From positions 248,001 to 312,000 of the forward strand of contig OY744463.1 of assembly GCA_963556145.1 (NCBI GenBank): a stretch of DNA of 64,000 bases, written 5' to 3'. The DNA is from Hygrocybe punicea. Taxonomy: Eukaryota > Basidiomycota > Agaricomycetes > Agaricales > Hygrophoraceae. Positions 1-64,000 of the stretch are shown here, in pieces. The position numbers were made by a program, and so were the translations under genes. Below the pieces are notes generated by a model that did not search any database, was not told the DNA's origin, and saw nothing but the letters and a program-made list of their open reading frames with translations. The first letter of the stretch is position 1. The number at the start of each line of letters is the position of its first letter.

Positions 1-599
1 CTGCTGGTTCACCCTCCTCATCCTCTACTTCCACCTCATAACACGAGACCTGCCCTCCATCGCCACCAAATGGCAAAATCGAATTCTAAAGTGAGTCTTT
101 TTGTTATATTCATATATTTATTCAATAGCGGCCTCCTAGCCCACAAGGTCGGCTCGACTTGCGGCCGCCGCTCGACGTTCTGTGGCCGACAATCGTTTCC
201 TGGTATGTGATCAAGGCCTTCTGATACGCGTGTGCTGACGTCGACCGTGACAGCGAGGACAGTCCGTCCGAGTCCGCTACGGAGCTGCATGGCAAACGGG
301 GACTTACGTCCAGGCCGTGAATCGGGTGAGTTTTTTGTATGATAGCCAATTCCGATGCTCATTCTGCTGCAAGGGCAACCACCGCGTTCGCATTCGTGTG
401 GATACTCTTGGTGAAATCACCGTCGATTTTTCGCGGTATGATGTGGCGCGACGTTGAATGGATTTATTGTTTGTAAAAGTACCTTTCATTGATTATATTT
501 GACATGGCGTTGTGCGCTACAAGCCCCCGCACTCGGTCTGCCCAATCCAATCGCACGCAAAAAAGAAATGAGTCAGAAACGCCAACAAGTCCCTCTTTC
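1..599. other. Left edge: possible exon end, otherwise no gene
   Basis: A plus-strand frame is open from base 2 to a GTGAGT splice donor near base 90 and encodes a short hydrophobic stretch followed by a basic one. This could be the last part of an exon whose gene starts outside the window. I do not recognise the product and nothing downstream clearly continues it. The remainder of this stretch holds only short frames without family features. Confidence 0.25.
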
Positions 600-1060
600 A
601 CCGATGAAAATATTTCATGGCCTACGTTCTATTAGCAAGCGAAGAAAAACCCAGTCCCAACTATTTGAAAGCAAAGACTAACGGCTATAATTAAATAGAA
701 TCCGATACTTTTCGACATGACCCACTCAAAAATAATGGAGTTGCGGTCAGCAAGCTTCAGGCCTCAGAACGCTAAAGCCGCTTGGATCTGCGACGGGCCT
801 CATGGGACCCATTGCATCTGCGTCGGTTGCCTACTCCTTGGCGAGATCTACGGCCCAAACGATCAGCAGAGCATAATGAATTCGAACAAAATAATCGGAA
901 CCTTGGTTAACACAGCATTATCGTTGATAAATTGGATCAACTAGCTGAGCCATTCTTTCCGCTCTGTTAGCTGTGCGGTAAGGTCGTGGTTGCACCGCAC
1001 AACTGCAAGTGTCGCTGTCCTGGCTTGAAGTTCCTGACCTAAATCGAAGACAGCGTCAGT
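600..1060. repeat. Dispersed repeat block R2, copy A
   Basis: Direct, gapped match to 30335-30720, recognisable from 'ATTTCATGGCCTACGTTC' through 'AGCTTCAGGCCTCAGAACGC'. Differences are mostly transitions. Neither copy has a convincing protein frame. Part of the same material (the segment around 30640-30860) reappears inverted at 37380-37600, so this is a family of non-coding or decayed elements. Confidence 0.7.
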
Positions 1061-1559
1061 CCGTGGCCAAAGCTAAATAAAGTACTTCAAGTTGTAATAA
1101 GTAACTTCGACCACAACGACGACTCGGACTACAAAGATGAAGAACACACAACTTGAAGATGACGGGGAAGAAGACAACGAGGGCGGGCTTACATGCGAAC
1201 GTCCCCACTGAAATCCATCCAGAGATCCTGCATCTTCTCGACGCGTACAAAAGACAGACAAGGTCGGCCGCGCATACTCTCAAGGGCGAGGGCGAGTGGG
1301 TTCTGGAGGAGATTGAGGCCAGCGCTTGGGGCTGAAAAGGTGAGACCGTCCAGGAGGAGATTGGAGTCTGGGAGAGAGAGAGCACCACGATAGAGCAGGC
1401 GGTACGCCAAGGTGGTTTGACCAGAAGAGAACATATTCGCCGTCGTCAGTGACAATTTCCACAATGTCTGGCAACTCCTTTGTTGCTGTCATTTTACTCG
1501 CTCTGCAGAGTGTCTTATATTTCCTTACCAGATAGTTTACTTTCTTGATTGCTCGTTCT
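1061..1559. other. No supported gene
   Basis: Several overlapping short frames exist on both strands, including a minus-strand one beginning near 1492, but none has a recognisable domain or consistent intron structure. I see nothing else here. Confidence 0.4.
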
Positions 1560-2290
1560 GAGATGCGAGCGCTTTGCGCCGTTACGAACTTGTCTTGAAT
1601 GGAGACCCAATGATTTTATCTCTGAGCGGGAATATCAATTGCCATTCGTTATCGCGTCCAGTGCTTGAGTTCCGGAATATCTACGGTGTACATGAATGCC
1701 AGTAAAGAAAAAAATTAGCGGTTGACCTACAACGAAGTTTAGCATGATGATAATTGAAACATGAGAGACTGACCTTCGCAAAACATTCCTCCCGGAATCG
1801 ATGTCGTAGGCCAGGTTTTTTTAGCTCACTCCACTTCTCGACTTCCCTCGCCCCATAGATAAATATCTCATCGGCTGGGTTACTAAAACCCTTCTGGTCC
1901 GCTAAATGGACCGTCAAACTCATCCAGTCCAGGAACGAGTAGCCACGGATCGTGTGGTGTCGGTGGCCGCGATGATATCCCTCCCTGAAAACTGCTGTAA
2001 GTCTGCGGATGGATTCAGGAAATGATCGCTTACACGTAACAAAGATTTTTTACTTCAGCCGCTTTTATCTGGGCCGAGGACTGTGAGCAATGGTCTTACT
2101 GCATCGAAGGTTGGAAACAGTTGTCGTCGGCGCCAGAGCGATGGTAACGAGTTCACAGTTGTAAAAACTGAGCGAGGGAAGGTGTTGGTGGTGAGCGAGC
2201 GGTGGGATGTGACGGTTGAGGGTCAAGTGTGGTCAGTGTTGACTTGGTTGAATATACCTGTGCATCGTTTGTGCCTGCGTACAAAACACA
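1560..2290. repeat. Dispersed repeat block R1, copy A
   Basis: Direct match to 28299-29290. The two copies start with the same 60-base stretch ('GAGATGCGAG..GATTTTATCTCT') and run in parallel to the region after 'TTGACTTGGTTGAA'. Copy B has about 240 extra bases (28363-28602) that are missing here. Differences are mainly transitions. Confidence 0.75.
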
Positions 2291-3602
2291 GTACCAAAAA
2301 AGTTGCATCGTTCACACCAACTTGTACACTCTGCACATCATTTGTGCTTGGAAACAGTCGCTTGGTGCCGATGAGATATGAGCCGACTGGAGTCCATCAC
2401 TAAGGGTCTTTTGGGAAAGGATCACCGAGACAGCTATGCTGAGATGAGGAAACAGACCTGACCAGAATAAAATCTATCAGCGGGGCAGCTCAGGTAAGTC
2501 GTCCAATAACCATTTAATCTCCAATTTTCACCTTCACTTTCAACCAGCACACCTGGGGCTGGTGGAAGTCATCTCCGGTTCCCTCCCTCTCTTGATCCCC
2601 ACCTCGCACTTCACACGCACTTTCCCTCAAGCACTCCATTGCCCAAGATACGTCCTCCTACACCCATGCCCTTGCTATCGAAACCCTCCTCGGTGGTCCT
2701 GACCACATGGCTACTTGTTTCGGGACTTGCGCTCATGCATCACTCATCGCCGAGTGGCTGGGTTTTAGAACGGAATGCTGATGACATACTCGGTAGTGGC
2801 TTCTTATAGATGAGAGCGGGGTTGGGAGGGAGGAATCGATGGGTGATATCCGACTCGTGAGGGCGTCCTTGCCCGAAAGTCGAGGCGGCGGGGAGGGATT
2901 ACCGCTGTCATTCACAAGTCGCTCATAAGAAAAAATGAATTTGACGTACTCTCTATTTCTTCACCAGCGACAAAAAAATGATTGCCTGCGGAAGCGCAAT
3001 CTTGGTGAAATTGTCGTTGATGTTTCACAGTATGATGTGAAGCATATTTAACATACTTACTTTAACTGGCGGGAAATGTTGAAAATTGATTTGATTTCTG
3101 ACTTAATCATCCATGATAACTGTCGGACAAATAGTGTGCGTGGATTCGTTAAGGTCAATATCATCATGAATGCTTTTTTTTTGAGTCATATTATTGTCCC
3201 TCTTACATACAAGGGCGAAGTATATATGAAACGGGAACCTTCCCGGAACCTGTGCCTCTGGTTTGCGAGTGCAACCATGACGGAGTAAGTCCCCCGTGGC
3301 TCCAGCATATCCATGCTGTTTTAATCGCCTGACCTGACGTACGAGGGGGCCCATTGTCTGAGACTGGTGTGGTGGATAAACGGGTGGTCTAGACCAGCTA
3401 AGTGCCCGGCTGCCTGAGCGGACATGCACGGAGGGGGGCTGTCACAGGGAGGAGAAGCGGAAGAGGGGGATCCGAATGAGAACTCGAGGGTGAGAAGTTG
3501 TGTGGGTTGAGGGTCGATTGCCGGGTGTGAGACTAAGTTGAGGGGGTCGAGATTGCTCATGCGTAGGTGTGGCGGGGAGGTGTCCCAGCGTGGGTGAGCG
3601 GA
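2291..3602. other. Repeat remnants, no supported gene
   Basis: The segment around 2890-3010 matches 30878-31000 in direct orientation (shared 'GACGTACTCTCTATTTCTTC'), and bases around 2755-2890 resemble the inverted strand of 37840-37900. The rest is unassigned. No frame here has family features. Confidence 0.5.
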
Positions 3603-3708
3603 GGGTGAAGGGAGGAGGCATACTGCGTTGGAGTAGGTTAGCTATGTGAGTGTGGGAGAGGAGAGATCACCAAATGAGTCTTTTAGTCTCCCTGTGCTTT
3701 GTATGAAT
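3603..3708. repeat. 106-bp direct repeat, left copy
   Basis: Matches 4355-4460 with five differences, all transitions; four of the five are CpG in the right copy and TpG or CpA here. The two copies exactly flank a 646-bp fragment of a deaminase-like gene. Confidence 0.85.
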
Positions 3709-4354
3709 GTTCATAGTGTAAATGGGGGGAAGGTCTGAATCGGTCGTATATTCGACCGCCAACTTCATCAGGTTCGGGATCCCGAGTTTAGAAAGTTTCA
3801 GGAAGTGTTCATTGAGAGGCTGTGAAAGCGATTTGAGGAAGTCTGCGTCGCGCTTCCCCGAAGAGGTATTTATCGACTGTGGATCTGGAAAAAGACGACC
3901 ACCGGCACCCTCGGCTCTGGCCCGGGATGGTGAGATATCAAGAAGGCATTTGAAGAATGGGGCGGAATATTCTGGGTTCTCCCACCTCGAGAGCATCTTT
4001 TCATAGGACTTCGCAGCGACATACGTGAAGATACCAAGGGTGTCTGCATTATTCTGATCCACTCCATTTAGTAGGTCGATCACGGAGGCTGCGTGGGATT
4101 GAAATGTTTGCGATGTCCTAATACAAATCATGAGAAATTGAGATATCGAGACACTGCTACTTACCAAGTCTCTCTCACGTAGGGCAAAGGGTCGCGCAGG
4201 TCGATGCCAGTTGGCTCTGGATGAATAAAACAGGGACTTTTCCCTTTGAATGTCTGGGCATCGGATGTGTCTGGCCTTAACTTCACGATCCTGGGGTTCA
4301 CCGTTGCGAAGAATGTTGGAGTAGTGGCGGTAAAAGTACTACCCTCAGGCTCGC
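3709..4354 (-). pseudogene. Deaminase-like gene fragment (copy 3)
   Basis: Near-identical to 22911-23556, the 5' half of deaminase-like copy 1 on the minus strand. It includes the end of exon 1, the 47-bp intron with its GTAAGT donor, and most of exon 2. It lacks the start of the gene and the whole catalytic half (HxE and CxxC motifs), so it cannot encode a working protein. Because the intron is kept, it came from DNA and not from a spliced transcript. It sits between two 106-bp direct repeats, which suggests insertion during repair of a staggered break that duplicated the target. Function: none expected. Confidence 0.8.
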
Positions 4355-4460
4355 GGGTGAAGGGAGGAGGCGTACTGCGTTGGAGTAGGTTAGTTATGTG
4401 AGTGTGGGAGAGGAGAGATCACCGAATGAGTCTTTTAGTCTCCCTGTGCTTCGTACGAAT
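4355..4460. repeat. 106-bp direct repeat, right copy
   Basis: Partner of 3603-3708; the copy that keeps more CpG sites. Confidence 0.85.
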
Positions 4461-5408
4461 TTGATAAGCTCTTGGATGCCTCTGGGATCATTGAGGAGGG
4501 ATGGCGACGACACTGTCCAAGGCGGCTATTTGTCAGAGTATTCCGGTGAGGGTGGATATACTGTAGTCATGATCAGGGGGAGAAGGGACTTAGCGAGGAG
4601 GAAGTCGACTGCTTGTTGTAGGGTATCTGGTTCCGCAAGCTCCGGTGTGGTATCAGGGACGCTGTTTTCCTGATTGGACGAGGATCTGGTCGTTCTGGAG
4701 GATTGGGATGCTGGCGTGTTGGCTTGTGGTTGTTTGCCTTTTTTATTTTTCGAGGTACCGTCAATGGGAGTAGCCCAACTTCGGAGGCTCATCTCTGTGT
4801 ATATGTTAGGGGTAGGCTTGAGGATGAGCTTAGAGGGGATTGATAGTAGAGAAATGAAGCTAGCAGGCCTATAGCCCCATAAACGAAGAGCTCCTTTTTC
4901 GGGTCCCAGTAGGGGTACCATGCGGTTTAGGATCAAGAATCGTCCCATGAATGCTTTAATTGCCATCAATGTCATGTATGTCCTTGTAGCGTTCTTTCAT
5001 CTTATACTTCTACAGAAACCTTTCCCGAACCAGACATTTTATGTTTTTGATGGCAGGTCGCTCTGCGTGCACCACTATTATGAAGCGAACGACTCACTCT
5101 GCGCAGCGGGCACATGCATTCAACCGATTAAGGGACCATGCGCGGTATCCCATACAGGCGACCATTACCATTCTGACCATCTCTAGTGCGAGCATCCCGG
5201 AAACCCCAAGTGTCGCGAGCAACTGGAAAAGTACTGGGAGGTGGATGACAGGATGTGGTGCGAACGACATGCGAATGCTGCACGAAACGGGGACAGTGGA
5301 TGGCTCCAAGTGCTAGAACTGCTAAGCAGTTGACCCCATTTATTGAATTGGCAGGAGGTGGGATACAAGGAAAAGATTAGACGTACCTGACTATGATCCT
5401 GCCAGGCC
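4461..5408 (-). other. Possible remnant of a membrane-protein gene
   Basis: On the minus strand, 5094-5309 encodes a stretch with a hydrophobic helix-like segment, and 4526-4975 encodes another hydrophobic segment followed by a Ser/Thr/Asn-rich tail. The order could fit the 3' part of a multi-pass fungal membrane protein with short introns, but I could not build a clean model and do not recognise a family. It may equally be non-coding. Confidence 0.25.
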
Positions 5409-6645
5409 TCACAAATTCTTGAATGAGTCCAACAGCTCTTTAAACCATGTGATTGAAGACGGTGTTTGGGATGTCATTTTCGTCGTGATTCTAGAATAAA
5501 GTTCCAGTTTGAAGGCGAAAAGGGACTTACGTGCCTTGTTCGAAGATACAGATATGGCCTGGGACATATTTGATAAACTACGGACACGGGACTGTGACCC
5601 AGGTGCCAGAAGATCAGAAATGAACCGAAGCAACTGGGTCTTGCAGAATTCAACCATACGCTTGACCACGGCGTCGTCCAGCATTTCAGGCAAGGCGCAA
5701 CCAAAAAGAAATTGATGTGAGCCGAGGATGTTGAAATGGGGCTCGATTAATGAAAAAAGAGCTGCGCACATGGGGCATAATGTTTTCGATACGCTGACGG
5801 TATTATGAACGTCCTAATAAGGATCAATTAGTTAGATGTGCAGTAAATAACAATATAACTTACCTGGAGCCCAACGTCAAAGCTCTCGGCACCGGAACAT
5901 TGTGCTAGAATGAGGTTAAGTAGTATGGCCTCGCAATGCAGTGTCCCTGTAAATTTTAGTTTGTGTCGAATCAACTGGCATAGTCGGGCGGATGCTTCGG
6001 AGATGGCCATTTCCGAGTATTTGGCTTTAAGCATGACTTCTGTGACGATGTCTTGCCAGGGAAGTAAGGCCTTCGGTGGACGTGCGGCGGCGATGATCAC
6101 AATTGAGAGGGGTCAGTCCATTGGGTGTAATACACCGATGAGGATGGTGAGAGCCTCGAAGTAGATCACTTGAAGCCACAACCATTCCACATACGAGCCG
6201 CACACGGAAAGCGGCTCCTTGTTGGGAAGAATGGTACCAGGTTGAACATCCCGAAGGTCCGGATCCAACTCCTCATCTCCATCTCGACCCTCATCCTCGT
6301 TGCCACCGCCATCGACGTCACGATGCGCATTTGGACCCACACCTGCACTTGCACCCACCCCCGTACCCACACCTGCACCGGCACCCGTTCCCACATGTCC
6401 ATCCGCCACTTGACAATTCACAGTGCGAGGGTCCGTAGGCTGGATTCTAGAAATGTGTTCCTCGAGAAAAGAGGAATAAACAAAGTCCCGGAGCATAAGG
6501 GCACACGTGGTGAAACAATGGACAACGGCTGCGAAATCATCTACCTCCTTATCCGACAAAGGTTTATTTGTGAACTTGTGAAGTGCTGCAAGAGATCGAT
6601 CATAGCACCGGAGGAGATGGCATAGTAATCGGTGGACTTCTTCGC
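5409..6645 (-). pseudogene. Deaminase-like gene copy 1, catalytic 3' half
   Basis: Continuation of the gene that starts at 23845 and is cut by the Gypsy element. After the 4-bp target duplication the frame resumes with residues that in copy 2 follow directly on its upstream half. A 50-bp intron lies at 5814-5863. The downstream parts carry an HCE motif (HxE) followed by VSKTLCPMC (CxxC), the zinc-ligand pattern of deaminase-fold enzymes; the arrangement resembles the OTT_1508-like deaminases known from fungi. An in-frame TGA at 6113-6115 falls opposite an Arg codon in copy 2, so a CGA to TGA change is likely. A Gly/Ala/Val-rich minisatellite insertion lies at about 6300-6400. Substrate unknown. 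A short alternative intron near the 3' end is possible. Confidence 0.65.
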
Positions 6646-7441
6646 TGTAGAGGGTCCTCGACCCTCTGAGGCCGTAACATCGATATCTAGCGAATCCGCT
6701 CGAACCCGACGTCTCTAGCAATCTACGTTTGAACCCGACGCAACCCGACGCAACCCGATGCATACCGACTAGCACGGCCGCTCACGTACCTGGTCGGTCT
6801 ATCTCATAAACTCACGGAACTTCAAATAGCAAAGATAGATCTCATTGGACTGGGATCCCGACATCGGACTTGCCCTATTCACACCTAGCGTCTCCCTTAT
6901 GGGGATATAGTAAAGTATATTGCATCTTTTACGTTTTTTATATATCTTCCACCCATTTTCCCTGTCATCGTCGCCTCGCAATGCTCTTCCTACTTCCCCA
7001 TTTTTATTCTCCTTTGTCTCCTCTCATCGGCCGAGGACTCTCGTCCGAATCTAGGTACACAAATTTGTAGTATAAAAACGGTGCCCAAGCGCCATCTCAG
7101 AATAAGAAAACCAGTTCCCCCATTTCCTCTCTCTGAGAATTAGTCTCTCAGTAAATTCCATCGCACACATTGCTCGTCGGATTCCTCGACGCACTCCCCG
7201 TCCTTCTACCGTCTTAATCTCTACGTTTCTCGTCACCCGACACCCGACCCGCCGTACCCGACATTGTCGGCTTCGTCGGCTTCGATCGGTCTCGATAGAT
7301 TTCAATAGTTTACTCGGCGGCTTCTTACTTTTTATATCCTATTTTCTTACTGAAGCTTGTTAGACTATTCCTAGTCACTTCTACGCTGACCCCACAGGCT
7401 TAGGATTATTATTCCGCAGCCACCCCGACCTCGCCTTTACA
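6646..7441 (+). repeat. Left LTR of the Gypsy element
   Basis: 796 bp, TG..CA. It opens with a perfect hairpin (AGAGGGTC - loop CTC - GACCCTCT). A TATAAAAA box at 7071-7078 is the likely promoter for the genomic transcript. An imperfect relative lies at 61695-62587. Confidence 0.95.
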
Positions 7442-7443
7442 TC

Positions 7444-7460
7444 TGGAGCCCACCACGAGG
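7444..7460 (+). promoter_or_regulatory. Candidate primer-binding site
   Basis: Two bases after the LTR comes TGGAGCCCACCACGAGG, which begins with the TGG expected to pair with a tRNA 3' CCA end. I cannot name the tRNA. Confidence 0.45.
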
Positions 7461-7942
7461 AATAGTCTAGCACCACCATAGCTTCCTCTTCCCGTATCCC
7501 TCCCTCTGACCGTCATCTTCGAGAACTTCCTCGAAGAACTCTTCAGCAAGAACTCTCTTTAGCCGCCTTCGACCCGACAATCGACGACGACTTCTTCCAG
7601 CTAGTACCCGACCACCTCGCTCGACATAACAATCTCCCGCTCGTCTCAGGGTCAAACACCCCCCTATATCTTTCATCCGACAGTCTCGAATCGGTCGATA
7701 TACCGATAATTACCATTACACCCGACTCATCCGATCTCAGTTCGACACCCGCATCGCCTACGTCCCCGACTTCGACCTCGCTAGAACCCCCATCCACGTC
7801 TTCGCTCTCGACATCGAAAACTCCATCATCGTCATTGTCCCCGTCTTCGTCTTCGTCCACGCCGTCATCGCCCACGTTACCCGACCCGTTCATCGTACAC
7901 CTGACAACCGCTTCATCGACATCTCAGCTCCTTCCACTCACA

Positions 7943-10198
7943 ATGACTTCGACCTCTGGATCCTCGACCGCTCCCCACGTTACCGCTCCCCATGTTACTC
8001 CACGACAAATGCCCGCTCGCGGTCACTCCACGGCCCCGACCTTCGACGGGAACCCGCTCAATTGAAACCGCTTCTTCGAAGAAGTCGAGATACTTGCTGC
8101 CGATGCCGCTCTCGACGACGCAGGACGCATCAAGCATAGTCTGCGCTACACGTCGCTTAGTGACTACGAGCTTTGGGCAAGTTTACCTAGCGCGACCGGC
8201 GTCAATTATGCCGCATTCAAAAGGAGCGTACTCGTGCTATACCCGGGCACGGAAGACGATCACCGGTACACTATGGCGGATCTCGACCGTCTTACGCACA
8301 CCCAAACCGCTTACGGTATCCGTACCCGCGCCGAACTTGGCGAATATTACCGCGAGTTCATCCGAATCTCAGGGTTTCTTCTAGACAAGGGTCGGATCTC
8401 TCCCCGAGAACGCAACATCGCGTACGAGAACGGCTTCCATGTCGAGCTTAAAAAGGACATCAAAACCCGTCTGCAGTACCAAAAGCCGAACCATTTCCAT
8501 AGCGACCCTTACGACTTCCAGGACTTCCACAATTGTGCCCACTTCCTGCTGGCCGGAACCGCGGCCGAACCGTCCACCGTCTCTCGTCTATCGTCAACAT
8601 CGCCTGCCGCCATCCGGTACTCGACTCCAATAGAACCCGCCACCCGCTACCCGCCACCCGCTTGCTATGACCCGGTCATTCCTAAAGCGGAACCGGTCGA
8701 ACCTAACGTATCCGACCTATTTCGTCTCGTTTCGCAACAACTCGCTGTCCTCACGCAAGCCCTCACCGAACGCAACAACCCCCCAAAGCCGTGTGCAAAT
8801 AGGGCTGAGCCGACCACCGCGGGACAGGGTTTCACCAATTTCAACTGCCTCTTTTGCGACGACCCGTTCCATCGTATACGCGATTGTCCCATCTGCGAGC
8901 AGTACACTCGAGACGGGATATGCCGCAAGAATGAGCACGGCCGCATCGTGTTGCCTAACGGAATGTATCTTCCAAAGGCTATCGTCGGCAAAAATATGAG
9001 GGAACGCTTTGACGCGTGGCACGCACAGAACCCCGGCAACCGCGCTCCCCCTGCCCGCAACCCCACAGAACCATTCCAACGCGACCCGCCGCCTCATGTA
9101 AAAGCTAACTTCGTCTCCGCCGTCGAAGTACCCACCTACGAACCAGAGGTCACCACCGAGTACGCCAACATCTTTCAGTCCACGACGTCCGACATCGACG
9201 ACGACAACGAACAGATTAAGGTTCTGGAAGCCGAAGTGCAGCGGCTTCGTAAACGGGTTAGATTCGACGGTGTAGAAATCCCATCAAAGACGAAAGGCAA
9301 GTCTAGAGAAACGTTTCCCAATCTGCCCACCACTTCCACGTCTGTCCCCGCCGCGAAACCCGCCGAGAAAACGGCCAGACCTATCAACGAGCAGCCAATC
9401 ACCATAGTCCCCCCTTCGAACACGCGGCTGACCGAGCCGACCGCCCTTGTACCGCGCACTCCCCAGAACCTTCCCGCATCGCACCCCCAATACCGCTACC
9501 AAGCCCCCATCGAAGATCCCGGTATCGCCAAATCCGTCATCGACCGCGCGCTCGATTCTCAAGTCTGCATTTCGCAGCGAGAACTTTTAGCCATGTCGTC
9601 CGACGCCCGCCGTCACATGAAGGACCTCACTACGTCGAAAAAGGTCACCGCCGAAAGTAACAACGTCGAGGTTTTCCATTTTCACGCACTCGAAATCCCC
9701 ACTCGCGCCTGTCAACACTGTCAGGAAAACGTCCCGCTCGTCGTCGGCCGCGACTCAGTCCCTCTCCGTGCGGTCTACCCGCTCATCAACGGCAAATTCG
9801 TATTCGAGTGCGTCCTCGACAACGGTTCCATGATCATCGGCATGCGACGCGATATTTGGGAGAAACTCGGTTACGGCCTCCAAAACATGAAGATGCGAAT
9901 GCAGTCGGCAAACAAGAGCGACAACGATACCCTCGGACGGATCGCAAATCTTAAATTCACCTTCGGCGACGTCGATCTTTTCCTCCAAGTCCAAGTCGTC
10001 GACGACGCCCCCTACGAGATCCTCATCGGCCGCCTGTTCTTCACGCTTTCCGAAGCCCTTACGAAGGATTATAAAAACGGAGAACAACAAGTCACGATCA
10101 CAGACCCAAACACCGGCGCCGTCGTCACCTTGCCCACCATCGAGCATAACCAAAAGAACCGACGAGAGCGGTCCGACACCGGAAAACCGGATTTTTAG
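7943..10198 (+). pseudogene. Gypsy Gag-protease frame, one stop
   Basis: First ATG of the frame is at 7943; the frame is open upstream but has no earlier ATG. After a Ser/Thr/Pro-rich leader the capsid-like region follows, then a CCHC zinc knuckle (C-x2-C-x4-H-x4-C) near residue 300 and an aspartic protease near residue 625. The protease motif reads LDNGS, with Asn where Ser or Thr is usual. An in-frame TGA at 8063-8065 interrupts the capsid part close to its start; the frame is open on both sides. The frame ends with TAG at 10196-10198, overlapping a slippery run of T that leads into pol. Confidence 0.85.
10192..10198 (+). promoter_or_regulatory. Putative -1 ribosomal frameshift site
   Basis: The Gag frame ends GAT TTT TAG. 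With five consecutive T bases, a Phe tRNA on TTT can slip back one base and pair again with TTT, after which reading continues TTA GAA into the open pol frame. Gag is in frame 2 and pol in frame 1, exactly the -1 relation required. No ATG opens pol in a convincing place. Confidence 0.6.
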
Positions 10199-12749
10199 AA
10201 GTCGAGGACCCGGAGAAACCTCTCGGGAAGGACGCACCGGGAGATGAGAAGCCGCCACTCGAAAGCGACCACACCTATACCACGAACTATGCTTCCCTTT
10301 TGCCGTTTCCCCTAGAAGAGGACTTATGTTTTTCTATCGATTTAGATTTCTCTTCGTCTCAGCCTCAGACTGCCGCCCAGTACATTTCATTGTTGACCGA
10401 TGTACAAAATCAGCTACGTACTACCGATACCCTTCCTTCGTCTTGTTCCGTCTCTGCTCCTGCGTCACATATTTCTTCTTCGAATATTTGTAACAAGGCC
10501 TCTACTGAACACGCTACCTATATCTCGTATACCACCCCCCCTACCAGGGACCTAAAAGGAGTCGTTACCAAGAAAAAGTATAAGAAGGTAGCCAATCGTA
10601 TCCGCCCAATTTCTACCACTCTCCCCGACGAATACCGCATCATACGCGAGATCACCGGCGACCCGCTAGCCGATTTACCCACGCTCCCGACTCACCTGCC
10701 CGACTTTACACCCGGCACCCGCTATACTCAGGAACGACACGACGCGATGCCGATGAACCCGGATGGATTCCTTTGGCCTGAGGAAGAAAAACTCGGCCAC
10801 CATATCATCAAAATGCAAGAAGCCGCCTTCGCCTGGAACGAATCCGAGAAAGGCCAGTTCAATACGGACTACTTCCCGCCGATCCACATTCCCACCGTAC
10901 CGCATGACCCGTGGGTCCATCGCAATATCCCAATCCCACCCGGCATCCTTAACGAAGTCATCGGCATCATCAAAGACAAAATTAACGCCGGTACCTATGA
11001 ACCCTCGAATTCGTCATATCGCTCCCGCTGGTTCTGCGTTTTGAAAAAGGACGGGAAGTCTCTTCGAATCGTCCACGATCTACAGCCGCTTAACGCCATC
11101 ACTATCCGCGATCCCGCCGTACTGCCCATGACCGAGCACTTGGCCGAGGCCTTTGGCGGCCACTCTTGCTACGCTTCCTTCGACCTCTTCGTCTCTTTCG
11201 ACCAACGCCTCGTCCACCCCTCATCTCGGGACTATATGACCTTTCAGTCTCCACTCGGAACGCTTCGACTTACGCGGATTGCTATGGGATACACAAATTC
11301 CCCGCAGATCCTACACGGTGACTCTATGTACATCCTCCATGACGAAATCACTCATCTTGCCGTTCCGTATATGGACGATATTCCCGTCAAAGGGCCTCCA
11401 ACCCGCTACGAGCAACCCGACGGTACCTACGAAACTATACCCGAGAACCCGGCAATTCGACGTTTCATTTGGGAGCACTTCCAAGGTGTCAACCGCGTCA
11501 TCCAGCGTTTCCGCTATGTTGGCGGTACCTTCAACGGCAAAAAACTCGAGTTGTGTTGACCCTCAGTCATCATTGTTGGCCACCGATGCACATATGAAGG
11601 AAGAGTAGCCGACGACTCCAAAGTACAGAAGATTCGCGATTGGCCACTGCCGACCAACCTCACCGAAGTTCGCGCCTTTCTCGGCATCTGCGGCGTCTTG
11701 CGTATTTTTATCAAGGACTTCTCGCTCCACTCCCGACCCCTCGTCCGTCTTACCCGCAAAGGTATACCCTTCAAATTTGGTGAAGAAGAAGAGACCGCCG
11801 TCGACTACCTCAAAAACGCCGTCATTACGTCGCCAGCGCTGCGCGCTATCGACTACACGCGTGAATGGGAAGTGATTCTCGCCGTCGATTCATCCGTTCT
11901 TGGAGTCGGCTTCGTTCTTATGCAAATCCGCGCCGACGGAAAGCGCTATCCGAATCGCTTTGGTTCAATATTGTGGAACGAACGCGAAGCCCGATACTCC
12001 CAGTCCAAGCTCGAACTCTACGGCCTCTTCAGGGCCCTCCGCGCCTACCGAATCTTCATCATCGGCGTCCGCAACCTCACTGTTGAAGTCGACGCGAAGT
12101 ACATAAAAGGGATGCTCAACAACCCCGACATTCAGCCCAATGCTACGATCAACCGATGGATAGCCGGCGTGCTCTTATTTGACTTTAGACTCGTTCACGT
12201 ACCCGCTTCCGCACACGGTGCGCCTGATGGACTCTCCCGATGTCCCCGCGCTGCAGAAGACCCCGAGGAGATCAACGATTCCGACGATTGGCTCGACCAC
12301 TCCTATGGTTTCTTTATGGAAGTCGTCAACTACCGACCCGTCCCCATACTGTCTAAGCCGATTGCCATATGCGGCCGCTGCCGTGCCACAGCCGACCGAC
12401 TCCAAGAATTACCCGCCGTCCTCGTCTACACAAATCAGGAAGCCGTTTCTGACATACCGCGATCCGATAAAGCCCGCGCGGCCGACACTCGTCTTGCCCT
12501 CGTCGAGAATTGGTTACGAGATCTAACCCGACCCGCGAACTTCACGGACGAAGAATACCGTCTGTTCCTACGATACGCCCTTGAATTCTTCGTCACCGAT
12601 AACAAGCTTTGGCGCAAAGACCGTCACGGAAAACACAAACTCGTCATACCGCCCGACCGCCAGCTTCAGTTACTCAAAGACGCTCACGACTCTCTCGGCC
12701 ACAAAGGTATATTCTCCGTCCGCGCTCGGCTTCTCGATCATTTCTGGTG
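10195..12749 (+). pseudogene. Gypsy pol, part 1 (RT, RNase H, start of integrase)
   Basis: One frame from the frameshift site to the insertion point. Reverse transcriptase has the catalytic box PYMDD at about 11370-11384 and the upstream Asp in FDLFVSFD. RNase H follows with VDSSVLGVGF and the Glu in SKLELYG. The integrase zinc domain begins with HDSLGH before the frame is cut at the target duplication 12743-12749. An in-frame TGA at 11557-11559 lies between RT and RNase H; the sequence on both sides is otherwise open and colinear with related elements. The frame resumes at 19240. Confidence 0.9.
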
Positions 12750-12979
12750 CAGTAGACCCAGTCGTTTTGGTTAACCCAATCGCAGATATAGTTGCAAAAG
12801 GTAGGTACACATAGCGCAGTTGCTTGCTGGGGGGGTAGGTTAACCCAAGAGACAGCTCTTGCTGGGGAAATGTGGGGTGGTAGGTTGACCCAGGTACAGC
12901 TCTTGCTGGTCAAGGGTGGCAGGGTGGGTCAACCCAGTGTCAGCTCTGCCATGGGGTAGGTTAACCCAGGACAGCTATT

Positions 12980-14360
12980 CTGGGAAGGTTGGGTTGACCC
13001 AGGTCCAGCTGTGCAAGCAACGTGGGTTGACCTGGGTTGACCGTGGACCAGCTCTTGCTGCAGGCTTGGGTTGACCTGGGTCCAGCTGTTGCTGCAGCAC
13101 TGGGTTGACCCAGGCCCAGCACTTCCTGCAGGGTGGGGTGGCTGGGGTCCAGGTATTGCTGCAGCACCGGGTTTACCAGGGTTCAGCTATTGCTGCAGCA
13201 CTGGGTTGACCGGGGTCCAGATATTGCTGTGGCACCAGGTTGACCCAGATCCAGCACTTGCTGCAGGGCTTGGGTGGACCTGGGTCCAGCTATTGCTGCA
13301 GCACTGGGTTGATCTGGTTCCAGCACTTGCTTTGGGGCTTGGGTTGACCCGGGTCCAGCTCTCCCTACAGGCTTGGGTTGACCGGGGTCCAGCTATTGCT
13401 GCAGCACTGGGTTGACCAGGGTTCAGGTATTGCTGCAGCACTGGGTTGACCGGGGTCCAGCTATTGCTGCAGGACCGGGTTGACCTGGGTCCAGCACTTG
13501 CTGCGGGGCTTGGGTTGACCCAGGTCCAGCTCTTCCTGCAGGCTTGGGTTGACCTGAGTCCAGCTATTGCTGCAGCACTGGGTTGACCGGGGTCCAGATA
13601 TTGCTGCAACACCGGGTTGACCTGGATCCAGCACTCGCTGCAGGGCTGGGGTTGACCCAGGTCCAGCTCTTCCTGCAGGCTTGGGTTGACCTGGGTCCAG
13701 CTATTGCTGCAGCACCAGGTTGACCGGGGTCCAGATATTGCTGCAGCACTGGGTTGACCTGGGTCCAGCACTTGCTGCAGCACTGGGTTGACCAGGGTCC
13801 AGCACTTGCTGCAGCACAGGGTTGACCTGGGTCTAGCTATTGCTGCTGCACCGGGTTGACCAGGGTCCAGATATTGCTGCAGCACTGGGTTGACCCAGAT
13901 CCAGCACTCGCTGCCGGGCTGGGGTTGACCAGGGTCTAGATATTGCTGCAGCACCAGGTTGACCGGGGTCCAGCACTTGCTGCGGGGCTTGGGTTGACCC
14001 AGGTCCCACTCTTCCTGCAGGCTTGGGTTGACCGGGCTCCAGCTATTGCTGCAGCACTGGGTTGACCTGGGTCCAGCACTTGCTGCAGGGCTTGTGTTGA
14101 CCAGGGTCCGGCTCTTGCTGCAGCACTTTGTTGACCCACATCCAGCACTCACTGTAGGGTAGGTTGATTGGGGTCCAGCCTGTCCTGTAGCATTGCATTG
14201 ACCCCAGACCCACCCATGTCGCAGGTTTGGATTCATGAGGGTCTGGCCATTGCTCCAGCATTGGGTTGACATGGCCCTGCTCTTGCTGCAGAATAAGGTT
14301 GACCCTGGCCCAGCTCTCACTGCAGGATTAGGTTGACCAGGATCCCGCTTTTGCTTTGAC
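12980..14360. repeat. 34-bp minisatellite, left arm
   Basis: Tandem units of 34 bp, each with GGGTTGACC, then GGTCCAGC, then TTGCTGCAG, the last giving PstI-type CTGCAG sites. Units alternate between a few variants. Long frames here on both strands are by-products of the period (34 is not a multiple of 3) and are not genes. Confidence 0.9.
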
Positions 14361-14796
14361 ACGGGCTCAGCCACATCCCACTCTGCCTGCATGTATTTAA
14401 TGTTGACAACATTGCCAGAGCTCACAACAACTCAAGCCAATATTTATTCAGAAAATGCAATATCCGGTAAAGAAAATGTCTCAGTTTCTTCAAATGTAAT
14501 ATAATTTCAAATGCAATAATTCAAAGCACAGATAATACCAAAATTACAACATTCTTATTTTGAAAATGCACAATCTCTCACTCTTAGCTTTATCTCTCAC
14601 ATGAGCTACTTATTCCCAAACAAAATTTATATATATAACAACCAGAAATTACCCCACTTGGAATTTTGTGCCTTTTTTATTTAATATTACTCAAATCTCA
14701 ATTGGAATCAGTACACAAACACTCACTATTACTTAGAATGGACATATCAAATTAATTATTATTTTATCCAAATACACAATTAAATAATAAAGGGGT

Positions 14797-15410
14797 TGGG
14801 GGGGAGGAAGGTAGGTGTGAGTGGGACTGGGACTGGGACTGGGACTGGGACTGGAAGTGGGTGTGGGTGTGGGTGTGGGTATGGGTGTGGGTGTGGGTGT
14901 GGGAGAACGGAGTGGGAGTGGGAGTGGGAGAAGGGAGGGTGAAGGGCAGGATGGAAGGGAGGAGGGAGGGGCAGCAGGGAGTGGGAGTGGGAGAGGCAGA
15001 GGAAGAGGGAGGAGACGAGGGCGGAGGGGTGGGATGTACATACCTGTTGCGTTCCCGTTGCCCTCGTCGTCTTCGTCTACGTCTCCGCCGTCCTCGTCCC
15101 CGTCGTCCCCGTCCCCGCCGTTCTGGTCCCTGTCGTTCCCGTTCCCGTCGTTCCTCTCGTTGTCGTCATCGTCCTCGTTGTCGTCGTCATCCCCCGTAGT
15201 CCTCGTCGTCCGCTGGATCGTCGTCGTCGTCTCCGTCGTCCTGTCGTCTCTTCGCTGGCCGTCTCCGTCCCCGTCGTCTTCCCTGGCTGGCCGTCTGTGC
15301 CCTCATCGCCTCTGTCCTCGTCGTTGCCTGCCATCCGCCGTTTCGGCCCTTCAGTTTGGCGTTGACGTGACGTGGCGCGGGCAAGCGTGTTGCGGTCCAT
15401 TCCCGGCACG
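14797..15410. repeat. G-rich and GAC-type microsatellites, left arm
   Basis: 14820-14905 has repeated GGGACT then GGGTGT units with many G triplets on the plus strand, a strong G-quadruplex candidate. After 15050 come CGTCGT/GTCCTC tracts. The mirror image is in the right arm. Confidence 0.85.
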
Positions 15411-15924
15411 GCAATGAGAAAGTTCTACATAAAAACAACAATATTAGCTAGCATAGTAATGGATAATAAATTTGAGAAATCTACTTACCTTCTACTTGAT
15501 TTTGCTGCTGCTGTTTTCGTGGACGCATCGTGGAGTACGCGACGAATCGCCGACGATTGAACGCACGCCAGAGGTTGCCGATTGCCCAAACGGGTGTGAG
15601 TTGCCTTATATGTAAGCATGATCTGACTTTTCTCAATGTTATTGCATAGAGCACAACAACTTTGTAACACATTTAAGACCATGAGGGGATAGAAGTAGCC
15701 TATAACTACATCCTCCCCAAATTTTGTATTTTATTATGGCCTACATAGAGAGATATTTATGATTCATTGATACCTCCCTGCCAATTTCAGACCCTTAAAG
15801 TGCAACTTTACCAATATTGCTCTGAAAAATATGAAAATAATTGTGAAACTACTATGTAAAGTATCTATTGTATTGATGATCAGTGCCTGGCACTTGGTGG
15901 TCCCAGAAATCTGTTGTAGCCAAG

Positions 15925-16001
15925 AAATGAAAGGTTCAGAGTCAAGCTGAAGTTTGGACTCGGTTGATGGGTCAGCCACAATGCACAATTCTGTGCATTT
16001 G
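15925..16001. other. Centre of the palindrome
   Basis: About 77 bp between GTTGTAGCCAAG (15913-15924) and its inverted partner CTTGGCTGCAAC (16002-16013). It contains a small hairpin, ATGCACA - ATTC - TGTGCAT, at about 15981-15998. Confidence 0.7.
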
Positions 16002-16500
16002 CTTGGCTGCAACAAAGGTCCTGGTCCACCAACAATCAGGCACTTATGTGTACCACAATGAGTACTTCTTCAAGTACTCCTTAGATTAATTTCAGATTTT
16101 TAAGACAAAGTTAGATCATTAAGGGTCCAATTCTGGCAGAGGAATGGAATAAATGGTGAATAGCTCTTTACGCAGGGCCGAATAAAATACAAAATTTGAC
16201 ATGAGGGTAGGTATACTATATTTACATCTTTTGAGGATCTGACTTTGGGTATGCATGCATTGTTGTGCATGCCAGAAGATTCAAAAGCTTCAGCCACACA
16301 TCCATGTTTGGCAACTCGAACCCGTTTGGGAAATCGGCAACTGCCGGTTGGCTTTCACGCGACTTCAAACGACTCGTTTTCAACAACGCGTCAACAACAG
16401 GAACGCGTCAACAACAGGAAACGGGTGCAGAAGAGCACCCAAGGTAATGTCTTTTTTGAATTTTTTGTGAGTTGTATGCTAATGTTTATAATGATTGCAG

Positions 16501-17325
16501 CTACACCCACGACAAACACAGGCGAACCCAACACCAGCCCAGAAAACAACGCCACGGCCACCCCAGCAAACAGAACGGATGCCGATGAAAACGGCCACGG
16601 AAACGAGGCCGCGAGGCCGGGTACGAGGATGCGCCAACGACCGAGACAGACGTCCGAGACAACCACAGCGGCAACGACGAGGACAGAGACGACGAGGGCA
16701 GAGACGGCCAGCCAGGGGACGACGACGGGACGGAGACGGCCAGCGAGAGGACAACAGGACGACGGAGACAACAGGACGAGGGAGACGACGACGACGATCC
16801 AGCGGACGACGAGGACTACGGGGGATGACGACGACAACGAGGACGATGACGACGACGAGGGGAACGACGGGAACAGGAACGACAGGGACCGGAACGCGGA
16901 GACGGGGACGATGGGGACGGGGACGACGGGGACGGGGACGGCGGGGACGGGGACGACGGAGACGTAGACGAAGACGACGAGGACGAGGGGAATGCAACGG
17001 GTACGTACATCCCACTCTCCGCCCACTCCTCCTCCCTCTCCTCCTCCCTCTCCTCCTCCCTCTCCCTCTCCCTCTCCCTCTCCCTCTCCCTCTCCCTGCT
17101 GCCCTTGCCTCCTGCCTTCCCACCTTCCCACTTCTCCCACTCCCACTCCCTTCTCCCACTCCCACCTTCCTCCACTCCCACTCCCACCTTCCTCCCACTC
17201 CACACCCACCTTCCTCCCACTCCACACCCACCTTCCTCCCACACCCACACCCACCTTCCTCCCACACCCACACCCTTCCTCCCAGTCCACACCCACCTTC
17301 CTCTCACCTGCCTCCTGCCCTTTAC
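16501..17325. repeat. GAC-type and C-rich microsatellites, right arm
   Basis: Inverted counterpart of 14797-15410: GACGACG tracts to about 16985, then C-rich CTCCCACTCC runs (G-rich on the minus strand). A candidate intron GTAATG..TTGCAG at about 16444-16500 precedes it, and the left arm has a matching donor-acceptor pair in the mirrored place. Confidence 0.8.
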
Positions 17326-17744
17326 TATTTAATTATGTATTTTAATAATCATTAAATGTATGTGTCTATTTTAAGTAATAGTAAGGTTATATATATTGAT
17401 TCCAATAAAGAATTGAGCAATATTAAATAGAAAAGCACAATATTCCAAGTGGGGTAATTTCTGGTTTTGCCATAGATTGGCATTGGGGATAAGTAGCTCC
17501 TGTAATGGCTGATGGCTGATAGTAAAAGTAAGATATTGTGCAGTGTCAAAATAATAATTGTGTAATTTTGCTATTCCCTGTGCTGTTAATAATTGCATTC
17601 AAATTATATTACATCGTACATTTATGTGAAGTACAGATTGAAACATTTTGATTACTTTATATATATGGCAGGTTCTGAATAAATATTGGTTTGAGCTGTT
17701 GTGAGCTCTGTCAATGTTGTCAACATTAAATACATGCAGGCAGA

Positions 17745-19040
17745 GTGGGATGTGGCTGGGCCCATGTCAAAGCAAAAGCGGGCTCCTGGTCAACCTAATC
17801 CTGCAGTGAGAGCTGGGCCAGGGTCAACCTTATTCTGCAGCAAGAGCAGGGCCATGTCAACCCAATGCTGGAGCAATGGCCAGACCCTCATGAATCCAAA
17901 CCTGCGACATGGGTGGGTCTGGGGTCAATGCAATGCTACAGGACAGGCTGGACCCCAATCAACCTACCCTACAGTGAGTGCTGGATGTGGGTCAACAAAG
18001 TGCTGCAGCAAGAGCTGGACCCTGGTCAACACAAGCCCTGCAGCAAGTGCTGGACCCAGGTCAACCCAGTGCTGCAGCAATAGCTGGAGCCCGGTCAACC
18101 CAAGCCTGCAGGAAGAGTGGGACCTGGGTCAACCCAAGCCCCGCAGCAAGTGCTGGACCCCGGTCAACCTGGTGCTGCAGCAATATCTAGACCCTGGTCA
18201 ACCCCAGCCCGGCAGCGAGTGCTGGATCTGGGTCAACCCAGTGCTGCAGCAATATCTGGACCCCAGTCAACCCGGTGCAGCAGCAATAGCTGGACCCAGG
18301 TCAACCCTGTGCTGCAGCAAGTGCTGGACCCTGGTCAACCCAGTGCTGCAGCAAGTGCTGGACCCAGGTCAACCCAGTGCTGCAGCAATATCTGGACCCC
18401 GGTCAACCTGGTGCTGCAGCAATAGCTGGAGCCCGGTCAACCCAAGCCTGCAGGAAGAGCTGGACCTGGGTCAACCCAAGCCCCGCAGCAAGTGCTGGAC
18501 CCAGGTCAACCCGGTCCTGCAGCAATAGCTGGACCCCGGTCAACCCAGTGCTGCAGCAATACCTGAACCCTGGTCAACCCAGTGCTGCAGCAATAGCTGG
18601 ACCCCGGTCAACCCAAGCCTGTAGGGAGAGCTGGACCCGGGTCAACCCAAGCCCCAAAGCAAGTGCTGGAACCAGATCAACCCAGTGCTGCAGCAATAGC
18701 TGGACCCAGGTCCACCCAAGCCCTGCAGCAAGTGCTGGATCTGGGTCAACCTGGTGCCACAGCAATATCTGGACCCCAGTCAACCCAGTGCTGCAGCAAT
18801 AGCTGAACCCTGGTAAACCCGGTGCTGCAGCAATACCTGGACCCCAGCCACCCCACCCTGCAGGAAGTGCTGGGCCTGGGTCAACCCAGTGCTGCAGCAA
18901 CAGCTGGACCCAGGTCAACCCAAGCCTGCAGCAAGAGCTGGTCCACGGTCAACCCAGGTCAACCCACGTTGCTTGCACAGCTGGACCTGGGTCAACCCAA
19001 CCTTCCCAGAATAGCTGTCCTGGGTTAACCTACCCCATGG
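17745..19040. repeat. 34-bp minisatellite, right arm
   Basis: Same unit as the left arm in inverse orientation. Measured between shared landmarks, this arm is about 137 bp shorter than the left one, close to four units. Confidence 0.9.
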
Positions 19041-19239
19041 CAGAGCTGACACTGGGTTGACCCACCCTGCCACCCTTGACCAGCAAGAGCTGTACCTGGG
19101 TCAACCTACCACCCCACATTTCCCCAGCAAGAGCTGTCTCTTGGGTTAACCTACCCCCCCAGCAAGCAACTGCGCTATGTGTACCTACCTTTTGCAACTA
19201 TATCTGCGATTGGGTTAACCAAAACGACTGGGTCTACTG

Positions 19240-20345
19240 TCTGGTGGCCGCACCTCGACCACGACGTTAAGTGGTATGTCCAGTCTTGCCATCAGTGCCA
19301 AGTACGGCAAATGCGTTATCATCACATTCCGCCCACCGTCACTACACCGGCCTCGCTATTTCGTAAAGCGTATGTCGACACAATGTTTATGCCATGATCC
19401 GGCGGCTATCGATACATCGTCCAAGCCCGTTGCTCCCTGTCCGCCTACCCTGAGTTCCGCATGTTACGCCGCGAGACCGGCTCCACCATCGGCACGTTCT
19501 TGTTCGAAGACATCTTATGCCGTTGGGGCGCTCTCGAAGAAATCGTTACCGACAACGGCAAGCCGTTCGTAGAAGCGCTCGACTATCTCGCCTCCCGCTA
19601 CGGTATCTGCCACATCCGCATTTCGCCCTATAACTCACAAGCGAACGGACCCGTTGAGCGTCGCCACCTAGATGTCCGGGAGGCCATTATGAAAAGTTGT
19701 GACGGAGATGAAAAGAAATGGCACACCGTAACCCACTCCGTATTTTGGGCCGAACGGGTCACGACACACAAAAGCCTCGGATACTCATCCTACTACATCG
19801 CACACGGAGTAGAACCGCTTTTTCCATTCGATTTTGCCGAAGCTACGTACATGGTTCCGACGCAAGATACGATGTCTACGACCGACCTCATAGTCATCCG
19901 CGCCCGACAACTTCGTAAACGAGAAGCCGACCTCGATCAGGTCAAAGAAAAGCTTACCAAATCTCGGCTCGCGTCCACCCGGCAATTCGAGCAGAAATAC
20001 GCCAACACGATCAAAGTTTACGACTTCGAACCCGGTAACCTCGTTCTCGTCCGAAATTCACGTATCGAAATGTCTCTCGATCGTAAAGCAAAACCGCGGT
20101 ACTTTGGACCCATGGTTGTCGTCAGGAAAACAGTAGGAGGATCCTACATACTCGCCGAACTCGACGGTGCGGTTTCTAAATCTCGATTTGCCGCTTTCCG
20201 AGTCGTACCCTACCACGCCCGCTCAAAAATATCGATACCGTTGGACGACTTCTTACAATACCCCGATGCCGACGATACCGATTCAAACGATCTTGATGAT
20301 CCGACGTACCCGCCCTCTATAGACTCCTCACCCAACGACGATTAA
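19240..20345 (+). pseudogene. Gypsy pol, part 2 (integrase)
   Basis: Resumes the integrase in frame after the target duplication: the second half of the zinc domain (CHQCQ), then the DDE core with Asp in AYVDTMF, Asp in VTDNGKPF and Glu in GPVERRH, then a chromatin-facing C-terminal part. The catalytic triad is intact. An in-frame TGA at 19395-19397 lies a few residues after the first catalytic Asp. The frame ends with TAA at 20343-20345. Confidence 0.9.
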
Positions 20346-20549
20346 GCATTTCATTTATATTCTGTCCACGTTATACCCCCATTTTATTTAGTTCCTCTTA
20401 GTTTTCTAACGATATGACGAATGATGCGAATAGTCCTATGTCTTCGGGAGCCGATCGGCTTTCCTTAGCTGGGTGAACAAGCTGACACGTCTTTTATGTA
20501 CACGATATATTTTTATATATACAATGGGCTCGTTATTTTTATATATATT

Positions 20550-21937
20550 TTACAGGCGGCCGGTCTCGTAATCCCGCTTCAACATCGCCAACCTCGAGGT
20601 CGACCGTTCGAGATCGACGCGAAGCCGCTGGAACTCTTGACCGAAGTGGACGAGGTGACGGTTGACGTTGGTGCCCAGGGCTCCCAGCTCCTCCGTAAGG
20701 ACCGCTAGCCGCGCCGACACTTGCTCGTAATTCTCCATCGTCAAAACGAACGGGTTCGCTGCCGAGGCCGTCCTAAGCCTTTTCGTCGGCCGCTCTTCCT
20801 CCGACTCCTCCTCGTCTTCGTCATCGTCCTCGACCGACTCCACGTCCTCGACCCGTGGTTTGCTCGTTGAGGCCCGGGCAGGCCTACTGCGGATGGGCTT
20901 TGTCGTGAACGACAACGGCTTCCTCGTGCCGGCCGCGACCTCTTTGCCCTTTCCGGTATCCACCTTGCGCCGACCCCCGCCCGTCCGGTGTGTAGCGTTA
21001 GTACATCTCTTCTTCAGCCTCCGGCATCGTTCGCACACGTAGCCTGTGATGCCTCGACACACCTCTTGCGCCTTGACGCAGTTGGTGCAGGGTTGTAGGG
21101 GAAATGGCCCGGTGAACTGTTACCAGGATCAGTGACTAAAGAACAAATGAACCGACACAAGAACTCACCGTCGTACCAGCCAAGTCTCCGGTCTCTACGC
21201 CCGGCGTATCTACGTCTTCTACATCGGCCGGTGTCTCTGGTGCCGGGTCGACGGGGCCTTCCTCTGGCTCAACTGCGGCTTCCCCTTCCGGAATCGACTC
21301 AGTCCTTGGTTCACCCGCGTTTGCTTCAGCTCGCCGTTCTTCGCTGAGCCGCCGCCGATACGCGGCTCCGTCCCTTTCAACCCGGTCCGCTTCTTGATTC
21401 CAGTGCTGCTCGTGTTGTTCTATTCTAAGCCGCTCCCGCCTTTCCTCTGCTGCCTTTCGCCTTTTCTCCGCCTCCGCTCGTGCATTTGCCTCTGCCATCC
21501 ATCTGGCCTCCTCTTCCCACGTAGCCGCTTCTTCATCCGCCCGCCGTCTGGCTTCTTCCTGTTCCTGCCTCTCCCGGTCCGCCGCTTCTTTCAGCCACTC
21601 TTCGACATCGTTGGCATACGATTGGCGGTCGGCCCATAACGGTGGCGTTACTGGCCTCGTACCACCAGCTCGGAGTTCCGCGACGATTCCATTATAAGCA
21701 CGCTGGCGGGACGACATGAGCTATCTTAGGACACGCGTAGTCAATAAGGAAACTCACCAGCGCCTTCTTGCGGCCGCTTAACCATTGTTGGGCCATCCCC
21801 TCGTTGCCGTCCACCATCGTTACGAGGTCGTCGCTATGAAACACGGTGACCGCGTTGACGGCCTCTTCGTAGTCCGCCCGGACATCGGGTTCGATGCTTT
21901 CGACGAAAGCGAGGAAGTTGTCGTAGACTTGGGACAT
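20550..21937 (-). CDS. Antisense Zn2Cys6 gene inside the Gypsy element
   Basis: Three exons on the minus strand: 21937-21758, 21702-21169 and 21116-20550, with introns of 55 and 52 bp (GTGAGT..CAG, GTGAGT..ACAG) that keep the frame. The second exon is charged and Arg/Glu-rich, probably coiled coil. Across the second splice the product reads C-x2-C-x6-C-x7-C-x2-C-x6-C, a perfect binuclear zinc-cluster pattern as in fungal transcription factors. An acidic tract and a short C-terminal coiled coil follow. No stop interrupts it. It faces pol tail to tail (205 bp) and starts 169 bp from the right LTR. Role unknown; DNA binding or control of the element is plausible. Such an antisense frame is not part of a standard Gypsy plan. 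Confidence 0.75.
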
Positions 21938-22106
21938 TGTGAACGTGTGATGGTGTAGAGGAAAGGTCGGATCAACAACGAGAATTTTTTATTTTTTTTA
22001 CTTGGCCGTTGTTTGGCCGCTCACGTGATTGGCCACATTCGCGACCCGCATTCGGAGACCCCATATTCTCGACCATGGATGGTCTCTATTAGAAGACCCA
22101 AGGAGA

Positions 22107-22902
22107 TGTAGAGGGTCCTCGACCCTCTGAGGCCATAACATCGATATCTAGCGAATCCGCTCGAACCCGACGTCTCTAGCAATCTACGTTTGAACCCGAC
22201 GCAACCCGACGCAACCCGATGCATACCGACTAGCACGGCCGCTCACGTACCTGGTCGGTCTATCTCATAAACTCACGGAACTTCAAATAGCAAAGATAGA
22301 TCTCATTGGACTGGGATCCCGACATCGGACTTGCCCTATTCACACCTAGCGTCTCCCTTATGGGGATATAGTAAAGTATATTGCATCTTTTACGTTTTTT
22401 ATATATCTTCCACCCATTTTCCCTGTCATCGTCGCCTCGCAATGCTCTTCCTACTTCCCCATTTTTATTCTCCTTTGTCTCCTCTCATCGGCCGAGGACT
22501 CTCGTCCGAATCTAGGTACACAAATTTGTAGTATAAAAACGGTGCCCAAGCGCCATCTCAGAATAAGAAAACCAGTTCCCCCATTTCCTCTCTCTGAGAA
22601 TTAGTCTCTCAGTAAATTCCATCGCACACATTGCTCGTCGGATTCCTCGACGCACTCCCCGTCCTTCTACCGTCTTAATCTCTACGTTTCTCGTCACCCG
22701 ACACCCGACCCGCCGTACCCGACATTGTCGGCTTCGTCGGCTTCGATCGGTCTCGATAGATTTCAATAGTTTACTCGGCGGCTTCTTACTTTTTATATCC
22801 TATTTTCTTACTGAAGCTTGTTAGACTATTCCTAGTCACTTCTACGCTGACCCCACAGGCTTAGGATTATTATTCCGCAGCCACCCCGACCTCGCCTTTA
22901 CA
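22107..22902 (+). repeat. Right LTR of the Gypsy element
   Basis: 796 bp, apparently identical to the left LTR apart from one base (CCA for CCG near 22131). TATAAAAA at 22532-22539. A weak purine tract (AGAAGACCCAAGGAGA) precedes it as the likely plus-strand primer. Confidence 0.95.
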
Positions 22903-23845
22903 TCGCATGTGTTCATAGTGTAAATGGGGGGAAGGTCTGAATCGGTCGTGTATTCGACCGCCAACTTCATCAGGTTCGGGATCCCGAGTTTAGAAAGTTT
23001 CAGGAAGTGTTCATTGAGAGGCTGCGAAAGCGATTTGAGGAAGTCTGCGTCGCGCTTCCCCGAAGAGGTATTTATCGACTGTGGATCTGGAAAAAGACGA
23101 CCACCGGCACCCTCGGCTCTGGCCCGGGATGGTGAGATATCAAGAAGGCATTTGAAGAATGGGGCGGAATATTCTGGGTTCTCCCACCTCGAGAGCATCT
23201 TTTCATAGGACTTCGCAGCGACATACGTGAAGATACCAAGGGTGTCTGCATTATTCTGATCCACTCCATTTAGTAGGTCGATCACGGAGGCTGCGTGGGA
23301 TTGAAATGTTTGCGATGTCCTAATACAAATCATGAGAAATTGAGATATCGAGACACTGCTACTTACCAAGTCTCTCTCACGTAGGGCAGAGGGTCGCGCG
23401 GGTCGATGCCAGTTGGCTCTGGATGAATAAAACAGGGACTTTTCCCTTTGAATGTCTGGGCATCGGTTGGATCTGACCTTAACTTCACCACCCTGGGGTT
23501 CACCGTTGCGAAGAATGTTGGGGTAGTGGTGGTAAAAGTCCTACCCTCAGGCTCGCGAACAGAAAGGTCGGCGCTTGAAGCTATGGCGACAACTTCATTC
23601 ATTCGGACTAGCAGTGTTGCTAGTGTGGTCCCACATCGTAGTTGTTCCCGTTCTCCATCTTGAAGTTGCTGGCGGCTCTCGGTCACCTGAACGATTGGCT
23701 TGAGTTGGTACTTTGACGATGAATACGTAGCAGCGGTGGTTGAAGACGTAGCAGCGGCGGTTGAAGACGTAGCAGCGGAGGATCGTTGTTGGAGATGCCC
23801 GAGGAGGGTGGTGAGCGTCCTAAACGTTGCATGAAGGTCTGACAT
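22903..23845 (-). pseudogene. Deaminase-like gene copy 1, 5' half
   Basis: Start ATG taken at 23845 because the sequence from there resembles the start of copy 2. Exon 1 ends at 23367, the intron (23320-23366, GTAAGT..TTAG) is 47 bp, and exon 2 runs from 23319 to the Gypsy insertion. The N-terminal region is Ser/Ala/Thr-rich, then a conserved stretch ending in LPYVRETW at the splice. No stop occurs in this half. It continues at 6645. The truncated Plavaka copy begins about 105 bp upstream. The N-terminal domain has no function I recognise. Confidence 0.7.
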
Positions 23846-23949
23846 GGTGTGGGAGAAAGCGAGAACTTGAACGGCCTGTTGGATATGTTTGAGTTTACCG
23901 TGAGAAAGGGTATGTCGTGCCAACGCCTGAATAAAACCGATTCCAGAGA

Positions 23950-25085
23950 TACGAAGCCGAAGCGTCCCAATCTACAAGAAACGGTATTCTAGATCAGGAC
24001 ATTTGTTGTCATAATAATATTATGCTTAGCCTGTTTATAACCAACCCTCTGAATACGCATAGGGCGAGGAACTTCACCCGGCTGCCAATTTAGTTCGAAT
24101 GGCTCATAATGAAGATACCGATGATTTCCCGTCGAATCTGAAAGCGTTTACGAATGACCGACACCAGACTGCCGTGATAGAAGTCGTCAATCATGTAGCT
24201 TCTAGCACCGGCGTCGGGATCTGGGGAGACGCCACGGCGAAGCTGATATGGAATGGTCACAGGTGTATGCTTCCATCCGGCATCCTCATCCAACCATTCT
24301 TCATCCTCGCCACTGGCTAGAATATTGTTGATCTCGCTCCATTTGGTATCTCAAACGGCATCGGGCTCAAAGTCACGATCTCTGACCATTAAAGCTAGAC
24401 TGAGATTTCTGGACGCCGCCATTCCAATACCACTCGCCTCGACTGTGCCAAGTGTTCAGGACGGTACGCAACATATTTGGGCTATCACGGCTCTACCACG
24501 CTGCAGAATTGTTCGCACGATCCAGAGGAGTACAACGAGTTATCCCATCTCAATCCCCTTCCACTTCCGCTCCGCAAATATTCTATCCGTATCCAAACCA
24601 CAGCTCATTGCCGCTTACAGCATACCGCTCCTGAGCTCGAGCCCAACGACGAACTTGAAGCCATTCTCGATGGAATCGATGAGGGGTGGCAGGTGGTAAA
24701 AGTGGTGGCGGTTGCGGCAATGGATCTCTGGACCGTGAGGGGGTCGGCGATTGAGTCTTCGGGTCCATGGCGCACGTTCCATCAGGGGGTCATCAGCTTG
24801 GTTTCATTGTCCGGGATAATACCAATCTACGGACAATATTTAATGAGCCGTTATCTTTCATCGTCCTCAAAATAACGAACCTCCATTGCAACCACTGGGT
24901 CTGCTGCCTGTGGTGCCAAACCCGCCAGGGGCACCTCATCAGTCTCCAAAGACGACGAAAGAAGTCGACGCCTTCTGGGACCTTTCCAGAACTGTTTTGC
25001 TTTCTCCAGAGCACAGAAAGGCGCTTTTTCGACAATTGGCATGTGCGCTTGTGATTCATGTTCCTAAGGGCATACAATACTAGTG
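23950..25085 (-). pseudogene. Truncated Plavaka-type transposase
   Basis: Minus-strand relative of 33825-35920. It keeps the zinc-finger-side N-terminus and the LDEDAGWKHTPVTI block, then jumps from the equivalent of about 34788 to about 33905, so roughly 880 bp of the catalytic core is missing. Frames are broken in several places. It lies in the shared upstream region of two divergent deaminase-like genes. No activity expected. Confidence 0.75.
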
Positions 25086-25703
25086 TTGGCAGTTCGAGTG
25101 AGTCAAGCTCACAGGTGGCCCAAGTTATAATCATTTCTTTAAGGAAACAAACTTGGCAACTAATTCTACGGCGCATATGATTAATACAACGATGTGAGTA
25201 GGCAAAGGGCTATAAAACTAATTGAAGTACACGTGTGCATGTAACGTTCGGATGGGTGGCGAAAAAACATGACTTCAAGCTTCAGTTCACATATTTATTG
25301 CCAGGCATGTTTAGGGCTGGCAGTTAGAAGGCGTCATGTGCACCTACAACAAGTCAAATGATACTAGGCGACGGCACCCTCCCTTACCTAAGCCGAAGAA
25401 TAGTCTCATGGCGCGGCGCACACCGGCATTCACTGCTGGCAGAACTTGCCACCAGCACTGGCAGAACTTGCCACCAGCACTGGCAGTGAAGTTCAGTTGC
25501 AGGGTTCTACAATTAAAGGTATTTATGATCAATTAATTGAGTCATGACGGCGCAAACACTACTAGTACCAGCAGTACCGCCGCACTGCCACGCTCAGGCT
25601 CACCGGCAGGCCCAACTTGAAGTTCCACCTCTGAGTCCGAGTCCTAATCCGAGTCGGCTGGCACTGCAGTTCCGAAGTCAGTTGGACTCGGAACCATACC
25701 AAA
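25086..25703. other. Upstream remnants, CACTA-like motif, no gene
   Basis: 25190-25310 matches 37240-37370 in inverted orientation, including TTCAAGCTTCAG. A 24-bp unit with CACTGGCAGAACTTGCCACCAG-type sequence is repeated at about 25430-25490. CACTACTAGTACCAG at about 25556 resembles the terminus of a CACTA-group transposon, but no matching right end was found. Confidence 0.4.
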
Positions 25704-27690
25704 ATGACCGATCCCAATGATCACCGTGACGATAACCTTTCTGACAAGATGATAACATTCCGAAGTATCACAGCCATGTTGGAGACGCTGCAAGATCCTT
25801 CGTTTGATATTGGCTTATCCATGGGGAAGGCGTCATTGACGGCCTCACTCCCGGGCCAGTGCCCAGTCACAGTGCAGAACCAAGATGAGCGTCACTCGCT
25901 GGCGGCGCTGGCCACCCTTCTGGTCAGGCACCACGGATTCACAGCTGTGACCTTGAACTTGAAGGAGCCTTCAACACTGGATTCTCCCACTATGGAGCTT
26001 GTTGTATGCAGTCATGGACAAGATCAGGGCTTTACGCCCATAGTCAGTGATTCATGCACTTGAAATGATTCCTCGAGTGCCTTGGGTTACAGCGGCGATA
26101 AAATTTCTATTTCTCATCCAGATGCAAGCAGCATCGACCCAAGCGACCCATTGCCATATGTGAGAGAGACTTGGTAAGAACCCAGCTTCTCAATTTCTCG
26201 ATTTTCTCATGCTTTCTACCAGGACATCCCAATCATTTCAATCCCATGCAGCTGCGGTCATTAAACTCCTCACCGCAGCGGATCAGAATAGTGGAGATAC
26301 CCTCGGTATCTTCACATATGGGGCTGCGAAGGACTACCAGAAAATGCTATGGATGTGGCAGCACGAAGATTGTTCCAAGCCGTTCTACAAATGTCTCCTT
26401 GATGTCCCACCATCCCGGGCCAAAGCCGGTCGTCGTCCTTTTCCAGTTCCACAGTCGATAACGACCTCTTCGGGTAGGCAAGACGCCGACTTTCTCGAAT
26501 CACTTTCGCAGCCTCTCAATGAATACTTCCTAAAACTTTCTAAACTCAGGATCCCGAACCTGATGAAGTTGGCGGTCGACTACACGACCGATTCAGACCT
26601 TCCCCCCATTTACACCATGAACACTTGCGAAGAAGTCCACCGATTACTATGCCATCTCCTCCGGTGCTATGATCGTTCTCTTCTAGCACTTGATAAGTTC
26701 ACAAGTACACCTTTGTCGGACAAGAAGATGGAGGATTTCGAAGCCGCTGTCCATTGTTTCACCACGTGTGCTCTTATGCTCCGGGACTTTGCTTATTCCT
26801 CTATTCTCGTGGAACATATTTCTAGGATCCAACCTGTGGACCCTTGTGCTCGGCGGCTTGATGGTTGGATAGATGCGGATGAGGGTGAGGAAGTGCTGGA
26901 TTCGGAACTCGTCCGCGATGCTTACGCCAATTGGTTGCGGTCGCGGGTCGTTTATTTTGAGGCCACGAATAACCTCATTGGAATTGCCTCTCAGTTTCGT
27001 GGTGTATCTCTCAAAATTCTTACCATTCAGCATGCAGAAGTGGCTTTATGCTCCTGGCGGGAGGTTGTTGCAGAAGTCTTGTCTTCCTCCAGTCCTAGTG
27101 GCTCCTCAAGTTGCAGTCTGCAGGATGCGATTTTGGCAATTGAGAAAGTGATATCGAGGAACATAAGCTTTGGGAAGCAGCTAAAGGGCGACATGTTGTT
27201 GGGCAAGAACTTCCACGGAATGCCCCACTGTGAAGCCTTCCTGGCCAGCCTTATCCACCGCTCCAATTCACTTGAAGCTCACGACATGGACGGCTTTACT
27301 GTAGGACATCTCTATTCTCAATATACCATAGCATCCTTCTGATTTCTTATCATGTAGAATTTGAACTTCATCTTCGCGGTTTCTGACAGGTGCTGTGCTG
27401 CATGTTCTCACTTGTTGTCCCTTTTAGGTATCCCAGAGCCCCTGCAGTTCCATGGGCAGGATTCACATCGGGAGGTTATCGCATGTAATCTGCCCCCGTA
27501 TCTCCCAGCTCCCATCATCGACTCCATGATAACCCACTTCGGCGCAAAGTTGAATGTTGTCATACAGAAGTTGTACTCTGCTACTCAGTCTGAATCGTGG
27601 CAGCAGAATGACTCTCGCGTTGCATCAACTACTACTAAGTTTCCTTTCTTCTCTGATTTCTTGAACAGGATTTGCAGATACCTGACTTGA
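25704..27690 (+). CDS. Deaminase-like gene copy 2
   Basis: Three exons: 25704-26173, 26223-27300 and 27358-27690, introns 49 bp (GTAAGA..CCAG) and 57 bp (GTAGGA..GTAG), frames preserved. The catalytic half has HCE at 27226-27234 and CCAAC at the start of the last exon (HxE..CxxC), the zinc-binding pattern of deaminase-fold proteins and similar to fungal OTT_1508-like deaminases. About 660 codons in all, with a large N-terminal region of unknown role. One in-frame TGA at 26061-26063 interrupts exon 1 unless a short intron with a weak donor removes it. It diverges from copy 1. Target unknown; I infer a nucleic-acid or nucleotide substrate only from the fold. Confidence 0.6.
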
Positions 27691-28298
27691 TCATGGCGTC
27701 ACCCCCAAAGCCCTGTATTACTTCGTTATTTTTCCTGAGACGTAACATTTTTGTTTCCGTCTGTTCCAGGACACTATGCACCCAATTTAGTTCTCATGTA
27801 CAATATATAACATTGCTTGTGAACTACCGCAGATGCAAGTCAAAATCTCAGGACTGTTACTTTTACTGAACAGAAACTTATGCGTCTTTTGACTTGTCTT
27901 ACCATGGCACTTAGTATACTCCTTGCCAGTGATACAGTGGTTCCATCACTGTGGATACATCTAGAGTTATAGTAATTTTGTTGTGGCTTCTAACAAAACT
28001 ATGTACTGCACGCCTTGAATATACCATTTCTCAATGTTGGGCAAGAATGCTGCTGCCATAGTCCTTGCCGCTCGTGGTCCCTGTCATCCCTACCATCAGC
28101 TGTCAACGCTCAATATCGTCGTTGTCGCTGTCACTTCCGTTATCAAGCCACCGCCGTCGCTGGACATACATTCGTCTGTGTCGTTGAGGCCATCGCCAGC
28201 TCGCGTGGGACGAAGAGCGCTCCGTGCAGGATGGAAACCTAGCCGCGTACGCTGCGAAATGTGCCATAACATGCACTGATAAAATCTCGTAAATAAAT
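27691..28298. other. No gene seen
   Basis: 3' flank of the deaminase-like gene followed by unassigned sequence. Short frames at 28015-28279 have no recognisable features. Confidence 0.4.
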
Positions 28299-29290
28299 GA
28301 GATGCGAGTGCTTTGCGCCGTTACGGACTTGTCTTGAACGGAGACCCAGTGATTTTATCTCTTTCTCTTGACACTAGGAATATCTACAGATAGATATGGC
28401 ACTCTGGAAGCCATATTTAGCTCAGGTCATGCAAGGACCGAAACATACCTTTGAAGCAATAAGTCATTATTCTTGCTGGAAGTCGTGAGTGTGGTCGTTC
28501 CTGAGGCTGCAGCATCCCGTGAGCAGTAGGAAAGTGCTAGGTCCTGTAAGCAACCCGTCAGCAACAGGGGGGAATTGTGTGATAGATAAAACATAGCAGC
28601 AAGCGGCAATATCAATTGCCATTCATTATCGCGTCCAGTGCTTGAGTTCCAGAATATCTACGGTGTACATGAATGCCAGTAAAGAAAAATATTTAGCAGT
28701 TGACCTACAACAAAGTTTAGCATAATGATAATTGAAACATGAGAGACTGACCTTCTCAAAACATTCCTCCCGGAATTGGTGTCGCAGGCCAGGATTTTTT
28801 AGCCGCCTCCATTTTCATACATCTCTCGCCCGATACACATATACCTCATCATGATCTGCTGGGGTACCAGAACCCTCGTTGTCCGCTAAATGGACCGTCA
28901 AACTCATCCAGTCCCCGAACGAGTAGCCACGGATCGTGTGGCGTTGGTGGCCTCGATGATATCCCTCCCTGAAAACTGCTGTGAGTCCGCGGATTGATTC
29001 AGGAAATGATCGCTTACATGTAGCAAAGCTTTTTTACTTTAGCGGCTTCTATCTCAGCCGAATATCGCGAGAGGACAGTGCGTAATGGTCCTACTGCATC
29101 AAAGCTTGGCGACAGGAGTCATCAGCGCCAAAGTGATGGTAACGAATTCATAGTCATAAAGACAGAGCAAAGGAAGGTGTTGGTGGTGAGCGAGCGGTGG
29201 AATGTGACGGTTGAGGGTCAAGTGTGGTCAGTGTTGACTTGGTTGAAATATATACCTGTACGCCTGCGTACAAAAGTTTGTTTGAAAAGG
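28299..29290. repeat. Dispersed repeat block R1, copy B
   Basis: Direct partner of 1560-2290, with an extra segment of about 240 bp (28363-28602). Non-coding as far as I can see. Confidence 0.75.
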
Positions 29291-29629
29291 TCGCTTTTAA
29301 ATCAACTTGAATACATGGTGGACTGTCAGTTGCGCACCATAAGAATAATGTATTGTTAGTACAGACACCCTCCACCCGCACCCAAAGTTGCAGGTACGGG
29401 TTATGCCCTGGGCAAACACCGCCCACCCCACCAACCACTGTTCGACCTGACGACATCCTACGCCGGTCAATGGACACGGCACCGGCTGTGCACCAGGTGG
29501 AAATGGGAAGCTGGGGATACGCAGGCCTTGGTCAGCAAACGATGAGTGGGAGGGGATGGAGACGCACCTGGAGACCAGGGGTCTTGCCCGGTTTGTCTAC
29601 TTAGTTGAGAGGCAGCCCAGGTAGAGTAG

Positions 29630-29920
29630 GATGATAAACATCTAAATATTCCTGTGAAATACCATTTTTACACGGTCTTATAGAAGCTCGGCCATACAAT
29701 ATAAGCCATTCTGATGAGCATCTAATTATTCCTGTGAAATACCATTTTTTTCACTGTCTTATAGAAGCTTGGCCATACAATATATCAGCCATTCTGATAA
29801 ATATTTAATTATTCCTTTGCAATGCCTTTTTTTTTACAACCTTGTAGAACCTTGGCCTATATGGTGGACAGGCCACTATGATAAGCATAAGTCTTATAGA
29901 ACCTTGACCACACAATATAC
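29630..29920. repeat. Tandem repeat of about 83 bp
   Basis: Three to four units marked by ATTATTCCTGTGAAATACC followed by a T run, then CTTATAGAAGCTTGGCCATA. Period 82-84 bp. The last unit is degenerate. 29291-29629 and 29921-30334 around it hold no supported gene. Confidence 0.8.
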
Positions 29921-30334
29921 CAGGCTCCGCTCACCTCCTCCTCATCCCTCACGAAACTGTACGTCTGTCAATTGATGTGGTGGCGTGTATTTGTGAGGCA
30001 AAAAAGGAGCGATGGTGGTGTTTGTGCATCTGCTGTGGCCATCGATGTGATCACCGTTCTGATGTGTGTTTGTGAGGTGTAAACGGGAGAGGGACGCAAT
30101 GTTTTTGCGCACCTTGGAGAGCTCCGTCGACGCAGCTGTCCTTGTCGCCGCCATAGTCAGTACCCTCGTTGTCCTCGTCTCCGTCGTCTTGGCCTTTGTT
30201 TTGGCCGTTCCCGGGCTTTGGCTTTACAACATGACATCTAGTAATAGTGGCCGTTGGTAAATGAAACCATTTCCAGCAATTTACTAAAAATTTCGGTCTA
30301 CTGGAAATAATGGTGATACACTAGCCAAGCGGTA

Positions 30335-30720
30335 AATATTTCATGGCCTACGTTCTATTAGCAAGTGAAGAAAAACCCAGTCCCAACTATTTAAAAGCAA
30401 AGACTAACGGCTATAATTAAATAGAATCCGATACTTTTCGACACGACCCACGAAAAAAGAATGGAGTTGCGGTCAGCAAGCTTCAGGCCTCAGAACGCTA
30501 AAGCCGCATGGATCTGCGACGGGCCTCGTGGGACACATTGCATAGGCTTAACCCGATCCTTGTGATCCCCACGCTTGGAAAAGACCAGGTCGTTGTCAGG
30601 GCTGAACCCCCATGGAGATGGATGCGGAGCAGGTGTCGCTGTCTTGGCGCGAAGTTCCTGACCTAAATCGAAGACAGGGTCAGTTTTGAAAAACAGAGAA
30701 TGAACCGTGGCCAAAGCAAG
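30335..30720. repeat. Dispersed repeat block R2, copy B
   Basis: Partner of 600-1060. In this locus R2 lies after R1; at the left edge it lies before R1, so the blocks have been reshuffled. Confidence 0.7.
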
Positions 30721-31616
30721 TGTATTTACAGATTATGTTGTGGCAATAATGGTCCATGTTCTGACGTAACCCCGTCAGTAACCTCACGAGGTCAATCTCG
30801 TCATAACCTTGGCAGCAAAGTCAATTGACGGTCATCTTGTTGCTTTCACAGATCTGGGCTCACCAAAAGGGTCTGGAAAGGGATTACCGGTGTCATTCAC
30901 AAGTCACTCATAAGAACAAATGAATTCGACGTACTCTCTATTTCTTCACCAGCGACAAGGAATCCAAAGAAAATGAATGCATGCGGAAGCGCAATTCAGG
31001 CAAACTATTGTTGCACATGGGATGATATATCACTTACTATGATCTTGGGCCATATTTGGAACGGCGGCAGATGCCCAAGCCCAAGCGTCACGTATACCAA
31101 AGTAAGACCGTAGATGAGGGTGACCACCCACATATGAAAAGAGTACCTAGATTAGTTTGTATGAGTGATTAGTGCACGCACAAGCGGTTGCATGTTGCAA
31201 TTATGCCAGTCACGAGACATTCCAACGAGAGGCCTGTAGCAATAAAGTAGAGTGGCGATTGAGATGTGAAGAGAGAGAATACAAAGGGGCGGCCACCCCG
31301 GAGCGCCTCATCCTGCGCCAAAAAGTCGTAGGATGAACTGCCAGACATTTTTTAAGTACATGTTGTTGTTGGCTTGATTGCTTCGAACGTCGAACTGAAA
31401 GTTCCGGGCAGAGATGGTGGTTGCGGCGTGGGATGTGAAATCGATTTCTCGACGACTTTAACGTGTTAAAGGCGGTTGCAAGCGACCGAGTTGTCATTAT
31501 GCTATGACTGTATTCACTTATTTCGTGCTTTGCATCTGCTCCTCATTGCTAGGTAGGTAGCAAAATTTTTGAGTACATTCACCAGAAATCCAATAGAGCG
31601 AATCACAATCCATATC
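30721..31616. other. Repeat remnants and 3' side of the transposase
   Basis: 30878-31000 matches 2890-3010. 30640-30860 is related to 37380-37600 in inverse orientation. No supported gene. A terminal repeat for the Plavaka element was looked for here and not found. Confidence 0.4.
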
Positions 31617-34600
31617 CTACCCATACATGTCATCCATGGCCAGAACCATCTCATCATCACTGAATTCTTCACGCTCCTGGTCGGCGTGCCCATCACTCAA
31701 ATCATCGGCATCTTCCCAATCATCCCGACTTCGTTCCCATTGTTCGGTATCGGATCCTTCTTCATTGAACGCCTGGTTGTTGTTTGCACCTGGATCTAAG
31801 TTTTCAGGGACCGCTGGCGTCACTTCCGATTCCATATCGCATTCAACAGAATGGGAAGACCGATTGGAGGGCGCGACCCTGCTCGAAGCTTGACCATGTG
31901 TATAGGTATGCCCGACGGCGAGACCCCAGTGATAGCGCATGGTCATATCGCGGTCCACAAATCTACAGGAGAGAAAAAAATTGAGTACCTGAGAGTATAC
32001 TATCAAACCATTATAGGACCTGTCAATGTAGTAGTAAAGCCAGTCGTTCGAATCAGCCGCACAGCGTGACAGGCCAACCCCATCACGATGGACTCTTCCT
32101 TTTGCAAACCTGGGCATAACGTGGCATCCCCGCAATACATCCCTTGGATCTACAAATCCAAACGCACCATCACTTGCCATTGGGGGAAATCGAACACAAT
32201 CCAAACGAAGGTCTTCCCAAGCAACGCCATGGCTTCCTACATATTGGAACCATCGCACCCATAAGAACTCCAGCTTTCTTGGCCAATAGTCCAGCATCCC
32301 AGTTCCTGTGTAAATAACGTTTGTGTGGAAAATTCCAAGAACGCGTGCATATAAAAATGGATGGTTTGCATTCCCCTCAAGGTCTTCGGGATTTGCAAGG
32401 AGCGTGATATCACAGTGGGAGGTGTTGGGATTGACCACATCCTGACATCGTCGAACATCATAGGTCGTGTAATTGAATCGGGCGAGATGATGGCGGTATA
32501 TGCGATCATGTTTGAACAGCACCGAGTTGCAGGCAGTTTGGATAGTCTCATGTGGTTCGGTGAACAATAGGTCTGCTAACCCATAGTTGAAAGGCTGGGA
32601 TGGAATGCCATCCGCCGTGGAAGCTTCTTCGGACAAGACAGCTTTGATTCGAGGAAGTAAATGATCTTTGAGTTTCGGAATGAAGTCCTGGCAATGAATA
32701 AGTACGACTTAGTTTGTCTCGGTCACGAGCATGAGCCAATACCTTGACCGCAGGATCACCTGCATGTTTCTGCAAGAAAAGCGGGATACTCTCAGGAAAA
32801 CTTTGAGATTTCCCAATATTGTGATGCACATCAGGTTTATTGGAGACGTCCTCTTGCGTAGTCTTCCCCGCCTTTCGGTATTGTTCGTGGATACGACGGA
32901 TACGGGTCTGCCGCCGCTCGATGCGCGTCATTTGCTGAATAAACCGTTTGCGACTTGTGCGGGTATACCATGCTTTTGGCGAGCGGTGCTCCAGTTCACC
33001 CTACAAAGCTATTCAGAATAAATCATTTTCGGTTTGGATTTGAAGATACTTACCGGCTCTGTTGAGTAAGAGTCTGTGGTGCCATATCTTCTAATCGTAG
33101 CAGTGTAATCACCCAGGGCGTGAGCCTTGTATGTATTGAGATTGAAATGCTTAAGACGTCGAGCATTAGTCCTCGGATCGACAGTGTCAGAACCGGAGCG
33201 ACGGCCTTCGGTATTATTTTTCTTTGCTGCCTCTTTAGCTTGCCGGCGAACGCGTGCGTTGAGCTCCCATTCAAGCTCCCGAGTCACGAAGGCAGAACAT
33301 GTCGTGTCGTTGAATTCGTGAAGTTTCTCACCCAAAGAAATTGTGATGGCATCCATGACGTCGAGAGTCAAGTCATTGTGCATCCGTAATTTGGCCAGGC
33401 TGTGCCAATGTGCCGCCACAAACAAGAGATCCAAGATCTGTTGATTGTGCGGTTCTGGAAGCAATCCTTCAAAAACAGGAATAGCACACTGATCGACATA
33501 TAATGAATATGGTAACCTGAGAAGACTTTATCATACCTGCAAGAGATTCTCGTAATCCCGGGCAGCCATGTTTTTCAGTTCAGAACAATTAACTGGGAAT
33601 CGTCGGATCGCATCCCTTCCAAAAGAAGGGAGTTGCCGATAGCTTCGTCCATAATTAGGATCGGCGACAGCAATACATCAATAAATGTCTTACCGATGAT
33701 CTAATTCTGCAACCAAATTTGCTCCCTGGTGCGATTCCAGAATCCGCAGGAGATGGATGAAGAGGCTTTTCCAAACGCCCAGCTCCATTTCATGCAATAA
33801 ATCGACTACCAGCATCAAGTACAAAACGAAGCCGAAGCGTCCCAGTCTACCAGAAAAGGCATTCTAAATCACAAGAGTTAATTGCGAAAGTTAAGCATAA
33901 CATTATTATAGCAACAGACATACTAGGTTTGGAACCAAAGAAGTCTCTTTCAGGAAATTATCCACAGCTGTACTATTCACTTGTTGGTGCCTTTCATATA
34001 TTAGCTTCCGAGCAGCAAAGACCAAGTTTTGTCGACCACGATCATCGACGCGAGCCAATGTTACCCGACGTTGTATATCCGAAGCTGTCCCAAGGTTATG
34101 AAAGTGTGACATCGGGGTGAGACACCGTGGACAAGGGCAAAGGGCAGGCATTTTACGAATACTAGCGAGGAGGATTCTGTGTAAAGATTGCTGTGTCAGT
34201 TCATTCCAATTGGTCACGGTTGTGAATAGATGGCGTACTTCTCAGGATAATCCGCAGAATAGGTGAATATTCGGGGGTAGAACCGTCTTGTAATCCCGTC
34301 ACAGCATGTAATCACGATGCCGTGCACCCAAGCTTCCAGAAACTCATCATCAAGTAGAATCATCCATTGGGCGTGCATGAGCTCCCGAGCGCAGTGCGCC
34401 ATGAATTGATCACTGGGTTCTTTTCCCCCTGCTGTCTGCTTGGTGGCAAAATCCTTGAAGGCCCCAGGAAGCTATTGCATAGATGATCAGCCATGATCCG
34501 GCAATCAGCGAACATATGGCACCCACCGAATGAAAATACGCAATGTGGTGACAGAGATGGCATGAGGGTTTACACCGGTAATATTTGGATTCGTTTCCAA

Positions 34601-35929
34601 AAAACATGTAAAGGGGCCAAATCTTCGCATCACCAAAAGATGTCAGGTGCGTAACATCAGACCAGAACATCAGTGCAACGACCACGTGTGGAAGTGAGCA
34701 ACCTGGCTCTGCAGGAGAATCTTGCAGTTCGCGATGGGCATCGATGAAGGCAGGAGATGTGTACAGTTCACCCTGAACACGCACCGGGTGAGGAACTTCG
34801 CCCGGCTGCCAATTCAGCTCGAATGGTTCGTAATGAAAATGCCGATGATTTCCTGTTGAGTTCGAAAGCTTTTCCCGAATGACCGAAACCAGACTGCGGT
34901 GATAGAAGTCGTCAATCGTGTAACTTTGAGGACCAGCGTCAGGATCTGGGGAGACGCCACGGTGAAGCTGATAGGGTACTTCAATTGTCACAGGCGTATG
35001 TTTCCATCCAGCATCCTCATCCAACCATTCTTCATCTTCACCACTTGCTAGAATATTATTGATCTCACTCCATTTGGTGTCTCGAACGGCTGCAGGCTCG
35101 AAGCCACAATGTCCAACAATGTCCAAAAGCTCATTAAAGCTAGACTGAGATTTCTGGACGCCGCCATTCCAATACCAGTCGCCTAAGCGGAATGAGCTGT
35201 GGTTCGGATAAGGATAAAATGTTGGCGGAGCGGATGTGGAAGGGGCTTGAGATGGGATATCAGATAACTCGTTGCACTCCTCTGGATCATGCGAAGGCAA
35301 TTCTGCAGTGTGGTACAGCCGTGATAGCCCGAATATGTTGCATACTGTCCTGAACACTTGGCACAGTCGACGGCGTACCGCTCCTGAGCTCGAGCCCAAC
35401 GACGAACTTGAAGCCGTTCTATTGTTTGCCGTTGACTGCGAAGTAGATGTGATAGAACGGATGAGGGATGGCGGTGGTAAAAGTGGTGGTGGTTGCGGCA
35501 GTGGATCTCTGAATCGTAGAGGGAGTCGACGATTAAGTCTTCGGGTCCATGGTGCATGCTCCATCATAGACATATGGGAATCATTGGCTTGGTTTTCATC
35601 ATCCGGAACAACACCAATCTACAAACAACGTTTAATGAGCGGTTATCTTTCTTCATCCTCAAAATAGGTACCTCGATTGCAACCACTGGGTCTGCTGCCT
35701 GGGGTGCCAAACCCACCAGAGGCACTTCATCAGTCTCCAAAGACAATGAAAGAAGTCGACACCTCTTGGGACCTTTCCAGAGCTGTTTTGCCTTGTCCAG
35801 AGCACTGGAAAGGCGCTTCTTCGACGATTGGCAGGTGCGCTTGTGGTTGGTGAAAGCACTGAGCTGCCGGAAAGATCGGCCACACACACAAACTGACTCC
35901 ACACTCCGTCCAAGTAAGGGCACACTCAT
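31617..35929 (-). CDS. Plavaka-type transposase, apparently intact
   Basis: Ten exons: 35929-35672, 35618-34527, 34471-34239, 34176-33924, 33863-33694, 33642-33537, 33488-33054, 33000-32743, 32687-32020 and 31962-31617. All nine introns are 48-63 bp with GT..AG ends and all phases agree, giving 1272 aa without a stop. The N-terminus has a CVC..H..C zinc finger near residues 15-33. Hallmarks of fungal Plavaka (CACTA/EnSpm-related) transposases follow: GDWYWNGG, FWSDVTHLTSFGDAKIWPLY with the likely first catalytic Asp near residue 405, a cysteine-rich KPSCHLC, CPCPRCL, and MLVVDLLHE with the likely second Asp near residue 633. The tail is acidic. It would cut and paste its own element; I could not find its terminal inverted repeats. 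Confidence 0.88.
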
Positions 35930-36455
35930 ACTAGTGGGCAGGTTCCCGCGAACTTCAGGACCGGTGCGGGTTTATGACAGCGGATGAATCATTGGTAGGG
36001 CGTCCGTGACTCAGACGAGTGAGTCAAGTAGGATTCAAACCCAGACTCGCAGATGGCTTAGTTATGATCATTTGTTTGAGGCTGAAAATTGTATGAACTC
36101 GAAATTCTACTGTACACATGATTTAAGAAGGCAACTACTGCCGTGACGATGTGAGTAGGATTAAAACACGAACTTGAAGGGCTTATAAAGGTGTATCTCC
36201 GATGTTCGAAGCATACTGTCAAAAGAGTAGGAGTTGGATGCTCACCGTGGCCCTCCGCATCGCACACCATGATGCGCAGTCACCGCGGGCCTGTTCCCAG
36301 TGGTTGACCTGCAAACTTGGCATGAAGTTGAGGGTCTTCCCAACAGTTCAAGTGACATTTCCTCATGGTGAATGGTCAGTGCGAGGAACAGGGCATCACT
36401 GTCAGCATGCTCTACAACAAGATTGTGGTGAGACGCATACACCCCAAGCGGTGTG
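35930..36455. other. 5' flank of the transposase, no gene
   Basis: 35985-36180 is similar to 25086-25200, the matching upstream part of the truncated copy. CCCACTAGTATGAG overlaps the start codon and a similar ACACTAGTATTG stands at the same place in the other copy. Confidence 0.4.
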
Positions 36456-36700
36456 CAAATCAGCTGCGTGGAGTCAAACGGATCACTAACCTCGTCCGCC
36501 TGCTCATCATTGACGAGATCCACCTCTTACATGACGACCGTCACATGTGGGCCTGTGCTCGAAGCTGTCAATTCGTATGCAGGACATACGAGCAAGTATC
36601 TAATTTATCGGGCTGTCGGGAAGTTGCAACACTCCTCTGTGTCGATCCCAACCGGGCTGGTCCAGTTTTCCATTACATCCACATACTACTAGCTAAATTA
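36456..36700 (+). pseudogene. Fragment of a Brr2/Ski2-like helicase
   Basis: The frame at 36470-36540 encodes LVRLLIIDEIHLLHDDR, the DEIH-box context of U5 snRNP helicase Brr2 and relatives. In a shifted frame GPVLEAV follows, and back in the first frame EVATLLCVDP, which corresponds to the next conserved block of such helicases. Frames are broken by small shifts, so this is a decayed exon piece without flanking helicase domains. Probably carried here by a transposon or by repair. Confidence 0.6.
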
Positions 36701-37587
36701 TAAAGCGGTCACAACGACTATGATCATGGCTGGATTATTATTATCATTGAAGTAAAGAAACAGAACTTAAATGTCACACGCCTGTCTTTGTCGCAAACTC
36801 ATTTAGGGCAGGCCTCCAAAATCACGTGAAGGAGTGGCCTTGCCGCAATTATTAATAATAGTATCATTACGGTGAGGGTTCGGCGATAGTTTAACAAGCC
36901 TGAGCAGTACCTGCTTACATTGTAAATTCACTACCACCTACTAGTACTACCAGTAAATTTTTGAATTATGGACTTAGAAACAGTGAAAATGTATATTACA
37001 ACGATCTTGATGACTGAACTTTAAGCTTCTCGGATTTTCTTCCGCCAATGAATGGGCTGTTCCAATCCAAAGAGTGAATCTCAGGCTAGAGGAACAATCT
37101 GCAGAATGTATCATAGAAAGCAGAGAACACCCTATTAGGGCTCAGGTAGGGTGAACTTAGAACAGAATCCGGAGAGCTGCTCCGGGATGTGCGCTGGACT
37201 TGCAAGTGCAATTCCTGTATGAGGACCTCTAGCTGGCCCTACTGCAATAAAACGTGAGCTGAAGCTTGAAGCCGTATTTTTTTAGCCACCCATCCGAACG
37301 TCATGCACAACAATTAGTTTTAAACCCCCCGCCTACATCGTAGTATTTGCCTCGTTTAACCATGTACACCGTAGACTTAGTTGTTTTTAATCCTCAAGAA
37401 ATGACTATAATTGACTTTGCTGCGAAGGTTACGACCTCGTGCACGTGAGGTCCAACCACCCCTTTTTCGTTGCTGAGCGGGTTATCGTCAGAACATAATC
37501 CGTAAATACACTTGCTTTGGGAACCGTTCATTCTCTGTTTCTCAACACTGATCCTGTCTTCGATTTAGGTTAGGCACTTCACGCCAA
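36701..37587. other. Repeat remnants, no gene
   Basis: 37240-37370 is the inverted partner of 25190-25310. 37380-37600 is related to the inverted strand of 30640-30860. CACTACCACCTACTAGTACT at about 36928 resembles a CACTA-type end, without a partner. Confidence 0.4.
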
Positions 37588-38133
37588 GGATGTCATTGGC
37601 ATTCCGTAAAACCCGCTCACGCCGCTTTCCATCCCCTGTATTTCCTTTGCAGCCACCGACCGTAGGCAATGCAGCCTTGGCGGAATGGTTTAGAGGGCCC
37701 TGTACTGCTGGGCCAGTTTCTGGAGGGTCAAGGACCCCGGGAAGGAAACACTCGTTGTGAAGGCCAAATACGACCGGTTTCTCTCAGCAGCTCGTATTCA
37801 ATAGCCAGCACTGCCTCAACTTTCGGGCGAGGACGCCCTCACGAGTCGGATATCATCCATCGATTCCTGCCAGCTTGTCATCGGCATTCCGTTCTAAAAC
37901 CTGCTCACGCCGCTTTCCATCCCCTGTATTTCCTTTGCAGCCACCGACCGTAGGCAATGCCTTGGCGGAATGGTTTAGAGGGCCCTGTACTGCTGGGCCA
38001 GTTTCTGGAGGGTCAAGGACCCCGGGAAGGAAACACTCGTTGTGAAGGCCAAATACGACCGGTTTCTCTCAGCTCTCGTATTCAATAGCCAGCACTGCCT
38101 CAACTTTCGGGCGAGGACGCCCTCGCGAGTCGG
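37588..38133. repeat. Tandem duplication, 288-bp period
   Basis: Two consecutive copies, from about 37588 and 37876, share the stretch from CGCTTTCCATCCCCTG to GGACGCCCTC. They differ by a few indels and transitions. Confidence 0.85.
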
Positions 38134-39316
38134 ATATTGAAATGCATGCAACAATAGTAAAGGTGGGCAGGCGTCAACGTGACTCTGCATTTATGGTGAC
38201 GTCCTCGACAGCTCCTAGACAGAGCTCACTCGCTTTCATGCACATGATGACTGACACGGATCTTGTGACCTGTGCGGGTTTCGGTCGGTTTCTCGTAAAA
38301 AAGGTGAGTCCTGCACGTTATATATATTACCCATTTTTGTTCGGTTATTTCATCACTCAAATGTTGGCTCACATCCGCGTGACGCAACCTTACCTTTAAC
38401 ACAACAGCAACAACCGCAGACAACGGCAGAAGACGAAGAGAAATGCAGCGGGGAGTGATGCACCCACCCCCGCTGCCGTAGATAGATAAGTTTTTATTTG
38501 TTCTATCTTACAACACCTATCACCGACCGCGACAACGCACAACGTATAACGCCCACACCACACCCATACCCACATCCACAAAGCAAACACAAATGCGAAC
38601 GCGAAGACTAACCATCCCTCCCACAACCACAGCGGCATGTCATCAATGACCACGCCCACTCCCGTTAGGCGACATCCACATGTCAGCACCATTTGTGCCG
38701 ACATCCCACATGGATCACCACGGCCAACGGCTCTCCAAATGCACCTCGCGGACACGCTCTGTCACGTCAATTGACGTTGGTGCGGCAACCGCGAGGTACC
38801 CAGGAGGGTGACACGGATGACGACGACGTATTGGTGCCGACGGACATGGGGTGGCAACAGTTAGTAGGGTAAGCAGGTGTTCCTACGTCCTACGCCTGAC
38901 CATCTCTCAATTTTATTTTAATAATACTTATCATAAATTTTCTACATAGTGAGTGACCTGCGGCCCCGTACTCGGCGGGCACGGGTTTTGACGGGTACGG
39001 GTACGGGTCGTGGGAAAAAACCTGTGACAATCATTACACAATGACTTGGACATCCCAGCTGTATTGGCTTCTCACGGAGGCCGGAGCAGTCAAATTTGTT
39101 ATTATACGACAGGTCAAGCTGGTCAGTGAGGGGAAGGTGCACAGGGCCCAGGTGGTATCACAAGGCCGCATTAGGTTGTGTAATATTGCTGCTCTTGTGC
39201 TATTTGCATGAACGTATCAAGTTGAACAAGTGATCTCCGTTTACAACTAAGTAATATCGATAACATGAACTGTGGGATCCCAAGTGGGAATGATAATAAA
39301 CTAGCCAACTCCAGTC
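38134..39316. other. No supported gene
   Basis: Contains short frames of unusual composition on the minus strand (38396-38755) and G/C-rich simple stretches near 38975-39010. Nothing recognisable. Confidence 0.4.
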
Positions 39317-40763
39317 TTATTTTTTTTGTCCCAGAATTACCCAGTCCTTGGGCTTTCCTTCCAACTCCAAAACTACATCACGATGTGTGAAATAAACCCA
39401 AGCAACACGACCTGGTGTACAGGTGTGTTCGGGCAACATGGGACCTGGGTCCCACTTCCCAATTGCGTGGAATAAGTACTGTGATCTGATAATAACAATA
39501 TCGCCAGGGTTGTACCTAAGGTGTTGTCTGTCAACCCAAAAGATATTCAAAAGGTTGAGGCACTTGCGTTAGGCACAAATTCAGGTCCGGTAAATACAAA
39601 CCACCCCCAACAAAATTACCTCCACAGGTCAGAACACACAACTCAAAATCATTCTGATCGATGTGAACATCGACCTGAAGCTTCCAGACTGTAGCTGTAC
39701 CCAGGAAGCAAGATTGTTCGATATCTTGATACCAGCGGCCAGCCTTGTGAGCTCGTTGCAGGCGGTTCCATTCTTTCGGACACAGTCGTTCCAATATCTT
39801 GTTGAGATATGACGTGTGCTTTTCTGTGGCTTGTAAGTAACGACGGGAAGACTTTAATCTTTGGGCACTATGTGTGCCAAGGAGATCAGCAGAGGGAACG
39901 AGCCCCTCGGCCTGAGTTACTTTGATAAAGTATCAAATCTGACAAAACCATAGTACTTACTTCATGTGCTTGTTGGTGCCATGACTGTACATCGTGCCTT
40001 AGCCCTATGGGTTCATGAGCATCAGCAGAGAACGGATCCTTGGTGTTCTCATGCATTAACTGTGCAGAAATGATTCAGCCAGAGACATTTAAAGATTACG
40101 ATTATTACTTCTTTATTTCCCATATCTTCCTCATCTGAGAGTATATCGTAATCCAGGAATGGATAATGTGCTGACTCTTGATGTCGCTTGTCGTCCCCCA
40201 CCTCCGGACAAACTGGTGGATTCTCCACAAATAAATCTTGTGCTGCTTCAAGCATGAATTGGACCTCTTTTTCCTGCAAATCTTCATTATCACAAGTATC
40301 ACCATCAGGAATGACAAAGTTACATTGAACCCATCCTTGACCTTAACCTTGACCTGATGTCCACCTCCGGTACCTGCACCTCCTGTACCTCCATCCTTTG
40401 TACCTTTACCCTTTGTACCTCCACCCTTTGTACCTTCACCCTTTGTACCTCCATCCTCTGTATATTCAAGTTCATGCTCTCCTGCATATATTACCAGCCA
40501 TTCAGGCTCATCCTCTACGTCCTCTACCCATCTCCGGGAAGTGCCACAAGAAGGAAAATTAGACGCTTGCATTTCTTCAAAGCGCTGTTGGGCTTTTTGA
40601 ATGCATTCTTGCGTGATTGCTCGTTCTCGCAAGTCCGCTAACCTAATTCCCTTACATACAACTGTATCTAATCATTTTTTCTGTCAAAGAAAGTAAAAAC
40701 TCAATTAGCTGGAAACACTCACTGCCGGGCTTCTCCAAAAAATCACCAAATCATTTTGCACGC
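39317..40763 (-). pseudogene. TET/JBP-like 2OG-Fe(II) oxygenase, 3' part
   Basis: The catalytic end of a 2-oxoglutarate/iron oxygenase of the TET/JBP type, a family that oxidises 5-methylcytosine or thymine in DNA. Using the intron 39516-39576 (61 bp) the product reads VHIDQND (HxD iron ligands), then GGLYLPDLN-LYNPGDIVII, LFHAIGKW (distal His) and GRVAWVYFTH (candidate Arg for 2-oxoglutarate). Earlier exons are joined by introns near 39911-39959 and 40081-40131 with good ends. A GGTACAAAGGGT minisatellite at about 40375-40460 sits in the coding part and seems to shift the frame. An in-frame TGA is at 40751-40753. The 5' exon lies beyond the inserted LTR element. Confidence 0.65.
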
Positions 40764-40922
40764 TGGAGTAGTGGGACCTGGCAGTCACGTGACTGGGTTC
40801 CCACGGTTGACCTAGTTAGTAGCCTTCCTGATGTAGTAGAGAGACCCATTCCTATCCTATCCAGTTGACTTCCACCTCGAGTCCTGCGTGAGCCCCCGGA
40901 GAGGTACCTCGGTACCTCTCCA
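40764..40922 (+). repeat. Left LTR of the small LTR element
   Basis: 159 bp; starts TGGAGTAGTGGGACC and ends GGTACCTCTCCA. Confidence 0.9.
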
Positions 40923-42511
40923 TCGTGGTGATGAGAGTGTTTTCGACTCACTGCTTTCTTTTTCTGGACTTTCTCCTCTTTTTGCCTTTCTTTGCTGGAT
41001 TTTCTCGCGAGATGACTCTTTTCGGCCTCACCACCCCCTGCTGCGCGACGGCGGATTTTCTCTTCATTCACAGCCGTACATCAATCGCGCTACCCCCCGG
41101 CACTCTCGCTCAGTCCACCAGGGCCCCGCGTCGACCATCGTTGACCCAGAGACGCGGACTCGACCCTTTTCGAGCACCCAAAAGCCCCAGGCCGCGTCAC
41201 CCGCGTCCACGCCCGGTTTTTTCTTCTCAGACCCAGGACGGCCTCTCAAGCCTTCCTTGGACGTCTTACGGCCCCCGTTCTGCCCCACGTCGTCCATTTT
41301 TTGACGCCCAACGGCCACCCGCGTACAGCCGCGTCACCACCTTTCGACCCCCCATATTTTAGCATTCCCCGGCCCCACACGTATCCATCTCGGTCCCTAC
41401 ATCCACGCTCGACGACCCGGTGCTTACGTCCTGCCCAGAAGAACCCCCCACCGCGCTTCGTTGCCCCAAACGAAGCCGTCCCGCCCTTTTGGTCACCCCA
41501 CGGATCTGCCACGTCACCACTTTTAGACCCCCGTTTCTCGTCACCCCCACCCCTACACAGACTCATTCGACTCCCGGCATCATCGTTCCACCGGCCAGGA
41601 CCCCCCGTTCCCCTTCGTTGCACCAAACGAACCCCCGCCGTCACCTCCAGACACCCCAGCCCCGCGCCACGTCACCATCGCGCGGCTCCGTTCCGCCAAC
41701 GTAGCCAGCCCCAGGTCGACTCACGACACTCGCGGCCCACCCGTTCACCATCCCGGAGCACCCCACCTGCCTCCAATACCACGAACGGACCGTGCCCACC
41801 GCCCCCAGACCCCCACCGCGTTCCGCCACGTCACCACCCCCCGGCTGGTTTCTTGCACCATGCCCAGCCCCGCGAGCCCTCGTTCAGCTCCCCGTGGCCC
41901 CGTTCTCGACCGTGGTGACTACCAAGGACAACCCAACGGCACCATGTACCCCATGCCGACCCAACGAACCGCCGCGATCCCTTCGCGTGATACGCCTACC
42001 CCCTTCGCGTCGAGATACTATGCCCTCGTTAGTACAACCCTATGCCCTATCATTTATTATAGCTTTTATCACAGTCTCGTCCCTGTTCCCCCCCACCTCT
42101 GGATGTCGATTAAAGTCTACCTACGAGCCGTCACTACACTTGTTCATACACCTGTTCACCTAGTTCCACCAACACCGTTACGTTTTCGATCACCAGAACT
42201 TGCACGCTGCACTGAGTACTTGCCAGAGCAATTCGAGCGATTTTGGATCTTGCGTCATAAGCCCTAACCCTCGCGAGGAAGGCATTCGGAGAGTTTGAGT
42301 TTGAGAGAGGAGTTCTATAGAGTCTGGTCATCTACCGCCCCCTGCGCGAGGACGACTTCCCGCTTCACGATATAAGGCCCTGGCCTTGAGTCAAGGCTTT
42401 CTGAGGGACTGGGAGTTGTGGCTTTAGAGTTTTTTGGTCAGTTTCGTTTGTTTTGTGTTCTTTTCTGTAGCAGTTGGCGACGAGGGCGTCGCCATGAGGA
42501 AAAGGGGCACT

Positions 42512-42670
42512 TGGAGTAGTGGGACCTGGCAGTCACGTGACTGGGTTCCCACGGTTGACCTAGTTAGTAGCCTTCCTGATGTAGTAGAGAGACCCATTCC
42601 TATCCTATCCAGTCGACTTCCACCTCGAGTCCTGCGTGAGCCCCCGGAGAGGTACCTCGGTACCTCTCCA
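42512..42670 (+). repeat. Right LTR of the small LTR element
   Basis: 159 bp; differs from the left LTR at one base seen by eye. Confidence 0.9.
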
Positions 42671-42860
42671 ACGCTTCTCAAAAAATTTGGCCTCCAGTTC
42701 AACCAATTTTGCTAACTTAATTCGTTTGACTTGGTCATTTGAGAATCGAGGGGTACGCTGACCGCGGACTGGTGGTACGACGTTGTTTTTTCGGGCTGGT
42801 AGTGGCACTGCCCCACTTCTGGTGTTATGGATCTGTCTCTCAGATCCCCCAGCCAGAGCC
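42671..42860 (-). pseudogene. TET/JBP-like oxygenase gene, 5' exon
   Basis: Minus-strand exon, probably starting after an acceptor at about 42861, that encodes a basic stretch and then KLAKLVELEAKFFEKR. Removing the LTR element lets this run into the frame at 40760 and below. The first coding exon with the start codon was not located. The basic N-terminus fits a nuclear DNA-binding role, but that is inference. Confidence 0.5.
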
Positions 42861-43484
42861 TATCATGATGATAGCCATGTGTGAGTAACCACTGGCAACA
42901 GAGGCACAAAATTATAACTTTGAAAGACCTACTCCTCTTTTGCCTTTAGTACTTTTAGCCTTAGTCATTGCTGTTCAACTATGGTACTATTAGTACTACT
43001 AGCACTGTATATTACACTCCAGTATCGGTATAGAAAGAGTGAAAGCATTCTTCAACTTGACGCTTTCAACTTTTATTCGGAGATTGTTTAGGGCCAGTTC
43101 AAGCCTTTTCAGAACCGGCCCTAAACAATCGTGGCATAAGTACGAATTCTTGCTTGAATAGTCATGCTTTCCCTTGTCCTCTGCATTTTCTGCCCAGTGC
43201 CAGTGTGTGCAGGAAAACCCTACCCAGTCGTTGCTTGCATACACCGAGGCTCCGTACTACTAGTAGTAGTCGTATTCAATTAGGGATGAACGTTTGCGAA
43301 CAATGAACCGGCCCTAAGTTATCATGCAATAAAATAGTTTTAGTCGATGTTCGAATTCAATCACAATACTCTGGTGTAAAATGAGAAAAAAGGCTAGAGT
43401 CGATGTAAGTCACGCTTGGGGCTTACTTCAGTGTAGAGTTCAGAATTGATTGGGTGCACTGGACAGAACCATACCTTGCATTAT
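42861..43484. other. Intergenic; perfect long hairpin
   Basis: 43082-43095 (GATTGTTTAGGGCC) and 43117-43130 (GGCCCTAAACAATC) form a perfect 14-bp stem that continues after one mismatch with GTTC/GAAC. No gene was seen apart from what may be the upstream start of the Spt5-like gene. Confidence 0.55.
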
Positions 43485-45839
43485 ATAGACATTGAAGCAA
43501 CGGCCGACTTGGACAATGACTCGGACAGTGACTCGGACGATGAAGCGAGCGAAAGCGAGCTTTGTAGGTGATCACTCGCAAGCATTGCAACAAGCTAACT
43601 TGAACTTGGTTCCAGTTGCAAACGAGGATTTACACGCCCGCTTGGGCGAAGAATATCTTTTCTATCGTCAACCACTTGAACTTCCAGATGCTGACCTAGC
43701 TCGGATTGCCCAAGAGTTCACTGAAAAGTATGGACCGCGTGCCCAACGTTATATCCCGGAAGAGGATGTGCCCCAGGTTACCCTGCTCCCAACTATATAC
43801 GATGCCCCACTCTGGATGGTACCAGTCCACGTAAGTACGGTTTCTCCAGTTTTCCCGTCGTACTGATGTTGTCTCGACAGCGCATGGATGAACAAAACAT
43901 CATCTATCGTTTGCTGTTTAACTCCACAGTTTCCTCTCAGCAGCCGAAAATACTTTCTGCTTTCACCCGGCCTTCTCTTCCTGGCAAAATTTATGTGGAG
44001 GCAAAATCCGAACGCGACATTTGTGAAGCCTGCCGTGCTCAGACTAATATCTTTATACGAGACATTGTCCACGTTCCCATCGAGGAGGCAGTATCGTTAC
44101 TCACTCTCTCCGTGTCCTTTTTCAATCCCCAGGTAGGGAGCTGGGTCCGGATTGCGTCGGGCCTATACCGTGGGGATCTAGCCTACGTTCTTGCGGTTAA
44201 GAGTCATATATCCGCCAAGGTAGCTCTCATCCCTCGCCTGCGATTAGAACGCAAAAAGCGGAAGGGTGCGGCCCGGAAAAGCCGGCCTCCCAAGCGTCTA
44301 TTTGATCAAGATGGCATTGCCAACGCATATGGGCCAGATTCGGTGGAGAAGTGCGACCAGTGTTGGAAGTTTCAAAAAGAAATATACAAGAACGGCCTCC
44401 TCGAGAAACAATTTATTTTAGAGGACTTCGTTCAGGAACTGGCCATTCCGACGGTGGCCGAGTTGCTTGAATTTCAGGCAAGTGGGGGTGTTCGATCGAA
44501 CGACCTCTCCGGTGCGTTTAATCAAATTTCCAATTCTTCTCTACGTCCTGGAGATTGAGTAGAAGTCACTTGGGGTCGATGGGCGGGGGTGATTGGCGAG
44601 GTGCATGCCGTCAGCGCTGCCATTATCCAGGTCCTTCCCAGCGGAATGGGTGCTTCGGAAAATGTCATTGATGTTCCCGCTGTCCATATCACGAGGCACT
44701 TTCGGCCTGGCGACTTCGTCAAAGTCAGGTCAGGATGGGAGATTGGAAAGACGGGCTGGGTGGTTTCTTGCAATAATTCTGTAGTAACATTTCATGAGCC
44801 CTCCTCCACCGAGGTAAATTCGTTCCCATTCATAATCCCCATTTCACTCCCCTCATGCATCTTTTGAAGGTACAGGTACTCGTCAGAGATCTTGATTTCT
44901 GCGAGGGACGATTGGACGCTGTTCCTAGCACACAGGTTGCACAGTGTGACACTGTGGATCCACTAGTCGGCCGGCGTGTTGTAGTTATTCAAGGACCCTG
45001 CAAGGACTACCGAGGTATCATCAAAGACGTAAATCACTTCCGAGGGGTCGCCATAGTGGAGTTAGAAGCCACGGTGCGAAAATCCATGTTCAAGTTTCGG
45101 GATTTAACAATATTTGAGTGAGTCTTATCGTTTCCAGTTGCGTTGCACCGAACTAATGCATCGCAGCCACGATGGTGCACTGCTGCCACTGCAAGAGTGC
45201 CCAATTCGAGTCATGGAGGCGAGAGAGTATACTGGATCGGGAACCAGCATGCCCATGCGACCACCCATTCCTCTGTCGACCACTCCCCTCACACCATCTA
45301 CCCCCATCCCAGTCGACATGTTTTCAGAACCAGTCAGTCCCACTTGGGACCCATCATCGCGGACACCTGGAAGGCCGGATGACAAGGCAGAAGGTACGCC
45401 ATGCTGTCAATCTGTTCTGCATTGTGTGTCTGACTTCTTCATAGCCGATCTGGACCTTTGGCTCGCAGACCGCCAACTTTATGCCTTAAAGATTATGGTG
45501 ACTTTTACTAAAGAATGGGCAGGTGGTACACTATTCGGTCGCCTTGGTTTCACCCTACCGTCATCCAATGGGGGAAATCGAACACATGTTGATGTTCAAA
45601 TGCGTGATCGCCTATCGACTGTGCGCACGAACATTCCTATTCAGTTTCTCGACCCGGTACATCCGCAAGGCACTCAGGAGCTAGTGGTGGTGATCAAAGG
45701 TGACTCAATCACAGGTGACATTCTTCTGATTGATAAAATGAACAGGGAGGGGATGTGCGTCCTCGCAAAACCCGACACACCCCACAACCCGTTCATTGCG
45801 GTATCCAAAGAGCAGCTTGCTGTCATAAAAAAATTATAA
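43485..45839 (+). pseudogene. Spt5-like KOW-domain gene with one stop
   Basis: Exons 43485-43563, 43616-43830, 43881-44813, 44870-45117, 45167-45393 and 45445-45839, introns 49-56 bp with clean ends. The first exon is an acidic Asp/Ser run as at the N-terminus of Spt5. A NusG-like part follows (DAPLWMVPVH to the EIHVP-like IVHVPIEEA block), then KOW units such as GSWVRIASGLYRGDLAYVL, HFRPGDFVKVRSGWEIGKTG and VGRRVVVIQGPCKDYRGIIKDV, and a last KOW near the C-terminus. Spt5 works with RNA polymerase II; agaricomycetes carry many such paralogues of unknown role. An in-frame TGA at 44556-44558 sits in a KOW start (RPGD-stop-VEV). The start codon is not found; an upstream exon is likely. Confidence 0.7.
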
Positions 45840-46566
45840 ATATCATTTTTTCACTACTACTGTAATATCATTTTGTCAATATCTATTTGTATTGCTCCCG
45901 CAAGCGTCAATTCACACACTTTTACACTCCCAGTTTAGAAAACCAAACCTTCAGGCTTTTGGAGGAGGGGCCAGTTAATTCAACAGAGTCAATTCAAGCA
46001 ACTGTGGCACAGCAATCGCGTGAGCTCCTTCCTTCGCAACTATACATAGTTAGCTGACGCGAAAATCACACAGTATTACAAGTTTGTGCTTGAGCAATGG
46101 CGTCGCTCTTCTACAATCACAGTTTGCAGCTGCTTTGAGACTCCATCACCCATTTAAAGAATTAATGCCATTAAATGTCATTGCAGAAAATTGAAAACAA
46201 AAACAAAAACAAAGTTTTGGCCGTGACTAATCACTATCGTTATCGGTAATCTCAATGACGTTGGCCTCAAGCGTCAAGGCATTCTCATTCGGGCAGTAAT
46301 GGTTCTTGAAGGCCTTTCATGTCATGATCAAGCCACAGGTGCACCTAGCAAACAAGGCGCGAAAGTCGGATTCCTTCAAACCTGGCCGAACTGGAGAATT
46401 GAGTTGCAATAATTGGAGTAATTCAGGTGATGTAGACGGAATACGACGACCACACGCTGGTTTCCGGGGTGAAGGAATGTCTACCAATGTAGAATTATTC
46501 AGGTTGATGTCTGATTCAGTTCTTCAGCGTCTAGCTAACTGACTTGGTATGCGAAAAATTCACCAC
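45840..46566. other. No supported gene
   Basis: Between two convergent genes. Only short frames without features. Confidence 0.4.
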
Positions 46567-47093
46567 TCAATACATCAGACCCTTGGAGACGATGCCGTGA
46601 GGATCCTCCATTTTGATTCGGTTCAGCATCGTTACTGACTGATTCAAGTTGTTCATACGCGGGCGGGCGCGGTTCTCCAGGATCTGTATTGCGTCTGGAA
46701 ATCAATGATCATCACTTCAACAATGTTGAAATGCCAACCTCTCGATGGATAGGACTGCACCGGCACTCCAATCTTGCCATATAGGCGTTCAATGTGAACT
46801 TCCACTCAAGGTCAGTATTTCTTTCTTAATATCGGAACCTGCTGAAACTCACCCATATATCCGCATCTACCACGTGCACAACAAGCAACATACTGTCCGG
46901 CAAGGCGACCAGTCCTGACCATCAAGATAGCTGCTTCTATGAATTGGGACCGCCCTCGGGCTAAGACTCTGGTCACTGGGCAAATGCAGCATGGACCGTG
47001 GAACCGATGGGAAAGGCGGTGATTGGGCAACTCCGAGGGTGGGACTCGTTCGCCGTCTGCATTTACTGGCCTGTCAAGAATCAGCTTATGCAT
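46567..47093 (-). CDS. Small Cys-containing protein, family unnamed
   Basis: Three exons, 47093-46853, 46804-46739 and 46694-46567, with introns of 48 and 44 bp that keep the frame; 144 aa from the first ATG. The first exon has CCICP and then GQYVACCARGRCGYM, two Cys clusters that may bind one zinc; the second encodes a short VEVHIERLYGKIGVPVQ stretch and the third a likely helix. I have the impression of a family repeated in agaricomycete genomes, but cannot name it. The start is uncertain because the ATG lies close to a possible splice acceptor. Confidence 0.45.
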
Positions 47094-47524
47094 TCTAACA
47101 CATTAATGAAGCATCAGGACACACCATTTCCAAACCTTCAGCCCATAGCCCTTATTGTGATTGAATTGGAGGACAGCGTTGGTCGAAGTACGGATTTGAT
47201 GGAGATAGATGCAACTACTGGTACTACTATGGATCAAAGGCATGAGTCACAGAGTATGGTGGGTGGGTCACCGCTACATACCAGCACCGTCAACTGATGC
47301 ATTTATACCCGTCCGATTCTCAGACTATGTTTGGTCCCATTTGGTCTAATCGAGTCAATACCAGTCATTCTGAGTCAGTGTCGAGTCAGAAGCCTTGGTG
47401 CCTGAGAGCTTTGCTGTATATATTCAGTAAATTCTGGCAGTATCGTCAACTCGTCAACTCGCAAATCTTTTCCCTTTCGACTCTTCCTTCTTTCAAGTCT
47501 TCCTGGACTATTGATTCAAATTGA
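47094..47524. other. Divergent upstream region
   Basis: Lies between a minus-strand gene and a plus-strand gene, so it probably holds both promoters. No clear TATA box was seen. Confidence 0.35.
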
Positions 47525-48988
47525 ATGTCTGAGGAAGAGGACACCCGGGCCACAGCAAGCCGTAAAATGGCGGGCGCCCTTACACTTGGGCCAAAAAAAC
47601 GCCTGTAAGTGTTGAATTTTCAAACCTTTTGGATTTGGAAACTTACTGCTCTTATCCCTCTTTACAGCTGTCTCGCTAATCCATTAGTCCATCACGGCCG
47701 TCACTTTGGCCGGACCATACATGCATTATGCAGTGTTTCGGCCCTTCTCACCAACAGTCTATTACGAGTGGGAGAACTGGCGGAAGAGCCGGATGAAGCT
47801 TTTACTTACGAGTTTGTCTCTCCCACGCTTCAATCATCCATCCCTAATTTAACCGCGCATAATTGTTTGTCGTCACAGGCAGAGAAGGGAGCACCGAGTT
47901 TTTGAGGCATTGTTGCAGATGATCCCAGGTCTTGAGCAGCGTCTCATGAACGGTGACGGGGAAGATATGGGGAGTATAGCTGAAATGGTACGTCCAGTCA
48001 ACAAGATCCTTCTGCCGCTGATCAAGGCTTTTGTCCTTAGATACAAAAGGGGGTGTCAAGCGCCCGCTCTGATGACACGAAAAGTCTCAAGGGTCCTATA
48101 TTGGATTGGATAACACCTCGAGGCCAAACCCTCAGCCCACCACTTGGGCGCAATGTCAAGATGGATCGCGGTTTCCACCATGAACGTACAGGAGCGCTGC
48201 TCTGCCCTGCAGGCTTGGATTGGGCCAATGCTGAGTAAGTGGATCCCATCTATCCTTCAGGTTCGTCCTTGCCTCACACTAATTTATACAGAGTTAAAGA
48301 GAAGCTGCGAAGTGGAGAGATGGTAGTTTCTGGTGACCAATGGCCAGTCTTCCTATATGCAGGTTACGATTATGATCCGGAGGACCCGTGGAAGGGCTTG
48401 TTCAGAAGTCCGATTCTCGTTTCAGTGCGTTGTATTTTATCCTCTGTTTCGTTGCTCTGTTATCTACCGACTCATTGCAGGCATATAAGCATGTATTCAC
48501 GTCGCCAAGTTCCGTTGACAAGGAGAACAAGGCCACGCGATCTGGGAATGCACGAATCCATGGCATGACAGGTGTCACCCCAGCGTCACTCGCTTACATA
48601 GCGACTCAGGTCTGTCTGGTCCCGCCTCTGTTTTTCTATCACCCGCTATATAATCCGCTCCAGACTTGGTTTGCCCTCAGCTCCTCCGCAGTTTTTTCGC
48701 GGTCCGACACGGTAACAGACTCCGAACGCTTCTACAGTAGCATTTTGGAACTTTTCGAGGACGTTGAAGAGAAGGAAGAGGTCAACGACCTCATGGTATG
48801 GTGGAATCGGTGAGTAGGTTGACAACTGCTCAGTGGGATCCAATGACAAGCCCATCCTCACAAGCCATATCTTTCCAAGTTATACCTCGGCTCAACGGCT
48901 GCTTGCAAAGAATAGCGCTCTCGCAAAGATCAAGGAGAAGAGGGCCCAGAGACAAGCAGCCGCTGCGGTTGCAGCTCCAACTGAGTGA
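47525..48988 (+). CDS. DUF6698-like protein
   Basis: Eight exons: 47525-47604, 47668-47811, 47879-47987, 48041-48234, 48292-48424, 48481-48609, 48664-48809 and 48865-48988, introns 53-67 bp, no stop. The product matches what I know of a protein family repeated in agaricomycetes and filed as DUF6698: NPLVHHGRHFGRTIHAL near the start, LDWITPRGQTLSPPLGRNVK in the middle, HHERTGALLCPAGLDWAN, then GDQWPVFLYAGYDYDPEDPW, and a C-terminal SERFYSSILELFED block with a basic tail. Function is unknown; copies are often found near transposons. The family name is from memory, the gene structure from the sequence. Confidence 0.8.
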
Positions 48989-49446
48989 TCACCTCAGTTA
49001 GCGGGATAGGGCCTGGGGAACATAATTTTTACCATTTGATTAGATTTGCAATGTAGTACCATATGTTGATAAGATTCCAAATGTAGCATACATCAGGAAA
49101 TCCATCCCATTTGTTCATCTATGGTGCCATTCAGATGACAGCTGTGAAGATGCTGAATTGCAGGAAGCTTCCGACGCTATTCGTCCAAGCCAGCTGGTTC
49201 TTACCACGCAATACCTGCAACAGTAAGCCTTGTGCTAACTCATCCATATCTCTGGTTCAGGTGCAAACTGATCCCAACCGGCATTCTGACATATCTGGAC
49301 AAGCAATGTCATACAGTTGTATCTGATCGAATTTGCCATTCTTACAACATCTGACAGCTTAATATGCTTCATATCAATGCTATCAAGCTTGTAATTTTCA
49401 CCAATGCTATTTGATATTATCTGGGTAGGTAACTGTCTTCAGATTC

Positions 49447-50000
49447 ATGTCTTCCTTGTTGATCTGGGCAAGTACTGCCAGCCAGGTGGGACCTATCACA
49501 CCTGTCATACTTAATATGCCGATCGCTACGTGCAACTCTTGTATTACACTGTCATTTTGCTCCATCCGGCAGACTTTGCCATTTCTGCAAACTCTACTGT
49601 CTTTTATAAATGCAGATAGATATTTCTGTTTGATGTCCTTCTTGTTGATCTGGGCAAGTACTGCCATTCAGGTAGATCCTATCACGCCTGCCATGCTTAA
49701 TATGCCGACCACTGCCTGCGACTCTTATATTATATTGTCATTTTGCTCCGTCTGGCAGACTTTGCCATTTCTGCAAACTCTACTGTCTTTTATAAATGCA
49801 GATATATATTTCGGTTTCATGTCCATCCAAGCAAGTATTGTAATTCAGACGCATGCTACCAGGTATCTAATTCTGCTAGGTATGATGAGAGCTACCAGAC
49901 TTACATATTTGGCAAATTTTGGCAAGTCTTGTACCACATAGTCATTTCACTCATTCTGGCACACTTTGCAGTTTCTGCAAACTCGACTGTCCTATATCTT
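49447..50000. repeat. Tandem repeat, 186-bp period
   Basis: Units begin at 49447, 49633 and 49819, each near ATGTC..TCCTTGTTGATCTGGG (third one diverged), and share CAGACTTTGCCATTTCTGCA and CTGTCTTTTATAAATGCAGA. About two and a half to three units. Non-coding despite open frames. 48989-49446 before it and 50001-50174 after it hold no gene; the latter is the upstream region of the ubiquilin gene. Confidence 0.85.
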
Positions 50001-50174
50001 CCATTACCAGACAATGTATAATAGTTATATATATTATTCAAATAATTTATCTGCTAATCATTTATAATCTCATGTCATTTCGTCCACGTTTTCCCGATGG
50101 ATTTGAGGATTTGGAAAAGCTGTGCTCGTTATCTCTGCGCAACACAAACAAACAAGACAACCACCGGCATCATC

Positions 50175-51626
50175 ATGTCGGATGCCCCCTCAGAAATTCA
50201 GATCAACGTCAAAGGTACGACCACTCCACGGCTTCTATTCATCGTGTAACAGTAAATCGTACTAGGCCCCAGTGAGCTCAAGCTCCAGATCACCATCAGC
50301 ACAGGCAAGACCGTTCTCGAACTCAAGCAAGCAATCGCTGCACAGTCGGATGTCGATGCTGATCGCCAACGACTCATTTATTCCGGTGGGTGTTCTGTTT
50401 CTCTGACTGCCTTTGGCAAGTGATCCGACCCCGGTATCAGGCCGTGTCCTAAAGGTGTGCAATTCGATCCATTGGGATCAGTCCAATCTGGGCTCACCGC
50501 TGGCTTAGGATGAAGATGCTTTGTCACTATACAAGATTCAATCCACCCACACTATTCACATGGTCAAAGGTGCCTCTCGCTCGCCTGCTTCATCGTCACA
50601 GCAACAGCCGACGCCACAACCGTTACCCACCATGCAAACCGGCCAAAATCCTCATGATCCCCTCACCCAATTGAACAGTCATTTGGGCTACGGCGCGTTG
50701 GCTGGTGTGAATCCCTTCGCGGATATGGGCTTGAATTCGAACGACCCGAACATGGTTCGTCGGTGTTTCAGGAATCTCCGGGTCATTTCCGATTTTTGAC
50801 CGTTAGAATAGTTCCAGTCGATGTTGAATTCGCCCCAGTTCCTCCAGCAGATGTCCAGCCTTATGTCAAACCCTGCAGTCGTTGACCAAATAATCGCCTC
50901 TAACCCAGATCTCGCCGCTTTGGGCCCTCAAGTCAGGGAAGTCTTCCAAAGTGAAAGGTTTCGGGAGATGATGTGCGTTGTTCGCACCCTTTGAATTTCA
51001 TACGCACGCCAATCCTGATGGTGATGTAACTCCCAGTTCCTCCCCCGAACGTTTACAAGGCATGCTCCAAATGGCCTCCATGATGCGTGATTTAGGTGGG
51101 GCAAACCCCTCTGGGGGGGCTTTCGGTGGCGCTCAATCTGGTGGCTTCCCTGCCCCTGGTACGCCTGCCGCCATGTCTCCTATTCCTCCTTCCGGTCAAA
51201 CTACATTGCCGCCCGGTTCGGCTCCTGCTAATCTGTTCGCTCCTTTCGTACCGGGTGCAGCAGGAGCGGGCATAGCGCCTAACCCTGCGGCTCCTGCCGG
51301 TGCCTTGAATCCTTTTGGGATGAACCCGGCGTTGATGCAGCAAATGTTTGGTATGGGGGCAGCAGGAATCGGTGGTACTCCAACAGCACCAGCTGATGCG
51401 AGACCACCTGAGGAACGGTTTCAAGTTCAGCTCCAGGTCTGCTGTTTTTTTGTCCTTTTTTTTTTATCCAGCAACAACATCGGCTCACCTAGCTGTTGGG
51501 TTTCATTCCCAGCAATTGCAAGATATGGGTTTCACGAATGCCTCGCAAAATGTCAGAGCGCTGCTCGCGACGGGCGGGAATGTTCATTCTGCAATAGAGT
51601 ATATTCTTGGCGGAGGTGGTTTGTAA
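50175..51626 (+). CDS. DSK2: Ubiquilin (Dsk2 family)
   Basis: Seven exons: 50175-50214, 50266-50385, 50441-50454, 50509-50754, 50812-50972, 51037-51436 and 51513-51626, 364 aa. Residues 8-79 are a ubiquitin-like domain (KLQITISTGKTVLELKQAI..HTIHMVKG). The middle has Sti1-like blocks (SPQFLQQMSSLMSNPAVVDQ, REMM) and a long Gly/Pro/Ala-rich linker. The last 45 residues are a UBA domain (QLQDMGFTNASQNVRALLAT..AIEYIL). The domain order is that of Dsk2/ubiquilin, the shuttle that carries ubiquitylated proteins to the proteasome. The third exon is only 14 bp. A typical single-copy housekeeping gene with no damage. Confidence 0.92.
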
Positions 51627-52094
51627 GGAGGCACAGCACAGCACAGCACAGTAGTAACGATCGATCAATGTATCATCTTCTGCCGGTATACCTAAAGCGC
51701 AGTGCAGACATTCCCAACTGGCGAAGTCTCGCTGTCAACCGGAGTAGCCCCGTTGACTACACTCGCCGCAAGAGAATCTCGGGGCATAACGACCGGACAC
51801 CCTATCCTAACTTGAAAGGCTGGAATGTCCTCCATAGTAAACAGTATACCTTGGAAGACATCCTTGCAGTAATTGAGGTCTGGACCAACTCGTTGTATGT
51901 GGAGCCAAAAGTTTACCGATAGCTAGACCTGCAGAACCCGCCCTTTGTCCAGGATGGGGGAATGCAATCCTTGATGAGAGCATGCCTTCGGAACGAGTGG
52001 GTGCAGGCGAAGAGTTCCATAGCTTCGTCTAGGATGAGGAATGTCTGAATTGAACCGTACGCCTAAAAATACAAAAAAAAATTCTGAGAAATAC
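51627..52094. other. Convergent 3' intergenic region
   Basis: Between the stop codons of the ubiquilin gene and the ASCH-like gene. GGCACAGCACAGCACAGCAC just after the ubiquilin stop is a short simple repeat in the 3' UTR. No gene seen. Confidence 0.5.
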
Positions 52095-52730
52095 TCAAAA
52101 CACCATGACCATATCCTCCAACGGCAAGTCATCGACCATCTGCTTTGGCGCGTAAAAATACCCCTGGGGCGCTATCATGCCATACTTGCTTTTCATCGTG
52201 TCGGCGGTCAGTGGCTCTTTGAGTTGATACAAGCCCAAAGCCGGATAACCGAATTTTGACTCCTTGATCCCGTTGTCAAAGTCATCGTTCCCAATGCCTG
52301 ACGGATCGCAAACTTCGCCAGGAACTTTCGGAGGACCCGTCACCATGACGAAACTAGATTATTCGGAACGTTTTTGTAATAAAAAAACAAAAACTCATCA
52401 CGTTGGTAAAAGAAAAGAAGAAGAAAAAAAGACTGGGCTAGTCATGACATACGTGATTGCAGATGTGGGGGCGCTCTCGTAGAACCAGAGTCTGACCACG
52501 GTAGGTCGCAACTTGTACTTCCTGTACTCGTGGTTCTTCTCGCGTGACGCGATGAGTTGGGTGAATTCAGGCCTGATGCAGATGATGGTGTCGGTGAAGA
52601 CGCGTTCGACTTTGGCCTTGGATGATTTTGAACTTCTTGTCGCGTCTACGTTTGGCGCTGGTTTGCCTGTGAGAGTGAGCTGACGCGTGGTCCGAGAAGC
52701 TTGGAACTTTGTGGATGGGACAGCAGGCAT
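52095..52730 (-). CDS. ASCH/PUA-like domain protein
   Basis: Two exons, 52730-52453 and 52353-52095, with a 99-bp intron (GTATGT..CTAG), 178 aa. After a basic Ser-rich leader of about 45 residues the fold-like part has IRPEFTQLIASREKNHEYRK, a strand-helix pattern seen in ASCH/PUA-like RNA-binding domains, then VRLWFYESAP and PGEVCDPSGIGNDDF, KFGYPALGLYQLKEP. Such domains bind RNA or modified bases, but the ligand here is unknown. Divergent from the Hsp70-related gene. Confidence 0.6.
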
Positions 52731-52859
52731 GATTGCACCTGGTCCTGGTGCTGTTGTCTAACTTGAAATCAAATATTACATAACGAAGTCCGGCTACAAT
52801 GTCCGACTCGTTCCATCCTGCAACCAAGTTCTCACTTCATTCTCACCTTTGTCGTAGAA
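52731..52859. promoter_or_regulatory. Shared divergent promoter region
   Basis: Only 129 bp separate the two start codons, so control elements are probably shared. No TATA box is evident. Confidence 0.5.
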
Positions 52860-54053
52860 ATGAGCTCCGTTGGAGGTCTTTACGTATCCATCTTAGTGGA
52901 CGCCTACCACTTCTCTTTAGCTCTCGTATCCTCCGCGGATGGGCCTCACCTGGACACGGTCGAGTTGACCGTGCCTTTCACCTGTTTATCCGTCGAAAAA
53001 GAGTTGGAGACGGCGTTTCTTCCACTCCTCCAACTTCACCCCTGCCGCATATCCTATGTCGCCCTTCCTTCAGGAATCTCCGCAGAACAACAACAAACAA
53101 TCATGAGCGCAGCTTCATCGCTTCCGTTGGCCATCCACACGACGCCTATTAGCTATTGGCAAGCGTACTTGTCCTCCATCTCGCTTGTCGATTTCACTGA
53201 CTTCACCGACTTCATCCTTCTTCTCCAATTCCTTCCAACGCAATGTACCGCGAGCCTTGTTTACTCTTACATCGACGAGGATGTGCGGATGATGAGTGTG
53301 AAGGATGAACGGACGTACGCACATGGCGCCGTAATCGATGATCCCATGGAGCAGGCTGAGGGCATAGTAAACGAGCTCGCAACGACGTTCTTCCACCCTG
53401 GACTGAAACGCATTGTCCTCGCTAATCCCGTCTCGATCTTGGCTAAAAGTCTCGAAAGCCTCATCACCACCCCCCATTCGGCCGTTCCCACCTCCGTTCC
53501 CGTTCACACAATATCTCCGGCCGATCTTTCGACCGGTTCTGCCCTTTGCGCATGGCGGTATTCGGGCCGTCCAGTTCGCATTCGGACACAAGCAACGCAT
53601 GTCATGCCATTGGCAGTCAGCGTCGCTACTGCTGACGGCGGCGCCATCGTTGCAGTACCAGAGGGCTACAAAATTCGCCCCGTCAACGAAACGGTGCTCA
53701 TGACGACCGCCGTTGACAATCAGTCAAGTGTGACTGTTCATATTGCGCTGGGTAATCATGCGAGAGCCGAGGAAAACCTTGCGCGTGGCGACATTCTCCT
53801 AGAAGGCCTTCATCCGATGCCGAAGGGCACTGCTCGCATTTCGATCTCCTTCGTCATTGGACCTGAGACAGGAGCTCACGTAACGGTCCAGCAAGTTGTT
53901 AGCGATGAGCGACCGGGACCAAATAAGGTCGTGCATTTCCCGGATTTGCTCAAGAATCTAGGGGACGATTACGAAAGATACATTGTCCAGGAAGAACCAT
54001 TGGCCGCCCACCTGGATGATCCGGAGCAGGTTTCTGGAGAGTTACCAGAGTAA
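52860..54053 (+). CDS. Hsp70-related protein
   Basis: Single exon, 397 aa, ATG at 52860. The second half resembles an Hsp70 substrate-binding domain: IVAVPEGYKIRPVNETVLM, GDILLEGLHPMPKGTARISI, a beta-sandwich-like pattern. The first half would be a nucleotide-binding domain but lacks the usual GIDLGTT start and phosphate motifs, and the protein is shorter than the 550-650 residues of canonical Hsp70. It may be an atypical chaperone of the Ssz1 or Hsp110 kind or a basidiomycete-specific relative. Intact, in the calm gene island. Confidence 0.6.
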   Translation: MSSVGGLYVSILVDAYHFSLALVSSADGPHLDTVELTVPFTCLSVEKELETAFLPLLQLHPCRISYVALPSGISAEQQQTIMSAASSLPLAIHTTPISYWQAYLSSISLVDFTDFTDFILLLQFLPTQCTASLVYSYIDEDVRMMSVKDERTYAHGAVIDDPMEQAEGIVNELATTFFHPGLKRIVLANPVSILAKSLESLITTPHSAVPTSVPVHTISPADLSTGSALCAWRYSGRPVRIRTQATHVMPLAVSVATADGGAIVAVPEGYKIRPVNETVLMTTAVDNQSSVTVHIALGNHARAEENLARGDILLEGLHPMPKGTARISISFVIGPETGAHVTVQQVVSDERPGPNKVVHFPDLLKNLGDDYERYIVQEEPLAAHLDDPEQVSGELPE

Positions 54054-54372
54054 TTCAGTGGTTTGGGTCAAATTCAATGTACAGTACACAGCCAGCTAGT
54101 TGAGCTGCGCCTAGCTAGAAAAAGTTGGCGCGATGCAGGGAATAAATAATAATCAGTTCTAATCACACAGGCCGCCTTTTGAAAGGCTGAAATGGGATAG
54201 GAAGCGCGACCGTGCCCTGAGACAGCGGCACGGTCCGAAGGAGTAATAATTAACGTTTTTTGGTATTTTACAGTAAGGAACCGTAAAAGGCTATGAAGTG
54301 GGAGAGGTGGGGGGGAAGAAAGGAAGAAAGGAAGAAAGGTGATAGGATAGGAAGTAAAATGAAAGCAAAAAA
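54054..54372. other. Intergenic and 3' end of the DIRS element
   Basis: Has an inverted pair around 54205-54235 (CGACCGTGCC..GGCACGGTC) and an A/G-rich GGAAGAAA tract at about 54315-54345. The right border of the DIRS element on this side was not resolved. Confidence 0.4.
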
Positions 54373-55400
54373 CTAAAAGGAGGCCCGAGGGGCAAGGTGC
54401 GCGGCAAGGAGGGCAGGATGATGACGGATGTAAATGCGGAAAGTGTCGGAGGCCCAGCGGCCGATTGCTTGGATGTGGTCGAGGGACACGCCATCGCGAG
54501 CAAGAGCAGTGGCCCCACCAGAACGAAGAGATTGGCCAGCGACTTCGCGGGGGAAGTGAAGACGCAAACGGTGAAGGAACCAGGAGCGGAGGGGCACGGA
54601 GCCATCATGGCGGAGCCAGAGTTCCGGGTGGAGCGGGAAGAGAAGGTCGCGGGATGTGAGGTAGGCTTCAAATGCAGAGACAGGGTCATCGTGATCGGGT
54701 AGTCGACGTAGGAGAATGGTGTTGCCTTCAAACAGCCTGTCGGCCTTATGCCCAGGTAGATGGAAGGAAAAACCTTCCGAAAAAAATTTTACTGAGTGCC
54801 GCATGACTATCTTTCGGTAATCGCGCAGAGAAGCGCTATCCGGCCACACCAACTCGCCGAGACGGGTGAGGGCATGGAAGCCTACAAGAAGGAGGGAGAG
54901 GAAGAGCTTGTCGTCGTGATCTGAGGACGAGCGGTAGACGTCGCAAAGGGAAACAAGCTCGGAACGGAGGAGGGGGCGTTTGTGGGTGGTACCAACGGCG
55001 CGCATTTTCTTACAACCGCGAAGGGTCCGGGTAACGAGGGGATGAAGGCGATGGGACCGGACATCAGGGTAGAACGGTTCAAGCTGGGTGCAGATGCCGG
55101 AAAGGTAGGCGGAAACGGAGTTGGGCTTGATGTGGTGGCACATGTATACTGTAAAAAAACTAAGAGTTTCAGGTGTGGGGGCGATAGAAAAACGGTGGGC
55201 GGTGCAAAAGGAAATGTAAGAACGTAGTGCAGATGAGTAGGCAAGCATCGAAGAGTGTTCGAGAGAGAAACCGAGGGCGACGGCTCGTTCATGAACGAGA
55301 CGGTCGTGGGTCCAGGCAACCCGAGTGGGCTGCCGGGACCGGCCAAGCGGGTTCAGCGTGGATCGGCCCCCAGCGACAGTCGAGGGGGTAGGAATGTACA
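54373..55400 (-). CDS. DIRS tyrosine recombinase
   Basis: The first ATG of the frame is 55248, but conserved coding continues upstream to about 55400, overlapping the end of the RT frame, so it is probably made by frameshift or from an earlier start. Catalytic residues of a tyrosine recombinase: Arg in LTRLGELVW, QSLRSGGAT (the HxxR box with Gln in place of His), GRWASD and the nucleophile Tyr in FRIYIRHH near the C-terminus. It would integrate a circular DNA intermediate without a target duplication. Confidence 0.85.
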
Positions 55401-57190
55401 GATGCGGAAGTTGGGAAAAGAGGAAAGGAGTACGGTATTATGGAAGCGAGAAAGTGCATCCGCTACGGCATTATCGGTACCGCGGACATGGAAGACACGG
55501 AGCTCGGCACGAAAGGCGAGGAGAAGGTCGACAGCGGTGATGAGAATTGGGTTGTAGGCCGGCTGGGCGTGCAAAGTATTGAAAAGGTCTACGGTGTTAG
55601 AGTTGTCAGTGAAAACGGCGACACGACGGGGAGTGTATGGAAGGGCGTGAAGCGACCAGTGGAGAGCGGAAAGGACGGCGAGCGCTTCCCAGAAAAAGAT
55701 ACGGTCGAAGGAAGGATCCGGGATTGCACACTGAAAGCCGACGGACAGTGTGGGGCACCAGAAACCGAGGCCGGTGAAGGAGGCGTCAGCAAAGAGAACG
55801 ACGTCGGCCGCGGGAACATCCCAAGAGAAGGACTCAAGGAGAAGGATGCCGGACGAGGACTCCAGATGGCTAGCGAACCAGAGGAGTTCGCGGGAGAGCG
55901 CAACACTGACCCAAATCAGTTGATGCGGTCGCGACTTGCCAGCCATTTTGCAGTACAGGACGGATAACCCGGGGCGTAAGAGTGGGTATACATTCAAGGC
56001 CCAGTTCATCCATCCAGCGAGCCGTTGGAAATCACGTAGAGGGTGTCGACGACCCGGATGGGCGAAGTTGCGAATGGTGACGAGAAGGTCATCCCGTCGG
56101 TCGGGGGCCATGGTAAATGTCATGGCGTTAGGGTCGACATTGAAGCCGATGATAGGCAGGACCGGACCGGCGAGTTGCTTGGGTTCATCGTGTGGCAGGC
56201 CGATTTCGTCCCACAGCATTAAGAGGCGCGCCTGTTTGGCTGGCAACGCCTTGTGGAAGGGTGCGTACCAAAGGAGATTGCCCTCGAACTCCCACGAGAA
56301 AGTGTCGTCAACATAAGTGAAGAGATCGGCGATGGATTTGATAAAGATTGCGATCCAAATAACAAGGCCTATGAAGGCTCCCCAAATACTTCCGGCGCCG
56401 CGATTACCAAAGTTATTGCAGCGGTCGACGTGCCGGAGGCCATCAACGGTGACGACCTGACGGATTTGCCACAGGCGGTGCATAGGAAGGCGTCGGTAGG
56501 CCTGGGATACATCAGACTTGAAGACAATTAGACGGACGTGTGGACCATGGAGAGCGCGAACCCGGAGAAGAGCGTGGCCTAAAAGATGAAGGTCATCAAG
56601 CGGGACAGCAACTTTGTCTCGGGGAATGAGTGAGTTGAGGGAGAAAGGCTCAGCACTCTGATCAACGACAAGCCGGAAGGTTGTGGTTCCGGGCTTGGGC
56701 ACGACTCCGATCGGGATGGCGTGCATGCCGGGAAGGAGGTCAGGCCCAAACGCCGGAGAGAAACGCCGAAGGGAGACTTCCTTGTCGCGTTGTGACCGGA
56801 CAAAATCTTGTTCAGCCTGGTCTCGTAAGATGCGCGCGGAATTGTCCCACGTGAGCGGGCGTGATGGGTCATGTTCCGCCCAGGGCCAGAAACCTTCGTA
56901 CAGTCCCCGGCAGATGGAGTTGACGAGGTCCCGATTCGGGTGGGAGCTGAGTAAACGGCGGAAACGAGAGATGTTGATTGGGGTGACGATGTCGAAAAGG
57001 TGCGGATTGTCATCAATGGTGCGTAAGGCGGCAATGTTGGCGAATTCTTCAAGAGGCGGAGACGGAAGCGCAGGCATGCCATGGGTTGCTAAAGAAAGAG
57101 TGACCCGACGGGTCTCGCCGGATTCATTCCAGACGAAAGCCCGAGCGTATTTTGGACATCGCGAACACAGGGAATACGGCTTACTGTTTT
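55353..57190 (-). CDS. DIRS reverse transcriptase-RNase H
   Basis: Reverse transcriptase with FRLVVDQSAEP, FKSDVSQAYRR and the catalytic box LFTYVDDTFSW, then RNase H with VVLFADASFTGLGFW, WEALAVLSAL and VFTDNSNTVDLFN. The same frame stays open upstream to 58379, across the whole gag frame, but those residues look like an accident of composition. The C-terminus overlaps the recombinase frame. Confidence 0.85.
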
Positions 57191-58395
57191 TGGAGGATGT
57201 TGCAATCGACGGAGGCATGCTGAGGGGACTGGCACTTTGCGCAAACATGCTTGTAGTCGCAAGTGGATGCAGTGTTGGGGCATCGTTTGGCGTTCCAGCG
57301 TCGGCATGGTTCTCTCCTTTTTGCTGGGTCAGTTCGGGAGCGCTCAGCCGCTCGTGTTTGGCCAGTGCCGGCTCCGGCGTTTTGGATCCAGAGGACGTGA
57401 AGATCGGCGAAACGGGAGAAATCCGTGAGTTCGACGTCACGTCGTTGGGCGGTTCGGATGCGGGTGGCCCGGTCGTATTGGATAATACGTTGGTGCATGG
57501 CGTCAGGAAACGCGGCGAAGAGCTCGCTGATGTGTTTTCCATAGTCACGTAACTCGGCGGCTCGGTGAGGGAAGACGAAGACAGTGGCTTCACATGTCCG
57601 TCCCCATGCGATGACCCACTTCCCGTGGGTGTCGACGACTCTGGCGGGTTTGACGGCTCCGACGACGAACTCGACGCCACCAATCTTTTCAGAACGTTTG
57701 TCATCGTGCGTGACTGAGTATCCGCTGGTGAGGACGTGGTCGAGATCGACGGCGCGTCCGGCGAGAAGGTTGGTCCATTCAGAGTCCGGAAACTGGGGGC
57801 ACCGCGCCGAATTGAGCAAGGAGGATTTGGCGAGCTTGGGGTCTCGTGAAATGTTTTCGAGCGTCGACAACGTTTGTTGGAGCGAGACAGAAAGGCGAGA
57901 TGGCTCCAGCTCTTCTTGGATGACCCACGGCAAAGATTTGAGGTCGAGCTTAGGCTTAGACGATGGCTCGAGCTCTGCTTCGTCACTGGGGCTTCGAGGA
58001 CGCTTAGGGGCTTTATGAACAGCAGTTTCTTTGTCTGGGGCCGGCGAAGTAACGGGCGACGGCTCCCGCGACTGTATGGTAGAGTCGTCGGGTCCTGCTG
58101 GTCCATGTTCTGCGGAGGAGTTGTCCAAAACAGTCCCTCGGTTCCTGGCATCATCGCGCCGATGGTCGATGTTGTCGAGGATGCGGAGATAGACGGCAAA
58201 CGTGGACTCGAGGACGTGGTCGCCGAGTCCGAGACCGGTGAGCACATCCTGTATTTCAAGGGTGGCTGAGGCTTTAGAGATGTCTCCAAGCCGGAAACGG
58301 TCCGTAATGCGAACGCACTCTTTGACCGTTTCCGCGTCGACGGCGCCAATTGGCGTGGGTGTAGAAGGTGAGGGTTCATTTTGTGAATTAGACAT
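57181..58395 (-). CDS. DIRS Gag-like protein
   Basis: 404 aa from ATG 58395. Ser/Pro-rich and acidic N-terminal third, then a conserved globular part (LPWVIQEELEPSRLSVSLQQ region), and a Cys/His-rich end, CRRWNAKRC..CDYKHVCAKCQ..H..DC, likely zinc binding. Position before RT and the zinc-finger end fit a nucleocapsid role. Confidence 0.75.
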   Translation of the reverse strand: MSNSQNEPSPSTPTPIGAVDAETVKECVRITDRFRLGDISKASATLEIQDVLTGLGLGDHVLESTFAVYLRILDNIDHRRDDARNRGTVLDNSSAEHGPAGPDDSTIQSREPSPVTSPAPDKETAVHKAPKRPRSPSDEAELEPSSKPKLDLKSLPWVIQEELEPSRLSVSLQQTLSTLENISRDPKLAKSSLLNSARCPQFPDSEWTNLLAGRAVDLDHVLTSGYSVTHDDKRSEKIGGVEFVVGAVKPARVVDTHGKWVIAWGRTCEATVFVFPHRAAELRDYGKHISELFAAFPDAMHQRIIQYDRATRIRTAQRRDVELTDFSRFADLHVLWIQNAGAGTGQTRAAERSRTDPAKRREPCRRWNAKRCPNTASTCDYKHVCAKCQSPQHASVDCNILQKQ

Positions 58396-58606
58396 GCAAA
58401 ATGGGCAGATGGGAGGAACGACGTTTATTGCAGAAATAAGGCAGAGAATAATGGCTGGGAACTGGTTAACTAAAGTAGCAAGAATGGAGAAGCGGGAAGC
58501 ATACCTCGGAGACGAGACAAGGGGCTTAGGGTGCCCTTGATGTGTTTCCGAGGTATATGACGATGCGCAAGGCAGAAGAATGCACCGGGGGCGATGTAAG
58601 GTTGAC

Positions 58607-58703
58607 GTCAGCTGGTGACGACAAGCGATGCGTCAGCTGGTGACGACAGGCGGTGCGTCAGCTGGTGACGGCTCAGATATTATAGGCTGCGTCAGCTGGT
58701 GAC
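58607..58703. repeat. Four short repeats of GTCAGCTGGTGAC
   Basis: Exact 13-mers at 58607-58619, 58632-58644, 58657-58669 and 58691-58703, spaced 25, 25 and 34 bp. The ends of the unit (GTCA/TGAC) are inverted and CAGCTG is self-complementary. They lie about 210 bp upstream of the DIRS gag start. Confidence 0.85.
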
Positions 58704-60060
58704 AGCAGCGGGGGAACACGCTGGGTGTTGTGGTGAGCGTGAAGGGCACGGCCGTGTGATTAGCCAAATGTAAACAAGTTTAAAAGGTGAGAAATTGCAT
58801 TGACGTAATTCGCCCGGAAGTTGACGAAGCTCTGAGTATAAATAGAGCACACTGGGTACCGTTACGTAAGCAAGAACAAATTGTGCAGGAGACCTGGGCC
58901 TTTTTCCCTGACTCCTTGCATCATCTCCCTGACCTGTTGTTCTAATGTGTCTCATGTCAGAAATGTCTTAACTGGGTTACAACCAGCTGGCATTGCAACA
59001 GTGTAGTCAAGTGGTCCCAATTTGGTTGCAAGACAAGGCTGAACTGCCAAAATTAGTCATTACCAAGGCCTTAAATTTCAATTAGGTTGCATTTGGTGAG
59101 GCTGTTCCAACATTTTGACAATCACATTACAATCATGTCACAATGGGACAGCTTTAGTTGAAGAAGCATTTGGTTTTGATTAGTGATGGATAGGTCAGGT
59201 TCGAAACTGTCTTTGAACCTGAACCAATGAGAACCAAACCATGGTTTGGGTCCAGGTTCAAGGCCAGGCATGAACCAAACCTGAAGTCTGGTTCCATGTT
59301 TGGCCTTTTGTTCATGGTCCAGAGCCTGTTTGGACCAGTCCAAACCAGTGTCCAATAACCTAGGTTTCAAGTTGCTCTCCTACCAGTACACATTATTGCC
59401 ATATCTTATCTATGCTAGCTAGTAGCTACTGATAGTGGGAGGTATAGCACTAGTATCACCTTCATCTGCCCCCTGCCTAAGTCCCCTCCCAATCATCTTG
59501 TCCACCCAAGACTTGTTGCACACTGAGCATATCCAGCAAAAGTAGCATGCAATGCCAGCTGCCAAACTTGACCACATCAACCAGCACTGTCGACAATGAC
59601 AATGATGACAACAATGCAGCACCTGTCCATAAACTTCCCACATCCAAACTCATGCATGCAATTCCATGCATTGTCATGCAAGTGTGATAAATGGAGCTGT
59701 TGATTCCACAGTGATCACCAGCTACATTGTCAATGACATACTATGCTTCATCACCAACTCGCACATGCCCCAGTAAGCACAGCAAACTTCATCAAAGGTA
59801 AGTCCCCTTTTTTGGTTATTTCATGTACTTCCACTACTTTTAACTTTTAGTTCATCCTTACTGCACTAGCCATGAGGCTAGCAATGCCAACAACCAATCC
59901 TGCTGCTGCCACCACCACCACCATCACAGCACTAGCAGCAACCCCATGATGCCAATGCCAATGCCAACATCAATGCCAACATCAACATCAGGAAATCAAG
60001 GAGGGTCTTAGCTTGGCTTACATAGCCTGATAAGATATATAAGTTGTGGAATATATGTAA
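58704..60060. other. No supported gene
   Basis: 59190-59350 is rich in GAACC/TGGTTC-type short repeats in both orientations. 59880-59990 has CACCAC and ATGCCAAC simple repeats. No coding pattern recognised. Confidence 0.45.
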
Positions 60061-61694
60061 GAATTGTGAGGCCGCCGATGTAGAGTGTTACGGATCGCTT
60101 CTGCAGCGGGCTCCGGCAACAATCAACTTAACTAGGGATCGGATTCCAGAGGAGAAGACAGCAGTTTTCATTGTTTGATAACACTGCTACAAGAGGGGGC
60201 GTTCGTGGTCTGAAGTCATTGTGAGCCGTGGGGGTTACCCAAAACAAGGGGGTCTGCCCCAAGAACCAGACTAAACGTAAGGAAAAGAAAGAAGAAAAAG
60301 TCCGAACCAACAACAAGGACAGTAGATATAGTGAATGGACTTGAGGGGAGGTAAATGGGAATCCAACCATGAAGCTACAACATGTCCAACTACACCATGT
60401 TTTCACCATGAGGTGGACATGAGGCGTCCTCATGTCGATGTTCTCGCGATCCAACTGGAGGCCCGGGTGTCATTGAGGAATAGAGGGGGTCCGGATGACT
60501 CGGATGATTTGTCATCGGATCATGTGATGTGCAGAATTGCCTATTCGGGGTCTACACTTGCTGTAACAGGCAAGTGCGCAGTCTGGCAAGTGCATTGCAC
60601 GGTCGGGTCGAAGATGGGTATCGTCCAGTGTAGGATTGGTGATGAGAGTGTCTTGAGGTAGCGGGGATATAGCGACAAGGTCGGTATAAAGGAAAACAAA
60701 GGAATGTATGGAGGGAAAACCAACTAGGATGGTGGGATAGTTGAGGTCAGACATGTGAACAGCATAAGCTGTACCGGATGATGATGTCTGTGTCAATGAC
60801 GCATCGAGGGGTGATGTCTTGTCCTGTGTGTAGAACAACGTGGTCCACCTGATGTCGGTATTCGTCCAAGAAAGGGTATTGTTATAAACGAATGTGGGAG
60901 GTATCAAGGTTATAGATGGAAAAGGATAAATGAATGTGGGTCCAGGTTTCGAGTCATGGCACGAGTGAAAAGCTGTGGGAATGAGATGTCGTGTGAACAA
61001 TATGCGATAGGGGTTGGTTCACTGTTTGGGAAGTCGTATGGTCTGTGGTCGAAGTCCAAAAGAATGTGCTTCGGCGATGGTCGGATTAGAGAGAACAGTG
61101 AAATGTCCTGTGATCGAGGATTGTTCAGGGCATGCGTGCAGGTGAGGAATGTCGTCGGATCGTCAGGGAGGATAATGGTAGGCACGGAATACAAAAGTGG
61201 AAACCATATATCCAGGTATGGCAATTGTCAATTACGTGGTGAGATATTGTCAAGGTGGAAGTCAGAAGTATCAATGGCAGAAGGGTTTCGGTACCAATGC
61301 CAAAGATAGATCATAACAAGGTAAAAACCGATGAGGAAGGTGATGGCAATGCTGCCAATGATGATTATGGTAATTAGCTGTGTCGGGAGTACAGCCATTG
61401 TAAATCGGTTTGTCGTGGGATGGAGTCAACAATATGTCAGGGTGAGGGAAAAAACAATAGCAATGATGTCCATCGGCAAGGAGACTATTCGAGTACAGCA
61501 AGGTAACGTGGGGATGTGTCCATGGTCGGTCTGGATTGTTCTAGAAGAAAGGATGAAAAGAGAACAAGAACAAGAATAAACAATGATGTCCAAAAGAAGA
61601 CAAAAGGTAAAGGGGAATGAAAAAGGAAGGTATAATAAAGTGGAATTGTCATCGTGGGTAGCGGAGTCGGAATCGGAGTTGCGGAGGTGAAAAA
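60061..61694 (-). other. Degenerate region beside the lone LTR
   Basis: Minus-strand frames at 61224-60910 and 61000-60512 could be pieces of one decayed coding region. A small minus-strand ORF at about 61398-61227 (56 codons) has a clear membrane segment (ITFLIGFYLVMIYLWHWYR). Its place, antisense and just inside an LTR of plus orientation, mirrors the antisense gene of the Gypsy element, but the sequence is unrelated. Function unknown. Confidence 0.3.
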
Positions 61695-62587
61695 TGTAAC
61701 ATAGAGACTCGACGTCCCTCTGAGTCCGTATCCTCGATATATCATGAATCTGGATGAACCCGATGCTTCCATTCAACTCGCATTCGAACCCGACGCAACC
61801 CGATGTGACATGACGTGATGTGACCGATGTAACCCGACACATGCCGCTTTGTCACAGCCGCTTTTGGACCAAATCCGGCAGCCTCAGAAGCCCCGGAGTT
61901 CTAATTATAGGAGATGGATCTCATCGGACTCAATCCCTGACTTCGGATTTACCTTATTTGTGCATCCCCTCGTCCTTTCAGAGATATGTAGGACCTTTTT
62001 AGATCTATTCCTTGCATATTCATTTTCCCCTCCATATTCCTGTCTTCGTCGCTTTGCAACCCCCCTTTCCACATCCCCATTCCATCTTTTCTTTGTAGTT
62101 TCTATCGGCCAAAGTAGACATGTCCGAAAGTAGTTACACACACATGTACTATAAAAACGGTCCCCGACGACTGTACAAAAAGAGATACCCTTAGTCCCTG
62201 TTTCCCTCATAGTCAGAATCATTTTAATCACTTCAAATGCTCGTCCTCGTAAACCCTTAGCCTTTTTATAGTTCACTTTGTTGTCTTAATCTTTATTCCT
62301 TTATTTGTTCATCGTTTCTGACCCGACCCGACCCGACCCGACCCGCCGTACCCGACATTGTCGGCATCGTCGGGTTCTTCGTTATTCATCCGTTTTCACT
62401 CCGTTCATCGCCGGATTTATTATTATTAGTCCAGTTTTACGTGGCAGCTTTATATTTTACTTACATTCCTTTACTTTTACTACTATTCCCGACACTGACT
62501 TATCCACAGTCACTTCTATGCTGACACCCCTTGGGCTAGGATCATATTTCTTTATTGTTCCGAAGCCACCCCGAAGCCACATCTACA
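61695..62587 (+). repeat. Lone LTR related to the Gypsy LTR
   Basis: About 893 bp, TGTAACATAGAG..CATCTACA. Shares with the 796-bp LTRs, in the same order, GAACCCGACGCAACCCGA, ATAAAAACGGT.CCC, ACCCGACATTGTCGGC and the AGCCACCCCGA end, with much divergence between. TATAAAAA at 62150-62157. No primer site follows it and no target duplication was seen, so it is either a solo LTR in altered flanks or the right LTR of a decayed element. Confidence 0.7.
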
Positions 62588-62761
62588 CCGATAAGGGAAG
62601 ATAAAGGACAGTAGAGTTGACAGCTTTCATCAGCTCTACAAGAGTTGTCTATCTCATTGTATTGTGTCAAGATTGTGAAAGATACAGAAATATCATGTAA
62701 TGGTCTGATAAGACAAGTATGAAGCTTCATGATCAATAAGTGCCAGGCTGGTTTAAGCTTG

Positions 62762-64000
62762 TCATTTTGTGAAATAAATAACATTGGGGTGGACTTTCTT
62801 TAATGGTGGAACATTCAATTTGGATCTACGGGCTCCCATAGTGCTCAATTCTGCTGGGATAGATGTGGTTTCCCTACTGGAGTTTGACGGCACCGAACAA
62901 TCGGTCCTGGCCAAGGCGGCAGCAGCATGGAACTTCTTTTTTTGCACAAATGCATTTGGTGCTCTCTGGTTGGTCTTCAGGACTGTTTTAAATCGGAAGG
63001 GTTTTTCACCGAGTTTCTGCCGTTGCAACCAAAATTGGTGGACGGTCCGAAGTTCATCGAGTTTCATTTTCCATGGTTCCTTTAGTTCTACGTGAGGGGG
63101 AAAGTAGATGTCCTCCATGTATTGGTTTCGATTTTGTCCAATTTTTCCCCATGGAACAGCGACGATGCTGTTGTTGCACATCTGACCTTCATATGAATAT
63201 GAGTACAGTAAGCTTGGCCAACGCCAAAGTACGTACAATAGGACATGGTCACCAGTGATCTAAACATGTTTCTTATGTCGACCAATGACATATTTGTAAC
63301 ATTGGGTACCATAGGAAAACCGTCCTCATCGATCTCAAGCTTGAATGGCAGGCTTTTGTCGTATCTGGTCGTTGGACTGCCATCGTTGTCTTCACTGTCG
63401 GTCTCTGCTCCATTGGATTCCTCTGGAACACATTACATAGGACATATGGAACAATGGCTGATCGTACCGTCATGATCAAAAAGGGAACCCAAATGTTTAT
63501 CCCATTTGGTCCAAATGTCATCCCTGTTATTTTTGAAGACGCCGATGAACTTCTTGTGTACTGGGGCCGGTGTCTCAAACCTCACAGGAAGTAAAGATAA
63601 GTACGTGATTGACACCAAGCAGGAATCAACACACTTTCCTTTGGTCACAGTCCCATCTTTGTCTTCATATCCCACCAACATAAATATTTTCACTCCCATC
63701 TGCTCATCTATGTCCTTCATAAACTTCATCGCTGTCTTACCAAAATCTTTTGCTGTTCAGCTGAATAAGGTACAAGATTAGCATCATGCAGGCTAAAGAA
63801 GATGATTAGTACCGTCTTTTGACTTCCAGGGGTGGACCTTGCTGGTTCCAGGCCTCTGCAAGAGCTTCAAATTCTTGTTTTTTCACTTCCGTCAAGGAAC
63901 GGTAAATATCACTCCAGGCTTTGCCATAGTACTTGATGTAGCCTGGCTTTCCTCCGGTTTCACCAGATAGCTCCACAGTCCTAGCGTCGATTTCCTTGGT
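62762..64000 (-). pseudogene. Spliced gene running off the right edge, one stop
   Basis: Minus strand; the start lies outside the window. Exons can be followed from the edge (SDIYRSLTEVKKQEFEAL..GPPLEV) through KDFGKTAMKFMKDIDEQMGV, VHKKFIGVFKNNRDDIW, an acidic linker, VDIRNMFRSLVTMSY and VPWGKIGQNRNQYMEDIYFP to the stop at 62762. Introns have GT..AG ends. This layout resembles a family of unknown function that is repeated in agaricomycetes, often near transposons. An in-frame TGA at 63757-63759 follows the first visible splice. Whether an alternative splice avoids it is unclear. Confidence 0.55.

Follow-up and report, generated by a model that had tools for sequence, protein, structure and literature searches.

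The foldback build, in which inverted arms of tandem repeats surround a middle domain, describes architecture and not lineage. Most elements that have it are placed in the Mutator superfamily, with exceptions such as Galileo of the P superfamily (PMC4079207, PMC3573991). According to the accessible text of these papers, Foldback/Tetris of Drosophila makes 8-10-bp target duplications, had no transposase found for it and is assigned to Mutator (PMC4079207), and Galileo, also of Drosophila, is foldback-like, makes 7-bp duplications in most copies (PMC3573991) and has its transposase-binding sites inside the arm repeats (PMC3573991, PMC3688188). For the KDZ superfamily, the available portion of Kojima 2025 (PMC12730594) gives 7-bp duplications and CA..TG ends for Kyakuja, states that two Laccaria Kyakuja families are without terminal inverted repeats, and assigns 8-bp duplications to Zisupton and Dileera, other KDZ branches; it also lists 7-bp duplications for hAT7 of rust fungi. 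Our searches of open-access literature turned up nothing to contradict an earlier sequence-only reading of this DNA, which knew of no fungal family with the build described below.

That reading had described a 6.5-kb mobile element, one giant imperfect palindrome, in the window (the whole 64,000-nucleotide stretch of Hygrocybe punicea DNA that was analysed). We placed the element exactly at 12750-19239, and both arms indeed carry the same parts in the same order: a terminal unique part, the 34-bp array, an AT-rich zone, a G-rich microsatellite, a GC-rich block and the centre (Table 1). The element sits in a retrotransposon, which we take to be Ty3/gypsy-like; its coding region contains RNase H domains and an integrase zinc-binding domain that is split by the element (Pfam). 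At 40 scored places in the genome, the retrotransposon is joined without the element, at 97-99% identity, and the element's own centre recurs at 99-100% identity in 40 scored places (the window copy counted). The perfect 7-bp duplication, the site that is empty elsewhere and the further copies with duplications of their own bear out mobility, and the window element is best explained as a recently inserted copy. The window copy encodes no transposase gene and is therefore non-autonomous. Of two window proteins compared with protein databases, one had no match at 1e-50 and the other matched five metagenome proteins, the best at 95%.

Table 1. Parts of the palindromic element and its insertion site, in window coordinates.
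Feature	Position	Strand	Remarks
Whole palindromic element	12750..19239	.	6490 bp; ends CAGTAG...CTACTG; exact inverted ends
Left target-site duplication TCTGGTG	12743..12749	.	
Right target-site duplication TCTGGTG	19240..19246	.	
Left terminal inverted repeat	12750..13210	+	461 bp, exact match to right end
Right terminal inverted repeat	18779..19239	-	461 bp, exact match to left end
Left 34-bp minisatellite array	13032..14136	+	About 32 units, TRF
Right 34-bp minisatellite array	17990..18957	-	About 28 units, TRF; inverted relative to left array
Left AT-rich zone	14394..14790	.	Next inward from array; stepwise drop in identity between arms, to about 80%
Right AT-rich zone	17335..17732	.	Inverted counterpart of left AT-rich zone
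Left G-rich microsatellite-like stretch	14815..15011	.	TRF
Right C-rich counterpart of G-rich stretch	17017..17307	.	TRF
Left GC-rich putative exon-like block	15040..15540	-	Reads outward; sequence and alignment
Right GC-rich putative exon-like block	16380..17010	+	Reads outward; sequence and alignment
Centre	15700..16280	.	15718-15929 and 15996-16198 are inverted copies, 68%
Host retrotransposon coding region	8234..20345	+	Open frames, Pfam

Inverted similarity between the arms extends to about 70 bp from the axis. The outer arms are exact over the first 461 bp and 98-100% identical per 100-column window to about 1.6 kb, with a single 137-bp gap in the array and 95% in the last window (1600-1700). 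Inward of about 1.64 kb, successive 200-column windows gave 83, 78, 72, 80, 94, 68, 50, 65 and 61%. The inverted centre copies leave about 66 bp between them, close to the 77 bp estimated from the sequence alone. The accompanying claim that identity falls towards the centre holds in outline, but most of the fall that we measured comes in one step, where the minisatellite ends on its inner side. Local inverted scores were taken in four zones outward from the assumed axis, with 100 dinucleotide shuffles per zone as controls: 89 at about 0-300 bp (highest shuffle score, 29), 49 at about 300-700 bp (31), 489 at about 700-1200 bp (40) and 368 at about 1200-1600 bp (32). A global alignment of a shuffled control reached 39% identity. 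Judged against these controls, the inverted similarity continues past the minisatellite.

Second copies with the same ends are numerous. The terminal 30-mer occurs 181 times in the genome (reversed control, 0), and 64 pairs with a median length of 7.2 kb were formed from 178 listed ends. A perfect 7-bp target duplication was present in 29 of 30 inspected pairs, comprising 19 pairs that include the window copy, 5 long pairs, 3 assessed by their flanks and 2 that bear a KDZ gene; the sole pair without one was L055. Duplications were perfect in all three pairs of 29.9, 38.8 and 49.3 kb. Three translated spot samples gave no Pfam matches.

A KDZ transposase gene lies inside two of the pairs, C36:1185530-1195425 and C35:5028002-5038637 (9.9 and 10.6 kb), which have a terminal 30-bp end identical to that of the palindrome and different perfect 7-bp duplications. 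The absence of a visible transposase, claimed earlier, thus stands for the window copy and not for these relatives. CxC2 is present within both pairs, and the C36 KDZ fragment, spliced by hand, matched Pfam KDZ (PF18758) at 1.2e-59 over 217 of 217 profile positions. The gene has no stops in the part seen, and the two genes belong to one lineage (98-100%), at nearly equal offset and in the same orientation. For the C36 element, a 1.5-kb stretch, five 150-bp samples and both ends were read, and for C35 the ends only. Samples 0.7 kb inside each C36 end consist of the 34-bp array, in inverted orientation; those 1.7 kb inside each end matched nothing in the palindromes compared.

KDZ domains are very common in this genome, with at least 186 matches among the 150 scored of 429 candidates. 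Pairs bearing one are few (2 of 64), and uniform chance would place about 0.7 KDZ matches in pairs shorter than 12 kb; the link to the palindrome therefore rests on position, orientation and lineage, on the 7-bp duplications and on association with the ends. This KDZ lineage occurs at ten places (at least 83% identity), and at four of them an exact end in the proper orientation lies no more than 6 kb away; the probability of four or more by chance is about 4e-6, with the limit set after seeing the data and the places treated as independent. At two of these four, just one exact end is present, 5.2 kb away at C35:142423 and 2.0 kb away at C35:4243620 (a partial match). Since two pairs with an identical end hold a CxC2-KDZ gene, the best reading of the palindrome is that of a non-autonomous KDZ transposon, which the 7-bp duplication and CA..TG ends make Kyakuja-type. 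We consider it probable that it is a cut-and-paste element of foldback build that is moved in trans by the KDZ transposase of its relatives and whose arms have been renewed.

Alternatively, the two 10-kb pairs could carry their KDZ genes as hitch-hikers or nested inserts, with another, unseen transposase moving the palindromes. KDZ abundance would favour this, and nesting does happen: a KDZ/TET element lies within a 21.2-kb pair, and a 17.9-kb pair contains a foreign insert whose direct repeats are 4938 bp long. We nevertheless regard it as unlikely, as the C36 and C35 pairs seem to leave no room for both a palindrome and an entire second element, their genes share lineage and orientation and have nearly equal offsets between different perfect duplications, and the palindrome interior is absent from the deeper C36 samples. 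No TET/JBP match was found in either pair. The KDZ gene of the 21.2-kb pair was rejected as an autonomous copy; it sits in a nested insert of about 17 kb with separate CA..TG ends, which are imperfectly similar in inverted orientation over 83 bp (we set the right boundary by hand), and with an imperfect 7-bp duplication, TCCAGGG/TCTGGGG, and it exemplifies how a false KDZ link could arise. The 17.9-kb pair, considered as a giant element, resolved into palindrome parts and the foreign insert, whose samples recur at 4938-bp spacing (all four 38-bp overlaps identical); an LTR retrotransposon is one possible reading of this insert. A further KDZ gene, which lies 13 kb away from the single end at C3:3394199, was discarded as a partner and belongs to a sister family; the 20-kb stretch there contains no second copy of the end within 3 mismatches over its first 16 bases. 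The sister KDZ gene (68% identity) is flanked by inverted 33-bp arrays, where the motif CAGCACTTGCTG concentrates; comparison of the 33-bp and 34-bp units gave a score of 15, and the highest score among 500 shuffles was 16.

The arms were also compared between copies. The six lineage representatives examined share one old centre, 751 bp of which in L040, L041, L043, L050 and L056 are 89-93% identical to the window copy, and the inverted halves of this asymmetric centre are only about 66-69% alike. In 11 A copies, the inner left arms group in one clade and the inner right arms in another. Directly inside the array, both arms are right-type in L040, L041 and L043, and both are closer to the left type in L050; exact inverted repeats span 2370 bp in L043 and 1179 bp in L040. 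Over the outer 1500 bp, where shifts in array register depress the identities, an arm's own mate is its closest relative in 16 of 38 arms and an arm of another copy is in 22, and across the terminal 460 bp in A and B copies, arms within a copy are hardly closer than arms of different copies. As judged from these comparisons, the two arms were homogenised in the zone outside the centre, independently in several lineages; given the 16 of 38 and the small within-copy excess, this is clear between lineages and not in every copy. Copying between the two arms of the element seems to have taken place repeatedly.

Foldback elements can originate through inverted duplication, and the long exact inverted repeats of L043 and L040 would also suit a history in which each lineage arose as a fresh inverted duplication of one end, with no later copying between arms. 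The contiguous 751-bp asymmetric centre, found in all five copies tested from other lineages, makes this improbable, because a new centre would have displaced the old one. Long palindromes are also difficult to assemble, and an assembler or polisher might have copied one arm over the other. L055 invites this suspicion: first considered as a second-order palindrome, this 9.97-kb pair proved to be an inverted dimer (99.96%) whose centre consists of 100 N and which lacks a target duplication, and L054 also contains 100 N. As a general account of the near-identical arms, an artefact is nonetheless very improbable, given that of 20 pairs retrieved in full, 18 contain no N (the window copy is one of these), that array lengths differ between the arms of several copies (by 137 bp in the window copy and by more elsewhere), and that breakpoints are lineage-specific and target duplications perfect.

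How the element compares with described families follows from these results. As a build, its tandem-repeat inverted arms around a middle domain are those of a foldback element, and like Foldback/Tetris, as far as the accessible text describes it, the palindrome is non-autonomous; it differs in its 7-bp duplications, against 8-10 bp, and in the KDZ gene of its relatives. Target duplications of the Mutator superfamily are about 8-11 bp, so that by duplication length alone, 7 bp in 29 of 30 pairs, the element falls outside it. Galileo, in the part of its description available, resembles it in long inverted arms with internal tandem repeats and in 7-bp duplications, and differs in its P/THAP transposase and insect host. 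The likeness to animal foldback elements noted from the sequence alone therefore holds for the build, whereas the 7-bp duplication does not set the element apart from them, since Galileo has it too (PMC3573991). That the palindrome is itself a Galileo-like element of the P superfamily, as build and duplication length might suggest, is hardly credible, as the P-element transposase PF12017 is nearly absent from the H. punicea genome (one weak match of 29.3 bits over 37 profile positions, C2:977782) and occurs in none of the 64 pairs, no such transposase is tied to the ends, and two pairs contain KDZ instead. The KDZ domain of the C36 relative, as the putative autonomous member, places the family in the KDZ superfamily. 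It shares this domain with Zisupton and Dileera, whose duplications, as given in the accessible text, are 8 bp rather than 7 bp. With Kyakuja it has in common the 7-bp duplication, the CA..TG ends (CAGTAG...CTACTG here) and a KDZ transposase in larger relatives; it differs in that no more than 2 of the 64 pairs proved to hold KDZ, and in having inverted arms of about 1.6 kb, mostly 34-bp repeats, where the two Laccaria families are stated to lack terminal inverted repeats, a difference that is possibly non-defining.

For the palindrome as a Kyakuja-type transposon, we propose that the CxC2-KDZ transposase of the 9.9-10.6-kb relatives most likely mobilises it in trans, with the 34-bp units as probable transposase-binding sites. 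The palindrome as a whole is old, judging by its centre, and the parts outside the centre have been renewed in several lineages as one arm was copied onto the other; gene conversion between the arms, or repair synthesis spanning the folded element, may have done the copying. Such copying would keep the ends and arrays alike as the centre decays. More tentatively, palindromy may be self-renewing, with transposition or repair sometimes copying arm onto arm from the terminus inward, and in that case a further transposase superfamily, KDZ, would have arrived at the foldback build on its own; this is possible, though less likely than not.

This reading would add KDZ, common in fungi but with sparsely described ends, to the superfamilies with a foldback build. 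A single genome offers probable autonomous and non-autonomous partners that can be tested together, and, with 64 paired copies in it, palindromes of this kind are likely places for rearrangement too. Comparison of the arms provides a readable record of inter-arm copying, which makes the upkeep of foldback arm likeness testable. If self-renewal is true, these elements would have built-in upkeep of like ends and binding arrays, leaving the centre free to decay.

The element (table) is one giant imperfect palindrome, as the sequence-only reading had held: its ends are exact inverted copies, its first bases being CAGTAGACCCAG and its last bases their reverse complement, and inverted similarity continues inward to leave about 66 bp at the centre. 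Aligning the left half with the reverse complement of the right half gave about 1.6 kb at 98-100% identity, except for a 137-bp gap within the array of 34-bp repeats, and the terminal 461 bp showed no difference between the two arms. The same reading had identity falling toward the centre; it is indeed complete at the ends and lower inside, but it drops in an abrupt step where the array ends on its inner side rather than along a gradual slope. Successive 200-column windows from this step to the axis gave 83, 78, 72, 80, 94, 68, 50, 65 and 61%, and the innermost inverted match (15718-15929 with 15996-16198) reached 68%. At four distances from the axis, inverted alignment scores exceeded all of 100 dinucleotide shuffles each.

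The 7-bp target duplication also held, with TCTGGTG on either flank of the window copy. The insertion host is a retrotransposon, presumably Ty3/gypsy-like: the preceding frame carries RNase H domains of reverse transcriptase (Pfam), and at its end an integrase zinc-binding domain is matched over 37 of its 59 positions at 24.6 bits, slightly below the family cut-off of 25.5. Insertion was precise, because the 120-base site joined by removing the element and keeping a single copy of the duplication was found intact in at least 40 places in the genome at 97-99% identity (40 of 243 candidates scored; 39 matched all 120 bases and one matched 118).

Searching the genome for other copies with these ends, as had been suggested, recovered the terminal 30-mer 181 times (90 forward, 91 reverse; reversed control, 0). 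Splitting the search by preceding base listed 178 of these, and pairing neighbours by orientation yielded 64 pairs, each taken as one element copy, and 50 unpaired ends. Pair sizes ranged from 4.6 to 49 kb with a median of 7.2 kb, and 59 of the 64 were no longer than 11.1 kb. Flanking sequence was examined for 30 pairs (19 whole copies including that of the window, five long pairs and three by flanks, two bearing a KDZ transposase gene, and locus L055), and 29 had a perfect 7-bp duplication. The sole exception, L055, is an inverted dimer, 99.96% identical across 4.8 kb around a central 100 N, whose inspected flanks yielded no target duplication; it is probably a mis-assembly. The centre of the window's subfamily recurs at 99-100% in at least 40 places, the window copy included (40 of 416 candidates scored), and such near-identical centres point to a recent burst.

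Several other stretches are recorded in the table. Three long pairs could possibly contain nested inserts or cargo. The insert of a 17.9-kb pair has identical direct repeats spaced by 4938 bp, and two spot samples of this pair match part of the window at 84-89%. Elsewhere in the window, minus-strand frames contain what we take to be look-alikes of a tyrosine recombinase, a reverse transcriptase with RNase H and a CCCH-type protein; two of these frames gave no Pfam match at 0.001.

Coordinates of the palindromic element, KDZ-bearing relatives and other features (C, sequences of the genome searched; L, fetched loci)
Feature	Location	Size	7-bp duplication	Remarks
Palindromic element	window 12750-19239	6490 bp	TCTGGTG	exact inverted ends
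KDZ-bearing pair	C36:1185530-1195425	9896 bp	TGACGTG	KDZ gene on minus strand; near-end KDZ place
KDZ-bearing pair	C35:5028002-5038637	10636 bp	AGCTTGG	KDZ gene on minus strand; near-end KDZ place
Near-end KDZ place	C35:4243620			partial match, 2.0 kb from end
Near-end KDZ place	C35:142423			5.2 kb from end
Sister KDZ gene, inverted 33-bp minisatellite arrays	C3:3374300-3394299			L059/L060; gene at C3:3381229
Palindromic copy split by insert	C3:2942772-2964020	21.2 kb		L061, L062, L082-L098, L103; TET/JBP match at C3:2960376
Inverted dimer	C7:917438-927407			L055
Left terminal 30-mer present twice	C3:2236302 and 2236394		perfect (outer)	L057; 92 bp apart
Long pair	C1:8208030-8237883	29.9 kb	perfect	exact ends
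Long pair	C6:4656742-4695553	38.8 kb	perfect	exact ends
Long pair	C7:1528547-1577817	49.3 kb	perfect	exact ends
Sampled stretch of 17.9-kb pair	C6:1674500-1683899			L074-L081
Stretch similar to 17.9-kb pair	window 61702-62144
Minus-strand frames	window 54373-58395

The KDZ transposase domain (PF18758) has at least 186 matches in the genome (150 of 429 candidates scored), and two of the 143 places listed fall within exact-end pairs, one on C36 and one on C35; uniform chance predicts 0.7, so this count is not significant. Within this KDZ lineage (at least 83% identity), four of ten places, among which those on C8, C11 and C32 are possibly a single locus, have an exact, properly oriented end no more than 6 kb away, with a chance probability of about 4e-6 under a limit set post hoc. 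Both paired genes lie 2.6-2.8 kb from the left end, with a CxC2 domain upstream of KDZ. The C36 region has several exons open across the 1.5-kb stretch examined, given manual splicing; the spliced fragment matched 217 of 217 positions of the KDZ profile (1.2e-59), and its best-scoring public relative, from Pleurotus eryngii, is 57% identical. The C35 domain matches contain no stops. Spot samples 0.7 kb from each end of the C36 pair are 34-bp array in opposite orientations, and those 1.7 kb from each end and one mid-element had no match among the window and fetched loci. TET/JBP domains (122 matches in the 92-Mb genome) are, like KDZ, very abundant.

A sister KDZ gene (68% identity across the exon) is flanked by inverted arrays of 33-bp units about 70% alike. 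The motif CAGCACTTGCTG, allowing two mismatches, occurs 15 times forward and once reversed in the 712-bp left array; the 997-bp right array has 24 reversed occurrences against 10 forward ones, and the 8.2 kb separating the arrays has 0 and 2. Long inverted arrays therefore seem to be a trait of this KDZ clade beyond the palindromes alone. The 33-bp and 34-bp consensus units aligned with a score of 15 (maximum of 500 shuffles, 16), and no CA..TG ends bordered by a 7-bp duplication came up in a search of the sister stretch. A further KDZ gene, broken by stops, lies in the roughly 17-kb insert that splits the palindromic copy of the 21.2-kb pair; this insert, which also holds a TET/JBP match, has CA..TG ends of its own, with imperfect inverted similarity over 83 bp and a 7-bp duplication that is likewise imperfect.

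Within KDZ, 7-bp duplications mark the Kyakuja branch, against 8 bp in Zisupton and Dileera, and the two Laccaria families of Kyakuja are described as having CA..TG ends and lacking terminal inverted repeats (PMC12730594). The palindrome family shares the duplication length and the end bases, whereas it has terminal inverted repeats. Because two of the three features match, we class it as a Kyakuja-type KDZ transposon, by duplication and end bases rather than phylogeny, and not as proven Kyakuja. Since the end, duplication length and arrays are held in common, we infer that a KDZ transposase acting in trans would move the palindromes by cut-and-paste. The build resembles that of Galileo, a P-superfamily foldback-like element of Drosophila; a profile search of the genome found no P transposase associated with the family. 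The 34-bp arrays are putative transposase binding sites by analogy with Galileo, in which the transposase recognises repeats within the element's own long arms (PMC3688188). In the accessible portion of the open-access literature we found no foldback or palindromic transposons in fungi, nor KDZ elements with such arms.

We oriented 19 copies by their centres, giving subfamily A (11, including the window copy), subfamily B (five) and three lineages of one copy each (L040, L050 and L056). A tree of the outer 460 bp joins the two arms of each of these three copies to one another and groups the arms of A and of B by subfamily, irrespective of side. Just inside the array, the 11 left arms of A fall in a clade separate from that of the 11 right arms, with about 80% identity between the two, whereas left and right arms are 99-100% identical in B, L040, L050 and L056. 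Against the A reference, both arms are right-type in L040 (first 600 columns; 95-97% right, 56-86% left) and in L041 and L043 (first 400 columns; 87-95% right, 78-80% left), both are closer to the left type in L050 (81-87% versus 75-81%, the first window tied), and L056 was assigned to neither. These patterns are most simply explained by a single old palindrome in which one arm was copied over the other on several occasions, the donor being now one arm and now the other and the copied tract reaching inward to different extents. That each lineage instead gained its like arms by fresh inverted duplication of one end is very improbable: an asymmetric 751-bp centre, its inverted halves about 66-69% alike, persists as one piece in L040, L041, L043, L050 and L056 at 89-93% identity to the window copy, a cleaner test than arm typing against the A reference.

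Across the outer 1500 bp, where slips of array register depress arm identities, the nearest arm was its own mate in only 16 of 38 cases and an arm of another copy in 22, and in the outer 460 bp the arms of A, and likewise those of B, resemble arms of other copies of their subfamily about as closely as their own mates. Inter-arm copying is thus clear between lineages and not shown per copy or per transposition. Arm copying could proceed by gene conversion between folded arms or in post-cleavage repair, either being compatible with these data. Because mates are closest in so few cases, we rate as less likely than not the further reading that the palindromy is self-renewing, one arm being copied onto the other from the terminus inward during transposition or repair; occasional copying of this kind would keep the ends and arrays alike while the centre decays.
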